A stretch of 64,000 bases of DNA from Verrucomicrobium sp. BvORR106 (lineage in GTDB: Bacteria > Verrucomicrobiota > Verrucomicrobiia > Verrucomicrobiales > Verrucomicrobiaceae): NCBI RefSeq assembly GCF_000739655.1, contig NZ_BATR01000122.1, positions 1-64,000 of the forward strand, written 5' to 3'. Of the stretch, positions 1-64,000 are shown one piece after another (the stretch's first letter is position 1; each line of letters starts with the position of its first letter). Both the position numbers and the translations under genes were made by a program. Below the pieces are notes generated by a model, which was not told the origin of the DNA, ran no database searches, and saw only the letters and a list, made by a program, of their open reading frames with translations.

Positions 1-2384
1 TCCGCGCCTACACGGTGCCCAGCAGCGGTGGCCGGGACAATCGAGGCCGGTTGCTGGCAGCACAGACGCGCCTGACCGGGCGCAGCGTGGACGTGGTGGC
101 AGAGGCCATCACCTGGACCTCTGACAGCCGCCAAGCCAGCTACGCTGCCACGCGGCTGACTGCGAATGATGGCACGGGCACGGCCACCTGGCAGGATGCA
201 AGAAACTACCAGTACAGCACGCAGCGGCGGCAGCTGGTGAGTGAAAGCTGGGTGCCTGGTGATGGCCAGGCGGGCAAGTCGCAGGGACATGAGCATGATT
301 TCGGCCTGGCAGGGGGACTGGGCATTTACACCGGGCGTGAGACGCCTGCCCCCACCGGCAGCACAGGCAGCCAGCTCTTCGTGGTAAACGACGCCGGGAT
401 GGCAGGTGGGACGGGAATTGATGCCTTCGGCCGTGTGACCCGTGAAGTGAGCGGCTTCGAAAACCTGGGTCTCACCGCCCAGGGTACCGCCAAAGGTGCC
501 AAAAGCGTTGAGCTCACCGTGAACACCAACAGCCAGTTGAGCGAAGTGCAGTTCCCGGCGGCCACCCGCTTCTTGAGCGGTGCCTGGAGCCGACAACTAT
601 GGCTGCCGGCAGGCGGGTACAACCTGCTGGCTAAAGGAAATCACCCCAGCGGGCAGTTCAGTGCGCAGGCCTCGGCGTCTTTTGACATTGGGGTGAGGCA
701 CTTTGGCGTGGAGTCCGTCCATGATGACAACGGGAATGTGACCTACAGGCACGTCGCGGGTGGCATTGCGCAGAATGGACGATCTCAGTCGCTGACCTGG
801 GATGGTCTGGGACGCCTGGTGAAGGTGGTGCAGGAGGAGTTTGGGGGCTTTGGCTTTGAATGGACAGCCACCTACGACGGGCTGAGCCGACGCCTGCAAA
901 CCACCTATGTGGCTAAGCGGGAAAACCTGTATCGAACCGCGGAGCAAGTGATCGAGCGCTCGTGGTATGATCCTTTGGTGGAGTTCCTGGAGGTGGGTAT
1001 CGAGGTGACGCGTGGCGGTGGCGGCACAGCGCAGTCCGAACGCTGGTGGAAAGTTCATGGACCGGACTTGAACGGCGGCTACGGCGGCTTGGGGGGCATC
1101 GGAGGGCTGGAAGCTCTGGTGAATGAGGCCACCGGCCAGGCTACAGGCACAACGGACGACTTCAATGGTCATATCGTCGGCTTCGCGAAGGCTGCCAGCC
1201 TAAGTGCGGCCGGAGCTGGATCGGTCGTGTATGAGTGGAATGACGCCCGGTTTGGAGGGTATGGCCCGCTCTCGGGCGGTTGGAGCGCTTCTGTATCGGA
1301 AGGGGCAGCTGTGTGGCGGACCTTTGGCTGGCGCGGAAGGAGACTGGATGCCACCGGGTACGTGCATCTGGGGGCAAGGTACTATGAGCCCAACAGCGGT
1401 AGGTTCCTTTCGCCAGACCCTCTGGGACATGGGGCCAGCATGTCATTATACGACTACGCCAATGGCGACCCCGTCGGCTTTGTGGATCCAAGCGGCAGAA
1501 GCGCTCTGGACATTTGGAGCTCTTCCATCACTGCGAACTCGTCAATTCTGGGATTTGAACAACCTACAGGCTCAATCGCCGGCAAACGACCGCTGGATTT
1601 GGATCCAGCCTACTGGGGTAACCAGGCCGCGCCCACGACTGCGGCCCAGTCAACGTTCTCAAACATCTACCAGTACAGTCCGACTGCGCGGAATGTCTAT
1701 GACTATGCCAAAGAGAACGGGTATCAGAATTTGTCCTTTGACTACTCAAAGGCCGGTGGTGCCCAACCCGGTATGGCGTTTGACGGATCAAATAAGAACA
1801 CGAGCAACCGGTATCTAATCTTCCCCAATGATGTCACAGACCCTGCCTTCAACTACACACCCTACCATGAGGCGGGACATGTCGTGCAGCGTGGATATCG
1901 AAACGCGGAACTGAATGCGGGCATGAACTACACCAAGCCCAATCCCTATCTCATGGGAGTGATCAACGACATCAGGTACGCATCTGATGGGAACGAGATG
2001 GCGAGCGAGCTGGAGATGCGCAGGCTGACCAACCGCATAGCTGTGGAAGTGTACGTGAACTCGGGCGGGCGGGTGATGCTCCCGCTTCTGACCCACTATG
2101 GCAGCACCAAACTGGCCCCTGGCACAGAATTTGGTCGTGGGACTTCCCCTGGGACATTCCTGAAAGGGTATCCTGCTCTGCCTTCGGCAGTGCAGCAGGA
2201 TGCAGCAAGATATAATGCGCAATCTGGCAAACAGTGGTACTATGGCCAGGACTTGGGAGGATGGGCATCGAAGACGTTTCCACCTTCGACGGGCTCCTCC
2301 GGGCACCCGGCATCTCCACCACCCTCCCCGCCTTCAACTCCTCCGGCCGCCCCTAAGCCACTTACGCTCACTCCATTGCTTTGA
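1..2384 (+). CDS. RHS-repeat protein, C-terminal part, with putative zincin toxin tip (5' end outside window)
   Basis: The reading frame is already open at base 3, so the gene begins upstream. The central part has tyrosine/aspartate-rich RHS/YD-type repeats and ends in the conserved RHS core signature (around nt 1370-1495: YVHLGARYYEPNSGRFLSPD, then DPVGFVDPSG). After this core the sequence becomes unrelated, as in polymorphic toxins. The variable tip of about 290 residues holds HEAGH (nt 1867-1881), an HExxH zinc-metalloprotease motif, and ends in a proline-rich tail. RHS shells usually encapsulate and deliver a C-terminal toxin between cells. That the tip is a metalloprotease toxin is inferred from one motif. 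The next gene starts about 10 bp later and may encode its immunity protein. Confidence 0.85.
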   Translation, partial: RAYTVPSSGGRDNRGRLLAAQTRLTGRSVDVVAEAITWTSDSRQASYAATRLTANDGTGTATWQDARNYQYSTQRRQLVSESWVPGDGQAGKSQGHEHDFGLAGGLGIYTGRETPAPTGSTGSQLFVVNDAGMAGGTGIDAFGRVTREVSGFENLGLTAQGTAKGAKSVELTVNTNSQLSEVQFPAATRFLSGAWSRQLWLPAGGYNLLAKGNHPSGQFSAQASASFDIGVRHFGVESVHDDNGNVTYRHVAGGIAQNGRSQSLTWDGLGRLVKVVQEEFGGFGFEWTATYDGLSRRLQTTYVAKRENLYRTAEQVIERSWYDPLVEFLEVGIEVTRGGGGTAQSERWWKVHGPDLNGGYGGLGGIGGLEALVNEATGQATGTTDDFNGHIVGFAKAASLSAAGAGSVVYEWNDARFGGYGPLSGGWSASVSEGAAVWRTFGWRGRRLDATGYVHLGARYYEPNSGRFLSPDPLGHGASMSLYDYANGDPVGFVDPSGRSALDIWSSSITANSSILGFEQPTGSIAGKRPLDLDPAYWGNQAAPTTAAQSTFSNIYQYSPTARNVYDYAKENGYQNLSFDYSKAGGAQPGMAFDGSNKNTSNRYLIFPNDVTDPAFNYTPYHEAGHVVQRGYRNAELNAGMNYTKPNPYLMGVINDIRYASDGNEMASELEMRRLTNRIAVEVYVNSGGRVMLPLLTHYGSTKLAPGTEFGRGTSPGTFLKGYPALPSAVQQDAARYNAQSGKQWYYGQDLGGWASKTFPPSTGSSGHPASPPPSPPSTPPAAPKPLTLTPLL

Positions 2385-2394
2385 TTGATTGGAT

Positions 2395-3042
2395 ATGAAA
2401 AAGTTAGCTGTGATCATCACTTGCGCAGGGTTTGTGATTGCCGCCGCTCCCGGTGACGTGGTGGCGGACCCTAAGACGCCGCCATCGAACCTGAGAAGCT
2501 CAAGAACCGCTGAGACTGATCCTCTGCTGCTGAAATCGGTGTTGAAGCAGGTGGAGATCCCTCAGTCGAAAAAGAAGCCTGCACAGAAGCTGCATATCAA
2601 GATGGAGAACGTGGAACTGATTCTCGACGCGGACCCCTTCTTCGAGATCATTGGCAAAGAGGAGGGGGCATCGGCCTCTGGAACCTGGAAGCTGTTTTTT
2701 GACAGTGTCAATGCCAGAAGAACGGGGGACATCGTATGCTCGATCAAAGAGGACTCCATCGCGCATGACTTCGCCAAATACCGTCTATACACCGAAAACT
2801 CGACCCAGGAGATTGACGAGGGCAATAGCCTTATTGTCGCGCTGTTCGAATCGCTGGAAATGAACCCGTCCATTCTGGTCGGAATAACGGACCTGTTGCA
2901 CAAAGACAAAGATAAATCCGGTATTCCACTCATCGTGGGTAGCTGGAAGGTGCCCAAGAACTTCGACCACGGGGACTTTGGCCGGTGCCTGATCTGGGAC
3001 GGCAGGATCCTCACCAACGTCTATTTGGGGCACAAAGGGTAA
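2395..3042 (+). CDS. Secreted protein of unknown function, candidate immunity partner of the RHS tip
   Basis: About 215 residues. I start at ATG 2395; an in-frame TTG lies two codons upstream. The N-terminus (MKKLAVIITCAGFVIAAA) is a clear signal peptide, so the product is probably periplasmic or outer-membrane-associated. The mature part is mixed alpha/beta with no motif I recognise. It follows the RHS gene after about 10 bp on the same strand, the position expected of an immunity gene. An immunity role is inference from position only. Confidence 0.75.
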   Translation: MKKLAVIITCAGFVIAAAPGDVVADPKTPPSNLRSSRTAETDPLLLKSVLKQVEIPQSKKKPAQKLHIKMENVELILDADPFFEIIGKEEGASASGTWKLFFDSVNARRTGDIVCSIKEDSIAHDFAKYRLYTENSTQEIDEGNSLIVALFESLEMNPSILVGITDLLHKDKDKSGIPLIVGSWKVPKNFDHGDFGRCLIWDGRILTNVYLGHKG

Positions 3043-3117
3043 ACTCTTCGACGAAAAAATGGTGAAGAGTAAGGCTAGGTGGCGAGACGTCTCACCCAGG
3101 CCACATAGTCCCTTTTA

Positions 3118-3438
3118 CTAGCGTCTGTCTTCCTCATCCTCGTCCTCCAGCTCCCTCAGTTCATCATCGGCTTCCTCGACACCGGCATTCACGAGATCTT
3201 GCGTTGCGGCGAACTCGTCTTCCAGCGGTGGTTTGCCGACACGATGGCCGAGGTCTGCACCCAGGCCACTCCAGCTTTCTTCACGGCTGGGATCGCTGTC
3301 CTCGTGCTCCTCCGTGTCTGGGATGACATCGCTCTCGTCGGGAGGGAGGACGTCTTCCGTGTTCAGGTCATCGATGATGGCGTCGGCGGTGAGCTCGGGA
3401 TCTTCGGAGGCGGACGGGGCTGGTTGGTTCGAATTCAT
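3118..3438 (-). CDS. Small acidic conserved hypothetical protein
   Basis: 106 residues, extremely rich in Asp and Glu, with few hydrophobic residues and probably largely disordered. The internal segment DLGHRVGKPPLEDEFAATQD has the look of short acidic proteins found in many bacterial genomes, but I cannot name a function. No signal peptide or membrane segment. It ends convergently with the secreted gene before it; a weak hairpin (ACTCTTC...GAAGAGT, about 3045-3073) lies between the two stops. The opposite-strand ORFs in this stretch have worse composition and were taken as shadows. Confidence 0.6.
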   Translation of the reverse strand: MNSNQPAPSASEDPELTADAIIDDLNTEDVLPPDESDVIPDTEEHEDSDPSREESWSGLGADLGHRVGKPPLEDEFAATQDLVNAGVEEADDELRELEDEDEEDRR

Positions 3439-3622
3439 GAGTGGTCGCAGTTGAGTTGATGAGGATGGTCGGATCGGAGTCCGGAAAGGGATAAAAGGAC
3501 AAATTGACCTTCAACAGGAGATCGTGCAGCGGGTCGGGCCCGGTTGGATGGTTCACCCGGATTGCCAGGGGCACATTGGGAGGTTGAACGCGAGAAGTGA
3601 GCCTGGCTGGCGTTTTCATAGC

Positions 3623-4897
3623 ATGGGCAGAGTCTGTTCCGTACTGGTGCTGCTTTTTCTGGCGGGGATGGCGATGGCCGAGGACTGGCCGCAGTGGCGT
3701 GGACTGCATCGGGATGGCACATCGGCAGAAGTAGCGGAGCTGCCAGAGTTTCCTGCGGAAGGGCTTCCGGTGTTGTGGAGAGCGCAAGTCGGTGCGGGCT
3801 GGTCGACGCCGGTCGTGCTGAGTGACAAGGTCTATGTGTTCGACGCGAGACTGGAGCGCCCGAGGGCGTGGGAACGTCTGACCTGTCGGGATGCAGAGTC
3901 TGGCAAGGTGCTCTGGCAGGTGGAGACGGAGGTGGCTTACCCCGAATTCTGCTTCGTAGCGGGTCAGGAAAATGGGCCCACCTCAACGCCGGTGATATCG
4001 GCGGAGAACATCTATACGCTGGGGCAAAAGGGGCAGGTTTGTTGTCGCAACACCACAACGGGAGCGCTGGTCTGGCAGCGCGACTTCCAGGCTGACTACG
4101 GGATGAAAGAGTTTACTGGGAATGGCTCAGCTCTGGTAGAGGATGAGTTCCTGATCATCACCATGACGGGAACGAAGGGCGCTTGCGTGATCGGCTTGGA
4201 CAGGCGCACGGGGTTGGAGAGGTGGCGGGCGTTGGACGAAGCGATGTCGAACAGTTCACCCGTCATGGCGGGGACAGGCGACCGGCGTCAACTGGTGGTC
4301 TGGACTCAGCAATCCGTATCGGCGCTGGACGTGACCACTGGCATTGTCCTGTGGAGCGAGCGATTGCTGACCAGCTCAGACAACGCGGTGGCCACACCGG
4401 TGAGTGATGGCGAGCTTCTCCTGGTGGGCGGGCTGATGTTCCGGCTTGGCGCCAACATACCCGGGGCCCAGATCCTCTGGCCGGAGAGCCGGGCGGTCTC
4501 GCAGCGCGTGCTGAGCAACACCTCCACGGCATGGCTCACTGGAGGTCACGTGTACTCCGCGAGGTTGAAAGGAGAGTTCGTGTGCCTGAATGCCGCCACG
4601 GGGCAGGAAGTCTGGAAGACGGACAAAGTGACCGCCAGCAAGCAAGGGGCGACGGTGCAAATCATCGGCTCCTCTTCTTCCCGGAATGGTGAGGCGCTGC
4701 TCTACAACGACCAAGGGGAACTGATCCTGGCGAGGTTGTCGCCTGCTGGGTACGAGGAAAGGAGTCGCGCCAAGGTGCTGGAGCCCGACCAGCCCTTTGG
4801 GGGTAACAAAGTCAACTGGTCTGCCCCGGCGCTGGCAGGGGGAAGGGTGTTTGTGAGGAACCAGCGGGAGCTGGATTGCGTACGGGTGGGGAAGTGA
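3623..4897 (+). CDS. Secreted PQQ-binding-like beta-propeller repeat protein
   Basis: 424 residues from ATG 3623, chosen because it opens directly with a signal peptide (MGRVCSVLVLLFLAGMAMA) followed by EDWPQWRG. That motif heads a large family of exported beta-propeller proteins common in Planctomycetes and Verrucomicrobia. An in-frame ATG at 3524 would add 33 residues with no signal-like character. The body has repeated blade motifs of the type TGxxxW (for example TTGALVWQRD, TTGIVLWSE, ATGQEVWKT). Members resemble the PQQ-dependent dehydrogenase and BamB propellers but usually lack an assigned activity. Likely periplasmic, possibly a binding scaffold. Confidence 0.88.
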   Translation: MGRVCSVLVLLFLAGMAMAEDWPQWRGLHRDGTSAEVAELPEFPAEGLPVLWRAQVGAGWSTPVVLSDKVYVFDARLERPRAWERLTCRDAESGKVLWQVETEVAYPEFCFVAGQENGPTSTPVISAENIYTLGQKGQVCCRNTTTGALVWQRDFQADYGMKEFTGNGSALVEDEFLIITMTGTKGACVIGLDRRTGLERWRALDEAMSNSSPVMAGTGDRRQLVVWTQQSVSALDVTTGIVLWSERLLTSSDNAVATPVSDGELLLVGGLMFRLGANIPGAQILWPESRAVSQRVLSNTSTAWLTGGHVYSARLKGEFVCLNAATGQEVWKTDKVTASKQGATVQIIGSSSSRNGEALLYNDQGELILARLSPAGYEERSRAKVLEPDQPFGGNKVNWSAPALAGGRVFVRNQRELDCVRVGK

Positions 4898-4962
4898 GGG
4901 GAGACTGAATTTTGACGAAGTGCGAAGGCGTGAAGGACGCGATGCCTGCAGGTTCAATGTGA

Positions 4963-5724
4963 TTGAAGGATGCAACTATCCGATGGGTTCCAGAGAAGGA
5001 ATTTTTTCGGCTTATCGATTGCCCGATGAGCATTGTCATGTATGGCAAAATCCCAATGGAAACTCTGTTGGATCTGGGAAGAGAGTATCAAAATCGCTTC
5101 GCGGCACTGGCTCCCTATCGGGATGCGGTGTGGAAAGTGCTGGTGAAAGGTTTTTTCCAGAACTACATCGAGACCAATGCCACGGTCTTGGATCTGGGAG
5201 CGGGGTGGGGAGAGTTCACTCGTAACATCCAGGCGGGACGCCGGATCGCAATGGACCTGAATCCTGATATGCCGGCAAGAGTAGGCCCGGGGGTGGAGAC
5301 GATCCTGCAAGACTGCTCTCAAACGTGGCAACTGCCGGACAACTCAGTGGATGTGATCTTCACGAGTAACTTCTTCGAGCATCTACTGACGAAGGATGCG
5401 TTGCGTCGCACGCTCATGGAGGGGCTGCGTTGCCTGAAACCCGGGGGACGAATCATCGCCTTGGGGCCCAACATCCGGGTGCTGCACGGGACCTACTGGG
5501 ACTTTTGGGATCATTACCTCGCACTGAGTGACCGGGCCATGACGGAGGTGCTCACCCTGACAGGGTACTCCGTGGAGCGAGCGGTGCCGCGCTTCCTGCC
5601 GTACTCCATGTCGCTCGGTCTCACTCCGCCCGTCGCACTGGTGGGGCTGTACCTGAAGTTGCCGTTTCTCTGGCGCTTTTTTGGCAAGCAGTTTCTAGTG
5701 GTGGCTCGCAAGCCTTTCGCGTGA
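4963..5724 (+). CDS. Class I SAM-dependent methyltransferase
   Basis: 253 residues with a TTG start at 4963; ATG 5026 (MSIVMYG) is a plausible alternative. Motif I VLDLGAGWGEF binds S-adenosylmethionine; a motif II-like acidic position follows at AMDLNPD; later DVIFTSNFFEHLL and LRCLKPGGRIIALGPN match the motif III/post-III pattern of methyltransf_11-type enzymes. The C-terminal hydrophobic stretch (about residues 205-245) may touch the membrane. Enzymes of this type often act on lipids, sugars or cell-surface glycans; the substrate cannot be read from the sequence. The gene converges on the membrane-protein gene downstream. Confidence 0.85.
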   Translation: MKDATIRWVPEKEFFRLIDCPMSIVMYGKIPMETLLDLGREYQNRFAALAPYRDAVWKVLVKGFFQNYIETNATVLDLGAGWGEFTRNIQAGRRIAMDLNPDMPARVGPGVETILQDCSQTWQLPDNSVDVIFTSNFFEHLLTKDALRRTLMEGLRCLKPGGRIIALGPNIRVLHGTYWDFWDHYLALSDRAMTEVLTLTGYSVERAVPRFLPYSMSLGLTPPVALVGLYLKLPFLWRFFGKQFLVVARKPFA

Positions 5725-5808
5725 GTCGCCTTTTTGGAGGAGGCGCGGCGTGTCCGATTTCGGAGGACCGGGTACTGCACGTCAGGTGCGTCATCATGCC
5801 TCCTGAGT

Positions 5809-7638
5809 CTACCGAGGAGCGTGCCCAGGGCGTTTCGCCCGTGTATCAAGCCGGGCTCTGGCTTTGAGGTACGAGGGACCCGTCAGAGGAGTGCCATCGT
5901 CGCCTTTAACGATAAAGACGGACCACTGATCATCTCCAGGTGGGTAGGTCTCGATGAGGTCGTGCCCGCCCGGTTTGATCTGCTGAACTCGGGTAGGCCA
6001 ATGCGGTGGGCGGATCTTGGGGGGATCGGTAGCGCCGAGGCCGCACATCATGCTGATGAGCAAGACGATGGCCACGCTGGACAGGAGGCGTCGACGTGAG
6101 GCGAAAAGGGTCGCCAGAGCCAGTATCACCAGAGCATAGGGGATGACATAGTAGCGATCTCCCCCGAGCCAGGCCCGGCTCGAGCCGAAGGTGCGAGCAT
6201 ATCCCGCTGCGGCGAACAGGGAGGCAAAGAACAGCATCCAAAGCAGACGTGAAGGTCCCCGCGGATGGCCCTTCCAGTGGAAAAGTGCGCTGGCAAAGAG
6301 TAGTGAAAGCCCAGCCGCTAGAATCATTCCCCACACGAGAAACTGAGTGGGTGTGAAGGGCAGGCTTCTCCCGAACAAGCCCAAGGCAAAATCAGCCACC
6401 CACAGGAGCAAGGGACCTCGGGTGACTCCAGGGATGGCGGGCTCATGGGCACCGAAAATCAAGATGGCGATCTGGATCCCGGCAGCGACAGCTTGGGAGA
6501 GTGCCAGGGTGATCTCAAACCTGTTGCACTGAGACCAGGCCTGCCAGATCATGGCCGGCAGGGTGAGAATGGCGAAGGGGCCGGAAAGCGCGGCGACGAA
6601 GGCCATGGAGAGCAGGAGGATCTGCCCGAGAGGCGTGGTGGGCCGAGACGAGGGGTGAATGGCAAGCAACACCAGAGCCAGTCCCGTGATCCACTGAAGA
6701 TTGGTGGGCGAGAACATGAGGTATCCGCCTAGTGGGGCGACTGTGAAAAAGGCAGTGACGGCGAGACGCTCTGCCCAGCCTGTCCAACTGCCGATGAAAT
6801 AGAATGTCAGGCTCACCATTCCCAGCGTGACCCAGACAAAGGCGGCGGGTTGTAGATCGAGCGAGAAGCCGCCACTCGCCCAGGCAATCAGTCGGGGAAG
6901 CACATGGAGATAGCCCGCATAGGGCACAAACAGGGCACCGATGCCATGGGCGAGGTTGTCTTCGATGAAGATGGAGCCATCTTCCGCGACCAGATAGGGA
7001 TCGCTGAGTTTCTGCCAATTGGCCGCAGCGAGAAGTGCGGTGGTGATTCCGACGTAGATCAACAAGGCTGCAGGGTGGTGCTCCGCCCGCTTCAGCAGGT
7101 GCCGCCATTGAGCTACCTCAAGGTAGCAGGCATCAAGCAGGGGGCGGCTGCGCAAGAGCGCTGCTGCCAGGAAGAGGGATGATGCACCCCACACCCACCA
7201 TAGCCAGGTACGGGGAGCCCACGGTCTCACCAGGGAATAGGACTTCGACAAATTTCCCGAACTTCCCACAGGCGCGGGCCTCAGATTGAGGGAACCGCTG
7301 CGCAAGACGTAGGAGGCTTCCGATCCCGGTTGGGACAGCTCATGAATGGCCTGCTTCCTGTCAAAACGGCGACCATTCTGAGTGATATAGGCGTGTCGCA
7401 GATCCGCCTGCGTGAGCACGGGAAGAGCGCTCTTTTTCAGACGAAGGACGTCGCCATTCTGGCTGAAGTGTTTCGATTGGAGAGTGACGGTGGAGCGGAG
7501 CAAGCCCAGTTGCCCCAAGATCGCTGCACATGGCAGACCAAACCAAATGGCATAGATCAGCACGAGGATAATGCGAGTGCCGGATGCCCCCGGGCGCAGG
7601 GTCAACATGGAGAGCTGGGATGGGTATGAAAAAGGCAC
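5809..7638 (-). CDS. Polytopic integral membrane protein, possibly GT-C-like glycosyltransferase
   Basis: Up to 609 residues; GTG 7638 or ATG 7608 could start it. One N-terminal transmembrane helix, a periplasmic-like region of about 90 residues, then roughly ten more hydrophobic helices. The loop after the early helices contains YLVAEDGSIFIEDNLAHG. Acidic pairs in the first large loop are typical of GT-C glycosyltransferases, and the length and topology agree, but I see no diagnostic family motif. The short hydrophilic C-terminus ends in a basic stretch. Convergent with the methyltransferase gene, which would suit surface polysaccharide or lipid decoration; that link is inference. Confidence 0.7.
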   Translation of the reverse strand: MPFSYPSQLSMLTLRPGASGTRIILVLIYAIWFGLPCAAILGQLGLLRSTVTLQSKHFSQNGDVLRLKKSALPVLTQADLRHAYITQNGRRFDRKQAIHELSQPGSEASYVLRSGSLNLRPAPVGSSGNLSKSYSLVRPWAPRTWLWWVWGASSLFLAAALLRSRPLLDACYLEVAQWRHLLKRAEHHPAALLIYVGITTALLAAANWQKLSDPYLVAEDGSIFIEDNLAHGIGALFVPYAGYLHVLPRLIAWASGGFSLDLQPAAFVWVTLGMVSLTFYFIGSWTGWAERLAVTAFFTVAPLGGYLMFSPTNLQWITGLALVLLAIHPSSRPTTPLGQILLLSMAFVAALSGPFAILTLPAMIWQAWSQCNRFEITLALSQAVAAGIQIAILIFGAHEPAIPGVTRGPLLLWVADFALGLFGRSLPFTPTQFLVWGMILAAGLSLLFASALFHWKGHPRGPSRLLWMLFFASLFAAAGYARTFGSSRAWLGGDRYYVIPYALVILALATLFASRRRLLSSVAIVLLISMMCGLGATDPPKIRPPHWPTRVQQIKPGGHDLIETYPPGDDQWSVFIVKGDDGTPLTGPSYLKARARLDTRAKRPGHAPR

Positions 7639-7733
7639 CTCTCCCCAGGAGCAGGCCGTCGAGAGGTCAATGGGTTGGGAGTTGGTCTATGGCAGGTGGC
7701 GGGGGAGCGGTCAACCGAGGGCTGATCGAGGAG

Positions 7734-8192
7734 TCAATTTTCTCCATCTGCATCAGGTCTGCGCTCACCCTGCAAGACGCGGCAGATGGCCTGGATGAGC
7801 TGGCGGGAACTGGTGGGTTTCTCCAGGCACCCGGCCACGCCGAGGCGGGTGCATTCATCCTTCATCTCCGGCGTCCAGTAGGCGCTCATGATGAGGACAG
7901 GCAGGGAGGGGTGAGTGCTCTTGATGAGGCTGAGGATGAACTTGCCGCTGGCCACGGGCATGCGGAGATCAGTGAGGACGACGTCGAAACCAAAGTCTGG
8001 GTCCGCCATGAGCTGCATGGCCTCCGCCGTGGAGCTGGCGGAGTGCACCTGGGCACCGGCGCGGCTCAGCACCTTGGTGACGGCCCGGAGCATGGGGAGA
8101 TCATCATCGACTACCAGCAGCCGGCAGTGCAGGAGAGAGAGGCGGGATCTGTCCAGTTCAACAGGCAGGGGAAGGATGGATTTCGTGATCAT
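7734..8192 (-). CDS. Single-domain response regulator (receiver)
   Basis: 152 residues from ATG 8192. A REC domain fills the protein: acidic cluster LLVVDDD, phospho-acceptor Asp in VVLTDLRMP, Thr/Ser switch region LIMSAYW and conserved Lys in CLEKP. No output domain follows, so it probably acts by protein contacts or passes the phosphate on. Its start lies 35 bp inside the 3' end of the kinase gene, so the two are surely cotranscribed and translationally coupled. The longer frame upstream of 8192 is only the kinase region read in another frame. Confidence 0.88.
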   Translation of the reverse strand: MITKSILPLPVELDRSRLSLLHCRLLVVDDDLPMLRAVTKVLSRAGAQVHSASSTAEAMQLMADPDFGFDVVLTDLRMPVASGKFILSLIKSTHPSLPVLIMSAYWTPEMKDECTRLGVAGCLEKPTSSRQLIQAICRVLQGERRPDADGEN

Positions 8193-9441
8193 GGGGTGGG
8201 GTAGAGCAGGGGGTGAAGGTCTGAGCGGAGCCGGAGGCCCGAACTTTGAGGCTGGAGGTGGCGACTTCTCGCACTCGCGGCAAGGCGATCGTAAAGGTCG
8301 TTCCTTCCCCCAGAATACTGTGGCACGTGAGTTCACCGTCGTGTTCGGCAATGATCTGCTGGGCAAGTGCGAGCCCCAGCCCGGTGCCTCGGGCTTTGGT
8401 GGTGAAGAACGGGGTGAAGATCTGGGACAGATCCTCCGGACGGATGCCGCACCCGGTGTCTGACAGCTGGATCAAAGAACGGTCCTCTTCCTGAAGAGTA
8501 GTCACACTCAGCACCCCGCCCTGCGGCATGGCATCACGGGCATTCAGGGCGAGATTCAGCAAGACCTGCCAGAGCTGGACTACGTCGATGTTCACCGTGT
8601 GCAGGGTCGGGTCATAGGTCTTCACCATGCGTACGTGAGCGGCCCCTAGCTCCGGCAGCAGCAGGGCGAGCTTCTCGTCCAGGAAAGGGTGGAGAGCCTG
8701 GGGTGTAGGCACTACCTTGGGCAGGCGGGCAAACCCAAGGTAGTCCTGCATGACCTTCTCCACCCTCTCCACCTCACTGCGGATCTGGTCCACCAGAGAC
8801 AAGGCTTCCTCCTGATCATGAGGTAGTGAGGAGGGCATGGCGCGCGCGAGTTCGATCACCTCGCATGCCAGGAGGTCAAGGTTTAGGGAAATAGATCCCA
8901 TGGGGTTGCGGACTTCGTGCGCCATCTGGGCTGCCATGGCACCCACCTGGGCCAGGCGTTCCGCCCGGAGCCTCGCCAGGTCCGCATCGTGACGGCGCGT
9001 CATTTCCTCCCTGAGTTGACTGGTTCTCAGGCGCACCCGCCGTTCCAGGGAGTTCATCACGTCATGCAGGGCAGAGAGCAGCAGGGCCACCATGAGGAAC
9101 ACGGTCAGAAACATGAGCGCATTCCACAGCAGGCTGGACTGTCGGGCGTGAATGCCGCCGATCCCCGCTTCCGCGGCCAGCCAGGTGCATGCGGAGAGCA
9201 GGCAGAAGACCATGCCGAGCTTCCGCCCCGCCACCCATGCCACCAGAGACACTGGCAGCAGGTAGAGCGCCACCACCTGACACTCCTGGCCGGTGAAGTA
9301 GTCCAGCGCCCCGATGGCCGCAGTAAGGGCTGACGCCAGGGTGATCGCAGCTGCCCGATGCTTGAGAACCATTTTCGCCACTTCCATGACTGAGAGGAGA
9401 CTGCCACAGAAACGGAGTTTGGACCGTCCGGTGGAGCCCAT
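8158..9441 (-). CDS. Membrane sensor histidine kinase
   Basis: 427 residues. Four hydrophobic helices lie in about residues 25-125 with almost no periplasmic loop, suggesting a membrane or cytoplasmic stimulus. A coiled linker follows, then the HisKA dimerisation helix with H-box HEVRNPMGSISLNLDLL, and the HATPase_c domain: N-box LNLALNARDAMP, G1 DTGCGI, F-box FTPFFTTKARGTGLGLALAQ. All catalytic elements are present. It is followed by its overlapping receiver gene, forming a two-component pair. The combination of a four-helix sensor with NtrB-like catalytic boxes is common in sensing systems of this type; the signal is unknown. Confidence 0.9.
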   Translation of the reverse strand: MGSTGRSKLRFCGSLLSVMEVAKMVLKHRAAAITLASALTAAIGALDYFTGQECQVVALYLLPVSLVAWVAGRKLGMVFCLLSACTWLAAEAGIGGIHARQSSLLWNALMFLTVFLMVALLLSALHDVMNSLERRVRLRTSQLREEMTRRHDADLARLRAERLAQVGAMAAQMAHEVRNPMGSISLNLDLLACEVIELARAMPSSLPHDQEEALSLVDQIRSEVERVEKVMQDYLGFARLPKVVPTPQALHPFLDEKLALLLPELGAAHVRMVKTYDPTLHTVNIDVVQLWQVLLNLALNARDAMPQGGVLSVTTLQEEDRSLIQLSDTGCGIRPEDLSQIFTPFFTTKARGTGLGLALAQQIIAEHDGELTCHSILGEGTTFTIALPRVREVATSSLKVRASGSAQTFTPCSTPPHDHEIHPSPAC

Positions 9442-9576
9442 CTTGGATAGGCGCTTTGCCTAGGACGGAGGCCTTTTTTTTGGGGGGGTCTTCCCAATCA
9501 GTTTGTCGATTGATTGAGTGTTCTGTCGACGAATGTGATTTCGCTGAGTATCGCGGTGGTATAGAGTTTCTTTCGC

Positions 9577-10089
9577 ATGAGCAACATGGCCCCGCCTTTC
9601 GAGTTCGCCCTGAGTCTGCTTGTTGGCAAGCCGCTCTGGGGAATCATTGCTGGCTGGGGAACAGGTTCCCACGTTAGCATGCACTTCGGTCAGAAGCTGA
9701 GGCTGAGCAAGCCGATCCAGAACCTGCACCTCTCAGAGGACTGTAGAATGTTTTCTGGCGAGTATGGACTCTTTCTCCAAGGGGTAGCATGGCGTGTCCT
9801 TCATGCTGGGGTGGTTATTTGTGACTTCAACAGTGACAATCGGACTGGGTGTGAAATGCAGGAAGGGCTGGGCTGGTTGAAGGACAAATTTGTGGTGTCT
9901 GTCCTCGTGGATCCGGCCGACTGGGCATTCAAGATTGAGTTTGAAAAGGATCTCGTGCTCCACGGCGCAGCGGCTCTGGCGTTCGATGATGTGCCAGAGC
10001 GTCGCTTCGACTTCTTCATGCCAGGCTTTGTGTATTCTGTGGATGAAGAAGGGAGTCTGGCGGTGGCGACGCGCTGCCACCAGGTATGA
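9577..10089 (+). CDS. Hypothetical protein
   Basis: 170 residues. I do not recognise the family. It begins MSNMAPPFEFALSLLVGKPL and contains alternating short beta strands (GAGWGTGSHVSMHFG-like, VAWRVLHAGVVICDF, FKIEFEKDLVLHG), so it is probably a small beta-rich cytosolic protein. No signal peptide or membrane helix. It stands alone, divergent from the kinase gene, with an AT-richer 130-bp spacer that may hold promoters for both. Confidence 0.6.
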   Translation: MSNMAPPFEFALSLLVGKPLWGIIAGWGTGSHVSMHFGQKLRLSKPIQNLHLSEDCRMFSGEYGLFLQGVAWRVLHAGVVICDFNSDNRTGCEMQEGLGWLKDKFVVSVLVDPADWAFKIEFEKDLVLHGAAALAFDDVPERRFDFFMPGFVYSVDEEGSLAVATRCHQV

Positions 10090-10488
10090 ATGAAGTTGGG
10101 TGCGAGCTTTCGGTCTGCCTGACGAATCGCGAAATCGCCTCACTGGCGTTTGTCCCTAGAGACGATGGAGGTGATTTGCATCAAGGGTTCGAGGCAAGTT
10201 TGTTGACCGGGGGTGAAGATGAGGTGGGGTGAAAATTTCATGAACCCTGCGTTGAGCCTGAGTTTTTTGCCGATCCCTGACCTCTTTCGTGCCGCTGGCG
10301 GCTGGACCTGTGCACGGGTGGCGACCACTTATTCACATGTTCGCGTCGCCGGGTTCCGCCAGAACGGTGCGCCGCTTGTGAGACTGTCTGAGACCGCCCG
10401 GGGTTGTGCGGCATCTTTTCGAGCTTCCAGCCCACAGCAACACTTGCACGTGGCTGCCGCATGGCGTACCTGATGCTCTACCGGAGCC
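10090..10488. other. Non-coding stretch of about 400 bp
   Basis: No convincing gene. Short ORFs on both strands have unnatural composition. An unresolved leftward frame (about 10333-11361) crosses the right part. I see no terminator or repeat. Confidence 0.4.
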
Positions 10489-10677
10489 ATGCTTTTTCAT
10501 CCCATGCAAGAGTTTAAACCTGAAGTCATCGAAGCCCTGCTGAAGCTCCCCGGTCTGGTGGGCTGGCAGGTACGCCTCTGCGAGGCCGCGCTCTACGGTG
10601 ACGACTACTCGGAGTATGATCTGGCGGACCTCATCCAGTCCCGCTGGCGGGAGCTCATGGAGCGGGGTGCGGTGTGA
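10489..10677 (+). CDS. Small hypothetical protein
   Basis: 62 residues, MLFHPMQEFKPEVIEALLKL at the start, predicted to be mostly helical with an amphipathic first helix and an acidic end (YDLADLIQSRWRELM). No family recognised. Composition is protein-like and it starts on a good ATG. A leftward frame across the same bases is judged less likely. Could be a small regulatory or structural protein; no function is claimed. Confidence 0.45.
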   Translation: MLFHPMQEFKPEVIEALLKLPGLVGWQVRLCEAALYGDDYSEYDLADLIQSRWRELMERGAV

Positions 10678-11034
10678 AGAAGTGAGGCGAGAACAGTCCG
10701 CATTTATGGCTCGGCTTGAGGCCCCGCCTTCAGGGGCGCTCTGGTTGGCGTCTGCACGGGGTGTGATCTCGATCTCTGTCGCGTCTCTATGGAGTGCCCA
10801 GAGGGATGCCCCATAGAGTGGCATGATGAGTGTTACCGCGAACTCGGTTCCTCTCACCGCCGTCGTGCCACCATGCAGGATGACTGGGTAGATTTCTCCA
10901 AATGCATTTCCAGTGGTAGGACTGTTTTCGGAAGTTTGACCTACGGTGGGTGTTGCATGAATTCGAAGCTTCTTCACACCAGCCAGCGCAATTGCAAAGA
11001 CGTGGGGATCGCCTAAGGTGGACCCATCCGTTGC
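10678..11034. other. Non-coding stretch of about 360 bp, possibly a gene remnant
   Basis: No forward gene is convincing. On the reverse strand a stretch reads GNAFGEIYPVILHGG and then TAVRGTEFAVTL, faintly like a FecR-type fold. The frame has no matching start or rest of domain, so at most this is a decayed remnant. Confidence 0.3.
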
Positions 11035-11406
11035 ATGCTGAATTTGTTTCGCCGCTTTTTCCAGGCCACAGGTAACAGACCATCTGTAGATGCGCTCTGT
11101 TGCGATGAGGTTGGTCGTCCGGTGCTGGACAGGGATGACGAGTGGTGGCTGGAGGTGAATGGTGAGCGGATCGCGCTCCTGAGAGATCGCCGATCTGTGG
11201 AAATGTTTTGGAGCAGTTTTCTGGTTGTGCCAGTCACGGAGAATCCCGTCTGGCTGCGACAGCTGGGAGAACGGGATTTCTGGCTGAGCCTGACTCCGGA
11301 AAACTGCACTTTCCGCAATCGTAGCCGTGATGTGGTTTCTTCTCACCCCTTTGCTGCACAAAATCCTTTCGTGGTGCCTGGGAGAGTGCTGATGCGCAGA
11401 CTTTAG
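11035..11406 (+). CDS. Hypothetical protein
   Basis: 123 residues. Protein-like composition with repeated Trp (EWWLEVNG, VEMFWSSF, PVWLRQLGERDFWLSL) and alternating strands, suggesting a small beta-rich fold. No signal sequence and no family recognised. The reverse-strand frame over the same region is open too, so the call rests on amino-acid composition only. Confidence 0.45.
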   Translation: MLNLFRRFFQATGNRPSVDALCCDEVGRPVLDRDDEWWLEVNGERIALLRDRRSVEMFWSSFLVVPVTENPVWLRQLGERDFWLSLTPENCTFRNRSRDVVSSHPFAAQNPFVVPGRVLMRRL

Positions 11407-11548
11407 GTGGGCTTTGGTTTGTGCAGGTCAGTAACGATTCTTGTTGGACGTGGGGTGAAACTTTGGATGAAGGACCACAATCCCATCCGATGAGTAGCCC
11501 TCTCCCAAGCGGCCGGGAGAGGTGGAATGCGAGCTGCCTCCACCCGGT

Positions 11549-12766
11549 CTACGGCGCTCTGCCCAGGCCAGCACCCACGTCCGCTGCAGAGGTGCCAGTG
11601 ACCAGCCCCGTGAAGGTGCCAGAGGCAATGAGTCGCGCCTGGAGGATCATAGGATTGACGGGCTGCCCAGAAGCAGCCAGGCGCTGGCTCCAGAGGGCGG
11701 CGAGACCGGCGACGTGCGGGGTGGCCATGCTGGTGCCGCTGATGGTATTCATGCCTCCGTTGAGCCAGGCAGAGTTCACGGCCACGCCGGGTCCGGCGAG
11801 GGTGGCGCCCGTGTTCGAGAAGGGGGCTACGCGAAGACCGGTGGGGGATTGGCCCAAGGCACCGATCCCGATGATGCCGGGGGCGGCGGCGGGCGGGGAG
11901 AGGTTGATGGTGTAGGGAGTTGGCAGCGTGCGCTCGCTCTCGTTCCCGGTGGCTGCCACCACCGTCACCCCTAGGCCAAACGCGGCCCTGGCGGCGAAGA
12001 AGGACGCGAGTTTCTCAAAAAGCATCACATTGGCCCGGTAGGCCTCCAATGCCATGGAGGTAGCAGGCTCTACGGCCAGTCCCTGGCTCACCACTTGCTG
12101 TACGAAGCCTGGGAAATCGATCCCCAGGGACATGGAAATAACCGTCGCGCCCTCGTCAGCCGCCCACTGCATGGCCAGCGCCAGGACATCGCTCCCGCCA
12201 CCAGAGGGGCCTCCGAGCACCTTGCCAATGACCGCCTGGGTAATGCCCGGTGCCACGCTGAAGCGAAGGTTGTTTAGCGGACGGCCGAAGATGGTGCCTG
12301 CGCAGTGGGTGCCGTGGCCGTTGTCGTCCTCCACGCTGCCTGCACCGGTGAAGTCCCGGGTGGTGAGGTTCACTCCGGCGAAGGCGGGGTGGTCCTGGTC
12401 GATTCCCGTGTCCAGGACGGCGACCTTCACGCCGGTACCGTTGAATTGGGAAACATCGGCACCGATGGCGTTTACTCCCCAGGTGGTGTTGGCCGCAGCG
12501 GGATCGGCGGTGAATCCCGGACCCGCGTCACGGGGCTCAATGAGTTTCAGTGGCATTACCGGTGCTCCCACCACCACATCGGGATCGCGATTGATGTCCC
12601 GTATTTCCGCCTCGGTGACTCCCGAGGCGGTTTCCAGAGTCATGCCAGCACTGGCGGCGGCCATGCTGACGGCTGCTTCTAGTCCGGGGGTGGCGAGTGG
12701 GCCGGTGATGGGATCCCTCGTGGCGCGGAGAGAGGGGACACGGAGGATCGTTATGGAGTGTTTCAT
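11549..12766 (-). CDS. S8-family subtilisin-like serine protease
   Basis: 405 residues. The full catalytic set is visible: Asp in VAVLDTGIDQDHP, His in DNGHGTHCAGT, oxyanion Asn in VVAATGNES and Ser in SGTSMATPHVAGLAAL. An N-terminal part of about 100 residues precedes the Asp motif and may be an inhibitor-like prodomain. There is no obvious signal peptide, so the enzyme may be cytosolic or exported in another way. Length fits a minimal subtilase with a short propeptide. It stands alone on its strand. Confidence 0.92.
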   Translation of the reverse strand: MKHSITILRVPSLRATRDPITGPLATPGLEAAVSMAAASAGMTLETASGVTEAEIRDINRDPDVVVGAPVMPLKLIEPRDAGPGFTADPAAANTTWGVNAIGADVSQFNGTGVKVAVLDTGIDQDHPAFAGVNLTTRDFTGAGSVEDDNGHGTHCAGTIFGRPLNNLRFSVAPGITQAVIGKVLGGPSGGGSDVLALAMQWAADEGATVISMSLGIDFPGFVQQVVSQGLAVEPATSMALEAYRANVMLFEKLASFFAARAAFGLGVTVVAATGNESERTLPTPYTINLSPPAAAPGIIGIGALGQSPTGLRVAPFSNTGATLAGPGVAVNSAWLNGGMNTISGTSMATPHVAGLAALWSQRLAASGQPVNPMILQARLIASGTFTGLVTGTSAADVGAGLGRAP

Positions 12767-13302
12767 AGGATGAGATGGTGGTGGGTGTGGGAAGGAGGCA
12801 GATCAGAATTGCAGCGACAACAGAGGTTCCATGAAACAACTGATGAGTTGGCGGAGGCGCCGAATTGCCCCGTGTCGCGAACGTGGACATCCCTTGCCGA
12901 TGGATGTGCGGTCGGTGAAAGTGAAACCTTCCCGAGAAGGTTTGAAAGGAGGCGGCCGTGAAGTCAGGCGACTGTCCCAGGTGCAGAACGCAGGATCAAC
13001 TTAACAAGAAGGGTGGATTGAGCTCGCGGATGGCTCCAGCCTGGATGTTGGCCAAGGCATCGCGCGGTGCAGCAAGATTCGGTGTTCCTGAAGTCGTGAA
13101 TAAAGGTCGCTCAGCCGCTGGCGACGTCAAGTGATTGCGTGGCGCAAAGAAAGCGCCGAAATTATTAGTGTACGGAGAAAAACAGGGCTCCAGGGAGATG
13201 CTCTGCCTGGGAATGCCTGACTGAATTGATGAGTCCCCGGAGTTGCTCTGCTTCCGTCTTGAAGCTTCATTGGGCTGCGTGCACGCTGACCGTGATTTTC
13301 CG
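12767..13302. other. Non-coding stretch of about 540 bp
   Basis: No convincing gene on either strand. A leftward frame at 12996-13424 is rich in Ser, Pro and Ala and lies antisense to the next gene, so I take it as a shadow. Promoters for the flanking divergent genes must lie here, but I cannot point to boxes. Confidence 0.4.
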
Positions 13303-13812
13303 ATGACCTTCACCCATCTTGAGAGTTCAGAAGCCGACGACTTTGAGGCGGAGCAAGTGCTCCATAGCCTGATGCTGGGCGGGGATGAGATGGCGCTGAA
13401 GGCGGCTTGCTGGGCGATTCTCACGGCGGAGTGCTTCCCGCCCCGACTGGGGGCTGCCTACGCGGCCGTACAGCAGGTAAGTGCACACCCTGGCTGGAGG
13501 GATGAGTTCTGGAGCCGCATTCTCAGCCACGCAGGCAGCTGGACATCGGCCCAGTTGGCGAACTGGCTGAGTGGGCACTACTACTTCTCATACACAAAGC
13601 AGGATTTCGAAAAGTTCGTGGAGCTTACAGGTTCGATCGCTTCCAGCCATGATCGGCGCTGTGTCGCCGTCATGTTGTTTACCTGGCGGCGGTTGGGGGA
13701 GGATGAAGCGCGAGTCCTCCAGTTCATGGACGTGACTTCCAGATCCGGCAGCGGGGCCTCCGGAGTTGTTCATGTAGGCCCGTCGGCGGCGCCGGATAAC
13801 GAGATGCTTTGA
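13303..13812 (+). CDS. Hypothetical protein, probably helical
   Basis: 169 residues from ATG 13303 (MTFTHLESSEADDFEAEQVL); an in-frame start at 13243 would add 20 Cys/Arg-containing residues of poor quality. Successive helices (EMALKAACWAILTAECFPPR, WTSAQLANWLSGHYYFS, DRRCVAVMLFTWRRLGED) recall helical-repeat proteins of the HEAT type, but no repeat is firm. No signal peptide. Divergent from the subtilase. Confidence 0.6.
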   Translation: MTFTHLESSEADDFEAEQVLHSLMLGGDEMALKAACWAILTAECFPPRLGAAYAAVQQVSAHPGWRDEFWSRILSHAGSWTSAQLANWLSGHYYFSYTKQDFEKFVELTGSIASSHDRRCVAVMLFTWRRLGEDEARVLQFMDVTSRSGSGASGVVHVGPSAAPDNEML

Positions 13813-13894
13813 GGGTAGGGGGCGAGCGGCGTTTTTGTAACTTTCGCAATACGGATAAGCCTTGACAGGGTAAGGCAAAAGCGTATGCGTGGTT

Positions 13895-15016
13895 ATGGTA
13901 GGTGTGAAGTTTTTGATCGCGTGTTGCCGCGTGCTGGCGGTAGTTTTGACGCTGAGTGGAAGTCTGGCTTTCGCACAAAGTGGGGTCGTGGTCGTACGGT
14001 CTCGTCCAGGCCAGCTGGATGAATTTGCGTCGGCGATGGCCTTTACCCAGATGGGGAACTACGGGGTCGTCACTCATTTCACGACGGGGCCTGGTGCCCC
14101 GGTGATCGTGGAGAACGCGACCATTGCTGGCCTGTTTGTGACCGGAGATTTGCCGGGCAGCGAACTCGCTGGAGATGACGCGGTGGCGAAGCTGAAGAAG
14201 CGCCGGGACGAGCTTGCCGATGCGACGCGTCGCTTCCCTTCTGCCCGGGCATTGCTCAACCCCGTACTGGCAGAGCTGCAGGACAGTCTCTCCCGCCTGT
14301 CCGCCGGGGAGGTGCGGCACGAAGACAAGTGGATCTCCGCCCAGCAGTATCAAGCTTTCAAAGCCAAGGGGCAGGAGCTCGCGGATCTGGGTAAGAAACG
14401 TGAAGCCAATCTCACCAGCAAGCAGAGTAATCTGGCCGCGAAGTGGTTGCTCTCCAGCCATCGGAGTTATGTGGCGGAGTTGGAACTGCATCATCGTAAG
14501 GCGCAGGGTGCGGCCAAGATAGGCGGGGGCACCGAGGCCGAGGCGGAAGCTGACAAGGGTGTATCGGCATTGCCCGGATTGCCCTTTGCGCTGCCTCCTT
14601 CGATTGTTCAGGGAGGAGTGTTGTTGCCTAAATATCGTGATGCAGAAGTGGCACTCAAGATGGGCCAGACAGACAGTGCTGCCGCGATGGTGCACGTGAC
14701 CAGCGGTGAAAAGTGCGTGTCCTGCCGCCTCGCTTTCACCGTGACCCGGAACGGAGACGTCGTTCAGAATAAAGAGGAGGTTCGGGCCGCCGCCTCGTTG
14801 ATCGGCCAAATGGATTACGCCGTATCCAGCTGGCTGTTGCTGGCCATCACCTCCGCGCAAACCCGGTTTGACTTCAACAAGGCGGCGGGAACGGCCTCTG
14901 AGACGGTGTCCATCCAGCGCGAGATTTCTGGAGTGGACTGTGAGCTCATCATGATGGCGGAAACCAGCAACGATGTTGGGCAGCTTTGCGCAGTGTATTG
15001 CCTGACACTCCGCTAG
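13895..15016 (+). CDS. Secreted protein of unknown function
   Basis: 373 residues from ATG 13895; a GTG at 13889 is also possible. It opens with a signal peptide ending near LSGSLAFAQ. A coiled, Lys/Glu-rich middle (about residues 95-200; DDAVAKLKKRRDELADATRR) is followed by a Gly-rich linker and a C-terminal domain with CVSCRLAF and two more Cys. Its stop is 36 bp before the GYF_2 gene, so the two probably form an operon concerned with the cell envelope. No family recognised. Confidence 0.7.
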   Translation: MVGVKFLIACCRVLAVVLTLSGSLAFAQSGVVVVRSRPGQLDEFASAMAFTQMGNYGVVTHFTTGPGAPVIVENATIAGLFVTGDLPGSELAGDDAVAKLKKRRDELADATRRFPSARALLNPVLAELQDSLSRLSAGEVRHEDKWISAQQYQAFKAKGQELADLGKKREANLTSKQSNLAAKWLLSSHRSYVAELELHHRKAQGAAKIGGGTEAEAEADKGVSALPGLPFALPPSIVQGGVLLPKYRDAEVALKMGQTDSAAAMVHVTSGEKCVSCRLAFTVTRNGDVVQNKEEVRAAASLIGQMDYAVSSWLLLAITSAQTRFDFNKAAGTASETVSIQREISGVDCELIMMAETSNDVGQLCAVYCLTLR

Positions 15017-15052
15017 AACTTTTTTTGGCACATCCCCAAGGAACCCCCCTCC

Positions 15053-16063
15053 ATGGAATACTATTACCTGAATGCCAGCGGCACCCCTGTGGGACCGATG
15101 CCCTGGAGCGCCATCCGCAGCCTCCGTGAGGCCCGGGTGATCCTGAATGAGACGCTCGTCGCAGCCGAGGGCTCAGACGAATGGGCTTCCTATATCGTCT
15201 TGATCACGCAAGGCGAGTCGCCTGTTGTTGGCTCAGTTGCCACTGGGGCGGAAGCGTCGGGCGAGTCATCGCCGGAGGCAAATGCATCGGTGCCGGGTAT
15301 CCTCAAGCCTCTGCCGGTGCTCGCGCCCGTCACGCTGCCGCTTAATACGACGGCGACCGGTACCGGAACCACGGGGGGAGCATCAAAAGGGCGCAACATC
15401 CTCTTGCTCGGGATTTTTGGCGTCCTGGTACTGCTCCTGTTGGGCACGGCTGGGATTGCTGCGCTGCTTTACTTCCGGGGGGCGGCTCCCACGGCAGAAA
15501 CTGAGCTTGCGAGCGATGACTCCGGTGCCAATACGCGGGGAAGGGGAGTTCCCAAGGTGGACCCACATGAATCCCGGCATCCGCGTCCCGATGGCGCTGG
15601 CGGATTGCCGTCCGGCTCCAGCGTAGCCAGCACCCCTTCGCCGACTCCGCTCGCCAGCAGCAATCCGGCTCCAGGTGGTGCGGCGGTGGTGACGCCTCCT
15701 CCAGCTGGCACCTCCGATGTTACTCCAACGTCCCCCAAGGTGGCTCCGTCGAACTATCGCGATCCTTTGGCGGAGTGGTACGACTTTGGTTACCGTCAGG
15801 GAAAGAGCGTGCTTCGGGTGCATGAGACCTTTGGGCGTCCCCCCGTAGCCACCCGCACTCAACTCTATCAGTTGCTGAAAAACCTTGATGTGGAGCCAGC
15901 CGCCGTCAAGCCGGATGCCCTGGAGATCTGCATGCGCGGGTACAGTGATGGCATCTCTGGGCTCGAGATGGTCATGACCGTGCCTGAGGGGGCGATCACC
16001 AGTATTCTGCCACAGGAGTTGCGGGGCTATCACACTTACAAAGGAGGGGGCCGCTCTCGCTGA
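15053..16063 (+). CDS. GYF_2-domain transmembrane protein; likely 5' part of a frameshifted GYF_2-TM-trypsin gene
   Basis: 336 residues. The N-terminus MEYYYLNASGTPVGPM is a GYF_2 (DUF4339) domain, a bacterial adaptor that binds proline-rich peptides. Then come a Thr/Gly linker, one transmembrane helix (about residues 115-140, LLLGIFGVLVLLLLGTAG), a Pro/Ser-rich spacer and a globular region. The frame stops just after a run of five G (16046-16050). If one G is removed, it reads on without stop through AALAEESGDFASRARAAS into the trypsin-like frame at 16104-16703, for a joined protein of 549 residues. So this and the next entry are probably one gene, split by a real mutation or a sequencing error. 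Confidence 0.8.
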   Translation: MEYYYLNASGTPVGPMPWSAIRSLREARVILNETLVAAEGSDEWASYIVLITQGESPVVGSVATGAEASGESSPEANASVPGILKPLPVLAPVTLPLNTTATGTGTTGGASKGRNILLLGIFGVLVLLLLGTAGIAALLYFRGAAPTAETELASDDSGANTRGRGVPKVDPHESRHPRPDGAGGLPSGSSVASTPSPTPLASSNPAPGGAAVVTPPPAGTSDVTPTSPKVAPSNYRDPLAEWYDFGYRQGKSVLRVHETFGRPPVATRTQLYQLLKNLDVEPAAVKPDALEICMRGYSDGISGLEMVMTVPEGAITSILPQELRGYHTYKGGGRSR

Positions 16064-16103
16064 GGAATCGGGCGACTTCGCCTCCCGAGCCCGTGCCGCC
16101 AGT

Positions 16104-16703
16104 GTGATGATTCTTGCGCTCGGACGGTCCAGCAAGGAGCACAGTCAGGGCTCAGGCTTCTTCATCGCACCAGGCATCATCGTGACCAACCGGCATGTGG
16201 TGGACAAAGGGTCGAAACTCATCGTTATCATGCCCGACAAGACTGAGGTCACCGCGAAGCTCGTGGGCAAGTCCACGACCATCGACGCGGCAGTGCTCAA
16301 GGTGGACCGGACCAATCATTCCAGTCTGCGATTTGCCAGGTCCTCATCGGTGCAGATCGGCTCCCAGGTCTGTGCCGTGGGGTATCCCGTTTCTGACTAT
16401 CTCGCCGCCGCGAGTGGGACGGCGGATTTCTCCAAGGCGCTGGCGGGCATCTCGCCCACCAGCACCTACGGGCGCATCGGCGGGCGTCAGACGCTCAAGA
16501 ACACCAAATGCCTTCACCTCGACCTTAATCTTAACCCCGGCAACAGCGGTGGCCCGGTCATGGATCGAGCCAGTCAGGTCGTTGGCGTCAGTACCTACAA
16601 GCTCATGGGAGCCGATGGCACAGTTCAAGGTATGAACTTTGCCATTGAGGCAGATCTCGTCCGGCAGTTTGTCGAGGAAACCGTTCCAGGCATCCGGTTG
16701 TAG
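16104..16703 (+). CDS. Trypsin-like (S1/HtrA-type) serine protease domain; likely 3' part of the preceding gene
   Basis: 199 residues from GTG 16104 or ATG 16107. The triad is visible: His in VTNRHVV, Asp in TTIDAAVLKV, Ser in NPGNSGGPVMD, as in HtrA/DegP-type trypsin_2 domains without a PDZ domain. In-frame codons continue upstream of the start in good protein-like sequence with no ribosome-binding site of their own, which supports fusion to the GYF_2 protein across the G5 run. If so, the protease lies on one side of the membrane and the GYF_2 adaptor on the other. Confidence 0.82.
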   Translation: MMILALGRSSKEHSQGSGFFIAPGIIVTNRHVVDKGSKLIVIMPDKTEVTAKLVGKSTTIDAAVLKVDRTNHSSLRFARSSSVQIGSQVCAVGYPVSDYLAAASGTADFSKALAGISPTSTYGRIGGRQTLKNTKCLHLDLNLNPGNSGGPVMDRASQVVGVSTYKLMGADGTVQGMNFAIEADLVRQFVEETVPGIRL

Positions 16704-16730
16704 GGGCTGCCCTCACCTGGTTGGCCGATA

Positions 16731-16772
16731 GACACCCTGCTCCTCTTCCTCTGTTCGAGAAAGCAGGGTGTC
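16731..16772. terminator. Bidirectional hairpin terminator
   Basis: GACACCCTGCT at 16731-16741 pairs perfectly with AGCAGGGTGTC at 16762-16772 (11 bp, 20-nt loop). It lies between two convergent genes. No long T tract on either side, so efficiency is uncertain. Confidence 0.6.
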
Positions 16773-16798
16773 ATTCACAAGATCGATCTGGACCCGGA

Positions 16799-17395
16799 TC
16801 AGTTGGCCGGCTTCTTCAGGCTGTCTAAGCCTGAGGTGGAACTGCTGCTGCTCGTTCCGGCGGCGCCTCCGCCCTTCAGGATTTTCTCCATGTCCTCAAG
16901 CACTTTGCGCGGCCCCACGTATTTGCCGTCCACATAGGAGTCAGAGAGGACCTTGCCGGTTTCATCGATGAAGACCAGGCAGGGGATGCCTCGTCCGGAG
17001 TATTTGGTAAGTCCTGGGGTGTCCTTCTTGTTGTCAAACGCCAGCGCTGGCCAGTCCATGCCGTCCTCCTTCATGTACGCTGCCATGTCCTCCGCTGAAC
17101 GGTCGCTGCTCACGAAGATGAGCTCAAACTGGGGGTTCTTGCTCTTGTTGCGCTTGTACCAGCGCACCAGATCAGGTGTGAACGCCCGGCACGGTCCGCA
17201 CCAGGAGGCGGAGTAGTAGATGGCGTAGTACTTGGACTGGGCAAGTGCCGCATCGTCGAACTTGTCCACCTTGCGTCCTTTGGACTCCACGAGCTTGCCT
17301 TTGAACCCGGGATACACCGTATTGTCAGCCTGGAGCGCCCCAGCACCAGCCAACAGTGCCGCCGCAACGGCCATGTAGAGGAAGTTGGTTTTCAT
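16799..17395 (-). CDS. Exported thioredoxin-like (nucleoredoxin/TlpA-type) protein
   Basis: 198 residues from ATG 17395, chosen because a signal peptide follows at once (MKTNFLYMAVAAALLAGAGA). The redox motif WCGPC sits in YYSASWCGPCRAF, and the cis-Pro region is GIPCLVFIDETGK. The thioredoxin fold is complete; the Ser-rich C-terminal tail is probably flexible. It should act as a periplasmic thiol-disulfide reductant, or in disulfide handling of secreted proteins. The longer in-frame ORF upstream overlaps the LuxR gene region and is not used. Confidence 0.88.
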   Translation of the reverse strand: MKTNFLYMAVAAALLAGAGALQADNTVYPGFKGKLVESKGRKVDKFDDAALAQSKYYAIYYSASWCGPCRAFTPDLVRWYKRNKSKNPQFELIFVSSDRSAEDMAAYMKEDGMDWPALAFDNKKDTPGLTKYSGRGIPCLVFIDETGKVLSDSYVDGKYVGPRKVLEDMEKILKGGGAAGTSSSSSTSGLDSLKKPAN

Positions 17396-17495
17396 CACAC
17401 CATTGTGGTGCGCCTCCGGAAACTTGGAAAGCAAAGTTTTGGCGGAGCGATGGGTGGCCCCAATGACGGGCAACGCGAAGTCTGGAGCAAGGATG

Positions 17496-18269
17496 CTATC
17501 CGCCGAACCTCGCAGGATACATTTTCTCCAGAGCCACGCGACTGGCAGCCAGACGGTTTTCAACCCCCAGCTTGGGATAAATGCGCTCCAGATGGACCCG
17601 CACGGTGCCGGGCGAGATGTTGAGGATGGTGGCGGTGTCCGCGTTGGTTTTGCCTTCGGAGACCCAGTAGAGCACCTCTTGCTCACGGGGCGTCAGCCCC
17701 AGTCCCACCAGGCGATCGGATGCGGGGCCGCTGGATGCGGTGCGGGGCGGATTCAGCGTCAGCACTGCTCGCAGGTGGGGCAAAAGCAGGGTGAAAAGGA
17801 GGCGGTCCCGCTCGGTGAAACTGCGTTCCTCCCGGATGACGCATCCCTGAAAGAGTGATCCACCGGGCAGACGCATGTCTACACCCAAGTCGTCTTCCAG
17901 GCGTACGGAACCGCGATCCACATTGTAGAGATCGGTGCGCTGCCACCGGGTCTGGCTCAGGAAGTCGGACACGCTCAGGACTTCACCCCGTGGTCCGGAC
18001 TGCAGCCGCGGATGGGATTGCAAAAGACGAAACTGCTCGGGGCTCCAGTTGAAGGCTCCTCTCTCTGAAAGCGCAAAATCAGGTGCCGTCTCCGGCAATG
18101 CCGGGCTAAGGCATGCTGCAGCCACGGTCCCGCCCACGACTGTCGCCAGGGTGCGGGCGATCATCGGCATGGCCTCCTCCTGAAGCGCACCCGCATAAAG
18201 CGCCGCCACGTGATCATTGAACCGACGGCATTCAGCCGCGGACAAGGCCGGTGGAGAGGGAAGGTTCAT
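17496..18269 (-). CDS. LuxR-type HTH transcriptional regulator
   Basis: 257 residues from ATG 18269 (MNLPSPPALSAAECRRFN). The C-terminus is a standard GerE/LuxR helix-turn-helix: LTPREQEVLYWVSEGKTNAD, then ILNISPGTVRVHLERIY. The N-terminal 180 residues are GAF-like in pattern (LFTLLLPHLRAVL before the HTH) but have no receiver aspartate, so it is not a classical response regulator. Upstream codons of the longer frame are poor. Target genes are unknown; the MBL-fold gene and thioredoxin gene lie on either side, same strand. Confidence 0.87.
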   Translation of the reverse strand: MNLPSPPALSAAECRRFNDHVAALYAGALQEEAMPMIARTLATVVGGTVAAACLSPALPETAPDFALSERGAFNWSPEQFRLLQSHPRLQSGPRGEVLSVSDFLSQTRWQRTDLYNVDRGSVRLEDDLGVDMRLPGGSLFQGCVIREERSFTERDRLLFTLLLPHLRAVLTLNPPRTASSGPASDRLVGLGLTPREQEVLYWVSEGKTNADTATILNISPGTVRVHLERIYPKLGVENRLAASRVALEKMYPARFGG

Positions 18270-18376
18270 GGGGTGCGAGAAGTGAAAGGGCGCATAAGAG
18301 AGCAGAACTTCGGCCGTGGGAAAGGGGAATGTACCGGTGCGTCGGTGCGGCAGGTTGCCGCCCTCCCGTCCCAAGC

Positions 18377-19309
18377 TTAGGCTCCGATGGCCTTGAGGTA
18401 CCGCTCTGCGGACAACCGGACTCGCTCCTTGGCAGCCTGGTTCACGATGCTGGGCCAGAAGGCGCCGTAGAGATGCTCGTAGGCGTAGGGCTCCAGTGCA
18501 TCCGTGATGCGGCGGATGGCGGGGGCGTTCAGCGGGATGAAGTTGGGGTAGCTGTACATGAAGCTCACCCACCTCCGGTCCGCGGCCACCTGAGGCTGGT
18601 CCCCGGCCAGGATGGCCCCTTTACCCTGGGCTCCGTTGCGCCAGTGCAGGACTTGAAATCCGTCGAAGTGCCCTCCGGTGTTGATCAGCGTCAGATCATC
18701 TCCCAGCTTCTTCGTCGCGCCCTTCCAGAACTGGTAGTTCACATCTGCATCTGGCCTCATGACCCACTGGCGGTCTGCCTCGTGCAGGTGAATGGGTGCG
18801 TTGCCGAAGGCCCGGCTCCACTCCGCCATGCTGCTGTAGTAGTGCGGATGGGAGATGGCGATCGCCGAGATGCCCCCTAGCTTCTTAACGGCTGCGATCG
18901 TGGCGTCATCGAGATAGCTGATGCAGTCCCACAGGATATTGCCCTCCGGGCGCCGGACCAGGATGGCCCGCTGACCGATCCCCAACTTGGGCTGGGTGCC
19001 GATGCCATGCAATCCCGGCTCCAGTTCACGGATGACATTCTTCCAGGTGCCCTGTTGTTTCATCGCCTCCAGGGTGTTCCACTCCTGGCCGTTGGCTCCC
19101 ACATACTGGCGTTCATCCAGGCAGATGGGGCACTCTTTGGGCGGCCCGTCGGTGGCGGAGAACTGGGATCCGCAGGTGATGCACAAGTGCGGTTGCGCCC
19201 CGCTGGCGGCGGCGGTTTGAGCAGCCGATGCATTCATCATGAGGGAAAGCGTGCCGGTTGCGGCGGCGGAAGTCGAGAGGAAACGTCGGCGGGAGAAGGA
19301 GGGGAGCAT
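18377..19309 (-). CDS. Tat-exported MBL-fold metallo-hydrolase with N-terminal zinc ribbon
   Basis: 310 residues from ATG 19309. The start carries a twin-arginine signal, SRRRFLSTSAAATGTLSL. A CITCGSQF...CPICLDER pair of CxxC motifs suggests a zinc ribbon before the hydrolase domain. The MBL core shows ISHPHYYSSMAEWSRAF, a variant of HxHxDH in which the usual second His/Asp positions are Tyr/Ser, and later LINTGGHFDGFQVLHW. The substitutions make standard two-zinc chemistry doubtful. Folded export through Tat fits a cofactor-bearing enzyme. Substrate unknown. Confidence 0.82.
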   Translation of the reverse strand: MLPSFSRRRFLSTSAAATGTLSLMMNASAAQTAAASGAQPHLCITCGSQFSATDGPPKECPICLDERQYVGANGQEWNTLEAMKQQGTWKNVIRELEPGLHGIGTQPKLGIGQRAILVRRPEGNILWDCISYLDDATIAAVKKLGGISAIAISHPHYYSSMAEWSRAFGNAPIHLHEADRQWVMRPDADVNYQFWKGATKKLGDDLTLINTGGHFDGFQVLHWRNGAQGKGAILAGDQPQVAADRRWVSFMYSYPNFIPLNAPAIRRITDALEPYAYEHLYGAFWPSIVNQAAKERVRLSAERYLKAIGA

Positions 19310-19489
19310 GGCGTGGAGGGGTGAGGAGTTTTTTTCGGTGCCCGATTGTGACAGGAAGTGCAGGGGCTGGAGAAATACCAAGAAGGTTGGGCCATGCATG
19401 CCCTGCGAGTATGGCGCACTTCCTCAGGAGAATAAGGCCGGAAGCTCGTCATTCCCTCCACAGCTGCAAAAAGGATCAATGTCCGCGAT

Positions 19490-20188
19490 TCAGCGTTGCT
19501 GGACGGTGGCTTGACTGGTGAGCGCCGCCCTTATGGCGAGCGTCTCGTCAGTTGGGGTAATGTTGCCGGTGCCTGTGATTAACAGCAGCGTGCTCAGCGA
19601 TGGCATTGAAGAGAGAGTAGGGATGCTTGCCTGGGTGATGCGGCTGGCGGGTAGGCGGAGGGTGTTCACCGTAGGGTGTCCGGCGAGTGGAGCGATGGAG
19701 GCGTCAGTGAACTGGACGCCATCCAGTTCGATGTTCCGAAGTTTGGGCAGGTCGCGCAGAGCTTCGCAAACTTGGGTGGCGTCCGCCTCAGTCAACTCGT
19801 TGGAATTCGCGGAGAAAGAGACGACGACGGCTTTTGCATTCGAGAACTGCCGCAAAGCGTCGTGGAAGCCGGGCTTGATAGATTTTACATCTGTAATGTA
19901 GATGGTGGGGAGCTTGGCACCCAGCGTGCCGCGAAGACGATTGTGCAGGTAGTAGGCCAGTTCGTCATTTGCGGTCAACCTCCTTGTCAGGAATTCTATC
20001 CCGTCGTCACCTATCGATGGCATCCAACGGGGCTTGGAGAATCCCGGGGCAAAACGGTGCCCCTCGTAAGTCTGAGCCAATGCGGCAAATTTCGCCAGGA
20101 TCAACTCGGTGCGGACGTAAAGCAGGCCCAAAGTCAGGAGGGCGACGGCTGGGATCGCGAGATAGATGAGGTGAGGCTTGAATTTCAT
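19490..20188 (-). CDS. Membrane-anchored protein with leucine-rich-repeat-like C-terminus
   Basis: 232 residues from ATG 20188 (MKFKPHLIYLAIPAVALLTL). One N-terminal transmembrane helix anchors it; the C-terminal half has LRR-like spacing (LPKLRNIELDGVQFTDASIA, HPTVNTLRLPASRITQASIP, MPSLSTLLLITGTGNITP), each unit about 24 residues. LRR proteins of this kind are frequent in Verrucomicrobia and Planctomycetes and serve in protein contacts. The 11 codons upstream in frame are not needed. Confidence 0.7.
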   Translation of the reverse strand: MKFKPHLIYLAIPAVALLTLGLLYVRTELILAKFAALAQTYEGHRFAPGFSKPRWMPSIGDDGIEFLTRRLTANDELAYYLHNRLRGTLGAKLPTIYITDVKSIKPGFHDALRQFSNAKAVVVSFSANSNELTEADATQVCEALRDLPKLRNIELDGVQFTDASIAPLAGHPTVNTLRLPASRITQASIPTLSSMPSLSTLLLITGTGNITPTDETLAIRAALTSQATVQQR

Positions 20189-20709
20189 GGCTGTGCGGCG
20201 CAGCGTCTCCAGCCCCGGCAAGCTCGCACTGAAAATGAGACACTAGGGATCTTGATCAGAAGCAGCTTAACGGGGCAGCTATGTCAGATGAGCTGGCTGG
20301 ATCCGCGTTCATTAAGATATTGGGTAATGGTCTGTCGTTGAGTGGAGCCGCCCAATCTGCATCCGAACTCGCTTCACCGTGGCGAGCAATCGACATGGGC
20401 AGATTGAACATCTGACGTGGATCGAGCGGGTTTTAGTGGAAAGTGATTTTTAAGGTGCCTCGTAAGGCGCTGAGGCTAAGTTGGATGCAATCGAACGTCC
20501 GTTGAACGGAATCATGTGTTCCGTTCAACAAGACAGGGGTGTCCGTTGAACAAAAGAGAAAAGGAATGGGAAATGGAACAGAAAAAGAATGAGGAAGAGA
20601 AATGAAAGGAAAGGAACGAGGAAACCAGCGAGGCCGCTTTGATGCGCGTGTTTTCTCCAAGGAAAGAAATTCCAGTTGCGTGGTACGTGTGCTTAGTGCA
20701 CATTGATTG
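20189..20709. other. Non-coding stretch of about 520 bp with inverted repeat and purine tract
   Basis: No convincing gene. It contains the GTTGAACGGAA inverted repeat listed separately and a purine-rich tract at about 20553-20625 (mostly A and G on the plus strand). Reverse-strand ORFs here read as Ser/Phe-rich low-complexity sequence from that tract and were rejected. Confidence 0.5.
20501..20551. repeat. Inverted repeat GTTGAACGGAA with an extra direct copy
   Basis: GTTGAACGGAA (20501-20511) and TTCCGTTCAAC (20519-20529) are perfect 11-bp arms around a 7-nt loop. GTCCGTTGAAC recurs at 20541-20551 and matches the bases just before the left arm. This looks like an operator cluster; no T tract for termination. 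Confidence 0.5.
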
Positions 20710-21009
20710 ATGAAGTGGCTATGTAGGCATCCGTTGACATTCATCACCTGTCTGGGTTTGCTGTTGGCCTGGGTGGTGTCTGCCTCAGGGTGGCAATACG
20801 ACAGCCCTGGTTTGCGCGGTGTGGCGTTTTGGGCTTCCTGGTTGTTCGCGCTGCCTGTGTGGGCAGTGGGTGAAGCCGATCAGTCTTGGGGCCCAGGGGC
20901 TCCCAGTTGGTTGTTGATCGCGGTGGCGTTGGTGTTGTGCTGGTTTATCGAGATGGGCGTTCGCAGTTTGGTGTCGCGATGGCGCGGAAGTTTGTCCAGG
21001 GTGCCTTGA
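20710..21009 (+). CDS. Small membrane protein
   Basis: 99 residues from ATG 20710 (a TTG one codon earlier is possible). Three hydrophobic stretches: LTFITCLGLLLAWVVSASG, GVAFWASWLFALPVWAVG and PSWLLIAVALVLCWFIEMG, followed by a basic cytoplasmic tail. No family recognised. It converges on the sulfatase fragment and a GC-rich hairpin lies between. Confidence 0.6.
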   Translation: MKWLCRHPLTFITCLGLLLAWVVSASGWQYDSPGLRGVAFWASWLFALPVWAVGEADQSWGPGAPSWLLIAVALVLCWFIEMGVRSLVSRWRGSLSRVP

Positions 21010-21070
21010 GGCAAGTCGCGGGCGGTCAGGAGCTGATGGGTTGACTGGACCCTCTATGCTTCGTCAACCC

Positions 21071-21089
21071 GCGGGACCGGAGATCCCGC
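21071..21089. terminator. Hairpin, probable terminator
   Basis: GCGGGA (21071-21076) pairs with TCCCGC (21084-21089), followed by CTCCTTT. GGTTGAC...GTCAACC arms lie just upstream. Located between convergent genes. Confidence 0.4.
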
Positions 21090-21141
21090 CTCCTTTACTC
21101 TGTGTTCCAGTTGTCAGGAGGTTTGTTCGCGGATGAGCACT

Positions 21142-21444
21142 TCACCGGATCTTCGCCTCGGGCAGCTCTTTCTTCACTCCTTCATCGATCGGCATCTTGT
21201 CCTCCTTGAGGCCCACCTCGTCCATCAGCACGGCCAGTTGCACCTGGAGTTCGCGTTTTTTGGCGTCGTGGGCGGGGAGGTTGATGAGGTTGTTGTTCTC
21301 GCCGGGGTCCGTCTTCAGGTTGTAGAGCTCGGCCATGTGGCGGTCTTCGGAGTCATCGCCATGAGGGTAGTGAATGTACTTCCAGTTCGCGGTGCGAATG
21401 CCGCGGATGTTTGGCGTGTAGGGGAACTGCTTTTCGTAGTACAA
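21142..21444 (-). pseudogene. Sulfatase, C-terminal fragment only
   Basis: About 100 codons with the typical C-terminal end of a formylglycine-dependent sulfatase: FPYTPNIRGIRTANWKYIHY, then ELYNLKTDPGENNNLINLP. Whole family members have about 450-600 residues, with the CxPSR active site near the N-terminus; that part is missing. Upstream (higher coordinates) the frame runs into a TGA within about 10 bases of the last sulfatase-like codon, and unrelated sequence follows. The gene was therefore cut by a rearrangement, most simply insertion of the prophage described below. The other part of the gene should lie beyond the right end of this window. Confidence 0.8.
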
Positions 21445-21460
21445 GTAAAATCATATACAA
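21430..21460. other. Probable left prophage boundary (attL region)
   Basis: Sulfatase similarity ends here and the sequence changes to AT-richer phage-like DNA. I cannot define the crossover core because the other end is not in the window. No integrase is adjacent. Confidence 0.4.
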
Positions 21461-21735
21461 TTCAGTGATATGTGTAACCGTCTCATTGCGAGAAAATTAA
21501 CGGTGGAAACGGCACGCAAACGGACCAGCGGTTTTGGTGGCGCTGATGCGTGTTGGTGGCGATGCGCGCTTCGGTGTTGATGCTGGACGGATGGCAGCCG
21601 ACTTTGGAGGCAGCAACAGAATCCGCATTGCCAGTGAGCAGGGATGCCTATCGCGTATCTGGCTCTCCCTGGCGTACAAACATTCAAGTTTCGGGGGAAC
21701 TGTCTTGCAGAGGAGATTACGTTGCAACACCCTAC
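21461..21735. other. Stretch of about 275 bp with no certain gene
   Basis: Open frames cross it on both strands, including a forward frame beginning 21550, but none has convincing composition. Being next to the boundary, it may hold att-flanking sequence. Confidence 0.35.
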
Positions 21736-22032
21736 CTACTTCCCCGGATGTCCAGGGACCACATGTGGTTCTACTCCAGGCCCGCCCGCCCCAATAGCGA
21801 CTTCGGGCGATACACCCTCTTTGTCCCCATCGTTATTTTCCTTTTGCGCTTGAAGTTTCTCGTGTTCTTGCGCAATTGCATGCAACACGCAAAACAGGAT
21901 AGGAATACCGAGAAGCGTATCGATAGGAACAGCCAGAGGACCGGTGAAGAGCGCAGGCCCCGCAATGGCCATGGAGACCGCGGTCTGCAGCGCGCAGACA
22001 TCGATAGTGTGAATTCCTTCGGCTTCGGGCAT
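21736..22032 (-). CDS. Small membrane protein, holin-like in layout
   Basis: 98 residues. A hydrophobic core of one long or two short helices (TAVSMAIAGPALFTGPLAVP, LGIPILFCVLHAIAQ) is followed by a charged tail (EHEKLQAQKENNDGDKEG). The start is 2 bp beyond the stop of the preceding leftward gene, which argues for translation of both. The layout (helices, then a charged cytoplasmic tail) resembles phage holins but is not specific. Opposite-strand frames overlap it. Confidence 0.45.
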   Translation of the reverse strand: MPEAEGIHTIDVCALQTAVSMAIAGPALFTGPLAVPIDTLLGIPILFCVLHAIAQEHEKLQAQKENNDGDKEGVSPEVAIGAGGPGVEPHVVPGHPGK

Positions 22033-22034
22033 GA

Positions 22035-22247
22035 CTAAAAGTCCAATGTTACATTGTCAATAACATTCTCGTCATCCACCCAGCAATTAATAGGCTTTTT
22101 TGCTCCGGCGGATGTTAGCAGCAAGGTGAAGATAGCGCTGTGACCTCGGTGACCTGTTAGTAGCTTGCAATTAGTGCCGTCAACTTCGGCCAATACATAG
22201 TCAGCCTCCGCTCTAATTGTCTTAACAACTCCTGTTTGCATTTTCAT
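22035..22247 (-). CDS. Small hypothetical phage protein
   Basis: 70 residues from ATG 22247 (MKMQTGVVKTIRAEADYVLA). Beta-rich pattern, no known motif. It is followed after 2 bp by the small membrane protein gene. A 12-bp palindrome ATGTGCGCACAT (22264-22275), related to the prophage-wide TGCGCA element, sits 16 bp upstream of the start and may control it. Confidence 0.5.
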   Translation of the reverse strand: MKMQTGVVKTIRAEADYVLAEVDGTNCKLLTGHRGHSAIFTLLLTSAGAKKPINCWVDDENVIDNVTLDF

Positions 22248-22375
22248 GTGACAGATGTGTTGAATGTGCGCACATGATTCCAAGGAGAAAAGCACTTGTC
22301 AAGATGAAACTTCCTAAACATCTGGAGCCACAAGGCAAGGATGTACGCTTGTAAATTATATGCAGCCTACTTGTC

Positions 22376-22396
22376 GGGCGTTCACTGGGAACGCCC
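22376..22396. terminator. Hairpin between two leftward genes
   Basis: GGGCGTTC (22376-22383) pairs with GAACGCCC (22389-22396). No T tract follows on the reverse strand, so it may slow or end transcription from the RHH gene only weakly. Confidence 0.35.
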
Positions 22397-22414
22397 AAAA
22401 AGAGGAAACTGAGA

Positions 22415-22618
22415 CTATTTCGCTTTCGCACGGCCTTCTTGTGCCGCAGCTTTTGCCCTTGCCTTTGCTACCTTGTCTTTGAGCAATTCCGTCACTATAT
22501 CAGAGATGGACTGCCCGGTGCCGTGAAGCAACTCCTTGGCATCAGCCAAAACGTCAGGATCAATCGTGAGATTGAGACGGGGGCGTTTCCCTGTTGAGCT
22601 CATTTGTGGTCTTGCCAT
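22415..22618 (-). CDS. Ribbon-helix-helix DNA-binding regulator
   Basis: 67 residues from ATG 22618. RPRLNLTIDPDVLADAKELL followed by SISDIVTELLKDKVAKARAK is the strand-helix-helix pattern of MetJ/Arc-type repressors, with a Lys/Ala-rich C-terminal tail. The start codon is 2 bp from three tandem TGCGCAT half-sites (22621-22648), the same element that stands before several other prophage genes. I infer that this protein, or another RHH protein here, binds those sites and represses itself and the others. Confidence 0.72.
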   Translation of the reverse strand: MARPQMSSTGKRPRLNLTIDPDVLADAKELLHGTGQSISDIVTELLKDKVAKARAKAAAQEGRAKAK

Positions 22619-22620
22619 GG

Positions 22621-22648
22621 TGCATTTAATGCGCATTTTATGCGCATA
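22621..22648. promoter_or_regulatory. Tandem TGCGCAT operator-like element, copy 1
   Basis: TGCATT (22621-22626), ATGCGCAT (22629-22636) and ATGCGCAT (22640-22647) in helical phase (11-bp spacing), directly upstream of the RHH gene. Related copies lie at 28198, 32021, 34867, 37807 and 42245. Confidence 0.65.
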
Positions 22649-22680
22649 GTCAAGAGCAATTCGGCTTTGGCGGAAGGGGT

Positions 22681-23346
22681 TTAGCGATTGATGCTGTAGT
22701 AGTCCACGAAGCCATCACTATCGACTGTGACGAAAGCGTCTCGCCAATGCCAATGCTGCACCCCACTTGAATTCTTGCTCGAACTGCTTGGCTGGCCCCA
22801 AGCCAAAAGCAAAAGCGCTCCGGGCATGCCCTTCGCGATTTTGCCTTCGTAAGTTGCCTTCACCCAAAAGATGATATCGGACCTCTCAACGCCTGATTCA
22901 AGCAGCGGGCGGCAAGTGTCCTGTATGATGGCAAGGTCTGATTTGAGCTTTTCGTACCGTTCGGGATCGGTGACATTTTGCTTCAACTTGGCAATCTCGG
23001 AAGAATAGGGCTCCCAAGTGTGGAAGTCTAAACGATCGTCTGCATGCTGTCTTTTTGCAGTGGCGATACGCTCCCGCTTCGAAGCCTCGGCATCCGCCAT
23101 GGCGGCTTTGACCTCTAATTCATCAAAGCCGCCAAGTGCCTGCTGAACCTCAAGAGGCAGTTCCTTGTAGGAGATTCTTGCAACCCCGGCGGAGTGAACA
23201 ATCTTCACTCCATCAACGAGCTTTTCCGTCACCTTTACATCGCTGTACTCAGCCCCCTTTGCTGTCTTGAGGGTGGGTAGAGTGAGGATCGGGGCGGATC
23301 CTAAAGCGGTGCTAACCAAAAGCGCCAGAATAGCAAGAGGTTTCAT
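22681..23346 (-). CDS. Secreted protein of a verrucomicrobial family, carried in the prophage
   Basis: 221 residues from ATG 23346, followed by a signal peptide (MKPLAILALLVSTALGSAP). The next 80 residues (KGAEYSDVKVTEKLVDGVKI, VHSAGVARISYKELPLEVQQ) match a short module common in secreted host proteins of Verrucomicrobia. A charged helical middle follows, and the C-terminus has WHWRDAFVTVDSDGFVDYYS. Function unknown. Its host-like style and single-gene unit suggest lysogenic cargo (a moron) rather than a virion gene. Confidence 0.65.
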   Translation of the reverse strand: MKPLAILALLVSTALGSAPILTLPTLKTAKGAEYSDVKVTEKLVDGVKIVHSAGVARISYKELPLEVQQALGGFDELEVKAAMADAEASKRERIATAKRQHADDRLDFHTWEPYSSEIAKLKQNVTDPERYEKLKSDLAIIQDTCRPLLESGVERSDIIFWVKATYEGKIAKGMPGALLLLAWGQPSSSSKNSSGVQHWHWRDAFVTVDSDGFVDYYSINR

Positions 23347-23431
23347 CTTCACAATGGTTAGATGAAAGGTGGAAGGTGTCAAGTTCCACGACGCTAAAGG
23401 GCTGAGGCTGAACACCTCAGCCCGTGAATGT

Positions 23432-23749
23432 TTAATTGAAATTGCCAGCCAGCACATTCCCCACTTGGGCGGGATCTTTAACCCTCTCAAGAATTCTCTT
23501 GAGAAGTTGGCCGCGCTCTCCCCGGCCCTTCTGCGTCAGAGTGAGGAGGTGGGCGTCAACAGCGTCCTGCTTCACGGGCGGAAGCACCGCCATCGGCACC
23601 GTCACGGGGTGATCCCCTTGAACCAAAAGGTCATAACGGACAAGACCTTTGATGTATGCGGCCCAGTTGGGATAGCCGAGGGAAACGGCTCTTTTTTCGG
23701 CGGCTTGAGCAAGAGAATCGGGGAATCGTACGGAACGGGGGTGTGACAT
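23432..23749 (-). CDS. Probable RHH-type DNA-binding regulator with extended C-terminus
   Basis: 105 residues. MSHPRSVRFPDSLAQAAEKR, then GYPNWAAYIKGLVRYDLLVQ gives a strand-helix-helix start like plasmid and phage RHH proteins; the C-terminal 40 residues are basic and helical. Its upstream region has a 17-bp palindrome (GTAGTTC-AAT-GAACTAC, 23783-23799) plus an extra GTAGTTC at 23773-23779, and a perfect LexA-type box 88 bp upstream. That layout suits an autoregulated, SOS-responsive regulator. Confidence 0.6.
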   Translation of the reverse strand: MSHPRSVRFPDSLAQAAEKRAVSLGYPNWAAYIKGLVRYDLLVQGDHPVTVPMAVLPPVKQDAVDAHLLTLTQKGRGERGQLLKRILERVKDPAQVGNVLAGNFN

Positions 23750-23772
23750 TGTTGCGAGTCGTTAACAATCTT

Positions 23773-23799
23773 GTAGTTCGATGTAGTTCAATGAACTAC
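23773..23799. promoter_or_regulatory. Palindromic operator GTAGTTC-AAT-GAACTAC
   Basis: Perfect 7-bp arms at 23783-23789 and 23793-23799, with a third half-site in direct orientation at 23773-23779, 10 bp apart. It lies 24-50 bp upstream of the leftward gene starting at 23749. Confidence 0.55.
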
Positions 23800-23836
23800 A
23801 CAGAAATTGTTGCGCTCTTTGTCACTGATTGCAAAC

Positions 23837-23850
23837 TGTTCGTGTGAACA
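23837..23850. promoter_or_regulatory. LexA-type box TGTTC-GTGT-GAACA
   Basis: Perfect match to TGTTC-N4-GAACA, the LexA motif I recall for Verrucomicrobia. It lies between two leftward genes, directly after the stop at 23851 and upstream of the gene starting at 23749. Confidence 0.6.
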
Positions 23851-24042
23851 CTATGTATTTTTCTTTGCAGCGCGCTTCGATGACTTGGGGGGTGGGGTAG
23901 GCTCCTCTGTAGCGATCAATGAGCGCATCCAATCGGCAAGAGTCATCCCTCTGCTCTTTGCAGCTTCCATCATGGCGGCGGCTTCCTCCTCGGTGGCATA
24001 GAAACCGACCATTCGCTTTCCGACTTTGCGTTGGCTTGGCAT
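23851..24042 (-). CDS. Small RHH-like regulator, candidate phage repressor
   Basis: 63 residues from ATG 24042 (MPSQRKVGKRMVGFYATEEE); GTG 24057 is also open. The pattern KRMVGFYATEEEAAAMMEAA then GMTLADWMRSLIATEE fits a ribbon-helix-helix fold, followed by a Lys/Pro-rich tail. It is divergent from the early operon, and the intervening 94 bp hold three 14-bp palindromes of the GGTGTCTAGACACC type, one overlapping the 5' end of this gene. The arrangement is that of a lysogeny switch. Confidence 0.65.
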   Translation of the reverse strand: MPSQRKVGKRMVGFYATEEEAAAMMEAAKSRGMTLADWMRSLIATEEPTPPPKSSKRAAKKNT

Positions 24043-24044
24043 GA

Positions 24045-24125
24045 GGTGATTAGACACCTAGGGAAACTTTTATCAACTTTTTCTTGCGGTGTCTAGTCAC
24101 CTGCAATAGTGGGTGTCTAGACACC
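24045..24125. promoter_or_regulatory. Three 14-bp operators of a divergent switch
   Basis: GGTGATTAGACACC (24045-24058), GGTGTCTAGTCACC (24088-24101) and the perfect palindrome GGTGTCTAGACACC (24112-24125). A half-site CAGACACC follows at 24154-24162. Centres are 43 and 24 bp apart. They sit between two divergent genes for small DNA-binding proteins. Confidence 0.7.
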
Positions 24126-24135
24126 TTGCCTGAAC

Positions 24136-24303
24136 ATGATAAAAATATACTTTCAGACACCTCTGTCGATTAAGCAGTTCTCAGCGCTTGAGGGATTGGC
24201 AAAGCATAACGGGCGCAAACCTGCACAAGAGCTACGCGCAAGGGCTTTGGCGGCGCTTTCTAAAGCTACCCCCGCTCGCAAGCAGGAGGCCCGGAAGCCG
24301 TGA
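24136..24303 (+). CDS. Cro-like small RHH protein (55 residues)
   Basis: ATG 24136, 55 residues: MIKIYFQTPLSIKQFSALEG, then LAKHNGRKPAQELRARALAA. A first strand followed by two helices fits the ribbon-helix-helix fold. It starts 11 bp after the last operator and is the first gene of the rightward early operon, the place of cro. Its TGA overlaps the next GTG (GTGA at 24300), so translation is coupled. The reverse-strand frame over this stretch is a shadow. Confidence 0.65.
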   Translation: MIKIYFQTPLSIKQFSALEGLAKHNGRKPAQELRARALAALSKATPARKQEARKP

Positions 24304-24476
24304 AACCCGCTCCCTTTGTGCGAGGCATGCTCTTCGCACTGATTCGCCGCAGAGCCTTTCTTTGCCTCGCGAGGCTTAACCGCCCTCAAGCCATCAAGTG
24401 GATCGGCTTTGCACGCAGTGAGAGGCAGAGCCTCCGACTCAACGCCGCCCTTGCTTTCCAAGTTTCCAAGCCATGA
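24300..24476 (+). CDS. Small basic protein (58 residues), coupled on both sides
   Basis: GTG 24300 overlaps the stop of the gene before (GTGA), and its own TGA overlaps the ATG of the BRO gene (ATGA at 24473). The product is rich in Arg and Leu (GMLFALIRRRAFLCLARLNR) and may be a short helical DNA- or membrane-binding peptide. No family recognised. The tight double overlap is the main evidence. Confidence 0.5.
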   Translation: MKPAPFVRGMLFALIRRRAFLCLARLNRPQAIKWIGFARSERQSLRLNAALAFQVSKP

Positions 24477-25024
24477 ACAACCGGCTCCAACAATTCAACT
24501 TCAACGAATCTTCCGTGAGGGTGGTTCAGCGTGACGGCCAACCTTGGTTTGTTGCTGCGGATGTGTGCGAGGTGCTGAGCCTCTCGAATCCCTCCATGGC
24601 CCTCAATGCCTTGGATGACGACGAAAAGGGTACCCTAAGGATTAGTGAGGGAACCTCGGTAAAGGGGGGCAATCCTAACATGGGCATCGTCTCCGAATCC
24701 GGCCTTTATGCTCTCATCTTCAAATCCCGCAAGCCACAAGCAAAGCTCTTCCGCAAGTGGGTGACATCTGAGGTGCTTCCCGCCATTCGCAAGACCGGAA
24801 GCTATGCAGTCAGTGCGCCGACAACGCCGGAGATGCACCCGGTAGCCGTGCAGTTCCTCAACTTCTTCGACTCCCTCCACAAGCGCGGCGTGCCCGTTGA
24901 CCAGTGCTCAAAGACTGCCGGGCAAGTCTTCCAAAGCGGTGTGCAAGGCTTCGAATTTTCTCAAGCCGCGTTGCTGCCTGGAACGCGAGCCCTTGCCCCA
25001 ATCAACCAAATCCATCAAGCCTAA
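24473..25024 (+). CDS. BRO-N domain protein (antirepressor-like)
   Basis: 183 residues. The first 110 residues are a BRO-N domain: VRVVQRDGQPWFVAADVCEV, then VSESGLYALIFKSRKPQAKL and FRKWVTSEVLPAIRKTGSYA. BRO-N proteins bind DNA and often act as phage antirepressors or regulators; no ANT or KilA-C domain follows, only a short unique tail. Part of the coupled rightward early operon, next to the divergent switch, which suits a role in leaving lysogeny. Confidence 0.88.
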   Translation: MNNRLQQFNFNESSVRVVQRDGQPWFVAADVCEVLSLSNPSMALNALDDDEKGTLRISEGTSVKGGNPNMGIVSESGLYALIFKSRKPQAKLFRKWVTSEVLPAIRKTGSYAVSAPTTPEMHPVAVQFLNFFDSLHKRGVPVDQCSKTAGQVFQSGVQGFEFSQAALLPGTRALAPINQIHQA

Positions 25025-25032
25025 GACTCAAC

Positions 25033-25206
25033 ATGCCCAAACAACCGACGAACATCTATCTTCCTGCCGATCTCATTCTTGAGGCAAAGGCAATGGCAAA
25101 GAAGCAAAAGACCTCCCTTTCCGCCATCGTGAACAAGCTCCTCAAGGAATGGGTGAAGCGTGAGAAGCGCAAGCTGGAGCAACAGGCAGAAGGGGGAGCG
25201 GCATGA
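25033..25206 (+). CDS. Small RHH protein (57 residues)
   Basis: From ATG 25033: MPKQPTNIYLPADLILEAKA, then TSLSAIVNKLLKEWVKREKR. This is a clear ribbon-helix-helix pattern (strand NIYLPADL, two helices) with a charged tail, as in CopG/ParG-like regulators. Its stop overlaps the next start (ATGA at 25203). A longer in-frame ORF from 24904 lies inside the BRO gene in another frame and is rejected. Confidence 0.7.
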   Translation: MPKQPTNIYLPADLILEAKAMAKKQKTSLSAIVNKLLKEWVKREKRKLEQQAEGGAA

Positions 25207-25481
25207 GCGAACTAATCACCGGCCAGTGGCACGCCAAGCACCTTTCGCTTTTCGTTCCGATGTCTGCCCTTCAAAGACTCGCAAAGTATTGGACCCTAAA
25301 ACCCGCACAGGACAAGACCGATGAATCAGAAATTTCGCAAAATGCGCCGTCTCCTGACGGCAATCTTCCACCGGTTGTTTCTCCCGGCCAGCGTCGCAAA
25401 CGCTCACAAAATCAACGGCATTCAGGCCCGTTTCATCCTCGCTCGTCCGGGTTACGGAAGCTCGAAAAGAATCGCGGCTGA
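25203..25481 (+). CDS. Hypothetical protein; a second frame (25321-25491) competes
   Basis: 92 residues, ATG overlapping the previous stop. The first 40 residues look folded (HLSLFVPMSALQRLAKYWTL); the rest is Ser/Pro/Arg-rich and poor. From ATG 25321 another frame gives 56 residues (MNQKFRKMRRLLTAIFHRLF, later GIQARFILARPGYGSSKRIA) that look better in that part. One or both could be real; the bases alone cannot decide. Confidence 0.4.
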   Translation: MSELITGQWHAKHLSLFVPMSALQRLAKYWTLKPAQDKTDESEISQNAPSPDGNLPPVVSPGQRRKRSQNQRHSGPFHPRSSGLRKLEKNRG

Positions 25482-25552
25482 GAGCCTTTGACTTCCAAGC
25501 ATGTCTGCCGCAGGTGCACTCAAATTAGACTTCTAAATACACCAAATACTCG

Positions 25553-26581
25553 ATGGCACTACAGATCAAAAAAGGAAAACAAGTCCGCGCTCAACGCGTG
25601 GTAGTTCACGGCCCGGAAGGGGTCGGCAAATCGTCTCTTGCCTCCGGCTTTGGCCGGGTGCTCTTCATTGACGCCGAAGATAGCACCGCACAATTGGACG
25701 TTGAGCGTCTCGAACCTTCCAACATGAAGGAAGTCCGGCAAGCGATTGAGATCGCAAGGAAGAGCCCGGATCATGATGCGATTGCGATTGATACCGTGGA
25801 TTGGATCGAGCATCGCCAGCTCGCCGAAATGCTGGAAGAGGACAAGAAATCCTCCATTGAGGATTACGGCTATGGTGCCGGATACACCATGCTTTCAGAG
25901 CGCATGATGGAGTTCTTGAAGCTTCTCGACGGTCTGATTGCGGCAGGCAAGCACGTGATTTTGCTCGCACATTCGCATGTGCGCAAGCACGAGGAGCCCG
26001 GCGACAAAGGCTCTTATGATCGCTTTGAGTTGAAGCTCTCAAAGAAGGGCGCGCCCTTGGTGAAAGAGTGGGCGGATGCGGTTCTTTTCCTCAACTTCCA
26101 GACCCTAACGAAGGAATCAAAGGACAAGAAAGTCCGGGCAGTGGGCGGCACGGATCGCGTCATTCACACCTCACGTTGCGCCGCGTTCGATGCCAAGAAC
26201 CGCCACGGTCTCCCGGAAAAGCTCGACTATGAAGTCGCAGGGAAGATTCCGGCTCCATTGTTGGCAATCATCACCGGCAACACCCCGACCCCGAAAGAGG
26301 CGAACCCGGACGCCCCCGCAGATCCCTTCCTGATGAAGCTCGTGAAGGGCTATGAAGCTGCAGCTCTTGCCGTTCTGATGGAGCGGGGCATGCTGCAAGT
26401 AGGGCAAGATTTTCGTGCCCTGAAAAATACGCATTTAATGCGGATTAAATCACAGTCCGGAAGCTTCCTGGATGTTGTGAAGTCGAAGCACGCCGCCATG
26501 AATCCAGCTCCGGAGGAGCCCGCCGAAGAGGCGGAAGCAGAGACTCAAGAGCCCGGCTTTGACAAAGGAGGAGAGGCGTGA
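25553..26581 (+). CDS. Sak4-like phage ATPase (AAA_24), recombination/annealing protein
   Basis: 342 residues. RecA-like core: Walker A GPEGVGKSS (about residues 20-28), strand LFIDAED, Walker B-like AIAIDTVDW, and ILLAHSHVRKH. This is the AAA_24 / Sak4 pattern of phage single-strand annealing proteins. Its GTGA overlap with the nuclease gene and the SSB-like gene behind form a recombination cassette. The C-terminal tail is acidic (EEPAEEAEAETQEPGF). Near its 3' end, codons NTHLMRIK contain a TGCGCAT-like stretch (26428-26450), perhaps by chance. Confidence 0.85.
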   Translation: MALQIKKGKQVRAQRVVVHGPEGVGKSSLASGFGRVLFIDAEDSTAQLDVERLEPSNMKEVRQAIEIARKSPDHDAIAIDTVDWIEHRQLAEMLEEDKKSSIEDYGYGAGYTMLSERMMEFLKLLDGLIAAGKHVILLAHSHVRKHEEPGDKGSYDRFELKLSKKGAPLVKEWADAVLFLNFQTLTKESKDKKVRAVGGTDRVIHTSRCAAFDAKNRHGLPEKLDYEVAGKIPAPLLAIITGNTPTPKEANPDAPADPFLMKLVKGYEAAALAVLMERGMLQVGQDFRALKNTHLMRIKSQSGSFLDVVKSKHAAMNPAPEEPAEEAEAETQEPGFDKGGEA

Positions 26582-27687
26582 GCGAAGCCGCTGCCGTCAC
26601 CATCGAGCCCCCCGCAACGGGGGCTCTCCCTCTCACCGTGGAGCGCCCCACGCACTTCACGGAGGTTCTTCGCCCGTCTTCGCTCCCGAAGCTGGCGCAA
26701 TGTCCGCGATACATGCCCAGCTCCGAAGCTGGCCCGTTCGCAGAGCGTGGCAACAAGCTCGACCGTGCATTCCGGCTCCTCTTCGCAGGTGACCCGTCCG
26801 CCCTGGATGGATGCACCGAAGAGGAAAGCAAAAGCCTCAAGTGGGCTAAGGATATGACAATCCTTCTCTCTGGCGGGGAAGAGATCCACACGGAGAAAGA
26901 CGATTGCCGCATGAGCATCCCCGACCTGCCTAACGGCGGCGAAGCGGATGCGATTGTTCCCACGCGCTTTCGCTCCATGGATCTCAAAAGCGGTATGCTC
27001 CGGGAGTATCGCGAACAAATGGCGGCATACGCTTACGGGCTCATGCTCCGCCACTTCACAGAGGAATGGACTTGTTCACTCCTCTTCCTGGACCTCCGCG
27101 AGGTTGTGCACATGCGCTTCACATTCGAGGAAGCAAAGGGAATCGTGGAGGCCGTGATTGCCTCAAAGCGTGATCCTGAATCACTCGCAACCCCTGGTGG
27201 CGCGTGCGGCTGGTGTGCGTTCAAGGAAGTATGCCAAGCCCGGCTTAACCTCGCGGCGGAATCCCTCGCGGCGCTCCATCTCAAGGAAGGCCTGGAAGCT
27301 TTGAAGGATGACCCGGAGAAGCTGGCGCGCTTCATCGTCGGATGCAACCCGTTGGAGGACATGCTCAAGAGCGCCAAAGAACATGCTAAGAGCTATTTCG
27401 ACAACGGAGGGCCGGGGGTTCCTGGCTTCAAGCTCCAAAGTCGAAAGGGCAACGAGTTCGTTTCTCCTGTTGACGTTCTGGCCTGCTTCCCTGGTGCAAC
27501 GCTTGAAGAAATCTGCGGCTACTATGGGGAAATGTCCGGCACGAAATTCCGCCTCGCATGGACGGAGCGCCGGGGGAGTCAGGAAGCCCCTGAAAACCTC
27601 ATTCAGTCAAAGCCGGGCTCCACCTTCATCAAAGCTGCCCCGCCTCCAAAGGAGCCTAAAGCAAAGAAGCCAAAGGCCCGCAAGTAA
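26578..27687 (+). CDS. RecB/Cas4-like PD-(D/E)XK nuclease with predicted Fe-S cluster
   Basis: 369 residues, GTG start overlapping the previous stop. Nuclease signature: GEADAIVPTRF then MDLKSGMLREYREQMAAYAY, i.e. the D...DLKSG...QxxxYAYG pattern of the RecB family. One early Cys (KLAQCPRYMPS) and CGWCAFKEVC form the C...CxxC...C arrangement that binds a 4Fe-4S cluster in AddB/Cas4-type nucleases. In DUF2800 phage proteins this layout is usual. Together with the Sak4-like ATPase and SSB-like protein it should process DNA ends in recombination-dependent replication. Confidence 0.83.
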   Translation: MSEAAAVTIEPPATGALPLTVERPTHFTEVLRPSSLPKLAQCPRYMPSSEAGPFAERGNKLDRAFRLLFAGDPSALDGCTEEESKSLKWAKDMTILLSGGEEIHTEKDDCRMSIPDLPNGGEADAIVPTRFRSMDLKSGMLREYREQMAAYAYGLMLRHFTEEWTCSLLFLDLREVVHMRFTFEEAKGIVEAVIASKRDPESLATPGGACGWCAFKEVCQARLNLAAESLAALHLKEGLEALKDDPEKLARFIVGCNPLEDMLKSAKEHAKSYFDNGGPGVPGFKLQSRKGNEFVSPVDVLACFPGATLEEICGYYGEMSGTKFRLAWTERRGSQEAPENLIQSKPGSTFIKAAPPPKEPKAKKPKARK

Positions 27688-27726
27688 TCAGTAACAACTC
27701 AAAACACGACAGAAACTCAAAAAACC

Positions 27727-28179
27727 ATGGCATCCTATACCTCCGGCCCCAAAGAAGACCGCCCCATTCGCATCCAGCTCGTCAAGTCAGGCGAGTACGA
27801 TCTCAAAGTGCTCGACTCCAGTGAGAGTCAATCCAGCAATGGAAACGACATGATCGAGCTTAAGTTCGAGGTGATCCTCGAAGGCGACACCCCTGGCCCC
27901 ATCATTTACGACAACCTCGTTTTCACGGAAAACTCTGCCTGGAAGATTGACCAGTTCCGCCGCGCCATTGGCGAAAACGTGGTGGAAGGGGAGGAGGTGG
28001 AGGTTGATGCGGATGTTTTCCTTGGCAAACGCTTCCGTGCTTTCCTCAAGCAGGAGAAGGACCGCAACGACAGCTCCATCAAGCGCAACCGGGTGGGCAG
28101 TTACCTGGAACCGAAGCCGGGCGACAAAACCCAAGCCCCGGCCACCAGCGGCGCGGAAGATGATGATCTTCCGTTCTAA
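27727..28179 (+). CDS. DUF669-like single-stranded-DNA-binding protein
   Basis: 150 residues. The core (GEYDLKVLDSSESQSSNGND, then MIELKFEVILEGDTPGPIIY) matches DUF669 phage proteins, and the C-terminus DDDLPF copies the acidic tip (DDDIPF) through which SSB proteins recruit their partners. It is probably the phage SSB. It lies at the end of the recombination cassette, after a 40-bp gap, with an operator-like TGCGCAT element just downstream. Confidence 0.8.
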   Translation: MASYTSGPKEDRPIRIQLVKSGEYDLKVLDSSESQSSNGNDMIELKFEVILEGDTPGPIIYDNLVFTENSAWKIDQFRRAIGENVVEGEEVEVDADVFLGKRFRAFLKQEKDRNDSSIKRNRVGSYLEPKPGDKTQAPATSGAEDDDLPF

Positions 28180-28197
28180 CCTTTTTTTCGCCGCTTA

Positions 28198-28217
28198 AAT
28201 GCGCATTTAATGCGTAT
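28198..28217. promoter_or_regulatory. TGCGCAT operator-like element, copy 2
   Basis: AAATGCGCATTTAATGCGTAT spans about 28197-28217: two half-sites in 11-bp phase, between the SSB-like gene and the next gene. Confidence 0.6.
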
Positions 28218-28279
28218 GGAATATCCTTGGGCGGGCTGGATATTCCGGCCCGCTCATTAAAGAGCAACCCAACATTCCA

Positions 28280-28795
28280 ATGCTCCCCACTATCCCCCCT
28301 CAATCCCGTTACATCTTCTCGGGTAATTTCACAAACCGCCATTCGGAATTCCCCTGGCTCGTGCGGCGCGCAGATCAACCCCTTTGCCACTGCGTCCCGT
28401 GCATGTTTGTGGAGGCTCGGCACGTCATTTTCACCCCCTCCGGTGAGGAAGAGCAAAAGCAGGGTTGCAAGATGACGGCAACCATGAACGTACAAGGCCG
28501 GGAAGGTGTGCGCTTTGGCAACACCTTCCAAGGGCGGCAGATCCTCCCGCTTGAACCACTGGTGGAGGATCGCCCCTCACCGGAGTTGCTGAAAGCTACG
28601 CAAGAGGCGCTCGACCTCCACGCCATGAACACCGGCTTTGTCCGGCTCCTCTTCACCCCGGAGGGCTTCAAGGTGGGGATCACCGGGGAGCTTGTGGAGA
28701 GCGTCTTTATTCTCCGCCTCACCCCTGACGGCAGTATTTCCGCAGTCCTTTACCCAACTCCTGCCTTTGAAAACAGCAACAGCCCCTCAGCCTAA
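28280..28795 (+). CDS. Hypothetical phage protein
   Basis: 171 residues, MLPTIPPQSRYIFSGNFTNR at the start. Contains a Cys-rich bit (QPLCHCVPCMF) that might bind a metal, and a C-terminal half of alternating strands (GFVRLLFTPEGFKVGITGEL). No family recognised. Other frames here have worse composition. It lies downstream of the TGCGCAT element, which may control it. Confidence 0.6.
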   Translation: MLPTIPPQSRYIFSGNFTNRHSEFPWLVRRADQPLCHCVPCMFVEARHVIFTPSGEEEQKQGCKMTATMNVQGREGVRFGNTFQGRQILPLEPLVEDRPSPELLKATQEALDLHAMNTGFVRLLFTPEGFKVGITGELVESVFILRLTPDGSISAVLYPTPAFENSNSPSA

Positions 28796-28817
28796 CCCAC
28801 CACCCCCCGCCGACACA

Positions 28818-29204
28818 GTGAAATCATTCTCTTACTTCCTCTCTGGTCTCCTCTTTGGTGCCATCCTCTGTATTCCCTTCATGCGTCCATTGCCGGGCTT
28901 TGTCTCTCCATTGCTCGCGCTGGTGGCGGTGGTGACGCTCCTGGTTGCGGCAGGTCTGCCCCGGCTCAACTCCGGCGGGTTCCTTCACTTCGCGGCGGTG
29001 CGTGTTCAGAAGGTGGAGCTGGATCTCCTTCGGAAGCGCATCAAGTCACTTCGAGCGGTGATCGAGTTCTATGGAGCGCATCGCTTCTACTCCTCCGGTG
29101 CCTGCCAGAAGGACAGGGGAGCGGTTGCCCGTCGCGCCCTGCAATATGACGACAACGGCCAGACCAGTTCCAGCATTCTTAAGCTCCCCAACGGCGAGGA
29201 CTGA
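28818..29204 (+). CDS. Small membrane protein with two TM helices
   Basis: 128 residues from GTG 28818 (VKSFSYFLSGLLFGAILCIP); the longer frame from 28638 lies inside the previous gene. Two hydrophobic helices (YFLSGLLFGAILCIPF and FVSPLLALVAVVTLLVAAGL) precede a basic helical tail (KVELDLLRKRIKSLRAVIEF). Function unknown. A strong terminator follows 30 bp later. Confidence 0.6.
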   Translation: MKSFSYFLSGLLFGAILCIPFMRPLPGFVSPLLALVAVVTLLVAAGLPRLNSGGFLHFAAVRVQKVELDLLRKRIKSLRAVIEFYGAHRFYSSGACQKDRGAVARRALQYDDNGQTSSSILKLPNGED

Positions 29205-29232
29205 CACACGAGAAGCAAGGAAACCACTAAGC

Positions 29233-29267
29233 GCGGCGGCGGCTGAACGGCTCCCGCCGCTTTTTTT
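29233..29267 (+). terminator. Rho-independent terminator
   Basis: GCGGCGG (29233-29239) pairs with CCGCCGC (29254-29260), followed by seven T (29261-29267). It sits directly before the helicase gene. Confidence 0.8.
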
Positions 29268-29275
29268 GCCATCAC

Positions 29276-32017
29276 ATGACGATTAGACCGTATCAGCAGG
29301 AGATTTTAGAGCGGGTGATTGCCGCTTTTGAGGAATTTGACCGCGTGCAGGTGACTTCCGCCACCGGGTCAGGGAAAACGATCATCACGAGCGAGCTTAT
29401 GCGCCTGGAAGAAGGGCGCTCACTCTTCCTCGCGGACGGTACGGAGCTTGTCTTGCAAAACTCAGACAAGTATCACAAGCACACCGGCGACTTTGCCGCC
29501 GTCGAAATGGAGAAGCTCAAGGCGCGCCCCTACGAGCGGAAAGTGACTATTGCCAGCGCGCAGACCTTGCACCGGCGGCTTGAGAAGTATCCGGCGGACT
29601 ACTTCGCAAAGATCATTGTGGATGAATGTTTTCCGGCGGGGACGCTTGTCGATGGCAGGCCAATTGAGTCCTTCAAAATTGGGGATGAAATCACTGCATT
29701 CGATGAAGTGACAGGCACGCTCAAGCAAAGCCGAGTGACGGACGTGCTTTGCCATGTGACTCACAACCCGCTAGTTGAGGTGAGAGTGCAAGGGAAGCGG
29801 ATTCGATGCACCCCTAACCACCCATTCTGGACGCAACGGGGATGGGTGCCCGCTGCTTTGGTTGACTCCGGTGACTCGGTGCTAACCACCGAAACACTTG
29901 AAGACCTATCCCTCTCAAGCTTGCCAAGTCTGCGGAACGCAGTTCTCACCATCGAAGAGCCAGCATCACAACCGGAAGCACAAGCCAAATGCGGCATGGT
30001 GTTGCTCCCGGGCGTGTCAGAGTGCGCATTGCTCCGCGCTACGGAAAGTGCAAAATCCGATGCACGACCCGAAGGTGAGAGCGATGGTTTCGACCAAGCT
30101 AAGGGCGATGGGCTGGAAGCCAACAGTCAGAGGAGGGAACGGGAAACCGTTGCCTCCGGAGCATATAGCGATTGCTGCGATGCTGGGCTGGAAAACGGAA
30201 GTGGCGATTGCCACGAAATCGCGACACCTGGGACTCGGACTGCCGACCTGCTACAAACTGGACATTGCGCACGAGGGGTTGAAGATTGCGCTGGAGATCG
30301 ACGGAAATTCCCACAACGTGACTGTGAGGAAAGAGCAAGATGCGAAAAAGGACGCGTTCTTAGCTGGGCTCGGGTGGAAGGTGTTGAGAGTGTCGAAGAA
30401 GGAAGCGCAACAGAACCCGCAGGCTATCGTTTCGCGCGTGCTGTCTATAATCTGACGGTTTCCACCTATTCAACCTACCTCGTGCAGGGAGTGGTGGTGC
30501 ACAATTGCCACCGCAACACACTGGGCGGCATGGCTCAGAAGATCCTCAAACACTTTGAAAGTGCAAAGGTGCTTGGGATGACGGGGAGCCCGAAGGGGCC
30601 GAAGGGGCGCAGCTTGAGCGAGTATTACCAGCACATCGCGCATGACGTGGGGCTTGAAAGGTTGATTCGCGAGGGCTGGCTTGCTCGCATTGTTTTGAAG
30701 TGTATCCCGCTTGGCGTGGATCTCTCCCACGTGGGCACCGCCAGCGATGGGGACTACAAGCTAGGGGAGCTTGACGAAGTGGTTGAGCCTCACTTGCTCA
30801 AGGCCGCGCAGATCCTTGCTCACCACGGAAAGGGGAGGAAGTCCGTTGTGTTCGTGCCGCTCGTGAAAACGGCATACAAGTTCGCCACCGCCTGCCGTGC
30901 GGTGGGGCTGAAAGCCGTGGCGGTGGATGGGGACGACAAGAGCTCGCTTACGCACTTCACGCACGGCAACGCTGACGTGATCGTGAACGCGGCTCTCCTT
31001 ACGACCGGCTGGGATTGTGACCTGGTTGATTGCGTGATGATCCTCCGCCCCACGAAGAGTGAGAACCTATTCCGCCAGATGGTGGGGAGGGGCACACGTC
31101 CCCGTTACATGGAGGGCTTTGACCCTAACGCGGACATGCACAACCACGAGTTGCGCCGGGAGGCAATGCGCCTGGGGCCAAAGGCAAACCTTTTGCTCAT
31201 CGACCCGCTCTTCATGACGGATGACGTGAAGCTAATCGGCGCGGCCCGGCTCATGGCGCGGGATGGAGACCTTGAAGCCGCCATTGCGAAGCATCTCGCG
31301 AGCATGGCTCCCGGAGAAGATAATCTATTCGCGGACGTTGAAGCCGTGGACCTCCTGGACGCTGACGAAAAGGTTGAGAAGGACGCGGCGGAGATCCGAG
31401 AGCTTTCGCTCAAGAAGAAGCTCGAAGCCGCTGCAAACAAGAAGGAGCGCACGGTTGACGCGGTGGAGTTCTTCCTTGCCCTTCATGAGAAGGAGTTTGC
31501 GGAATACACCCCGGAGCATGATTGGGAAGGGGAACCGCCTTCCGAAGGGCAAAGGAAGCTCTTGGAGAAAAATGGCTTTGACCCGGACGCGATCAAATAC
31601 AAGGGGCAGGCCGTGGCGATCTTGGAGCTTGTGGCAACGCGCCGGGATGCTGGGCTTGCCTCCCCGGCTCAAGTGAAGGCGCTCCGCAAGCTGGGGCATT
31701 CCAATCCCGACCTTGCCACTTTCGACGAAGCAAAGAAGTTCATCGCGAGCGCGGCACTTCGCGGGTGGGCTCCTCTTGTGCAGAAGCCGGAAGCCAAACC
31801 TAACACGCCCAGAGTGTGGCGGAGTGTCTCCGGAAACACCCTGGAGGGAGTGTTTGTGAAACTGACAAAGCAGGGCGCTACGCTCCGGCTTGCCGGTGGG
31901 CGGGTGATGGAGTTGCCGCTTGAGCGGTTCGTTGAAGATGACCGCATTGCACTCATGCACCTCGCTCATGAGGAGCAAAAGAGCAACCCACGCCCACGCT
32001 ATAAATTTCGTGTCTAA
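29276..32017 (+). CDS. Superfamily-2 DEAD/DEAH-type helicase interrupted by an intein
   Basis: 913 residues as precursor. Helicase motifs: Q-like RPYQQEIL, Walker A SATGSGKT, motif II VDE|CH, MTGSPKGPKGRS, and motif VI QMVGRGTRPRY. The DECH box is split between Glu and Cys by a 293-residue intein (29627-30505); splicing would give a 620-residue helicase of normal layout. The C-terminal 250 residues are charged and contain GQRKLLEKNGFDPDAIKY, typical of phage helicases. The gene lies between the recombination cassette and primase-helicase, so it serves DNA replication or recombination. Confidence 0.9.
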   Translation: MTIRPYQQEILERVIAAFEEFDRVQVTSATGSGKTIITSELMRLEEGRSLFLADGTELVLQNSDKYHKHTGDFAAVEMEKLKARPYERKVTIASAQTLHRRLEKYPADYFAKIIVDECFPAGTLVDGRPIESFKIGDEITAFDEVTGTLKQSRVTDVLCHVTHNPLVEVRVQGKRIRCTPNHPFWTQRGWVPAALVDSGDSVLTTETLEDLSLSSLPSLRNAVLTIEEPASQPEAQAKCGMVLLPGVSECALLRATESAKSDARPEGESDGFDQAKGDGLEANSQRRERETVASGAYSDCCDAGLENGSGDCHEIATPGTRTADLLQTGHCARGVEDCAGDRRKFPQRDCEERARCEKGRVLSWARVEGVESVEEGSATEPAGYRFARAVYNLTVSTYSTYLVQGVVVHNCHRNTLGGMAQKILKHFESAKVLGMTGSPKGPKGRSLSEYYQHIAHDVGLERLIREGWLARIVLKCIPLGVDLSHVGTASDGDYKLGELDEVVEPHLLKAAQILAHHGKGRKSVVFVPLVKTAYKFATACRAVGLKAVAVDGDDKSSLTHFTHGNADVIVNAALLTTGWDCDLVDCVMILRPTKSENLFRQMVGRGTRPRYMEGFDPNADMHNHELRREAMRLGPKANLLLIDPLFMTDDVKLIGAARLMARDGDLEAAIAKHLASMAPGEDNLFADVEAVDLLDADEKVEKDAAEIRELSLKKKLEAAANKKERTVDAVEFFLALHEKEFAEYTPEHDWEGEPPSEGQRKLLEKNGFDPDAIKYKGQAVAILELVATRRDAGLASPAQVKALRKLGHSNPDLATFDEAKKFIASAALRGWAPLVQKPEAKPNTPRVWRSVSGNTLEGVFVKLTKQGATLRLAGGRVMELPLERFVEDDRIALMHLAHEEQKSNPRPRYKFRV
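29627..30505 (+). mobile_element. Intein in the helicase DECH box, with a nuclease ORF in another frame
   Basis: 293 residues in the helicase frame. Block A starts with Cys1 (CFPAGTLVDGRPIESFKIGD); block B is KRIRCTPNHPFWTQRGW (TxxH); block F/G is VYNLTVSTYSTYLVQGVVVH followed by Asn, and the +1 residue is Cys: a complete Cys1/HN/Cys+1 set. Between blocks B and F the helicase frame stays open for about 190 codons but has poor composition (for example SDCCDAGLENGSGDCHEIAT), while the frame +1 to it encodes a nuclease. The splicing parts therefore flank an overprinted homing-endonuclease-like gene. Confidence 0.88.
29898..30455 (+). CDS. Vsr/DUF559-like homing endonuclease, out of frame inside the intein
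   Basis: 185 residues from TTG 29898, in the frame +1 relative to the helicase; an in-frame TAA lies just upstream (29883). An N-terminal zinc-finger-like part has C9, C12, C35/C36 and C40 (ACQVCGTQF, WCCSRAC). The C-terminal part is a PD-(D/E)XK fold of Vsr/DUF559 type: YKLDIAHEGLKIALEIDGNS, then DAKKDAFLAGLGWKVLRVS. It fills exactly the gap between the N- and C-terminal splicing blocks. I see no good ribosome-binding site, so its mode of expression is open. A homing role is inferred from family and position. Confidence 0.78.
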   Translation: MKTYPSQACQVCGTQFSPSKSQHHNRKHKPNAAWCCSRACQSAHCSALRKVQNPMHDPKVRAMVSTKLRAMGWKPTVRGGNGKPLPPEHIAIAAMLGWKTEVAIATKSRHLGLGLPTCYKLDIAHEGLKIALEIDGNSHNVTVRKEQDAKKDAFLAGLGWKVLRVSKKEAQQNPQAIVSRVLSII

Positions 32018-32020
32018 TTA

Positions 32021-32041
32021 AATACGCATTAAATACGCATT
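32021..32041. promoter_or_regulatory. TGCGCAT operator-like element, copy 3
   Basis: AATACGCATTAAATACGCAT (32021-32040): two ATACGCAT half-sites in 11-bp phase, between the helicase stop and the primase-helicase start at 32062. Confidence 0.55.
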
Positions 32042-32061
32042 CAAAGCCTTTCCTCAATTCC

Positions 32062-34335
32062 ATGTCACGATTCAAATACACATCCGTCCCTCAAGACAAC
32101 CCCCACGCTCACGCGAGCAACGGCGACACGCTGCCGAATAGTGTGCAAGAGTACCTCGACAACGGAGCCGCACAAGGCGGACGCAACCGCGCGCTTTTCG
32201 CGGCAGCGTGCCAACTCCGGGACATTGGGGCAACGGAGGGGTTCGCCGTGGAAACGCTTCTCTTGCGGGCCACTCAAGACGGTCTCAAGCCGGGAGAGGC
32301 TACCCACGCCATCAAGAGCGCGTTCGCGGCTTCCCGCCGGGAGCCTCCTACCGGGAGCACCGGCCAGCCCTGGCAGCTGTCAAACAACCGCAGGCCCGCC
32401 CCTGCCATGGTTGCCCGCCCCTCTCAGAAGACCGCCAAGCCCGGCGCTATCAGTGAATCCCGGCCCATCCCACTTCCCGAGACGATAGCTGACGGCTTCA
32501 AGACGCTCCTGCTTACCGCCTTCAAGGAAGGGGAGGGCGTATGCTTGGCTCCCACTCGTGAGAATGAGGATGGAAGCCGGACGCCAGTACGAGGAACAAC
32601 CCTCACCCGCGAGGCGTGGCTTGAGAAGTTGAAGAAAAAGGGATCGCTCAGCAAGATCTACTCCACAAAGGAAGGGCTCTTTGTGCGCGTCAATCCGATG
32701 AAGACCGGGGGCAAGGGGACAAATGACGACGTTACCGCCTTCCGGCATGCCCTCGTGGAGTTCGACACGGATGCCCAAGGACAGGACATCCCAAAGGAAT
32801 TGCAGCTCGGGGCAATCATCCACTCTGGCCTTCCAATCACAGCCATCCTCGACAGCGGAAACAAAAGCGTGCACGCCTGGGTGCGCGTGGATGCCGCCAA
32901 CCTGGAGGAATATGAGGCGCGTGTGGACGCGGTTTATGCGCTCTTCGATTCTGCCGCGTTGGACCCTTCCAACCGCAACCCGTCGCGGCTCTCGCGGTGC
33001 CCGGAGGGGCGGCGCACCGAGAAAGGCGAAGTGAGAGAGCAACGATTGCTTGCCTTGAACCTGGGGGCGAAGAGCTGGGCGGACTTCGAGCGTGTTCGCA
33101 ACACGGCAAACCTTGGGGAGCCTATCCGGCTGGACTACCTCCTAAACTACAACACCAAGGAAGATCCAAACAACATGATCGGCAACCGGTGGCTTTGCCT
33201 CGGTAGCTCTCTCGTGATCGTCTCTCAATCCGGCGTTGGCAAAAGCTCCCTCAACATGCAGCTCGCGATTGGCTGGGCGGCTGGCCGTGAGGATATGACT
33301 TTCGGGATTAAGCCGGTGCGCCCGATGAAGCAGCTTATCTTGCAGGCCGAAAACGACGAGGGCGACCTTGCCGAAGCCGCACAAGGGGTATTCTTCGCGC
33401 AAGAGATCAGCGCGGAAGAGCGGGCGGTTATCAACGAGAACCTTCTTTGGCACCGCATCACGTCCGCCACCGGTGAAGAGTTCTGCCGCACGGTGGAGGA
33501 CTTGGTTACACTCCATAAACCAGACATTGTCTGGATTGACCCCCTGATTAACTTCATTGGGGACGACCTCAGCGAGGCGAGTGTGATTGCGCAGTTCTGC
33601 ACCGGCTGGCTCAATGCCATCAGTCAGAAGACGGGCGTTATCTTCGCGCTCATTCACCACACCGGGAAACCCCCGAAAGATGGGGCATCACGAGGAACGA
33701 ACTCAGACCTTGCTTATGCGGGGCTCGGTTCGTCCGCCCTGGTGAACTGGGCTCGTGAGGTGATGGTTCTCTCTCGCATCAAGACTCCCGAAGGTGACCC
33801 CGCCACATTCTCACTCACCGCCTGCAAACGCCGGAAGCGCGCGGGCATGAGAGACATGAGCGGCGAGGTGAGCGAGGAGATTTACATTCGGCACGCAGCG
33901 GACGGCACTATCCGTTGGGAGCAGTGCGACAAGCCGGAAGCGCCAGAGAAGGCGAAGAAGGGGAGCAAGAAGGAGGACAAGGCACCAGCGGCGGGCGGCT
34001 ACGCGTTGAAGAAGAAAGGAGAGGGGACAGAAACGATTCCTGGCGTTCTGGAGCGCGAGGACGGCACGGGCGAGAGTGGAGACAGCGCCGCCCTCACTCA
34101 AGGCGCGCCAGAAGCCCCGCAATCGCGAAGCTACACCCTCCGGAGAGGCAGGCCCTCAAAGCTTCCTCGTGAGGCTCAAGCCGCCATCATTGCCGCCATT
34201 CGAGCAAACGGCGGACTCATCACCCCGGCGGAAAGAGAGCAGTTTGCGACCACCTACGGAGTCAGCACGATGACAATTCGACGCTTCGAGGATGCAGCAA
34301 ACGGAAAAGAAGAGGACCGCTCAGAAGAAAAATAA
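32062..34335 (+). CDS. Phage primase-helicase (PriCT-like, AEP-like and RepA/AAA_25 parts)
   Basis: 757 residues. N-terminal 90 residues follow a PriCT pattern (QGGRNRALFAAACQLRDIGA). Residues about 150-340 look like an archaeo-eukaryotic-type primase: ALVEFDTDAQ (DxD), then DSGNKSVHAWVRVD (the sxH motif), then DPSNRNPSRLSRCP. Next comes a RecA-like helicase core: Walker A SQSGVGKSSLN, Walker B PDIVWIDPLINF, FALIHHTGKPPKDGASRGT. A charged linker leads to a C-terminal HTH (TPAEREQFATTYGVSTMTIR). It should prime and unwind at the phage origin; the repeat-rich block just downstream is a candidate origin. Confidence 0.82.
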   Translation: MSRFKYTSVPQDNPHAHASNGDTLPNSVQEYLDNGAAQGGRNRALFAAACQLRDIGATEGFAVETLLLRATQDGLKPGEATHAIKSAFAASRREPPTGSTGQPWQLSNNRRPAPAMVARPSQKTAKPGAISESRPIPLPETIADGFKTLLLTAFKEGEGVCLAPTRENEDGSRTPVRGTTLTREAWLEKLKKKGSLSKIYSTKEGLFVRVNPMKTGGKGTNDDVTAFRHALVEFDTDAQGQDIPKELQLGAIIHSGLPITAILDSGNKSVHAWVRVDAANLEEYEARVDAVYALFDSAALDPSNRNPSRLSRCPEGRRTEKGEVREQRLLALNLGAKSWADFERVRNTANLGEPIRLDYLLNYNTKEDPNNMIGNRWLCLGSSLVIVSQSGVGKSSLNMQLAIGWAAGREDMTFGIKPVRPMKQLILQAENDEGDLAEAAQGVFFAQEISAEERAVINENLLWHRITSATGEEFCRTVEDLVTLHKPDIVWIDPLINFIGDDLSEASVIAQFCTGWLNAISQKTGVIFALIHHTGKPPKDGASRGTNSDLAYAGLGSSALVNWAREVMVLSRIKTPEGDPATFSLTACKRRKRAGMRDMSGEVSEEIYIRHAADGTIRWEQCDKPEAPEKAKKGSKKEDKAPAAGGYALKKKGEGTETIPGVLEREDGTGESGDSAALTQGAPEAPQSRSYTLRRGRPSKLPREAQAAIIAAIRANGGLITPAEREQFATTYGVSTMTIRRFEDAANGKEEDRSEEK

Positions 34336-34355
34336 GGTGTAGGTATGGAAAAAGC

Positions 34356-34394
34356 GTGCGCACGATCGGTCTCCGGTTGTGCGCATATTTTTTT
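34356..34394 (+). terminator. Terminator after the primase-helicase gene
   Basis: GTGCGCAC (34356-34363) pairs with GTGCGCA (34379-34385), followed by seven T (34388-34394). The stem shares its core with the prophage TGCGCA elements. Confidence 0.65.
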
Positions 34395-34653
34395 GAACCC
34401 GGAGGCACCCAAGTATGCGCACGATCGTTTCACAAAACCTCTTAACAAATGTAATGACGTGGAAAAACTACATCGTGCGCATAGTTTCCGAAGAATCACA
34501 GAATGCAACACCCCGAAATGAGACACTCAGAAGCCTATTTTGTGAGCTGTCTAGTGCTCACCTCTCCCTAGTGGGAGCGGATAACAAAATTCCTCACAAT
34601 ATTATTCACAAATCATGACTCACAAAACCCTCAATCCTCTCCGGCTCCCTCTT

Positions 34654-34746
34654 AACAAAACTAGTTCACAAAATCCATACTCTCTCCCCCCCTTACAGGG
34701 GGGGGAGAGAGAGTGTTATGGAGTTTTGTTGTAACTAGCTTTTGTT
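34654..34746. repeat. 93-bp nested inverted repeat
   Basis: Outer arms 34654-34678 and 34718-34746 pair over about 24 positions with small bulges. Inside, ACTCTCTCCCCCCC (34679-34692) pairs with GGGGGGG plus AGAGAGT (to about 34714) around the loop TTACA. The whole forms one long hairpin or cruciform with no T tract. Confidence 0.7.
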
Positions 34747-34866
34747 GAATAGGGGAGCTCAGGAGGTTCCGGCATTTTTGAAATGTAGGGGAAGAAAAGC
34801 GACGGGAGAGAAGCGCTCAAACACGGGGTTCAAAAGGGGGTGTGTAATGCAATAGAAAAACCTACG

Positions 34867-34903
34867 AAATGCATTGAATACGCATTAAATGCGCATACAA
34901 TGC
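34867..34903. promoter_or_regulatory. TGCGCAT operator-like element, copy 4 (longest)
   Basis: Four half-sites in a row: AATGCATT, AATACGCATT, AAATGCGCAT and ACAATGCA between 34867 and 34903, about 40 bp before the HTH gene at 34940. Confidence 0.6.
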
Positions 34904-34939
34904 AGGCGACAAAGAAACCCACAAAATACCCCCTCCAAC

Positions 34940-35524
34940 ATGAGCACCGGATACATTGCCCGCGCCGACAAAGAAACGAAAAGCTACCTCGCCGTTTATG
35001 CCGCCTGGATCGACAGCATGACGCCAGAAGAGAAGCGGGACTTGGTTAAGCTTGGGCTCGACCGGCCTTTGCACCCCCATACTGTTTCCGGCGCTCTCCC
35101 TGCCAGCACGGTTATCACCTCGAACGGTCTCGGCGCCACGAGCGAGGATTCGGAGGACGACGCCCCGGAGGCTCTCCACCCTGACCAATGGCAAGCAAGC
35201 ATGGATCACGCCGCCGAAGAGCTGGACCAGCAGGAGACCGACTATCTCAAGCTTGGGGAAGCTATTCGCGCACTCCTGGGGCTCATTCTGGCAAGCAGCA
35301 ACGCCCGGCTCACGGTGGAATGCGTGGCCCTGGTGACTGGCATCCTGTATGAGGGGATTAGCGAGGCAGAGATTGCCAAGAAACACGGCATCACCCGCTC
35401 TGCTGTGAGTAAGCGGTGCGTGGAGATCGCGGAGGCCCTGGGGCTCGACCCATCACGCGCAATGCGTGGTGTTGAGGTGCGCGAGCGATGCGCAGCCGCT
35501 CAGACCGCCCGCAAAGCCGCCTAA
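34940..35524 (+). CDS. HTH protein, sigma-70 region 4-like, candidate middle/late regulator
   Basis: 194 residues from ATG 34940 (MSTGYIARADKETKSYLAVY). The C-terminus has a helix-turn-helix, EAEIAKKHGITRSAVSKRCV, of the sigma-70 region-4 or related kind. The N-terminal 100 residues are acidic and helical. It is the first gene of the rightward middle operon, after the operator-like element. Control of later genes is inferred. Confidence 0.65.
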   Translation: MSTGYIARADKETKSYLAVYAAWIDSMTPEEKRDLVKLGLDRPLHPHTVSGALPASTVITSNGLGATSEDSEDDAPEALHPDQWQASMDHAAEELDQQETDYLKLGEAIRALLGLILASSNARLTVECVALVTGILYEGISEAEIAKKHGITRSAVSKRCVEIAEALGLDPSRAMRGVEVRERCAAAQTARKAA

Positions 35525-35549
35525 CCTTCACCCTCGCTCATTCCTCCTC

Positions 35550-36254
35550 ATGGAAATCACCACCCTTTCCGTACTTCCTCCCGAAAACCCGGAACTCCCG
35601 GCCACGTTTGCAATTCAGGCCGTTGGGGCGCGCTTCGCTCCCGACACGCCTGCCGAAATCGTTCACGGGACCGGCCAGCAAGCCGCCAACGGCATGAAGC
35701 AATGCGCCTTCGTGCTGGCCGATGCGCTCAATCACTCCGTTACCCACCTCGGGGGCACGCTCTCCCAATGGAGCGAGCTAACCGGCATGGATGAGCGCGC
35801 GCTCGAAAACCTCTCGAACCTGGGGAAGAAGATCCCGCTGGAACGGCGCTCCGTTTCCTTGAGCCTCGACCATCACAAGGTGATTGCCACGGCTCCGGAT
35901 GGGCAGCAAGAATTCTGGATCAATGAGGCAGAGCAAAAGGGGCTCTCTCGTGGGGCTCTTCGCCGGAGCTTGCTCACCGGTGAAACCCAGCTCGACGGCA
36001 AAGGCGCTCCCTCCGACCGTGGACAAGACAACGTGAGCGCCCACGCCACCAAGATCCGGACTATCGTGCAACGCTTCAAGAGCAAGGGCGTCCTGGACGA
36101 GGCGAGCCCCGACCAGCTCCTAGCATTGCACCGCGATTTGCTGCCGGTTCTCGCGGCTCACGGGGAAATCGTGAAACGGCTCATGAGGACCGCAGACCGG
36201 CGCGCCCTCTCGGCCCTCGGCGCAGACATGCGCGCTCTCGTGGAAAGTAAGTAA
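35550..36254 (+). CDS. Hypothetical phage protein
   Basis: 234 residues from ATG 35550 (MEITTLSVLPPENPELPATF); the frame from 35466 extends into the previous gene and is not used. Mostly helical, with a possible DNA-binding helix pair in EAEQKGLSRGALRRSLLTGE and a basic C-terminus (KRLMRTADRRALSALGADMR). No family recognised. It lies 14 bp before the ParB-like gene, so they are probably cotranscribed. Confidence 0.6.
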   Translation: MEITTLSVLPPENPELPATFAIQAVGARFAPDTPAEIVHGTGQQAANGMKQCAFVLADALNHSVTHLGGTLSQWSELTGMDERALENLSNLGKKIPLERRSVSLSLDHHKVIATAPDGQQEFWINEAEQKGLSRGALRRSLLTGETQLDGKGAPSDRGQDNVSAHATKIRTIVQRFKSKGVLDEASPDQLLALHRDLLPVLAAHGEIVKRLMRTADRRALSALGADMRALVESK

Positions 36255-36267
36255 CCCCCCATTTCCC

Positions 36268-36900
36268 ATGAAACTCCCCGATACCATCGAACACCGCGAG
36301 ATTGCCTCGCTTCGTCCGTTCCCCACCAACTCCCGGACGCACTCACCCGCGCAGATCCAAAAGATTGCCGACTCTATCCGGGAGTTCGGTTTCACAAAGC
36401 CCGTACTCGTGCGTGGTGACTTCATCATTGCCGGGCACGGTGCCGTTGAAGGTGCTCGCAGCTTGGGAATGGAGCGCGTGCCCTGCATCAGCCTGGACCA
36501 CCTCACCGCAGAGCAAGCCCGCGCCTACGTGATTGCAGACAACCGCATCGCGGAAGAGTCGGAGTGGGATGATGGGCTCTTAGCCGCAGAGCTGGCAGCA
36601 CTGCAAAACCTGGACTTCGACCTTTCCCTTACCGGCATGGATTTCGAGGAGATTGCCAAGCTCCTTCAAGGTGACGGCTCGGAATCGGAAGGCTCAACCG
36701 ATGAAGGGAACGAATCCTCACCCGGCGACAAAGTGCCCATGCTCTCCTTTGGAAAGTACAAGCTCGAATTGACCCCCGAAGAGCTGGAAGACATGACGGC
36801 ACGCGTGGAGGCGCACGTTGACGCCTACGGCTCTTATCGCGGCTTCGTTGCCCGGCTCCTCCTGGCATTGTCCGGCCAAAACTCCCAACTCCCTTCGTGA
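36268..36900 (+). CDS. ParB/Srx-fold (ParBc) protein
   Basis: 210 residues. The N-terminal 110 residues are a ParBc domain: IASLRPFPTNSRTHSPAQIQ, then GFTKPVLVRGDFIIAGHGAV and ARAYVIADNRIAEES, as found in phage ParB-like proteins often fused to DNA methylases. Here no methylase domain follows; instead there is an acidic linker and a helical end (ELTPEELEDMTARVEAHVDA). Some ParBc proteins hydrolyse CTP or act as nucleases; a DNA-linked role is probable. Confidence 0.8.
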   Translation: MKLPDTIEHREIASLRPFPTNSRTHSPAQIQKIADSIREFGFTKPVLVRGDFIIAGHGAVEGARSLGMERVPCISLDHLTAEQARAYVIADNRIAEESEWDDGLLAAELAALQNLDFDLSLTGMDFEEIAKLLQGDGSESEGSTDEGNESSPGDKVPMLSFGKYKLELTPEELEDMTARVEAHVDAYGSYRGFVARLLLALSGQNSQLPS

Positions 36901-36906
36901 TGACTT

Positions 36907-37638
36907 CTATTCCCTTCGGTTTGCGTACTTGACGGTAAGCGCCAACATTTCCCTTGTCATTGGGGGGTTGGGAACCATTGCTGCAATCAATCCCTTATCC
37001 TCTGGGTCAATCTTCTTAAATCCTTCAAGAAAGACGGCGACGGTCTTCATTTGTTCAACAAGTTTGTCGTAGCCCTTTTCCGCGAAGATTTTCGATGACA
37101 TTGCCCGGAGGTTTTCGTACCCAGCTAGGTGGATTTCAAAAGCCTCACGAATCTTTTCCTTTGGGTACGGGAGCCTATCAACGTCTGATACCACTGGGGC
37201 TCCTTCTGCCACTACATCGACAAAGGCATACACAACTCGTTGCGCCTCATCCTCGCTCATTGCGCCTTCGTTGTAGCCTAGCTGATCTTGTAGCCGGGTC
37301 AGCGCACCAGTTGAATATCCCTCTTCAGGGGACGGAGAAGGGAATTTCCCTGTCCATTCATTCTCGCGAACATTGGCAACCACTTGCTTCACTTGAGCAT
37401 GAACCGCATGGGCATCATGCTGGTTGTTGCGGATGAAGGTGTACTGTTGACCGTCAAAGTCTGGTGTCGTCTTCTTTATGAATCCAAAGAAGGAACTTTT
37501 TGTAGTTCCTGGTATGATAGCCGTGCTCCAGTAGTCTTGTCCGATTTCTGGTGCCGTACTGATAAAGAAGACTTCCTTCGAGTACTTGTTTGCAACTTCG
37601 CTGAGAAGTCCTCCCGGTATCTGCGCTTTACGTTCCAT
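36907..37638 (-). CDS. Leftward protein of unknown function, accessory gene
   Basis: 243 residues on the opposite strand to its surroundings, AT-richer than the neighbours. Begins MERKAQIPGGLLSEVANKYS; a mixed N-terminal half with FFISTAPEIGQDYWSTAIIP and a helical C-terminal half (EKIREAFEIHLAGYENLRAM). No signal peptide, no membrane helix, no recognised motif. Its orientation and composition suggest a lysogenic cargo gene. Confidence 0.65.
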   Translation of the reverse strand: MERKAQIPGGLLSEVANKYSKEVFFISTAPEIGQDYWSTAIIPGTTKSSFFGFIKKTTPDFDGQQYTFIRNNQHDAHAVHAQVKQVVANVRENEWTGKFPSPSPEEGYSTGALTRLQDQLGYNEGAMSEDEAQRVVYAFVDVVAEGAPVVSDVDRLPYPKEKIREAFEIHLAGYENLRAMSSKIFAEKGYDKLVEQMKTVAVFLEGFKKIDPEDKGLIAAMVPNPPMTREMLALTVKYANRRE

Positions 37639-37806
37639 GGCCTCTGTTTGGTTGGTTGATCGGTAAAACGCAGGTTACGCCGCTTGTCGGTCTGTGCAAC
37701 GACATTCCTTGAGGCCGCTCGCTCTCAGTTTCCGCTGTTCAAGCACGCCCCCCTGAAATTTTTCGGTTTGAGCTCGGTATTTGCGTTAATTCTCTTGCGT
37801 GGTGTG

Positions 37807-37832
37807 TTTAATGCGTATTAAATGCGCACACA
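37807..37832. promoter_or_regulatory. TGCGCAT operator-like element, copy 5
   Basis: TTTAATGCGTATTAAATGCG with CACACA up to the ATG at 37833. Two half-sites in phase; no Shine-Dalgarno sequence between the element and the start. Confidence 0.6.
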
Positions 37833-38141
37833 ATGAAGACCGCCCCGCGAGACAGTGAATCCCTAATCGCCTCTGAGATTGCGAGTCTCGTGGTGACCTT
37901 CGAGAGGGTTCCCGAAGAGCATCACCTCGCCATGCGATCCCAAATGGACGCGCTGGCCGGACGCCTCACGCATAACCAAGTGTGGGATGCTTTCGATAGC
38001 GCCGCAGAAGGGGAGAACTATTCCACTCACGCCGCGAAAGATGCCGCTCTTGATGCAGTGGAGTGGTTGAACGGGGAGAATCCAGAAGCGCCTTCCGTGC
38101 GCTGGCTCCGAGTGGCTAAACAACGCGCCGTTGCCGTATGA
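37833..38141 (+). CDS. Small hypothetical phage protein
   Basis: 102 residues, helical (SLIASEIASLVVTFERVPEE). First of a chain of overlapping genes; its stop overlaps the next start (ATGA at 38138). The start is directly behind a TGCGCAT element. Family unknown. Confidence 0.6.
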   Translation: MKTAPRDSESLIASEIASLVVTFERVPEEHHLAMRSQMDALAGRLTHNQVWDAFDSAAEGENYSTHAAKDAALDAVEWLNGENPEAPSVRWLRVAKQRAVAV

Positions 38142-38356
38142 CCGTCATCAAGCGGTTAGGGGAAGCGGCTATCTATGTGAAAGTTACCCTTGAGGAGTTT
38201 TTCAACATTCAAGCCGCAACGATGCCGCATCAGCTCCCGATCCCCAGCGCAGTCCACAATGGGCAAGCCCTCCTGGAAGCAATTCAAAGGGAGTATCAGC
38301 AAAAGAAGATCAAAGACGGAGCTGCCTCCATCTACCTCCAGTTACTCGACGCATGA
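38138..38356 (+). CDS. Small hypothetical phage protein
   Basis: 72 residues, MTVIKRLGEAAIYVKVTLEE; 4-bp overlaps on both sides (38138 and 38353). No motif recognised. Confidence 0.55.
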   Translation: MTVIKRLGEAAIYVKVTLEEFFNIQAATMPHQLPIPSAVHNGQALLEAIQREYQQKKIKDGAASIYLQLLDA

Positions 38357-38799
38357 AAAGCCTCTCCTTCTCAAAGACCGTTGTCTATAATTTCCTCGTG
38401 CCCGATACGGCCACCGAAGAGCATGCTCACCATTTCCTCTCCCGGCTCACTCCTCGCGAGCTGGCAGATGCAAGCGTGAACCTGGAGGAGAGCCTCATTC
38501 TCTCGCCGGTCACGGATGCTGCCTCTTTCGGACACGTGTGGGTTGAGTTCAATGCGACGCAGGCGAGCCGGTGGGGATGGATCGTGAAGGACGGTGACGA
38601 ATGGCTTACCGGCCCCGATGAGCGTTGGCTCCCCATCACGAACATTCCTGTTTCCGACCCGCTGCCCGGCATTGAGATCCCTCGCACGTTCCCGCCTTGG
38701 CTTAAATACCGGAGGCAGCTCCCAGCAGAGCGCGTGCCGGCCGATGCGAGCGTAATTTACTGGGCTCCCATGCCCGCTATCCGGGAGGTGGGGGAATGA
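38353..38799 (+). CDS. Hypothetical phage protein
   Basis: 148 residues, beta-rich with many Trp and Pro (ASRWGWIVKDGDEWLTGPDE). 4-bp overlaps with both neighbours. No family recognised; probably an accessory protein of the middle operon. Confidence 0.6.
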   Translation: MKSLSFSKTVVYNFLVPDTATEEHAHHFLSRLTPRELADASVNLEESLILSPVTDAASFGHVWVEFNATQASRWGWIVKDGDEWLTGPDERWLPITNIPVSDPLPGIEIPRTFPPWLKYRRQLPAERVPADASVIYWAPMPAIREVGE

Positions 38800-39230
38800 G
38801 CCGCAGATCCAGAGCAAAGCAGAAGCTCCGGGCTCTTCGGCAAGCGTTGGAGGTGGAGAGGCTCTCCCGGCTGGAAGTGACCAAAGCCCTTGCGAGCGCG
38901 CACGGGGAAACCCGGTACTGGGAGTTTCAAGCCCGCGACTTTCAGAATCAGCTCTTCATGGCTTTCAATTGCCACATGAGGCCGTTGCCTTTCCCAATGG
39001 AACGCGAGCGCGGTTTGTTCTGGCGATTCTCGCCCATTGCTTTGGAGAGGTGGGAGAGCGTTGAGGCTCTCTTCCAGCATACTCACCGCATGATGTTTGA
39101 GGAGTTCATCAAGCATTACCCGTTGCGCTGGGAGGAGCCGCAGATTCCAACGGACGGCTTTTTCAGCAGGAGACCGGAAGACCCTCGACACGCCAGACGC
39201 ACCGGCAGCCCTTTCAGATTTCAAGGATAA
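38796..39230 (+). CDS. Hypothetical phage protein
   Basis: 144 residues. Basic, coiled N-terminus (SRRSRAKQKLRALRQALEVE), then aromatic-rich helices. Overlaps the previous stop; next gene starts 5 bp later. Family unknown. Confidence 0.55.
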   Translation: MSRRSRAKQKLRALRQALEVERLSRLEVTKALASAHGETRYWEFQARDFQNQLFMAFNCHMRPLPFPMERERGLFWRFSPIALERWESVEALFQHTHRMMFEEFIKHYPLRWEEPQIPTDGFFSRRPEDPRHARRTGSPFRFQG

Positions 39231-39235
39231 ACACT

Positions 39236-39787
39236 ATGATCCCACCCAAACCCATCGTTGAACCCTTCAACCTCGCGGAGGCAAAGGCAGGCAGAGAGCT
39301 TGTCACGGACTACGGCGACAAAGCCCGTTTCATCGCCCATGTCCCGGAAGCTGGTGAACCGCACCGCGTGATTGTCCTCATTGAGGGGGACAGTTCTCCC
39401 ACATGCCTCCATGAAAACGGCAAGGTTCACGCCAACGGCAGCAGTGACCGCGACTTGTTCTTGGTGGCGGAAGAGCACGTCTTGCTTTGGGTGAATCTCT
39501 ATCCGGAGGGCGAGGGCTCTTGGTTCAAGACTGAGGAGCTGGCAAAAGCCCACCGGCATCGTGGTTGCATGGCGGTGTGTCCGATTTGGGTGCCCGTGAG
39601 CAGGATGCCGCTTGCTCTTGAGGCGGAGCTTGTGAAGGAGCAAAACCCGCAGGAGCCCACGCAAGTTAAGGCAGGTGATTTGACGGTGCTCCCTCCCAAT
39701 CACAAACCCGCTCCCCCGAAGAGTCGCCAGCCGGGGCGGCTCGTGCAAATGCTCGTAGGCTTGGACGTGAAGGGAGGCGAGAAGTGA
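39236..39787 (+). CDS. Hypothetical phage protein
   Basis: 183 residues with a beta-rich body (HRVIVLIEGDSSPTCLHENG, EEHVLLWVNLYPEGEGSWFK) and a basic, Pro-rich tail. Its stop overlaps the next GTG (39784). No family recognised. Confidence 0.55.
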   Translation: MIPPKPIVEPFNLAEAKAGRELVTDYGDKARFIAHVPEAGEPHRVIVLIEGDSSPTCLHENGKVHANGSSDRDLFLVAEEHVLLWVNLYPEGEGSWFKTEELAKAHRHRGCMAVCPIWVPVSRMPLALEAELVKEQNPQEPTQVKAGDLTVLPPNHKPAPPKSRQPGRLVQMLVGLDVKGGEK

Positions 39788-40260
39788 AGCAGTTCGCTCT
39801 TGGCTTTCTCTTTGCTCCCGACCAGACGGGCACGCGTAGCGTTGTGCTCGCCATGAAGCAACGACCGTCTTGGCAGGCCGGTTTCCTGAATGGGATTGGC
39901 GGAGAGGTGAAGGACGCGGAATCCCCGGAAGATGCGATGAAACGCACCTTCTCCGAAACGACCGGCGCGGGGACATGGTGGCAGAAGTGGGAGCGGTTCG
40001 CGATCCTTCACAATGAGGGCAGGGTTATTTCCTGCTTTCGGATGAATCGCGAAAAGCTGCCTATGATCCACCACCGGGGAGACGAAACGGTATCGTGGTG
40101 GAAGGTCCGCAGCGTGATTGAGGGGAAGTTTCCAACGCTTCCGGATCTGGCCTGGCTAATTCCTCTGGCAGAGGGCGGGGAGGGTCTGGGTGCAATGGTG
40201 ACTCTTCAAGCTCCTGCCAGTGCGTTGGGTGCCACGGCTTATTCCAAGCCGACCAGCTAG
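39784..40260 (+). CDS. NUDIX-fold protein with degenerate NUDIX box
   Basis: 158 residues, GTG start. The fold is suggested by GFLNGIGGEVKDAESPEDAM then KRTFSETTGAG, which aligns with the NUDIX box Gx5Ex7REUXEExGU. However RE has become RT and EE has become ET, so two of the metal-binding glutamates are missing. It may have lost pyrophosphohydrolase activity and act as a binder, or be a divergent enzyme. The C-terminal 60 residues are less conserved. Confidence 0.6.
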   Translation: MKQFALGFLFAPDQTGTRSVVLAMKQRPSWQAGFLNGIGGEVKDAESPEDAMKRTFSETTGAGTWWQKWERFAILHNEGRVISCFRMNREKLPMIHHRGDETVSWWKVRSVIEGKFPTLPDLAWLIPLAEGGEGLGAMVTLQAPASALGATAYSKPTS

Positions 40261-40372
40261 CGCCACTCCAAAAGGCCCACATGGACAGCTTGCCCGGCGG
40301 CCAGATTCGGAAATAGCCGGGTTCATCCGGGAGCCTCTCCCGGACATCGACAATCGGAAATTCTTCACTCAT
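40061..40372 (-). CDS. DUF551-like small protein, antisense to the NUDIX 3' end
   Basis: 103 residues. IVDVRERLPDEPGYFRIWPP, then SWSAWNKPWHPTHWQELEES, has the ERLP...THW pattern of phage DUF551 proteins. It overlaps the NUDIX gene by 200 bp on the other strand; the DUF551-like part lies mostly outside the overlap. A LexA-type box is 28 bp upstream of its start. Confidence 0.45.
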   Translation of the reverse strand: MSEEFPIVDVRERLPDEPGYFRIWPPGKLSMWAFWSGASWSAWNKPWHPTHWQELEESPLHPDPPRPLPEELARPDPEALETSPQSRCGPSTTIPFRLPGGGS

Positions 40373-40399
40373 GCCCGGCCTATAGCTGGGTTTAGAAAG

Positions 40400-40413
40400 T
40401 GTTCAAGTGAACA
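40400..40413. promoter_or_regulatory. LexA-type box TGTTC-AAGT-GAACA
   Basis: Perfect TGTTC-N4-GAACA, between the leftward start at 40372 and the rightward start at 40494; could control either. Confidence 0.6.
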
Positions 40414-40493
40414 GTATTGAATTAACCCCAAAACCAGCCGGGGGAGTGAGGGCTTTGGCCAGCTCTCCCGGCACCCGATCAACACACAACACC

Positions 40494-40730
40494 ATGACAG
40501 ACGGACTAGACCAGTGTGACGGACGGTGCCACCTCAAGAGGGGGGCTTGCGGCGCAATTCAGCCGGACGGGAAGCGATACTATTGCACCCTGCCAGAGGG
40601 CCACGACGGCGCGCACATCGCTTGCGGCAGAGATTGCGACTATGCCATTTGGGAAGGTGGCGAGAAGCCCCCGGCGAGTGGCATGGGGCCAATCAAGCGC
40701 GATTGGATGGAAGGAGGGCAGGAGGGATGA
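40494..40730 (+). CDS. Small Cys-rich phage protein
   Basis: 78 residues from ATG 40494 (MTDGLDQCDGRCHLKRGACG). Six Cys and two His in CDGRC, ACGA, YYCTLPEGHDGAHIACGRDC suggest one or two zinc sites. Its stop overlaps the next start at 40727. Family unknown. Confidence 0.55.
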   Translation: MTDGLDQCDGRCHLKRGACGAIQPDGKRYYCTLPEGHDGAHIACGRDCDYAIWEGGEKPPASGMGPIKRDWMEGGQEG

Positions 40731-41071
40731 GCCTGGAAGGATTGAAGGAGGGTGACAAGGTGTTGGTGCTCTCACGCTACGGGAGCGCGGTGCGAACGGT
40801 GGGACGGGTGACGAAGCGGCACGCCATGGTTGCAGACCGGAGTTTCCGGCTTCGCGATGGTCTGCCCACGGGGGAGAGTTTTGTTGCCCTTCGCATCCAA
40901 AGAGCAACGCCAGAGGATATCTTGAAGCACGAGGTAGACGCTCACCGGCGCGCCCTGGTGGCCACGCTCAAGGGCACGGACTGGGATAAGCTGACGGTGG
41001 AGACGCTTCAAGCGGTGCAGCGGATGATTGCGCCCCGTCTGGCAAAGGCTGGAAAGGGGGGTGCAGCGTGA
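40727..41071 (+). CDS. Small hypothetical phage protein
   Basis: 114 residues from ATG 40727 (MSLEGLKEGDKVLVLSRYGS). First half an SH3-like strand pattern (DKVLVLSRYGSAVRTVGRVT), second half helical. 4-bp overlaps with both neighbours. The longer frame from 40526 is a shadow of the Cys-rich gene. Confidence 0.6.
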   Translation: MSLEGLKEGDKVLVLSRYGSAVRTVGRVTKRHAMVADRSFRLRDGLPTGESFVALRIQRATPEDILKHEVDAHRRALVATLKGTDWDKLTVETLQAVQRMIAPRLAKAGKGGAA

Positions 41072-41661
41072 AGGATCTAACGGACAAGCAAAAGCGAATG
41101 CTTCACGCAGCGATGGCATTCATTGAGAATCGCCCCGCGTGGTACTACCTAATCAAGCGCGGGCTCTACTGGCGTCCCAATTCGAGCGGCTACACAGCCA
41201 ACCGCAAAGATGCCGGGCTCTACACCTACACGGACGCAAAGGCGCGCCAGTATCTCAGAGGCTCAGCAGATGAGCGGGTGACGATGGAGCCCGCAGAGCT
41301 ACCGGACTACTCCGGGGATTTGAATGCAGTGCGTGAGGTGCTCGCGTCGCTGCCTCAAGAGCATCGCAACCGGTGTATTTCTACCCTGGCGGAGGTTGTC
41401 ACCGGCACACCCCGGCCAGCGATGAAGCGACGACACACAAGCACATGGAACATTGCGACAGCGACCGCCCTAGAATGGTGCATTGCCCTGGTTCGTGTTG
41501 TCACTCCGGGATGGTGGGTTGAGATCGAGAAGGAGGGGAGGGAGGGGGTGGTTATCACCCACTATGACCCTGTTAGCGGCTTCGTGGTCGGCGTGGAGGT
41601 GGTGCTCCCTGGGGGAGAGCGCACCACCTTTGGGAAAGTGTCGAGGGCGACTCCTCAGTAG
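41068..41661 (+). CDS. Hypothetical phage protein
   Basis: 197 residues, GTG start overlapping the previous stop. Helical first half, then WWVEIEKEGREGVVITHYDP and a strand-rich end. No family recognised. It overlaps a convergent gene by 7 bp. Confidence 0.6.
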   Translation: MKDLTDKQKRMLHAAMAFIENRPAWYYLIKRGLYWRPNSSGYTANRKDAGLYTYTDAKARQYLRGSADERVTMEPAELPDYSGDLNAVREVLASLPQEHRNRCISTLAEVVTGTPRPAMKRRHTSTWNIATATALEWCIALVRVVTPGWWVEIEKEGREGVVITHYDPVSGFVVGVEVVLPGGERTTFGKVSRATPQ

Positions 41662-41960
41662 ATGCCAGTCCGGAGGGAGTACCGTCCGCCTCCTAAGCTT
41701 TCGACAACCGTTGCGCTCTTCTGGTCTCCGGCAAGAGTTGCATTGTAGGTTTCTCCCACAGTGAGAGGTGCGGTGGTTTCAACAGCCCAGTGAACACTGG
41801 TCGGCATGATTGGAACCCCCACTTCAGCTTGCAGCGCCTCCATGACGCCCGGTGCAATGCCTGCCATAGGGTGTTGAAGCGCAGCGTCATCGAAAGAAAC
41901 GGTGAGCGGGTAGAGGTTGCCGTTAACGGTGATGGAGTCGGATTGTGAGGACGAGTTCAT
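41655..41960 (-). CDS. Small leftward hypothetical protein
   Basis: 101 residues from ATG 41960 (MNSSSQSDSITVNGNLYPLT). Strand-rich, with LTVGETYNATLAGDQKSATV; no signal peptide when started here (a longer frame from 42032 would add a hydrophobic stretch and make it exported). Function unknown. Confidence 0.5.
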   Translation of the reverse strand: MNSSSQSDSITVNGNLYPLTVSFDDAALQHPMAGIAPGVMEALQAEVGVPIMPTSVHWAVETTAPLTVGETYNATLAGDQKSATVVESLGGGRYSLRTGIY

Positions 41961-42272
41961 GGTATGAACCGCGAGTTTCAGAAGGACCACAGCAAACGCA
42001 AGGGCAAACTTAGCGAGGTGATGGGCTCTCAAAAATGAGACGAAAAAGGAATCTCTTGGGCAGGGGCAAAGGATTGTGGGTAGCGCAGTCGCTCGCTCTG
42101 TTTTTGTGCGATTTCGGTTTTCGCACTTCCCACCTAAATCCGGGCTGGTCCTGCCTCGCCAGGTAGGCGCTCACGCGTGCTAGCGAGGGGGTGAAGGTGG
42201 GTATAGCCAAACGCCACCCAGGCCCCTAGAAACAGGCTCAAAACGCGCGCATTGGATGCGCATTAAATACAC
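41961..42272. other. Non-coding stretch of about 310 bp
   Basis: No convincing gene. Its right end carries TGCGCAT element copy 6. If the gene above starts at 42032, the first 70 bp are coding. Confidence 0.4.
42245..42272. promoter_or_regulatory. TGCGCAT operator-like element, copy 6
   Basis: GCGCGCATTGGATGCGCATT followed by AAATACACATGG: three half-sites in phase, ending at the ATG at 42273. Confidence 0.6.
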
Positions 42273-42668
42273 ATGGAAATCACAGCAATTCAGACCAGGA
42301 AAGCGGACGATGGTGACAGCGTCCAAAGTGGGAAAATGGCCCATGTCAACGCGGGAAATAAGGATGGGAAGCACGGCGCTTTGAACAGCCGGAGCGTTGG
42401 GGAGTGGCTCGCCCATCCCTACCTGACGCCCCGGCAGGTGAGAGAGACGATTGAGCGAGAAGCGGAAGATGTGCGCCTTGCGTGCTGGGCGCAAGTTCCA
42501 GTAGAACACCTTCGCCGGGAGATTGCCCGGCGGCTTGTGGTCACTTGGGGAACGAGGGCCTACGTCGTCGAGCGGCTCCGGGCCGAGATCTTGGTCGGGC
42601 AGTGGCCATCCGCAAAGGTTGACATCCTAGCAGAGGCGGACCCCGCCGGAAGTGAGTGGACGCAGTAG
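42273..42668 (+). CDS. Hypothetical phage protein
   Basis: 131 residues, MEITAIQTRKADDGDSVQSG at the start, then a helical Arg-rich body (YLTPRQVRETIEREAEDVRL, EHLRREIARRLVVTWGTRAY). Possibly nucleic-acid-binding by charge; no family recognised. No Shine-Dalgarno sequence before the start, which abuts the TGCGCAT element. Confidence 0.55.
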   Translation: MEITAIQTRKADDGDSVQSGKMAHVNAGNKDGKHGALNSRSVGEWLAHPYLTPRQVRETIEREAEDVRLACWAQVPVEHLRREIARRLVVTWGTRAYVVERLRAEILVGQWPSAKVDILAEADPAGSEWTQ

Positions 42669-42717
42669 GCCAAGCGGCAACGGAAACAATGCTCGACCGG
42701 CGGGAGTCCCCCAAAAA

Positions 42718-42789
42718 CGTAGGGAGCTTTGGAAGCCTCCGAGTCTCATAAGCTCGGCGAAGCAGGTTCGATTCCTGCCCCTGCATCCA
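42718..42789 (+). tRNA. tRNA-Met(CAT)-like, with shortened D arm
   Basis: Anticodon arm CGAGT-CTCATAA-GCTCG gives anticodon CAT. T arm GCAGG-TTCGATT-CCTGC is perfect, and CCA is encoded at 42787-42789. The 5' CGTAGGG (42718-42724) pairs with CCCTGCA except for a C1-A72 mismatch, the hallmark of initiator tRNA. At 72 nt it is 4 or 5 short, and the D arm is poor; an alternative fold has a better D arm but no acceptor stem. It may be a phage tRNA or a decaying one. Confidence 0.5.
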
Positions 42790-42827
42790 TTGATTCAATC
42801 TCTCGCATTGGTGCTATGGGGTGTTGC

Positions 42828-43157
42828 TCAAATTGGCGTGATCAGGGCGCTGAGTCTGGTTCTCCACCACATTGCGGGTTCGATCACCTTCTTTGCGGGA
42901 CGATTTCGGGTGTAGAGCTCTATCCACCACTCGACGTAGATATCCAAAGGGTGCTGGCCCAAATTTGAGTCTCCAACAGTGTAGGCCAATGGCTTATAGA
43001 CCAATTCAAGGTTTTTGACAGTTCTCGGGGGCAGCATGCCGCTTGATTCCAGATAGCTCAGCGGCCCAATGCTCAAGGTGTAAAGCGCAATAGTAGCCAG
43101 AAGCGTGACGCCCATAGTCGTCAAACGGCGCGAGGTGGAGGATTGTACGGCATCCAT
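42828..43157 (-). CDS. Small membrane protein
   Basis: 109 residues. One N-terminal helix (MGVTLLATIALYTLSIGPLS) precedes a region with YLESSGMLPPRTVKNLELVY and PLDIYVEWWIELYTRN. The pattern resembles short host membrane proteins of Planctomycetes and Verrucomicrobia, so it may be cargo. Forward frames here are shadows. Confidence 0.6.
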   Translation of the reverse strand: MDAVQSSTSRRLTTMGVTLLATIALYTLSIGPLSYLESSGMLPPRTVKNLELVYKPLAYTVGDSNLGQHPLDIYVEWWIELYTRNRPAKKVIEPAMWWRTRLSALITPI

Positions 43158-43288
43158 GAAACGAAAGGCTACGAAGCGGGGGCTTCAGGTGTTTGAGTTG
43201 GGCGGTTGAAACAAGAATGCCCGCCCCTCTCAGAAAAGGGGTGGGCATCGCGCCACTCATAAGCTAGTGACTGGCTGGACCTTGGAAA

Positions 43289-43429
43289 TTACTTCTTTCG
43301 GTCTGGTTTCTGCGTCAGAGCAGAGCCCGCAGCCGTCTTGGCATCCTTGCTGGCGGTCGGACTTTTCAGGGTGCGACTCGCCGCAGATGCGGCGCGGGCG
43401 GAAGTGGTTTCATTCTTGGGCTTTGACAT
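43289..43429 (-). CDS. Short basic protein (46 residues)
   Basis: ATG 43429, 46 residues: MSKPKNETTSARAASAASRT, ending ALTQKPDRKK. The Ala/Ser/Lys-rich composition and the AAGSALTQ end are like a family of very short proteins I have seen in many proteobacterial genomes and islands; the function is not known to me. It is too short for usual gene-size cutoffs. Confidence 0.6.
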   Translation of the reverse strand: MSKPKNETTSARAASAASRTLKSPTASKDAKTAAGSALTQKPDRKK

Positions 43430-43468
43430 GAGAGTAAAGCTTTGAAATAGTGTTGCAGGTTATGCCTC

Positions 43469-43516
43469 CCGGCTCGCGTGGACTCCCTAGAGAAGAGCTT
43501 TCACCACGCGAGCCGG
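43469..43516. terminator. 13-bp perfect inverted repeat between leftward genes
   Basis: CCGGCTCGCGTGG (43469-43481) and CCACGCGAGCCGG (43504-43516), 22-nt loop. On the reverse strand no T tract follows; on the forward strand TGCTTTTTAG follows. Terminator or attenuator. Confidence 0.5.
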
Positions 43517-43582
43517 TGCTTTTTAGTGTCTTCGCGCCTTACCACACCGGCCCGTTGTGGTTGCGCTCTGGCCTTCTTGTCT

Positions 43583-44044
43583 TCATAAAGCTGTGAATTG
43601 ACCTCCGCTGGTGAAAAGCTTGTAGGCCCCCCGAATGGCTGGCGTCGGCACCAGTTTTCCCGCCTTGGAAAGGCGCTTCATCGCATTATTAACAGCGGCA
43701 ACAAAAGAGCTGTCGGTATAACTCCTGCGATCAAAACCACCGGCTAGCAAGATTGCCCGTACTTTGGAGCCCGTCAGGGACTGGGTGCTGTAAGCTTGAA
43801 AAACCTTGAAAACGGATTCCTGTAGATTCTTCCCTTGATAGGGCAGGTCCCCGTCCGGAATAATGTTAAGGATATCCTCAAGTCGCATAACGAGTCCAAT
43901 ACCCTCGTTGACCTGTTGAAGCTCGTCCTGCAACGCGCGCTTCTTCAAGTGTAGCTCTTCAAACCGCGCTTCGACATCCTCCATCAATGCCTCCAGATCC
44001 GCCTTGCGGTTCTCAAGCATGGTGCGGGTCTGGAGTGAATCCAT
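43583..44044 (-). CDS. Coiled-coil protein with C-terminal winged-helix-like part
   Basis: 153 residues from ATG 44044; TTG 44050 is also open. Residues 1-60 form a coiled coil (ENRKADLEALMEDVEARFEE, LKKRALQDELQQVNEGIGLV); the second half (SLTGSKVRAILLAGGFDRRS, AAVNNAMKRLSKAGKLVPTP) has winged-helix character. Probably a dimeric DNA-binding regulator. A perfect LexA-type box lies about 110 bp upstream, suggesting SOS control. Confidence 0.65.
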   Translation of the reverse strand: MDSLQTRTMLENRKADLEALMEDVEARFEELHLKKRALQDELQQVNEGIGLVMRLEDILNIIPDGDLPYQGKNLQESVFKVFQAYSTQSLTGSKVRAILLAGGFDRRSYTDSSFVAAVNNAMKRLSKAGKLVPTPAIRGAYKLFTSGGQFTAL

Positions 44045-44153
44045 GCTCAATTCTGGCTCAAAGTAGGTGCGTGCGCAATATGAAAATGAATTTTATGATT
44101 ATGGTGTGAATTGTTGTGTACAAGTATTGAACGAAATGAGTTCGCTTGAGCGC

Positions 44154-44167
44154 TGTTCACGCGAACA
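44154..44167. promoter_or_regulatory. LexA-type box TGTTC-ACGC-GAACA
   Basis: Perfect TGTTC-N4-GAACA in the 176-bp gap between two leftward genes, upstream of the coiled-coil regulator. Confidence 0.6.
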
Positions 44168-44220
44168 CTGCGAAGCGAAGGGAAAGCATTATGATAGCAT
44201 GGAAGCATCGTTTGGTATGT

Positions 44221-44682
44221 TCAAAAGAACGTGAATGCAACCAAGCGTTCAACCGTCTCGCGAGTGAGTTGGGAGTCTACTAGCCGGATGACCCGCCAGC
44301 CATGGAGCACCGCCTCCATGTATTTCTCGCAATCGTCCGTGAAGCCGGTGGCGGTGTTGTGCCGCCCCTGGATGTGAATGCCGCCCTCAATTTCGATAAT
44401 TGTCCGGCTCTCGACGTGGGTAAAATCGGCGCGCCATTTGCGGAAAGGGTGAAACATAAATTCCCGCAGGAGCGGGGAGCCGCCGCAAGCTTTCCAGAGG
44501 AATAGGAATTTTTCCTCAAGCTGGGAGCCCTGCATTCTCGGCAGAGCCATTGCCGCCTCTATCCTGGCGGCTTCGCTTTTGCCAGCGTGGAAAAACTCCA
44601 ACTCACGCGAGCAGGGCGCGGCGGTGGAGATTCGGCGGGTGCGTTTCGTTGACGGTCGGGATTTTTTGACTCGCGGCTTCAT
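44221..44682 (-). CDS. Vsr/DUF559-like endonuclease beside the terminase
   Basis: 153 residues from ATG 44682. SQLEEKFLFLWKACGG, then KWRADFTHVESRTIIEIEGG (catalytic D and E), then DDCEKYMEAVLHGWRVIRL give a PD-(D/E)XK fold of Vsr/DUF559 type, related in pattern to the intein nuclease of this prophage. The N-terminal 40 residues are basic. Its start is 12 bp from the divergent terminase small-subunit start. It may help packaging or be a free-standing homing enzyme; both are inference. Confidence 0.75.
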   Translation of the reverse strand: MKPRVKKSRPSTKRTRRISTAAPCSRELEFFHAGKSEAARIEAAMALPRMQGSQLEEKFLFLWKACGGSPLLREFMFHPFRKWRADFTHVESRTIIEIEGGIHIQGRHNTATGFTDDCEKYMEAVLHGWRVIRLVDSQLTRETVERLVAFTFF

Positions 44683-44694
44683 ACGAAAGCCCGC

Positions 44695-45324
44695 ATGCCA
44701 ACTCCAGCCCCCGTTATTTCCGCCGCCGATGCGGAGAAGCTTCTGAAAGGCGACCTCGCTAACCTCGTGCAGAAGGTCAGGCGTGGCGAGCCATTGACGC
44801 GGGCACAGCGAAACACGCTCCTTGCGTACCAAAACGGCGAGGCAAACTCGACCTCGTTTGCAAAGTCTTGGGTGGAGCTTGGGAGCATTCTTGGCGTTAC
44901 ACGTCGAACCCTCAACACCTGGAGCAAACGCGTAGGCGCACCCATACCAGCCCCGAATGGGAGCCATGACGTAGCCGCATGGCGCGAGTTCACGCGTGCC
45001 AACGGGCTCAAGGGCGGAGATGAGGACAGCGAGGAGACCGAGGGCGAGGGGATCGACGAGCTGAAACGGCAAAAGCTCTCGGTGGAGGTGCAGGAGCGCG
45101 AATTTCGCCTCTCCGTTCTGCGGAAAGAGTACGTGCCGATTTCTGCCGTTCGTGACCGCTGGCAGTTCAACGTAGAGCAAGCGGTTATGACCCTCCGCAA
45201 GAAGCTGGAGGACGAAGCGCCGCCCTTGCTCGAAGGGAAGACCGCGCTGGAGATCCGGCAAGAGCTGGCGGGAGTCGTTGACTCCTTTATCTCCATTATG
45301 AACGCTGGAGGTGAAGAGCAATGA
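44695..45324 (+). CDS. Terminase small subunit (Nu1-like)
   Basis: 209 residues. After a helical start comes a helix-turn-helix (SWVELGSILGVTRRTLNTWS) that should bind the packaging site, an acidic linker (DEDSEETEGEGIDELKRQKL) and a helical dimerisation/large-subunit-binding end, as in lambda Nu1-type proteins. Its stop overlaps the large-subunit start at 45321. Confidence 0.85.
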   Translation: MPTPAPVISAADAEKLLKGDLANLVQKVRRGEPLTRAQRNTLLAYQNGEANSTSFAKSWVELGSILGVTRRTLNTWSKRVGAPIPAPNGSHDVAAWREFTRANGLKGGDEDSEETEGEGIDELKRQKLSVEVQEREFRLSVLRKEYVPISAVRDRWQFNVEQAVMTLRKKLEDEAPPLLEGKTALEIRQELAGVVDSFISIMNAGGEEQ

Positions 45325-47165
45325 CCGCAGAGGGCACGATGAGCCCGGAGGAGTTGCTCGATGCCGCTTGGCGCTACGCGTGGCGTCCGCCAGACCGCCG
45401 CCCGCCCTGGCTATGGGCGGAGGAGCACATCAAGAGTATCCCGTACTCTCCAATTCCGGCGGCTTTCCGCTCGGAGCATTCGCCATGGATTCGTGAGCCG
45501 TTGGAGGCTTTCGTTGATCCGGCGATTCCGTGCGTTTCGATCATGGCTTGCATTCAGGCCGGGAAAACCACGGTCGCAGAGCTGGGGGCGTGCTATATCA
45601 TTGCCAACATGCCGGGGCCGATGCTCTGGCTTGACCAAACGGACGAAGACGCCAAAGACCAGAGCGAAAGCCGGTTGCAAAAACTCTTCGATGAGTGCCC
45701 GCCAGTGAAACGGTTGTTTCACCGTAACCGGCACAAGAAGAAGCTGGATGCGGTGCATTTCGCCCATGGCATGGCGTTGTGGGTGCTTGGTGCGCACAAT
45801 AAGACGAACCTGCAACGGCGCTCTATCCGGTGGGTGATCGGTGATGAAACTTGGCGCTGGCCGAAAGGCCACATGGCCGAAGCGGAGGCGCGTGTTACCG
45901 CGTTCGGTTGGTTGGGCAAGCGTCTCTTCGTGTCGCAGGGCGGGGAAGAGGGGGACGACACCGACAAGAAATGGAAATCCGGCGATCAGCGGGAATGGAC
46001 ATTTGTTTGCCCGCATTGTGACATTCGACAGCCGTTCTTGTGGCGCAACGTGGAATGGAACAAGGAAGCGCACGACGGCGCAGAGTGGGACTTTTCCGCT
46101 GTGAAGCGTTCCACCGTGCTCCTTTGCGACAACCCGGAGTGCCGCCACCCGTTCCCCGACACGAGCAAGGCGCGAAAGATGCTCAACGCCACGGGGGCTT
46201 ATGTGAAGATGAACCCCAATGCTTCCGGGGAGGTTGTTTCCTTCCATTGGAACAGCTTGTGCGCGTCTTCCTGGGGGATGCTGGCGGAGCTATACCTCCG
46301 CGCCAAAGAGACGGCAAAGCGTGGCGACCTCACGGACCTCAAGATTTTCTATCAGAAGAGGCTCGCGTTGTCCTGGCGTGAAGATCTTGAAGATTTCCGG
46401 GCAGACATCAAGGCCAGCTCATATCAGCGCAAGCAGGAGTGGGGGAAGGAAGGCGCTATTGGCATCAATGGCGAGATTTTGAGCGCCCCGTTTGAACGCG
46501 AGCTGGCTGCGGTGCCCCTCCGGTTCCTCACCGTTGACGTGCAGCTTGACCACTTTTGGTGTTTGGCTCGCTCTTGGGCTGGAAACGGCTCCTCGCGGCT
46601 TCTGGAGTGGCGGAAGGTGCACACATGGGAAGATGTGGAAGCAATGCAGCACGAGCTGGGCATTGCGGGCTCGCTCGTGTTCGTGGATGCGCGTCATACT
46701 CCTGGCACTGTTTACAAGAAGTGCGGCGAGCACGGGTGGACCGCTCTCATGGGCGACAAGCGCGCCATGTTCCAGCACAAGGGGAAGAAGGGGAGACGAA
46801 TCAATCGCTACTATTCGCCCCGTCGCACGGTTGCCCCCGGCGGCAAGCCTGCATCGCTCTTCTACTGGTCGAACCTTTCGATCAAAGACATGCTCGCGCG
46901 GCTCCGGCTCAATCAAGATCCGGAGAAGGGGCTCACGTGGGAGATTCCGGAAGACGCTGGCGACGACTACTTGCGGCAGCTTGATAGCGAGCGGCGGGTG
47001 AAGCGCGGAGATAAGTGGCTTTGGGAGCAAATCGGCAAGCGTGATAACCACCTTTGGGACTGTGAGGCAATGCAGGTTGTTGCAGCGTGCATGCTCAAGA
47101 TTATTGGGCGCGAGTCCTTCCCGCAGATTGAGACAGAAGCCGCAGAAGAGGAGCCGGGGGAGTAA
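45321..47165 (+). CDS. Terminase large subunit (GpA family)
   Basis: 614 residues, normal for lambda GpA-type terminases. N-terminal ATPase: Walker A-like ACIQAGKTTVAEL (about residues 76-88), LWLDQTDEDAKDQSESRLQK, and RRSIRWVIGDETWRWPKG (Walker B). Cys pairs CPHC and CDNPEC fit a zinc site known in this group. The C-terminal nuclease part shows FLTVDVQLDHFW and FVDARHTPGTVY. It packages DNA into the prohead together with the small subunit. Confidence 0.92.
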   Translation: MTAEGTMSPEELLDAAWRYAWRPPDRRPPWLWAEEHIKSIPYSPIPAAFRSEHSPWIREPLEAFVDPAIPCVSIMACIQAGKTTVAELGACYIIANMPGPMLWLDQTDEDAKDQSESRLQKLFDECPPVKRLFHRNRHKKKLDAVHFAHGMALWVLGAHNKTNLQRRSIRWVIGDETWRWPKGHMAEAEARVTAFGWLGKRLFVSQGGEEGDDTDKKWKSGDQREWTFVCPHCDIRQPFLWRNVEWNKEAHDGAEWDFSAVKRSTVLLCDNPECRHPFPDTSKARKMLNATGAYVKMNPNASGEVVSFHWNSLCASSWGMLAELYLRAKETAKRGDLTDLKIFYQKRLALSWREDLEDFRADIKASSYQRKQEWGKEGAIGINGEILSAPFERELAAVPLRFLTVDVQLDHFWCLARSWAGNGSSRLLEWRKVHTWEDVEAMQHELGIAGSLVFVDARHTPGTVYKKCGEHGWTALMGDKRAMFQHKGKKGRRINRYYSPRRTVAPGGKPASLFYWSNLSIKDMLARLRLNQDPEKGLTWEIPEDAGDDYLRQLDSERRVKRGDKWLWEQIGKRDNHLWDCEAMQVVAACMLKIIGRESFPQIETEAAEEEPGE

Positions 47166-47192
47166 GCGACGTTGACACCGCTGCCGTTTTGA

Positions 47193-47435
47193 ATGGCAGC
47201 GGTTCCAGACTATTACACAGGCTTCACGCAAGTAGAGGTGGAGCGAATCCTTGCCGTCCAGAAGAAGGAGCTGGAAAAGGCGCTGCAAGCCTACAGCGAG
47301 AATGGGACAAGCGTCACCAAGCGCGCCCTTGACGCTGTGAACCTGATTATCGCGGGTTGCCAAAAGGCTTTGAAAAAGTTCGACCCTGAAACCTACGGGG
47401 CTCGCCGTGTTCGCTCCGGATTCGTTTGCCCATGA
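47193..47435 (+). CDS. Small head-tail joining protein (gpW-like by position)
   Basis: 80 residues, MAAVPDYYTGFTQVEVERIL, helical. It lies between terminase large subunit and portal, as lambda W does, and overlaps the portal start. Sequence similarity to gpW is not certain. The ATG lies at the foot of a hairpin (47178-47185 with 47195-47202) just behind TTGACA. Confidence 0.65.
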   Translation: MAAVPDYYTGFTQVEVERILAVQKKELEKALQAYSENGTSVTKRALDAVNLIIAGCQKALKKFDPETYGARRVRSGFVCP

Positions 47436-48886
47436 AACTACTCTCTCGCATTGTCCAATTTTTCGCGACTCCGATTCCCGAACCTTTGAAGGAGGGCGCT
47501 GCATACAATTCGCCGTTTGAATCGGCGAATCATACGCCTAACCGCGCGCGCACGCCGGGAGGTGCCCCCAAAGATTTTAAGCTGGAGCTTACCGAAGGGG
47601 TGCGCTCCGACATCCTGGAGAAGACGCGATATGCTGACAAGAACTCTGGCGTCATTCGTGAGATCGTCCGGAGCAATGTGCTTTACGCGGTGGGGCATGG
47701 GCTCCGTGTGCAGAGCGGCGCAGAGCCCGGATGGAAGACACAAGCAATGCGCTATTGGAAGCGGGCAACCCGCCGCGTGGACATTACCGGGAGGTTCTCA
47801 TTGGCGGATGTGCAGCGGCTCGTTTCTCGTGCTCTGGACGTTGACGGGGAGATATTCGTTTTAAAGGTTCGCCATCCGGAAACCGGGGCCGCGCTCCTGC
47901 AACTCGTGCGCGGGCACCGGGTGGGGGACTTTGGAAAAGGAGGAACAACGGATGGCATCAAGTATGATGGTATCGGCGCGCCCGTCGAATATCGCATTTT
48001 GCAGGATGACGGCAACACGAAGGAATTTCCAGCGTGGCAGGTGCTTCACATCTTTGACCCGGAGAGCCCGGACTTTGTGCGCGCAACCTCGCCTCTGCAG
48101 CATGGTGCAAATCACACCATGGATGGCATTGAGTTGCTCGCCCTGGAAAAGCTTGCCGTTCGGGCAAACGTCGAAGTTGCTCGCACCATCACGACCGAGA
48201 CCGGCGACCTGGGCGAGGAAGGTGACTATAAGGTGCAAGAGGTGGTGAGCGCCTCGGGTGATCGCTCCGACCCGGTTGCGATTCAAAAGATCATGGGTGG
48301 GCGCATTGCGGCGCTTAAGCCGGGCGAGGAAATGGAGTCTTACCAGTCCTCCCGGCCCTCTCCGACCTTCACCGGCTTCCTTGAGCACCTCGACAGGGAT
48401 ACTGCCCTTGGCAACCTCCCCTATGAGTTTGCTGTGAATCCCTCGGGGATCAATGGCGGAGCTGTCCGTCTCGTGACCACTAAGGCGGACCGCATTTTTA
48501 GCATGCGGCAAGACATCATTTTCGAGCGTCTCATTATTGCCGCTTGGTTCTGGATCATTGGTGACGCCATTGACAGCGGGGCGTTGCCCGTGGCGCTCGA
48601 CTGGTGGGAGATCGACTTTGTAGCTCCCCGAAAGTTGACGGCAGACGCCGCGCGAGAAAGCGCATCGAACCGGGCAGATGTGGAAATGGGGCTTAAGACA
48701 TTCTCAGACCACTTCGAGGAAGGAGGGGCGGACTTTGAGGAAGAGATGGAGCGCCGTGCGCAAGAGGTGGTGTTCCTGCAAGCACTCGCGGAGAAATACA
48801 AGATCCCCGTTGAAATGCTCTTCCGGCCCACTCGCCCCGCTACTCCTGCAGCCGTCACCCCTCCCTCCGCAAAACTCGCCAAGTAA
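47432..48886 (+). CDS. Portal protein (lambda gpB family)
   Basis: 484 residues from ATG 47432. Typical portal features: ILEKTRYADKNSGVIREIVR, FSLADVQRLVSRALDVDGEI, DGIKYDGIGAPVEYRILQDD, and FPAWQVLHIFDPESPDFVRA. Length and order agree with lambda-type portals, which form the dodecameric DNA gate. The stop overlaps the next ATG (TAATG). Confidence 0.9.
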   Translation: MKLLSRIVQFFATPIPEPLKEGAAYNSPFESANHTPNRARTPGGAPKDFKLELTEGVRSDILEKTRYADKNSGVIREIVRSNVLYAVGHGLRVQSGAEPGWKTQAMRYWKRATRRVDITGRFSLADVQRLVSRALDVDGEIFVLKVRHPETGAALLQLVRGHRVGDFGKGGTTDGIKYDGIGAPVEYRILQDDGNTKEFPAWQVLHIFDPESPDFVRATSPLQHGANHTMDGIELLALEKLAVRANVEVARTITTETGDLGEEGDYKVQEVVSASGDRSDPVAIQKIMGGRIAALKPGEEMESYQSSRPSPTFTGFLEHLDRDTALGNLPYEFAVNPSGINGGAVRLVTTKADRIFSMRQDIIFERLIIAAWFWIIGDAIDSGALPVALDWWEIDFVAPRKLTADAARESASNRADVEMGLKTFSDHFEEGGADFEEEMERRAQEVVFLQALAEKYKIPVEMLFRPTRPATPAAVTPPSAKLAK

Positions 48887-49257
48887 TGACCCTAAACACA
48901 AACATTCCAGACAGTGGCACCCGCTCCCAATTCATCACCGGGGCGGTTCGTGATGCGGCCCCCGGCAAGGGATTGCCGTCGAACATTCCTCCAATTGCCA
49001 TTCGTGCTCTTGCGAGACGGTTTGAAGATGGGGCACAAAAATACGGACCGCGCAACTGGATGCAGGGGATTCCATTGAGCCGCTACATAGACGCCATAAT
49101 CCGTCACACCCTTTCGATGAGCGAGGGGCGGACTGATGAAGACCATGCTGGAGCCGTTCTCTGGAATGCAGCGGCGTTCATGTGGACTAGGCAAGCCGTC
49201 GAAAATGGCAAATTGCCAAATGACCTCAATGACCTGATTTATGACGAGGCGGGATGA
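48886..49257 (+). CDS. DUF5664/MazZ-like dATP/dGTP diphosphohydrolase
   Basis: 123 residues. ARRFEDGAQKYGPRNWMQGI, then SRYIDAIIRHTLSMSEGRTD and EDHAGAVLWNAAAFMW match the MazG-like DUF5664 family, with RFEDGAxKYGxRNW and ED-H metal-binding residues. MazZ of diaminopurine (Z) phages belongs here, hydrolysing dGTP or dATP. No PurZ-like gene is in the window, so a Z-genome is not shown. It is coupled to the portal gene. Confidence 0.78.
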   Translation: MTLNTNIPDSGTRSQFITGAVRDAAPGKGLPSNIPPIAIRALARRFEDGAQKYGPRNWMQGIPLSRYIDAIIRHTLSMSEGRTDEDHAGAVLWNAAAFMWTRQAVENGKLPNDLNDLIYDEAG

Positions 49258-49340
49258 TATCGCGGTAGCGCATCCTGCTTTGCGATAGTCCTCGACAAGG
49301 TTTGGTAGCCACCTTGCATTAGCAAAGGTAACGTATGGAG

Positions 49341-49847
49341 TTAACGCACCATTGCCTGAGCGAGGCAGTGGATGACTTCCTTGCCGTCAAGGTATGCCTG
49401 AACGACTTCGTTGTAGGTTGTTGTAGAATTGATTTTGCCCTCATGGGCAAAATCATTCCTCCACACAATCAAGTTATTGTATGACGTCTTTATGTCCCGT
49501 CTGTGCAAACGAAGGTGAGACTTGGCTGTCGATTCCAAGAGCCGCGAAAACTTCTTGGTGTAGCGGGTGCCAAATCGGGGGATGTACTCATCTTTTACGA
49601 TTTGTAACTTAATGCGTCCATTTATGCGCTTGAAGTGAGACTCTACAAACGCTCCGAGCACTGAGTGTTTTCGATTGGCGAAGTCGCAGAAAATATCCTT
49701 TATTGCCATTTCGTAAACCGTTACGGCTGCCACCGATACGAAGCCAACGTATTTGGCCGTCAGTAGCGGATTGCCTAGAGTAGGTACGACACCGTTAAGG
49801 TGTGCGACAACGTCGTCGGCGTGTTGAAAGTGAGTGGCGTACGGCAC
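49341..49847 (-). CDS. HEPN-domain protein (RiboL-PSP-HEPN-like)
   Basis: 168 residues, helical. VWRNDFAHEG holds the HEPN Rx4H motif (R130, H135), the catalytic pair of HEPN ribonucleases, and the helix spacing agrees. It starts 5 bp after the DUF262 gene on the same strand, so the two form an operon. HEPN proteins act in toxin-antitoxin and antiphage systems; such a role here is inferred. Confidence 0.72.
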   Translation of the reverse strand: MPYATHFQHADDVVAHLNGVVPTLGNPLLTAKYVGFVSVAAVTVYEMAIKDIFCDFANRKHSVLGAFVESHFKRINGRIKLQIVKDEYIPRFGTRYTKKFSRLLESTAKSHLRLHRRDIKTSYNNLIVWRNDFAHEGKINSTTTYNEVVQAYLDGKEVIHCLAQAMVR

Positions 49848-49852
49848 GGCTC

Positions 49853-50923
49853 TTAGCTGAAAAGAAGTTCTTGTACGCGTGATATGCGTGCCTGCACGGT
49901 TTTCGTATCGGTTGTGTTGATTCGAGTGTGCTCGTCAAACACGCCATCCCTAAGGAGATCAGCGTACCGAGACTCTAAGTCAATGGATGAAACCTTTCTG
50001 TGCTGTCTCAGAAGTACGCTCATAACGGAGTCAAGAGCTGAAACGTTCAGGGGGCCTCTGAGGTGGAAAGGCTTTTCTCCTAGTGCATCAACTACTATCT
50101 TTGTGATCGAGGGGAATACTAGGAAAAAGTTCGTCGCCTTCTTTGTTGTCCCTGAGTCGTTTTGTAACATTGCCTTGTTTAGGAACTCCTTCATGGGCTT
50201 CTCATACTTCGTCTCTGGTCCTACCAATGAGAACACCCTTAGAAGCAGCTCCACATCCCTTTGGTGCTTGTCCAGATACTTCTTACCTAAGATTTTGCGC
50301 CAATTTGCGTCTTTGTTAGCTTCCTTGAGCTTTTTGTTGATTCCGCCACGAAATACACAATTGCGAATTTCCTGGGGCTTTAGTGGGGTTCCCCCCGTAT
50401 TGAGGCGCTCAAATATGTGGTATGCGCTTGTGCTCTCACCTACTGGGGACAACTGACGGATGTTAACCGCTCGTAAGACCGCCTGTTTCAGTTTGCGCTG
50501 GTCTGATTCGTCGAGCTCTGAAAAGCGTTTTCCGTGATATGGACTACTGTTGTGGAGACCTGTCAGTCTGAAAACTTGACGCTTCCCATGTGTGCTTTCC
50601 CGACCAAAGTAGCCTTCAAAGTAGAACACAATGCTCAAAATGCGTTGTTGTCCGTCGATTACTAGATTCTTGTTCTTGTCGTCTATATAGAAGAACACAG
50701 GTGGCACAGGTAGCCCAGACAAGAACGAATCGATCAGCAGAGACGCTTGACGAATTGACCAAACAAACTCTCGTTGATAGTCCGGGATCACAATATCACT
50801 GTCCTGCCACATTTGGGATATTCCCGAAAGGGTGAAATCGGAAGGGTAGCTGGCGATATCATATGTTACTGACAGAGTTTCCTCCTCCTGTTCCTCCTCA
50901 AGTTCAAGTTCGTCTTCTGCCAT
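49853..50923 (-). CDS. DUF262 (GmrSD-N-like) protein
   Basis: 356 residues. DUF262 motifs: IVIPDYQREFVWSIRQASLL (about residues 45-64) and VIDGQQRILSIVF (88-100), with AYHIFERLNTGGTPLKPQEI later. In GmrS-type restriction proteins this domain is an NTPase and acts with a DUF1524 HNH nuclease; no HNH domain is present here, and a HEPN gene follows instead. AT-richer and on the opposite strand inside the head operon, so probably an acquired defence or exclusion cassette. Confidence 0.82.
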   Translation of the reverse strand: MAEDELELEEEQEEETLSVTYDIASYPSDFTLSGISQMWQDSDIVIPDYQREFVWSIRQASLLIDSFLSGLPVPPVFFYIDDKNKNLVIDGQQRILSIVFYFEGYFGRESTHGKRQVFRLTGLHNSSPYHGKRFSELDESDQRKLKQAVLRAVNIRQLSPVGESTSAYHIFERLNTGGTPLKPQEIRNCVFRGGINKKLKEANKDANWRKILGKKYLDKHQRDVELLLRVFSLVGPETKYEKPMKEFLNKAMLQNDSGTTKKATNFFLVFPSITKIVVDALGEKPFHLRGPLNVSALDSVMSVLLRQHRKVSSIDLESRYADLLRDGVFDEHTRINTTDTKTVQARISRVQELLFS

Positions 50924-51047
50924 CTTCGCTTCTCCTGTAGTCGTGAAATTGTTTGCAACCTGGGTTTTGCTTCAAGAGAAGAGCAGGGGCGGGGATATTG
51001 CAAGCTTCATCGAAAAAAGTTTGCGAGGTTGACAGGGGCGGAAAGGC

Positions 51048-51881
51048 ATGATTGGCCTTCCGCCCCTTAATCTTTTCAGCCTGCACAATCCGTTTGCGAT
51101 CCTGCCGGATGCGCTGGTTGACATGCACTCACGCACCGCACCGGCGGCTCGCGTGCAGTGGAATGAAAATTACGAATTGGAGGATAAGCCCATCCTCACG
51201 GTGGAAGATGGCATTGGTTCCGTTTCCATTACCGGCCCACTCATGCGCAAGCCTTCGCTCTTTGCGCAGGTTGTGTACGGTGCCACGGATTTCGATGAAA
51301 TTGTTGCCTCGCTCGAAAATGCCGCCAACGATCCCGGTGTTAGGGCGATCCTTCTCGAAATTGACTCGCCCGGCGGGACCGTGAACGGCACTCCGGAGGT
51401 TGCGCAAGCAGTGCGTGAAGCGGCTCGCGTGAAGCCGGTCTATGCGTTTACGCAAGGGCTCATGGCTTCCGCCGCCTACTGGATTGGCTCGCAGGCGGAT
51501 GCGGTTTATGCAACACCCTCCGCGATGCTCGGGAGCATTGGAGTTATTGTTTCGTTCCTCGACGTACGCGGAGCCCTGGAGGGCATGGGTTACAAGATGG
51601 AGGTTTTCAGCTCTGGCAAGTTCAAGGGCATGGGGCTCCCTGGCACATCCCTGACCGACGAACAGCGCGAGCATATTCAAGCCCGAATTGAGGAAACGGC
51701 CAACGAGTTCAAAGCCGCAGTTCGCGCCCGTGGCCGGAAGATCCCGGATGAAGCGATGGAGGGGCAGGTTTTCTACGCCCGAGAAGCTCAAAAATACAAC
51801 CTCGCGGGGACGGTGAAAAACCGCGCGGAGGTGGTTGCGCGGCTGTCCGCCCTGGCGCGCTCCGGGCGACGCGCGGCATAG
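51048..51881 (+). CDS. S49-family head maturation protease (SppA/gpC-like)
   Basis: 277 residues. S49 features: GVRAILLEIDSPGGTVNGTP, nucleophile Ser in GLMASAAYWIG, and Lys in FSSGKFKGMG (general base). Length fits phage proteases that cleave the scaffold and capsid N-termini. It is followed by a scaffold-like gene and the capsid gene, as expected. The ATG lies in the loop of a hairpin (51035-51066) directly behind TTGACA. Confidence 0.9.
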   Translation: MIGLPPLNLFSLHNPFAILPDALVDMHSRTAPAARVQWNENYELEDKPILTVEDGIGSVSITGPLMRKPSLFAQVVYGATDFDEIVASLENAANDPGVRAILLEIDSPGGTVNGTPEVAQAVREAARVKPVYAFTQGLMASAAYWIGSQADAVYATPSAMLGSIGVIVSFLDVRGALEGMGYKMEVFSSGKFKGMGLPGTSLTDEQREHIQARIEETANEFKAAVRARGRKIPDEAMEGQVFYAREAQKYNLAGTVKNRAEVVARLSALARSGRRAA

Positions 51882-51942
51882 GCGCACGGGTTGACATCAC
51901 CGCAAGTGCTCAAAGCAACGGAATTGCACCCTAGAACCAATC

Positions 51943-52401
51943 ATGCCAGACCTCGACCCTAACACCCCCGAAGGACAGCTTGCCGCCGCGAGCGAAAGTC
52001 TTGCCACGGCGACCGCGAATCTCACGACGGCTCTAGCTGATCTTGCGGCCTTGAACGCGGAGAAAGCCACGCTCACCGCGCAGGTAACTCAGCTCAATGC
52101 TGACCTCGCCGCCGCCAATGATCTCTTGAGCGAGGAAACTGCGAAAGTGACCCGCCTGGAAGGTGAGCTTGCGACCGTGAAAGTGGATCGCACCAACTAC
52201 AACGCCGACGTTGCTCGTGAAGTGGCGCGCATTGCCGCTGGCTCTGGTGGCGCTCCCGCTGCCGTAACTCCTGACAACGGCAAGGGGCCGGAAGCGAGCG
52301 AGAGTAAAACGCTTACGCAACTTTGGGCTGAATGCTCTGCCATCACAAATCAGGGCGAACAGCGCGCTTTCTACCTCAAGCACATCAAGCCTCGGAGCTA
52401 G
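51943..52401 (+). CDS. Scaffold-like coiled-coil protein
   Basis: 152 residues. Residues 12-90 are an Ala/Leu/Thr heptad coiled coil (TAQVTQLNADLAAANDLLSE); the C-terminus is a short folded helix pair. Position between protease and capsid suggests the head scaffold, or a capsid chaperone. Confidence 0.7.
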   Translation: MPDLDPNTPEGQLAAASESLATATANLTTALADLAALNAEKATLTAQVTQLNADLAAANDLLSEETAKVTRLEGELATVKVDRTNYNADVAREVARIAAGSGGAPAAVTPDNGKGPEASESKTLTQLWAECSAITNQGEQRAFYLKHIKPRS

Positions 52402-52496
52402 TTAGCTCCTAAACCGCAAAAAGCCCCCTGGGCAAACAAGGGCGCAGTCAGCCCAAAAGGATACAGGAAACAACCCCACCCGAAAGAGCAGACAAC

Positions 52497-53387
52497 ATGC
52501 CGAACGACATCGCATCCGCAGTCAATATCACCCGCATTTCGCAGCTCACGCTTGACGCCCTCGTGACTCAAGGCGTTCCGCTGCGCGCATTCCTCACCGA
52601 CTTCTCTGACGAGCTGGAGCCCCACGGTGAAACCGTGACCGCCCGTTTCCCTGGCGCCCTGACCACGCAGGACATGAACGCGAGCAAGGCTCCCGGCTCT
52701 GTCACCTTTACCCCGGTGCCGATCACTCTGGACAATTTCCGGGGCGTCGTGATGGGGTTCAAGGATACGGAGCGCACGTTTACCGACGTGAAGCTTGCGG
52801 AGGAGTTCGTTCAACCTGCTGTCTCGGCGTTGGTTGACTATGTGATTTCCGCCGCGTTGAGCGTCGTCACGAATGCCAACGGCTACACTCACGCCGTTAC
52901 TCTCACCTCCGCTCAGTTCGACGCTGACGCGGTGGCAGATCTCGCCGACGAGTTTAGCACCCGGAAGATTCCGACCACGGGCCGGGTTCTGCTTATCAAG
53001 CCGAAGTACAAGGGCAGCTTGGTGAAGGACAATGCCATTCAGAACGCCAGCGCCTCCGGCAGCAATGGCGCGGTGGTGAACAACGAGATTCCTCGCGTGC
53101 ATGGCTTCGCCGTGGTGGAGTACAATGGCACCATCCCCGCCAACGGCGAAGCACTGGAAGGCATCGCGGTTCACCCGCAGGCGATTTGCATGGCTGCCCG
53201 TGGCGTTGTTCCGCCTCCGGCTGATACCTGGTATGGCAAGGTGGTGAACATCATTGAACCCAACACCGGCCTGCCCTTGCAGATCCGTGAGTACTACGAT
53301 GGCGTCCAGCTCGTGTACGAGATTGCCGTGCTCTTTGGTGTGGCAAAGGGCATGCCCGCGAAGCTGACCCGCATCAAGAGCGCCTAA
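52497..53387 (+). CDS. Major capsid protein
   Basis: 296 residues. Starts MPNDIASAVNITRISQLTLD, contains TARFPGALTTQDMNASKAPG and NFRGVVMGFKDTERTF, and ends in a strand-rich part typical of HK97-fold coat proteins of the P22-like coat group. Identified by position behind protease and scaffold, length and pattern. A GC-rich hairpin terminator follows. Confidence 0.82.
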   Translation: MPNDIASAVNITRISQLTLDALVTQGVPLRAFLTDFSDELEPHGETVTARFPGALTTQDMNASKAPGSVTFTPVPITLDNFRGVVMGFKDTERTFTDVKLAEEFVQPAVSALVDYVISAALSVVTNANGYTHAVTLTSAQFDADAVADLADEFSTRKIPTTGRVLLIKPKYKGSLVKDNAIQNASASGSNGAVVNNEIPRVHGFAVVEYNGTIPANGEALEGIAVHPQAICMAARGVVPPPADTWYGKVVNIIEPNTGLPLQIREYYDGVQLVYEIAVLFGVAKGMPAKLTRIKSA

Positions 53388-53403
53388 GCCGGGCTCGTGT
53401 AGT

Positions 53404-53429
53404 GGGGCGGAGGGTTGAGCCTCCGCCCC
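53404..53429 (+). terminator. Hairpin after the capsid gene
   Basis: GGGGCGGAGG (53404-53413) pairs with CCTCCGCCCC (53420-53429), 6-nt loop, then a T/C-rich stretch. Confidence 0.6.
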
Positions 53430-53463
53430 TTCACTCATTCATTTCACTCTCTCTTTCTCTCTC

Positions 53464-53673
53464 ATGCCTTCATTTCAGGAAAAGGATACCGGCGCGGGCA
53501 AGCAAATTGGAACCTCGCCCACTCAGAAACTCGGCTTCTTCGGAAAGGCTCCCGTGGTGCAGCCCGCCGGAGTAACGCAAGCCGTCGCCACGGACGCCGC
53601 GAGCGTGATCGTGCTCGCAAATGCCCTTCGCTCCTCTCTCGTGGACCTGGGCCTTATCAAGGGAGCGGCTTAA
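53464..53673 (+). CDS. Small head-decoration or fibre-like protein
   Basis: 69 residues: TSPTQKLGFFGKAPVVQPAG, then ANALRSSLVDLGLIKGAA. The GFFGxxPVxQP motif and the helical end are seen in short proteins beside the capsid genes of many phages, annotated as head fibre. Identity moderate. Confidence 0.6.
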   Translation: MPSFQEKDTGAGKQIGTSPTQKLGFFGKAPVVQPAGVTQAVATDAASVIVLANALRSSLVDLGLIKGAA

Positions 53674-53706
53674 CCATCAAACTCATAGAAGGGACTCCCT
53701 CAAACT

Positions 53707-54048
53707 ATGGCTATGCGATTTCATTGCGTCGCGGCATACGACGATCAGAACAACTTCCTCGAAGTGCTCTATGCCGGGGCAGACGGGGAGAAGGCGGTGC
53801 AGACGTATCACACCGAGCGCGATGCCGCCAACTTCCCGCGACTCGCCTATTTCCGTAATCCGCCCCATTCAAAACGGTGCAGCACCGTGAAGAAGGGGGA
53901 GACTCCGGAGGCTCCGGCTCCGGTGCCCGTGGAGGGTGATCCCGGCGGCGGTGGCGACGGGCTGGAGGGTGAGGAGGATGACGACAGCGGCGACCTCGCC
54001 GACATCGTGGCAAGGGCTGGAAAAGGCAGAGGTAAGGGCAAGGGTTAG
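53707..54048 (+). CDS. Small virion-module protein with acidic/Gly-rich tail
   Basis: 113 residues. Folded first half (MRFHCVAAYDDQNNFLEVLY), then a Pro/Gly/Asp-rich tail ending in a basic stretch (ARAGKGRGKGKG). Possibly a head decoration or connector protein. A terminator with GAAA tetraloop follows. Confidence 0.55.
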   Translation: MAMRFHCVAAYDDQNNFLEVLYAGADGEKAVQTYHTERDAANFPRLAYFRNPPHSKRCSTVKKGETPEAPAPVPVEGDPGGGGDGLEGEEDDDSGDLADIVARAGKGRGKGKG

Positions 54049-54072
54049 TAGTTGGTTTGGTTCATGGGCTGG

Positions 54073-54108
54073 GAAGCCGCTTCCGAAAGGGAGCGGCTTC
54101 TTTGTTTT
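54073..54108 (+). terminator. Rho-independent terminator with GNRA loop
   Basis: GAAGCCGCTTCC (54073-54084), loop GAAA, GGGAGCGGCTTC (54089-54100), then TTTGTTTT. A 12-bp stem. Confidence 0.8.
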
Positions 54109-54126
54109 GACAGTGAGGCGAGGTAA

Positions 54127-54441
54127 ATGGCGAACATCCTCAATGAAGACCTCGCGGATTCCCTGGCGGAGATCCACGCCGAAGTGGCAGATGACGAGAT
54201 GAATTGGAAGACGCAAACCGTCACAGGGAAAGTTTCAGGCGGTGAGGTTCGCGGAGATACAGCCACCGGCCACAGCATCCCCGACGGGCAGTTTCGCGCG
54301 AGCATTCTCAAGAGTGAATTCACCGGAGGCGTGTACCCCAAGCGCGGGGAGCCCATCGCGTACGCGGGCACAATCTACCGCATCGCCTCAATCATCATCA
54401 GACCACAAGCCCCCAATATCATCCTCACCTTTGAAGCATAA
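54127..54441 (+). CDS. Head-tail connector-like protein
   Basis: 104 residues, beta-rich (AGTIYRIASIIIRPQAPNII). Order (after capsid, before tail terminator-like gene) suggests a head-tail joining protein of the gpFII type. Its stop overlaps the next start (TAATG at 54439-54443). TTGACA lies 14 nt before the start. Confidence 0.6.
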   Translation: MANILNEDLADSLAEIHAEVADDEMNWKTQTVTGKVSGGEVRGDTATGHSIPDGQFRASILKSEFTGGVYPKRGEPIAYAGTIYRIASIIIRPQAPNIILTFEA

Positions 54442-54857
54442 TGAACGCGACCGCCGTAGAGGCCTCCCTTAAAGAATGGCTCACCCGTGAAGGGGTGAAC
54501 AATGACGCCCCGATTGTGATGGGCTTGGATGTCGAAGAGGTGCCCATTGATACGCAGTGCGTTGTTGCGGGGTGCACAGACGTTGAAATGGTGGTTGGAC
54601 CGTTGCGCAAGGCTCAAGTTTCCATCGTGATCGCATCGCCCATGCACACGAGCACCCTTGCCGGGCATCGCGCACTGGTGGCTCGGGTCGCGGACTTAGT
54701 GGAAGACTACGACAACACCAGCCTCGCAACGTGTGTTGAAGAGGAAGCCGGGGCGTTCTTGCGCGGCATCTTCCCGAAGGACGGAGGAAATGACGAGGAG
54801 AACGGGCGTTGGCTCACCGCCGTTCCCTTTATCATGGGATTGCAGAGAAAGCCGTAG
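54441..54857 (+). CDS. Tail terminator-like protein (gpU position)
   Basis: 138 residues, alpha/beta pattern (PIVMGLDVEEVPIDTQCVVA, QVSIVIASPMHTSTLAGHRA). Length and place before the tail tube genes agree with the gpU tail-completion protein; sequence alone is not decisive. Confidence 0.6.
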   Translation: MNATAVEASLKEWLTREGVNNDAPIVMGLDVEEVPIDTQCVVAGCTDVEMVVGPLRKAQVSIVIASPMHTSTLAGHRALVARVADLVEDYDNTSLATCVEEEAGAFLRGIFPKDGGNDEENGRWLTAVPFIMGLQRKP

Positions 54858-54877
54858 GTTGACACTCAGGCAAGGGC

Positions 54878-55198
54878 ATGCCTGCAAAAATTGGAGTTGT
54901 TGAAACCTTTGGTATCACGGAGCCCGTGGGCGGCTTCGTGTCGGAGTCCAGCCGTGAAGCCACGGTGGAAATTGCAACCGTCCGCGACAAAGGCGGCGTT
55001 ACGCGCATCGCGAAGCCAAAGCGCCTTGTTACTGAGGAAGTGACCATCAAAGGCAAGGGCGATCCCAATCTTGCAGGTGTGACCGCCGGTGCTTTCGCGG
55101 AAGGAGTTATGAAGGTTGTTTCCGCGAAAAGTTCAGAGGTGAACGACGACTTCCCCGACTTCGAAATCAAAGGCACCCGCTTCTCCAATCGCGCCTAA
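54878..55198 (+). CDS. Tail tube-like protein, paralogue 1
   Basis: 106 residues: GVVETFGITEPVGGFVSESS, then EEVTIKGKGDPNLAGVTAGA. The strand-rich pattern with the ETIxGxGD-like hairpin is shared with the next gene, so they appear to be tandem paralogues of a tube-type fold. Behind TTGACA and a hairpin (CAGGCA/TGCCTG) that includes the ATG. Confidence 0.55.
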   Translation: MPAKIGVVETFGITEPVGGFVSESSREATVEIATVRDKGGVTRIAKPKRLVTEEVTIKGKGDPNLAGVTAGAFAEGVMKVVSAKSSEVNDDFPDFEIKGTRFSNRA

Positions 55199-55210
55199 CC
55201 CCTCTCTAAA

Positions 55211-55546
55211 ATGGGACTTACCCTGACTGACATTGGTATTCAATCCGTGGACCTTGCCCTTGTGGAGAAGGTGGATCGTGAAAGGAAAGTCGAAGTGAAA
55301 AGCATCATGGCTTCAAACGGCGGCTTCGGGGCGGCGGAAGCCTTCGATCCTACGCACGAGTTCACCATTGCCGGGCGCGGCGACGTGCCCGCAGTACTGG
55401 CGCTTGGTGTGCTCGATAGCGCGGACCTTCCCATTTCTGACCTCACTGGCGGCGTGACAATCGTTCACCGGCTTTCTGAAGGGCAAAAGAATGACGACTT
55501 CCAGACATGGGAAGCGACCGGCACGCATTACCCCGGCGCAAGCTAA
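55211..55546 (+). CDS. Tail tube-like protein, paralogue 2
   Basis: 111 residues: AFDPTHEFTIAGRGDVPAVL matches the EVTIKGKGDPNLAG stretch of the previous protein. Same length class and fold pattern, adjacent by 12 bp. One may form the tube and the other an adaptor. Confidence 0.55.
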   Translation: MGLTLTDIGIQSVDLALVEKVDRERKVEVKSIMASNGGFGAAEAFDPTHEFTIAGRGDVPAVLALGVLDSADLPISDLTGGVTIVHRLSEGQKNDDFQTWEATGTHYPGAS

Positions 55547-55584
55547 CAGGAAACAACATCATACCTACACCCCATTCCAACAGC

Positions 55585-56040
55585 ATGAAAGACGGCCAAT
55601 CCATCCATATCGCACGAGACCACGACAAGCCCTCGCGGTCTATCAATACGCGGCTTATCGCAGCGAGCCTGATCTCCGGCGCGCAGTTCGCGTCCGACAA
55701 GCCCTTTCTGGACACGGTGGAAGACGTGGACGGAGAGGCAAAGCGCACTGTTACCTGGCTCATGGACGGTGAGACGAAGATGCATTTCTCGCCGGAGTTC
55801 ATGGTGGAGCGCATTGACTTCAATGAGTTCAAACGGCGCTTCCTCTCGCTGGAATGGGCTCTTGCCAATCCAAATCACCCCATCGCATACATGCGCGGCA
55901 TGTCGGAAATGATGAACCGACTTCGCGACAAGATCAGCACCATGCAGCCATTGGCGCTTATCCGCCGGGGCAAGTCTTTTGCCTTGGTGCCCGCTGGATG
56001 CGATGCCGCCAAAAGGGCGAAGCTCCTTTCTTACCTCTAA
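55585..56040 (+). CDS. Hypothetical tail-module protein
   Basis: 151 residues from ATG 55585 (MKDGQSIHIARDHDKPSRSI). Strand-rich first half, helical second (HPIAYMRGMSEMMNRLRDKI). Between tube genes and tail chaperones; no family recognised. The frame from 55507 overlaps the previous gene and is not used. Confidence 0.6.
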   Translation: MKDGQSIHIARDHDKPSRSINTRLIAASLISGAQFASDKPFLDTVEDVDGEAKRTVTWLMDGETKMHFSPEFMVERIDFNEFKRRFLSLEWALANPNHPIAYMRGMSEMMNRLRDKISTMQPLALIRRGKSFALVPAGCDAAKRAKLLSYL

Positions 56041-56076
56041 TCAAAGCACACCCCAACCCGCTGAAATTCCCCCACA

Positions 56077-56496
56077 ATGACCCCTCGTGAATCAACGCTG
56101 ACAGATGCATTCTTTGACGTTCCCTTGATCGTGGACGGCTTCAAGCTTCGCGGTTTTACTGCGGGCTCTGTTACCCTAAGCCGAAAGATGGAGCTTTCAC
56201 TTTTCCTTGGTGACGAAGGGGCCGAAAAGAATGCTACGCTTACCAAGGCGGAGCGCGACCGGCAAGCCATGGCCTTTGCCTGGGCTCATGCCGCGCCCTT
56301 GAGCGCGGTGTTGAGGCACGTGCGCGATAAGACTTGGAGCGATGAAGTGGACCTTTTCGAGTTCAGAGTTTCGATTGACTCCATTCCGAGTATCCTGGCG
56401 GAGATTCAGCGCGTTGCGGAGCAAGCAGGGGAGGCATCCGTTGACGTGGTGGAACGCAGCGGCAGCACGAGCGGAGAGAAGCCGCCGGGAAACTAA
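56077..56496 (+). CDS. Tail assembly chaperone (gpG-like), with -1 frameshift to a gpGT-like fusion
   Basis: 139 residues, acidic and helical in the second half (DLFEFRVSIDSIPSILAEIQ). Its last codons GGA AAC TAA sit in the heptamer G-GGA-AAC (56487-56493). A -1 slip there enters an open frame that runs to 56738, giving a 220-residue fusion. This matches the lambda G/GT scheme, where both products act as tape-measure chaperones, and the tape measure gene follows two genes later. Confidence 0.78.
   Translation: MTPRESTLTDAFFDVPLIVDGFKLRGFTAGSVTLSRKMELSLFLGDEGAEKNATLTKAERDRQAMAFAWAHAAPLSAVLRHVRDKTWSDEVDLFEFRVSIDSIPSILAEIQRVAEQAGEASVDVVERSGSTSGEKPPGN
56487..56493 (+). promoter_or_regulatory. 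Slippery heptamer GGGAAAC for programmed -1 frameshift
   Basis: Zero-frame codons are GGA AAC, followed at once by TAA, in phase with X-XXY-YYZ. Lambda uses GGGAAAG at the same point. Confidence 0.72.
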
Positions 56497-56738
56497 TCGA
56501 GCCGGTATGGATAGCCTCTCTGGTGTTCATGCTGGCGAGAGAAACTGGATGGAGTGAGCACTATATTATGTGGGAGCTTCCGTTTACGCGACTTCTGCAA
56601 TATCGACATTGTGCTTTGCGCGGGAACGATGTGTGGACGGTGCCGCTATCCGCCGCCCCTTCGATACAAGCAGTCAATGCGGAGGCTCATATTGCCAAGG
56701 TGGCGGAGATTGACTCCGGTGGATGGGATGACTGGTAA
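56493..56738 (+). CDS. T-extension of the gpGT-like tail chaperone (reached by frameshift)
   Basis: After the slip the frame reads LIEPVWIASLVFMLARETGW and SEHYIMWELPFTRLLQYRHC, 81 residues with the helical, Trp-containing look of gpT-type tails. A GTG start at 56523 would give 71 residues alone, but the upstream part LIEPVWIASL is protein-like and needs the frameshift. Its stop overlaps the next start (TAATG at 56736-56740). Confidence 0.7.
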   Translation, partial: LIEPVWIASLVFMLARETGWSEHYIMWELPFTRLLQYRHCALRGNDVWTVPLSAAPSIQAVNAEAHIAKVAEIDSGGWDDW

Positions 56739-57394
56739 TGCAATCGTTCCTTCGCATTGATACATCATCCTTCAATCGAAGGATTCAACAGACGCTCGCC
56801 CACACTAAGCGTGATGGGCGGGCTTTCTTGCAGGAAACCGCGCGGGGTGTTGTGAGGAGAATCCTCAATAGCACCCCGCCCGCGCGGAGTGGGAAGGAAG
56901 GAAAAGCGGCGCACGTAGCGGGCAAGAAAACCGTCGCCGCTCAGATTGGGAAACTCATGGTGGGGGTTCCCGCAAAGCGCGCAGAGCGCACAGATATCCG
57001 GGAGATTCACAAGGCCGCGCGAGTGGAGGGGCGGATTGTGGGAGCGAAGCGGGCAAACCGCATCAAGGTGCCTATCCGCGCCTTGAAAGCCTTTATTAAG
57101 GCGGCACAAGCCCGCGTTGGCTACCTGGCTGCCGGGTGGAAGAAGGCCGCGCAAAAGCTCAAGGTGAGCGTTCCAAGCTGGATCGCGAAGCACAATGCTG
57201 AAGGCGATGGGAATATCTCTGTAACGTCGCAAGGCATCAAGATCATTCTACGCAACTCCGTGGGTTATGCTTCCGGCTTGCGCAACATGACGCGACGCAT
57301 CAACTCCGCCCTTCGCGGGCAGGACAAGGCAATGGCGAACCGACTGCGGAAGATGGTTGAGCAAGCCGCGCAGCAGGCAGGTTTAGGCAATTGA
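56738..57394 (+). CDS. Tail-module protein
   Basis: 218 residues, very basic (RTDIREIHKAARVEGRIVGA, AAGWKKAAQKLKVSVPSWIA). Position between the chaperones and tape measure. Its charge suggests a role inside the virion or a head-tail protein of gp10 type; no family is sure. Confidence 0.6.
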   Translation: MQSFLRIDTSSFNRRIQQTLAHTKRDGRAFLQETARGVVRRILNSTPPARSGKEGKAAHVAGKKTVAAQIGKLMVGVPAKRAERTDIREIHKAARVEGRIVGAKRANRIKVPIRALKAFIKAAQARVGYLAAGWKKAAQKLKVSVPSWIAKHNAEGDGNISVTSQGIKIILRNSVGYASGLRNMTRRINSALRGQDKAMANRLRKMVEQAAQQAGLGN

Positions 57395-57412
57395 CATCCC
57401 GGCAACGGGAGT

Positions 57413-59188
57413 ATGGCAGGAATCACCGCAGAGCTTGATTTACAGATTGGGCTCTTTCAGAACGCCCTTAGAAGGGCGGAGGGGCAGCTAAGCGGCTTCG
57501 CGCGGCGAACCGGTGGAGCTGGTGGCGGTGTTGTTTCCGGGATCTCCGGTGCCCTGAACTCCGGGCTAGGAGCCATTACCACGGCGTTGACTGGCGCGGT
57601 GGTGGGTGGCGCAGCTCTCGCCGGTGTAGCCGGAGGCGCGGCGATCATGGGTGGCATGAAGCGCGCCATGGATGAAGAGACGTTGCAAATGTCCTTCAAC
57701 GTCCTGGTGGGTGACGAAGATAAGGCAAAGCAGGTGCTCGCGGACCTCCGCAAGCTGGGGGAGGCAACTCCTTTCGAGTTCCCCGAGTTGGCGGATGCGG
57801 GCAGGAAGTTGATAGCGTTCGGTGAGGATGCAAGCAATGTCACAGAGGCGCTTCGCCGCATTGGTGACGTGTCTTCTGGCGTGGGCGCGCCTATCAGCGA
57901 CGTGGCCGAAATTTACGGCAAGGCTCGTGTCGCGGGCACTCTCTTCTCCGAAGACATCAACCAGCTCACTGGGCGCGGCATCCCAATCATTTCGGAGTTC
58001 GCGAAACAGCTTGGAGTCTCGGAAGCTGAAGTGAAGAAGCTAGCTAGCCAAGGGAAAATCACGTTCCCAATGCTTGAGCAGGCGTTCAAGGATCTGACCG
58101 GCGAGGGCGGAAAGTTCGCGGGCATGATGGAGGCTCAGAGCGGCACGGTTGCCGGGCTACTCTCTACGCTACAAGACTCATGGGGCTCCGTGCTCCTGGA
58201 GCTGGGCCGCCCGATCAATGACGCGATTCGTCCCATGCTCAAGGCGGGCATTGGTATGATTGATAAGTTGAAGGAGGGCGCGGCGCGTGCTGGTGAGGCA
58301 ATTGCGGGTGCCTTCAAGGCTATCATTGCCACTTGGCAGACCCTTTCCTTTGCCGATATGGGCGAGCTTGCGCGTGCGGGGATCTCCCTTGGTTTCAAGG
58401 GGGCGGTCAACTTGCTTTATGCCGGGCTCATGGGCGCAATGTCTGCCTTTGGAGCTGGGATAGTGGAGCACGGGAAGAACATGGTGGCGGTGTTCGGTAT
58501 TCTCACTACGGCGGGCTTTTGGAAAGGCATGGGCAACGTATTGCTCGGCATCTTTCAGGGTGTTGTGTCCTTCTTTGGTGACGCAATTGCGAACATCCTG
58601 ACGGAGTTCAAGAAGGTGCCCGGCCTAGGGCACCTAATCGGCGATGCTGATGAGGCAATGCGGGACGTTGCCGGTGACTATCGGGAGTCCTCGAAAGAGA
58701 ACCTAGGCAAGGGTGGGGCTCAGCTTGGCCCCGCTTTCGATACTGCAATCAAGCGCACCCTGAAGACAGCGGAAGCCATCGCTAAAGCTTTCAAAGAGGG
58801 CTATGCGCGCACCGGCAACGTGATGGATTCGGAGGACGAAAAGAGGGTGATGGAAGACGTGCGCAAGCGCATCGCCGAAACCATGGCGAAGAACGAAGAG
58901 GCGAATAAGAAGGAGAATGAGAAGCTGAAGAGTGGTGGTGATAGCGGGAATAACGAGAAGGTGGCGTCTGGTGACGGCTTCGCGGTGAATGGAAGAATCT
59001 CGGGAGCAATCAACTCCATCATGGGACGGAGCACGAACGAGTTGCTTGCCAGCTCTATGCAGCAAGTCGCGCAGCAAATGGAGCAGAGTAACAAGACGCT
59101 GGGGGAAATTGAAAAGAACACAAAGCCCAAAACTGACACGCAGGCAAAGCCAGCAAAGAGCAACACCCCGACCGGTGTTTTTACCTAA
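57413..59188 (+). CDS. Tail tape measure protein
   Basis: 591 residues. MAGITAELDLQIGLFQNALR, a Gly/Ala-rich hydrophobic stretch (LTGAVVGGAALAGVAGGAAI), then the tape-measure domain (EATPFEFPELADAGRKLIAF, GKITFPMLEQAFKDLTGEGG), two further hydrophobic segments and a charged C-terminus. The N-terminal domain is the TMP_2 kind. By the usual 0.15 nm per residue this fits a tail of roughly 90 nm. Confidence 0.9.
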   Translation: MAGITAELDLQIGLFQNALRRAEGQLSGFARRTGGAGGGVVSGISGALNSGLGAITTALTGAVVGGAALAGVAGGAAIMGGMKRAMDEETLQMSFNVLVGDEDKAKQVLADLRKLGEATPFEFPELADAGRKLIAFGEDASNVTEALRRIGDVSSGVGAPISDVAEIYGKARVAGTLFSEDINQLTGRGIPIISEFAKQLGVSEAEVKKLASQGKITFPMLEQAFKDLTGEGGKFAGMMEAQSGTVAGLLSTLQDSWGSVLLELGRPINDAIRPMLKAGIGMIDKLKEGAARAGEAIAGAFKAIIATWQTLSFADMGELARAGISLGFKGAVNLLYAGLMGAMSAFGAGIVEHGKNMVAVFGILTTAGFWKGMGNVLLGIFQGVVSFFGDAIANILTEFKKVPGLGHLIGDADEAMRDVAGDYRESSKENLGKGGAQLGPAFDTAIKRTLKTAEAIAKAFKEGYARTGNVMDSEDEKRVMEDVRKRIAETMAKNEEANKKENEKLKSGGDSGNNEKVASGDGFAVNGRISGAINSIMGRSTNELLASSMQQVAQQMEQSNKTLGEIEKNTKPKTDTQAKPAKSNTPTGVFT

Positions 59189-59191
59189 ACC

Positions 59192-59878
59192 ATGAGCGAA
59201 CCATTTCAGATGCAGGGGGCTGGCGGCTCCCGCGATGAGCGCAACGTGTATTCCCTCACGGTGCCATGGTACGCGCCAACCCTGGATGACGTTCGCTCCG
59301 TTGGCTCAGCGCCTCCGCTTGGCTTGGTGGAAACTGGGCGCACCTGGAACGAACTGGATGCAGGCGGCTTTCAGGTGGATGTTTCTTATGAGGGCATCCC
59401 CGATGGAGAAGACACGGAACAAGAGACCATCGAGTTTGATTCCGATTTTAAGGAGGAGCCCCTCCCGGCGCATCCAGCGTGGGCGACAATCAAAGAGAAG
59501 TATCGAGGGAGCGTTGATAGTACTGGTGCGGTGAAGTTCGACGAGTTCCTTGAAAAAGCATACAAGGGTGCCCTAGGGGGCGCACAAGCTGGGAACAAGG
59601 TGAAAAATCCGCTCTTCGGGAGTAAGTCGTATCTTGAGTTTAGCGCAATCTTTAGGCGGACGCGTATTGTTGAACAGCTTCCGGGTGATTTGCTCTCAAG
59701 CATCGGAAGCATCCAGAACAATCTTCCTGGTGGTCTCCCGACTCCCGAAGGCCGGAATTGGCTGGTAATGCCGCCCAAGGTATCCAAGCGCGGGAATGTG
59801 TGGCAGATCCGGGACGAGTGGAAACTATCGCCTAAAGGCGGTTGGCCCCCCGAGGTTTACAACCTGATTCAGTTCTAG
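59192..59878 (+). CDS. Minor tail protein (hypothetical)
   Basis: 228 residues, 3 bp after the tape measure. Strand-rich with an acidic stretch (IPDGEDTEQETIEFDSDFKE). Position suggests a distal tail protein. No family recognised. Confidence 0.6.
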   Translation: MSEPFQMQGAGGSRDERNVYSLTVPWYAPTLDDVRSVGSAPPLGLVETGRTWNELDAGGFQVDVSYEGIPDGEDTEQETIEFDSDFKEEPLPAHPAWATIKEKYRGSVDSTGAVKFDEFLEKAYKGALGGAQAGNKVKNPLFGSKSYLEFSAIFRRTRIVEQLPGDLLSSIGSIQNNLPGGLPTPEGRNWLVMPPKVSKRGNVWQIRDEWKLSPKGGWPPEVYNLIQF

Positions 59879-59880
59879 GC

Positions 59881-60492
59881 ATGGACACAAGTTTTTTAAA
59901 GGTGAAGCGGGGGGACAACATCCTTTCCGCGTGGAAAAAGCTCTTGGCCTGGGTGGAAACTACTCGCGTAATCGCGGGGCCGGGGCAACGTATCCACGTG
60001 ACGCCTGCCGGCACGCGCGTTTATGTGGATGACCCGTCGCGGCAGTGGGCGCACCCTTGGCGCGTTCATCTTTCCGGCGGAGAGGCTAGCATTGAGGCTG
60101 GAAACGTGAACGGAGAGCCTGCCATGCTCAACGGTTTGACGCTGGATGGCTTCAATAAAGACGAAGTGCAGGTGACTCCGCCCCGGCTTAAGGTGAAAGG
60201 TGTAAAGGCCGGGAAAACGTGGATCTGCTTAAAGGTGACGACAAGGGAAGGCGTGATTGTGGCGGATGATCTCAATGCGTTGACCGTGGTGGAGGTGTCC
60301 AGCCTTGACCCTCGCTTGATTGAGGGCGGTTCTCCCGATAAGGACGGGGTGGGGCTCCACGTTCTCGCCTTCATTCGCTGGCGCGACTCAAAGCCGTTGA
60401 AGGTGGTCCAAAACACCCACTTCGACCTGCAACACCGCTTCATCCCGGCGAACGATGGCAGGCCCGCGCGTCATGTGTTCTGGGGTATGTGA
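59881..60492 (+). CDS. Minor tail protein (hypothetical)
   Basis: 203 residues from ATG 59881 (MDTSFLKVKRGDNILSAWKK). Beta-rich (TRVYVDDPSRQWAHPWRVHL, VKAGKTWICLKVTTREGVIV). It resembles, in its opening and RQWAHPW motif, the protein at 61647 (NKLIDTITRN, AWRHPWHMVTRW), so the two may be distant paralogues. Confidence 0.55.
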   Translation: MDTSFLKVKRGDNILSAWKKLLAWVETTRVIAGPGQRIHVTPAGTRVYVDDPSRQWAHPWRVHLSGGEASIEAGNVNGEPAMLNGLTLDGFNKDEVQVTPPRLKVKGVKAGKTWICLKVTTREGVIVADDLNALTVVEVSSLDPRLIEGGSPDKDGVGLHVLAFIRWRDSKPLKVVQNTHFDLQHRFIPANDGRPARHVFWGM

Positions 60493-60556
60493 AAGCTTAG
60501 TTCGGGATTTCGGGGAGGTTGTAAATGTCGCGGCGTAGTAAAAAAGTTGTGTTGAC

Positions 60557-60620
60557 CAACTAGGCGATGTGTGAAAAAATGGGAATTGCGTGTGATAATT
60601 GCAACGACGTCGCCTAGTTG
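60557..60620. repeat. Inverted repeat CAACTAGGCGATGT / ACGTCGCCTAGTTG
   Basis: 14-nt arms (60557-60570, 60607-60620) with one mismatch. TTGACC overlaps the left arm and TGATAAT-like bases (60592-60598) lie between, so a promoter may be inside, controlled by the repeat. Confidence 0.55.
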
Positions 60621-60672
60621 CCTTCGCCCGGGCTTCCGTTGGTGTTCATGCTGGGCTATTGAGGAGACATGT

Positions 60673-61308
60673 ATGGGAGTCGAACTCGGATTTAGGGGTT
60701 TTGCCTGTGATCGCACTACCGAAGATGGCGCAGACGAAATCTATATGCTTGTTTTTTGTCGTCGTGGCGGGGCTACCTTTTCTTCTCGCCTTCCGCGTGA
60801 CTTGCCTCAGCAAGAACTTGGCCACTGGGATATGAATGACGGAGGTCAAGGATGGAAATCGGCAGTGGTGCCATACTCAGGTGACGCACACGGGATTAAT
60901 GATGGTGTGTTGTTAACGCTTGATGGTAATCTCAAGGATGGCGAGTCCGTTGAGATCCAGGTCATTATCATGGAAGAGGATGGTGGAAATACAAAAAAGC
61001 TACAGGAGGTTGGGTCGCAAGTTTTACAGCAGACCGGTGATCCCTACGCTGTAGCAACTGGAGTAATTCTCGGTGCCCTGACGAATTTGGGATTCAACAT
61101 TCTTGCTGATACCGATGACTTTATTGGTTCCTTTGGAGTGAAGGTTGTGGGCGTTGGTGGAGGTCGAATCCGTGCAGATTGGAAGCGTGGAGATTCGGTC
61201 ACCATCAGCCAGCCTGATCCAGAGCATAAGAATGATCGCAATCGCAATGAGTTCCGTTTCAATGGCTCCGGTTCAAATTACGTCGGGTGGTTTTGGGTTA
61301 CTCGATAG
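60673..61308 (+). CDS. Moron gene 1, unknown function
   Basis: 211 residues from ATG 60673, behind a good GAGGAG ribosome-binding site. AT-richer than the tail genes around it. Strand-rich protein with DGADEIYMLVFCRRGG, a hydrophobic middle (VATGVILGALTNLGFNILAD) and SVTISQPDPEHKNDRNRNEF. No signal peptide. Family not recognised. The unit has its own candidate promoter and terminator, so it may be expressed in the lysogen. Confidence 0.65.
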   Translation: MGVELGFRGFACDRTTEDGADEIYMLVFCRRGGATFSSRLPRDLPQQELGHWDMNDGGQGWKSAVVPYSGDAHGINDGVLLTLDGNLKDGESVEIQVIIMEEDGGNTKKLQEVGSQVLQQTGDPYAVATGVILGALTNLGFNILADTDDFIGSFGVKVVGVGGGRIRADWKRGDSVTISQPDPEHKNDRNRNEFRFNGSGSNYVGWFWVTR

Positions 61309-61334
61309 TCGCGATTCGGAGCGACAAAGCTAGT

Positions 61335-61583
61335 ATGAACACCACGTATGCATTTGTTTTTACGGAGATGAGAGGCGGCCAAGTGGCATGGTTTGCCAGT
61401 TGGCCAATTAATTCCAAACTAGTTTCACTTTACGGTAATCCCCAACCATTTATTCAGAATTTGATTTCAGCGGGATGGCAGCAAAAGGCTAGCCTCGATC
61501 TTTCCTCCGCTCCAGGGCCAGAAGTTCTGATATTTGAGAAACGGAACGTACCTGGAGGTGGTGGTATAGGTGACTGGCCTTAG
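61335..61583 (+). CDS. Moron gene 2, unknown function
   Basis: 82 residues from ATG 61335: NTTYAFVFTEMRGGQVAWFA, then NPQPFIQNLISAGWQQKASL and a Gly-rich end. Beta-rich, no known family. Same AT-richer composition as moron gene 1 and 26 bp behind it; probably a two-gene unit. Confidence 0.6.
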   Translation: MNTTYAFVFTEMRGGQVAWFASWPINSKLVSLYGNPQPFIQNLISAGWQQKASLDLSSAPGPEVLIFEKRNVPGGGGIGDWP

Positions 61584-61620
61584 GGCGCTCTTTTGTTGGT
61601 ATAGGCCGAGCAGGTTGAGA

Positions 61621-61645
61621 GCCCTCCCATTGTGGAGGGCTTTTT
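61621..61645 (+). terminator. Rho-independent terminator of the moron unit
   Basis: GCCCTCC (61621-61627) pairs with GGAGGGC (61634-61640), then TTTTT. The GGAGG in the right arm is also the Shine-Dalgarno sequence for the ATG at 61647. Confidence 0.8.
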
Positions 61646-61646
61646 G

Positions 61647-62684
61647 ATGATCCGCGCCGAAGACTGGAATAAGCTAATCGACACAATCACTCGCAATCTG
61701 CCTCTCGTGTGCGGCGGGGATGCCTTGCCCGCGTGGCGGCATCCTTGGCACATGGTGACCCGCTGGCGCGCAGATGCGGGAGCCTGGGCCGTGCAGATCA
61801 ATCCGGGGTGCGTGAATGGGGATGAAGTGGAGATTGATGTGCTTGCCAGACTGGCACCGGCGGAAACGCTTGAGCGCCTGGATAATCCTCCGGAAAGCTC
61901 TACGGTTCGCGCGTATCTCACAGAAGCGCCAGAAGTGCCGCTAGGATCGCTCCGGGGAATTGGGAAGGGCTCTGCTCCTACGGGAGCAATCCAGACGCCC
62001 GGAGGCGGCGTCACAACCACGCATGAGCCCGTTCCCGCGTTCTTCCTCGCGCTGGGAGTAAAGGAGGCAAAGCCCGTGACGTTCCAAGATCCCAACACCG
62101 GCGTAACTTCTATTGCCGGGCTCCTTGAGGATAGCGCGGATCTAACCCCGTACCGTCTCCTCCGTGCGTGTGACGTGGTGCTTTACAAGGATCGCTTTGG
62201 CACCGCCACAAACTGGCAGCAAGGGGCGGGCGTGGACGGGAGTTTCATGCAGTTCGATGTCGGATACTCTATACCGCCGGAAGGGCTCCGCTCGTTTGGT
62301 TATGTGAAGCTTGATTCCCAGTACACCCCGCCGGTGCCCGTGGACCCGATGACGAAGCTTCTCGGAGGCTTCACAGACTCGACGAATGACTCATTGAAGA
62401 TTGGCACCGTCTATCTCCTTTCCCCTTATGACGCGTCCGTTGACGATCCCGTAGATGACACATGGACTCCATACGTTGAGCACTCGCTCTTCTGGAACCT
62501 CATGCACGCCACAAACCGCCTTGAAACAGTGGCAAACACAAACCTCGTGCTGCCTTTACCTCTCGCGGGCGGCATTGCTCAACCACTGGTGAACAACATT
62601 CTCGCCACACTCAATGATGAGGCGGACAAGGTGGCGGAGTTTCTCGCAAACCACGAGCTTGCAGGGAGATTTTGGAGCGTATGA
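61647..62684 (+). CDS. Minor tail protein
   Basis: 345 residues from ATG 61647 (MIRAEDWNKLIDTITRNLPL). Strand-rich; MVTRWRADAGAWAVQINPGC, then a middle with DLTPYRLLRACDVVLYKDRF and a helical end. Probably part of the tail tip. Stop overlaps the next start (ATGA at 62681). Confidence 0.65.
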   Translation: MIRAEDWNKLIDTITRNLPLVCGGDALPAWRHPWHMVTRWRADAGAWAVQINPGCVNGDEVEIDVLARLAPAETLERLDNPPESSTVRAYLTEAPEVPLGSLRGIGKGSAPTGAIQTPGGGVTTTHEPVPAFFLALGVKEAKPVTFQDPNTGVTSIAGLLEDSADLTPYRLLRACDVVLYKDRFGTATNWQQGAGVDGSFMQFDVGYSIPPEGLRSFGYVKLDSQYTPPVPVDPMTKLLGGFTDSTNDSLKIGTVYLLSPYDASVDDPVDDTWTPYVEHSLFWNLMHATNRLETVANTNLVLPLPLAGGIAQPLVNNILATLNDEADKVAEFLANHELAGRFWSV

Positions 62685-62860
62685 GCACAACGAAGCACGG
62701 AGCCAACAAGGCGGCTCGACTGGCAGAGAAGAGGGCGCAAGAGCAAAAGTCGAAGGTGGTGCCGCCACTTGATCCACCTTTTCCATACAAGATGCAGCCT
62801 TTTGATCCTGCATTCTTCGCCTTCCCAGCCAATCCGGCCAAGCCTACCCCGAAAGGTTGA
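62681..62860 (+). CDS. Small hypothetical protein of the tail module
   Basis: 59 residues: basic helix (KHGANKAARLAEKRAQEQKS) and a Pro/Phe-rich end (PFDPAFFAFPANPAKP). Overlaps the previous stop. Function unknown. Confidence 0.55.
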   Translation: MSTTKHGANKAARLAEKRAQEQKSKVVPPLDPPFPYKMQPFDPAFFAFPANPAKPTPKG

Positions 62861-62880
62861 CGTGACTCCATGGGGGAGTC

Positions 62881-64000
62881 ATGGAAGCAAGCCCCCTCTA
62901 CGCCGATCTCACCCGCCGCATTCTCTCTAGCGATCTGTCTGGAAGCTCGGCGTTTTCGTTTCCCTCCTTGGTGCAGGGCGATACGCTCACCATTGGGCTA
63001 CGCTTCGCGCAGAATGTGGGAGGATCCCCGATTGAGGTGAGCCGCAATGTGCAAAGCCTCCGCGCTGTCATTGGCAAATTGGACGCACGTCCGGAGAGGG
63101 GAAGCTTCCAGCTCACCATTGGCCCGGATGCCGCAAGCCCGGCCAATACCACGGCAACTTTGCAGCACAACGAGACCGCGAAAGCCGTGCAGGACGCAAT
63201 CAATGCGTTGCCTGATATTGTGGCAGAGTACGGCAGCGCGACCGTGACCACGCACGCCGGAAGTTGGATCGTGAAGTTTGGCGCTGGCACGGTGGAGGTG
63301 GAGATTGCAGCCACGGCGAACGATCTCTTTCCTATTTCTTTCTGCCGTGTTCGCGCCTATGCCAATCATGATGCAGAGTGGTTGCATGAAGTGCGCCTGA
63401 TTCAAGCGCCGGTTGCGCTTACGGACACGAGCGAGCGCATTGTTCCTCCACCGCCGAAAATCACCCGCTTGCAGGCTGGCGGGTTCAATGGGACAAGCGC
63501 ATGGAACGAAGTACAAAAGCTTTTCGTGCCTCCCCAGTTCGTGGGGACGTTCCAGATCCGGCGCGGCTACGCAAAGAGCACTCTTCTTTCCCTGGCCGAT
63601 GGCCCGGAAGAAACTGCCGAGGCTATCAAAGCGCTTGCTGACGAAGATGGCGAGTTTCTGGTGACGAATCCCACAAACTACGCGATGCACATTGAGTTCA
63701 AGGGCTCAATGGCGGCGACGGAGCAAGACTTGCTCACCGTAGAGGTCTATGACGCTCCGGAGGGGGATCTCACGTTTAGCCTACCCTTGGACTCCTGGGA
63801 ACTAGCTACCGTTCTTCGCGCGTCCAAAGATGGGGAGGTGAAGCTACCGTTTGAGATCTCCGCAGAGCTGGCGGATGAGGCTGACGCCGACACCTTCCGC
63901 CCGGTTAAGCTGTATCGCGGCGAGGTCAAGATTAAGCGTGAGCTGGGGTTTGATGAAATCGCCGTTGCGAAACACGTGGATTGGCTCCGAGGGCCGAAGC
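62881..64000 (+). CDS. Tail tip or fibre-type protein, 3' end outside window
   Basis: Open from ATG 62881 to the last base (over 370 codons), MEASPLYADLTRRILSSDLS. Repeated beta-sandwich-like units (FVGTFQIRRGYAKSTLLSLA, FSLPLDSWELATVLRASKDG). The start is at the end of a hairpin (62863-62869/62875-62881) whose loop side holds GGGGGAG as ribosome-binding site, behind TTGACG. Probably a tail fibre or baseplate-like protein; incomplete, so the family cannot be settled. Confidence 0.7.
   Translation, partial: MEASPLYADLTRRILSSDLSGSSAFSFPSLVQGDTLTIGLRFAQNVGGSPIEVSRNVQSLRAVIGKLDARPERGSFQLTIGPDAASPANTTATLQHNETAKAVQDAINALPDIVAEYGSATVTTHAGSWIVKFGAGTVEVEIAATANDLFPISFCRVRAYANHDAEWLHEVRLIQAPVALTDTSERIVPPPPKITRLQAGGFNGTSAWNEVQKLFVPPQFVGTFQIRRGYAKSTLLSLADGPEETAEAIKALADEDGEFLVTNPTNYAMHIEFKGSMAATEQDLLTVEVYDAPEGDLTFSLPLDSWELATVLRASKDGEVKLPFEISAELADEADADTFRPVKLYRGEVKIKRELGFDEIAVAKHVDWLRGPK

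Follow-up and report, generated by a model that had tools for sequence, protein, structure and literature searches.

Helicase gene and intein at the locus

The window, i.e. the whole stretch of DNA analyzed here, covers 64,000 nucleotides of Verrucomicrobium sp. BvORR106; all features described below are on its forward strand. A prophage ORF at 29276–32017 encodes one SF2 helicase with ResIII and Helicase_C domains (phrog_16 DNA helicase, E 7.6e-58), motif II of which is interrupted by an intein. The final two codons of the N-extein (29621–29626) are the Asp-Glu of the DExH box. The intein inserts directly after them and runs for 293 codons in the host frame, from Cys1 to His-Asn (29627–30505); the next codon (30506–30508) is Cys+1 of the C-extein, giving DE-CHR once spliced. 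Pfam Intein_splicing (PF14890) matches intein residues 18–293 with an E value of 1.2e-10, a match that passes the curated cut-off. For the host frame, AlphaFold and a Foldseek comparison of the model give a Hint fold, the middle section of which is of low confidence. Together with the Hint domain, Cys1, the TxxH of block B (T-P-N-H), the C-terminal HN and the +1 nucleophile Cys are those of a class-1-like intein. Judged by sequence, 29627–30505 is thus a class-1-like intein at the DE^CH motif-II site, and its splicing is predicted.

The intein can be divided into three parts by the AlphaFold pLDDT. In the N-terminal splicing part (residues 1–98, 29627–29920), the block means are 95–98 for residues 1–90 and 65 for residues 91–100. 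The linker (29921–30346) has no host-frame stops and is predicted to be disordered, with block means of 41–53 for residues 101–240. In the C-terminal splicing part (residues 241–293, 30347–30505) the block means return to 85–97, except 54 for residues 261–270.

A nuclease gene in the second frame

The linker underlies the core of a nuclease gene, which is in the +1 frame relative to the helicase. It extends from a TTG start to a TGA stop (29898–30455) and encodes 185 residues, with zinc-finger-like Cys pairs followed by one DUF559/EDxHD-like catalytic domain (Pfam DUF559, E 2e-9, above the cut-off); a TAA in the same frame (29883–29885) is the upstream bound of the ORF. A sequence-only reading had described the DExH box as split by a complete intein carrying this +1 ORF. 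All of these features are present as described, and both the 293- and the 185-residue proteins match the expected profiles.

The zinc-finger-like cysteines are C9, C12, C36 and C40 (29922–30017), and they may bind zinc. Conservation points to D122, E133, D135 and H139 (30261–30314) as the probable catalytic residues; their assignment to individual EDxHD catalytic positions is putative. The AlphaFold model of the nuclease has a pLDDT of 92.7. In Foldseek, the homing endonuclease I-Bth0305I (3r3p) ranked first (probability 1.00, E 0.016), and 3hrl was also matched (probability 1.00, E 0.043); the search gave no match at E 0.001 or better, and a PDB sequence search with the nuclease gave no useful match. 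The protein combines E, D, x, H and D-type residues with a modeled Vsr/PD-(D/E)xK-like fold. The earlier assignment as a zinc-finger plus DUF559 nuclease holds, while its "Vsr-type" label is narrowed, by fold and residues, to the EDxHD/I-Bth0305I branch; DNA cleavage is predicted.

The nuclease was also said to fill exactly the gap between the two splicing parts. However, ∼109 nt of it lie over the folded C-terminal part (host residues 241–277, with low confidence for 261–270). Its stop codon falls within block F (VYNL), which leaves ∼36 intein residues dual-coded. In this doubly coding overlap (30347–30455), the C-terminal strand and helices of the nuclease are encoded over an intein strand and the start of block F. 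At the other end, the 5′ end of the nuclease gene overlaps a low-confidence predicted helix, intein residues 91–98.

Distribution and conservation of the arrangement

Relatives were collected from phage records, viral contigs and genomes, with the viral ones limited to the best 80 of 287, of 343 and of 294 in three scans. Twenty-five weak DUF559 loci were set apart. Among the 277 strong members of the nuclease family so obtained (window included, best 80 per viral scan), 271 carry the nuclease in frame +1 relative to an intein-plus-helicase ORF that runs without interruption, and none has it in frame. The other six comprise three contig ends, two genes without an intein (L221 and L253) and one copy with a single host-frame stop (L171). 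The scans overlap, so the 271 loci contain repeats; they correspond to 196 distinct nuclease proteins at 100% and to 178 clusters at 80% identity. Before all non-redundant counts, L001, L005 and L013, which duplicate the window locus, were removed. In a pattern-free search of 387 genomes, in which at most 8 candidates were scored per genome, the +1 architecture was found in all four strong matches, the window's own locus included.

Ten of the 83 phage records matching the IntN query and 7 of the 43 matching the nuclease were examined. The nuclease was unannotated in 7/7 fetched phage records bearing the element; therefore, the family is easily missed. The sequence-only reading had called the arrangement very unusual, which was fair for one window; across these collections it is a widespread family, with members in many phages and bacterial genomes that are only distantly related, and from the sequences it looks like a real, selected gene design rather than an error.

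The splicing residues are well kept in the 89 clusters examined by pattern: Cys1 is present in all 89 and is immediately preceded by DE in 84, and the C-terminal pair is HN in 77 and SN in 12. The +1 residue is C in 79, S in 8 and T in 2, the two T rows (which are also 2 of the SN rows) being misparsed, with N/CH standing a few residues earlier. In the nuclease, C9, C12, C36 and C40 are Cys in 160, 159, 166 and 166 of the 178 clusters, respectively. D122, E133, D135 and H139 occur all together in 177/178 clusters and D148 in 178/178, although the search patterns of the later scans include D122 or E133/D135, so that conservation of these residues there is not independent.

The reading frames differ sharply over the nuclease. 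No cluster has a host-frame stop there (0/178), whereas every cluster has third-frame stops (178/178). When 89 clusters were shuffled synonymously, only ∼1 open host frame was expected (0.56 or 1.38). Substitutions were compared in 28 pairs: third positions of intein codons give way to those of nuclease codons as the sites where changes concentrate. Family-wide, substitutions per codon are 0.70 in the C-terminal overlap, compared to 1.01 in the nuclease core, 1.12 in IntN and 1.20 in the C-extein. Five of the 28 pairs re-use a near-identical sequence; by hand arithmetic, the result is unchanged without them. On this substitution pattern, the C-terminal overlap is doubly constrained. The sequence-only reading had made its claim depend on related inteins, and in those collected here the second frame is conserved and, by the same measure, under purifying selection.

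Predicted translation of the nuclease and alternative explanations

The window nuclease starts with TTG and has no Shine-Dalgarno pairing. This lack of a good start signal, like the +1 phase at all 271 overlap loci, would suit a programmed ribosomal frameshift (+1) out of the helicase/IntN frame, which would join the nuclease to the N-extein and IntN in one fusion protein. However, the nuclease has an in-frame ATG in 84/89 clusters, and when out-of-frame ATGs from the same host ORFs serve as controls, Shine-Dalgarno pairing is stronger at the in-frame ones (Mann-Whitney p 8e-7). In 8/89 clusters a nuclease-frame stop lies ≤4 codons ahead of the HMM match, therefore almost no room is left for a slip. 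A release-factor-type +1 shift, as known from prfB biology, is driven by a stop in the host frame, and there is no such stop here. We regard a frameshift fusion as improbable, at least as the main route to the nuclease.

Marginally less probable still is decay: on this reading the nuclease frame would be a passenger, left over from an old homing gene and retained only since its DNA underlies a needed intein. Homing genes usually gather inactivating mutations after invasion, according to PMC13405050. Against decay, the substitutions cluster at nuclease third positions, and D122, E133, D135 and H139 are all kept in 79 of the 80 clusters from scans whose patterns are free of these four residues.

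It is very improbable that the element is a fractured (split) intein as in T4-like phages, with the host frame through the nuclease unused. At the DE^CH site of Salmonella phage STP4-a, the helicase is split and a separate ORF of 876 bases lies between the halves; Proteus phage PM2 shows the same layout, and L171 has its one host-frame stop. A split intein, however, would not need an open host frame, and that frame is stop-free in 178/178 clusters where about one open frame is expected in 89. Instead of two ORFs with the nuclease between them, one unbroken ORF is found at 271/277 loci.

An RNA intron with an intron-encoded nuclease is scarcely credible. EDxHD nucleases are listed among the group I homing endonuclease families in PMC3943268; against this, no stop interrupts the host frame, which encodes a Hint domain together with the splicing residues, and an Rfam search of 28000–33000 gave no match up to E 1, leaving no sign of a group I or group II ribozyme. 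Nothing was found in favour of a chance ORF or of paired indels from faulty sequencing or assembly, and the relatives refute both, because the same +1 phase is shared by 271 loci (178 clusters at 80%) in many separate phage records, viral contigs and genomes, which also answers the read-level error that the earlier reading had named as its refutation, and because +1-frame windows of nuclease length in the family exteins are rarely open (25 of 5616 overlapping windows, at 7/151 loci).

Probable mobility and proposed mechanism

Homologous sites lacking the intein exist, and the insertion is precise in an otherwise continuous gene, as is typical of inteins. In the empty/filled pairs CP-T1 versus vB_VchM-138 and 1.027.O versus 1.024.O, the exteins are 98.6% and 92.8% identical, respectively. 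At the +1 position, one pair has Ala versus Cys; the other empty site is already Cys. In a Mantel-type comparison of 174 of the 178 clusters, the distance correlations are 0.418 for nuclease-splicing domain, 0.462 for nuclease-extein and 0.444 for splicing domain-extein (each 0.005, 199 permutations), and neither tighter co-inheritance of nuclease and splicing domain nor frequent jumping between helicases was seen. It is the empty/filled comparisons, not the distance correlations, that are consistent with mobility of the intein.

As judged from sequences and models, the locus is very probably a mobile intein that carries, overprinted on it, a homing endonuclease of the EDxHD type with an internal start of its own. 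Ribosomes in the helicase frame would make a precursor, in which the Hint domain is interrupted by a disordered linker of ∼140 residues; the Hint domain would then splice out and restore the DE-CH motif of the helicase. Other ribosomes would initiate within the intein in the +1 frame (TTG 29898), producing the separate 185-residue EDxHD/DUF559 nuclease. In helicase genes that lack the intein, this nuclease may cut the sequence coding for motif II. An intein-bearing copy would then serve as the repair template, plausibly via a Sak4-like annealing protein and an exonuclease of the phage itself; both the intein and the nuclease gene would be copied into the site and flanking codons co-converted, which is consistent with the empty/filled pair. 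The host frame would stay free of stops since any stop there would abolish the helicase, and the nuclease frame would be maintained by selection on nuclease function.

Such a locus would be a natural gene entanglement in an intein, where one DNA stretch is both the splicing element and a second-frame nuclease expected to spread it. More tentatively, overprinted inteins may form an old, stable and widespread class in which the overlap itself is adaptive, and they may be the source or derivative of two other forms that occupy exactly this motif-II site, mini-inteins and fractured split inteins. If the overlap is adaptive, selection on the conserved helicase would purge nuclease indels and host-frame stops, and therefore the homing gene would escape its usual decay. 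The family offers a way to test what protects homing genes from decay and what relationship links the mini, full and fractured inteins that share one site. It also provides numerous inteins that consist of one chain and already include a long linker, and these could be used as engineering scaffolds.

Comparison with known systems

Like canonical large inteins (LAGLIDADG or HNH), the window intein has class-1-like splicing residues and is inserted in a conserved motif. Different from them, where the nuclease is a domain of the intein polypeptide, its nuclease is encoded in the +1 frame and is not part of that polypeptide. Dassa et al. reportedly described, in 2009, fractured genes that combine split inteins with Vsr-like homing endonucleases. 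The nuclease fold class there is reported to be the same as here; fractured genes, however, consist of two ORFs, whereas in the window one unbroken ORF holds both halves and the nuclease overlaps it.

The mini-inteins of Vibrio phages K461, K453, K389 and 13VV501A share the insertion point of the overprinted intein. They are 143–150 residues in length and have no nuclease, whereas the overprinted intein has both splicing domain and nuclease. Of the two compared with phage 1.027.O, K461 and 13VV501A are 90.6% and 79.7% identical in the helicase exteins; their splicing parts are ∼48% identical to the overprinted intein.

The best structural match of the catalytic domain, I-Bth0305I (PDB 3r3p), is intron-encoded and shows 18% identity to the window nuclease in the structural alignment. 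Both are of phage origin and have the catalytic domain tethered to a DNA-binding part. The EDxHD family of I-Bth0305I is described in PMC3943268.

In the literature searched, no match was found for an out-of-frame nuclease inside an intein, though a preprint on actinobacteriophage inteins of "non-canonical architecture" (10.1101/2025.01.02.630785) could describe something similar. One announcement (PMC12613952) notes an HNH that lies out of frame in a methylase. The closest published case found is ShiLan, with an out-of-frame HNH nuclease in a non-intein insert. In both ShiLan and the window, an insert in a phage gene is open in the host frame and encodes a homing-type nuclease in another frame; both also have a patchy distribution and a translation start that is not accounted for. 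The ShiLan nuclease is an HNH in the "third frame", whereas that of the window is DUF559/EDxHD-like and in the +1 phase. No splicing domain of an intein or intron is reported for ShiLan by its authors, who think that the insert remains in the protein; in contrast, the window insert has a complete Hint domain, which sets it apart from ShiLan-type hidden endonucleases.

Gene organization of the intein and the nuclease

The SF2 helicase ORF (29276–32017, + strand) carries, right after the Asp-Glu codons of its DExH box, a 293-codon insert in the host frame (29627–30505, +), the frame shared by helicase and intein. In Pfam, the insert matches Intein_splicing (E 1.2e-10, residues 18–293) and, secondly, PT-HINT. 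It begins with Cys, carries T-P-N-H as block B, ends with His-Asn and is followed by Cys; the complete intein that the sequence-only reading had placed in the DECH box is thus present. The 185-residue nuclease claimed for the +1 frame was also found, as an ORF of 185 codons with a TTG start (29898–30455, +); it matches DUF559 (Pfam, E 2e-9) and, below that family's cut-off, REase_MTES_1575. No Rfam match up to E 1 was found in window 28000–33000.

The intein is surrounded by prophage genes for a Sak4-like annealing protein, exonuclease, SSB, helicase, primase and ParB-like protein; terminase, portal, major head protein and tape measure genes are also near. The prophage further contains a tRNA-Met (cat) at 42718–42789 (+). 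Downstream of the portal gene, two ORFs of 168 and 356 aa (49341–50923, −) resemble inserted cargo. Window 44221–44580 (−) matches phrog_503 (E 1.4e-26), a family of unknown function that is weakly matched by the intein nuclease too.

Predicted structures

The AlphaFold model of the nuclease (47 sequences) has a mean pLDDT of 92.7. In the Foldseek search against the PDB, I-Bth0305I ranked first (E 0.016, probability 1.00, TM 0.65 on target), and the Neisseria endonuclease-like protein 3hrl was also near (E 0.043, TM 0.75 on target). No PDB match reached E 0.001, and for the EDxHD assignment the fold, the Pfam family and the residues are therefore taken together. All four probable catalytic residues (D122, E133, D135, H139) are present in 177 of 178 nuclease clusters, and in 79 of the 80 from scans whose patterns were free of these residues; the protein is a candidate DNA-cleaving enzyme.

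The intein model is confident for residues 1–90 and most of 241–293, and of low confidence in the middle; its Foldseek matches are intein splicing domains, the first being Mtu RecA (E 3.4e-6, TM 0.77 on target). The nuclease therefore overlaps mostly linker. It does not fit the gap exactly, as had been proposed: it also runs about 36 residues into the C-terminal splicing part (IntC), and its stop codon lies within block F.

Distribution of the overprinted arrangement

By tblastn (E ≤ 1e-3), the nuclease matched 43 phage records: Vibrio (37), Corynebacterium (2), uncultured (2), Pseudomonas (1) and Leptolyngbya (1). In each of the seven records fetched from these 43, the nuclease is unannotated and lies in +1 to one annotated CDS, which four records call a helicase and the others a hypothetical, P-loop or coil-containing protein.

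We then scanned viral contigs (best 80 of 287 kept) and species genomes (53 loci) with patterns and classified the loci using HMMs of the nuclease, IntN (the N-terminal splicing part) and IntC. By record titles, mostly of metagenome bins, the species-genome loci come from many phyla, including Cyanobacteria, Planctomycetes, Chloroflexi, Bacteroides, Clostridia and Proteobacteria. This first set comprised 145 loci, including the window and three copies of its locus. IntN and IntC lie in one uninterrupted ORF with a +1 nuclease in 119/145; IntN was undetected in 26: contig ends truncate two (L049, L122), and the other 24 are distant loci of DUF559 type with no intein match at all. In two further scans (best 80 of 343 and best 80 of 294), the nuclease was matched at 160 loci, and 155 of these have the +1 arrangement.

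With the three copies left out, 302 loci were scored. The conservation that the sequence-only reading had proposed to check in related inteins was borne out: 271 of the 277 strong nuclease members have the +1 overprinted architecture. The six exceptions are three contig ends (L049, L213, L225), two loci without intein match (L221, L253) and one host-frame stop just before the nuclease (L171); all 25 weak members lack an intein match. Because the scans overlap, the 271 loci include repeats; they reduce to 196 distinct nuclease proteins (100% identity) or 178 clusters (80% identity). A pattern-free search of 387 genomes of the window's phylum (E ≤ 1e-15) gave six matches. Four are +1 overprinted, namely the window locus and three more with E ≤ 2e-39, and two weak ones lie in other ORFs without intein matches. 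The helicase was absent at E ≤ 1e-30 from three further genomes in the window's genus, one 76% complete.

At L221:3944–6081, a free-standing homologous nuclease lies just upstream of an intein-less helicase, whose frame slips one base exactly at the DE^ intein site; this slip may be a cleavage scar or may come from misassembly. The host-frame TGA at L171:4009, in the only strong member so scored, may be erroneous or may mark an intermediate on the way to a split intein. Near L253:3338–3979, another strong nuclease relative, no intein was detected. Judged by eye, L145 and L323 have an apparent second intein at the Walker A motif; the L095 helicase also has an apparent second intein, with a LAGLIDADG match upstream.

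Constraint on the two frames

As null model, synonymous codons were shuffled within the nuclease for 89 clusters (window, phage records, first two scans). The intein frame had been described as stop-free, and we found no host-frame stop over the nuclease in any of the 89, with third-frame stops in 89/89; about one open frame was expected (0.56 with own codons, 1.38 with host codon usage, the latter predicting 754 host-frame stops). The full set agrees, at 0/178 and 178/178, respectively. Overlapping windows of the nuclease's length, 5616 in all, were placed on the exteins, the flanking helicase parts; the +1 frame is open in 25 of them. An open host frame was not a classification criterion; a broken one was scored as split, which happened once (L171).

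Substitutions were counted by codon position in 28 pairs using no locus twice (27 for the C-extein). Host positions 1/2/3 take 30/22/48% in IntN and 29/25/46% in the C-extein. Over the core, where the nuclease covers the linker, nuclease positions take 27/24/49%; the position free to vary, host position 3 in IntN and the C-extein, is here the third of the nuclease codon (host position 1), as purifying selection on the second frame would predict. In the C-terminal overlap with IntC, no host position is free (38/26/35%). Substitutions per codon are 0.70 in this overlap, 1.01 in the core, 1.12 in IntN and 1.20 in the C-extein. Five pairs re-used near-identical sequence (L044/L066, L043/L047, L086/L098, L023/L030, L011/L085); for the 23 left, hand arithmetic from the rows of the same analysis gives 29/22/49 (IntN), 29/24/47 (C-extein), 27/23/49 (nuclease core) and 40/25/35% (overlap), with rates of 1.04, 1.11, 0.96 and 0.60. 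The same bases encode conserved host Leu209-Gln210 and nuclease Tyr119-Lys120.

Start signals of the nuclease

In 89/89 clusters an in-frame start codon (ATG, GTG or TTG; ATG in 84) stands upstream of the nuclease HMM match or close to it. ATG density in this stretch is 1.85× that found in this phase over the rest of the host ORFs. Of the 181 ATGs concerned, 24% are preceded by Shine-Dalgarno pairing of ≤ −6 kcal/mol, versus 6.8% of 1242 control ATGs (Mann-Whitney p 8e-7 for the energies). These signals support internal initiation as the probable route across the family; the window copy, with its TTG start and no Shine-Dalgarno pairing, is a weak example. Production of the nuclease by frameshifting from the host frame is disfavoured as the main route, for its frame opens ≤ 4 codons before the HMM match in 8/89 clusters, leaving little room.

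Insertion site and comparison with known inteins

The intein sits directly after DE of motif II in 84/89 clusters; in the other five it is displaced downstream by one or two residues. Helicase or SNF2 domains exceed the curated Pfam cut-off in eight of nine divergent host genes checked; the L004 host gene has a sub-threshold DEAD match only. Filled and empty sites occur in close relatives: CP-T1 (DE-[intein]-C) and vB_VchM-138 (empty, DEAHH) have exteins 98.6% identical, and 1.027.O is 92.8% identical to 1.024.O, which is empty with DECHH. Such pairs would fit homing. Evolutionary distances correlate similarly for all three pairings of nuclease, splicing domain and extein, which appears to count against frequent transfer between helicase families.

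Vibrio phages K461, K453, K389 (150 aa) and 13VV501A (143 aa) carry a mini-intein at the same place; 1.027.O shares 90.6% and 79.7% extein identity with K461 and 13VV501A, versus about 48% in the splicing parts. In Salmonella phage STP4-a, the DE^CH site is split: a stop closes IntN, and IntC begins another ORF. Between the two lies an 876-base ORF whose start is in +2 phase to the N-half. Proteus phage PM2 is organized in this way too. The split T4-like phage helicases, with the separate ORF between their halves, lie at L149:1814–4540 and L152:1814–4546. Among the 10 fetched phage records, other splicing-domain relatives are split (Dickeya, Campylobacter), have no room for a nuclease (Microcystis) or form a portal intein with an HNH domain noted in the record (mycobacteriophage).

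The overprinted architecture was not found as an intein class in the literature searched; a preprint cited as reference 7 of PMC11855218 lay outside that search. The nearest published case found is the ShiLan domain (PMC11855218), where an insert in a methylase encodes an HNH nuclease out of frame; its authors detected no splicing element in that insert. Different from that insert, the overprinted family has a complete Hint domain, and the helicase would therefore be restorable by predicted splicing. Entangling the nuclease with the intein and helicase may carry some benefit. Intein and nuclease are each known, and any novelty would lie in their combined gene architecture.
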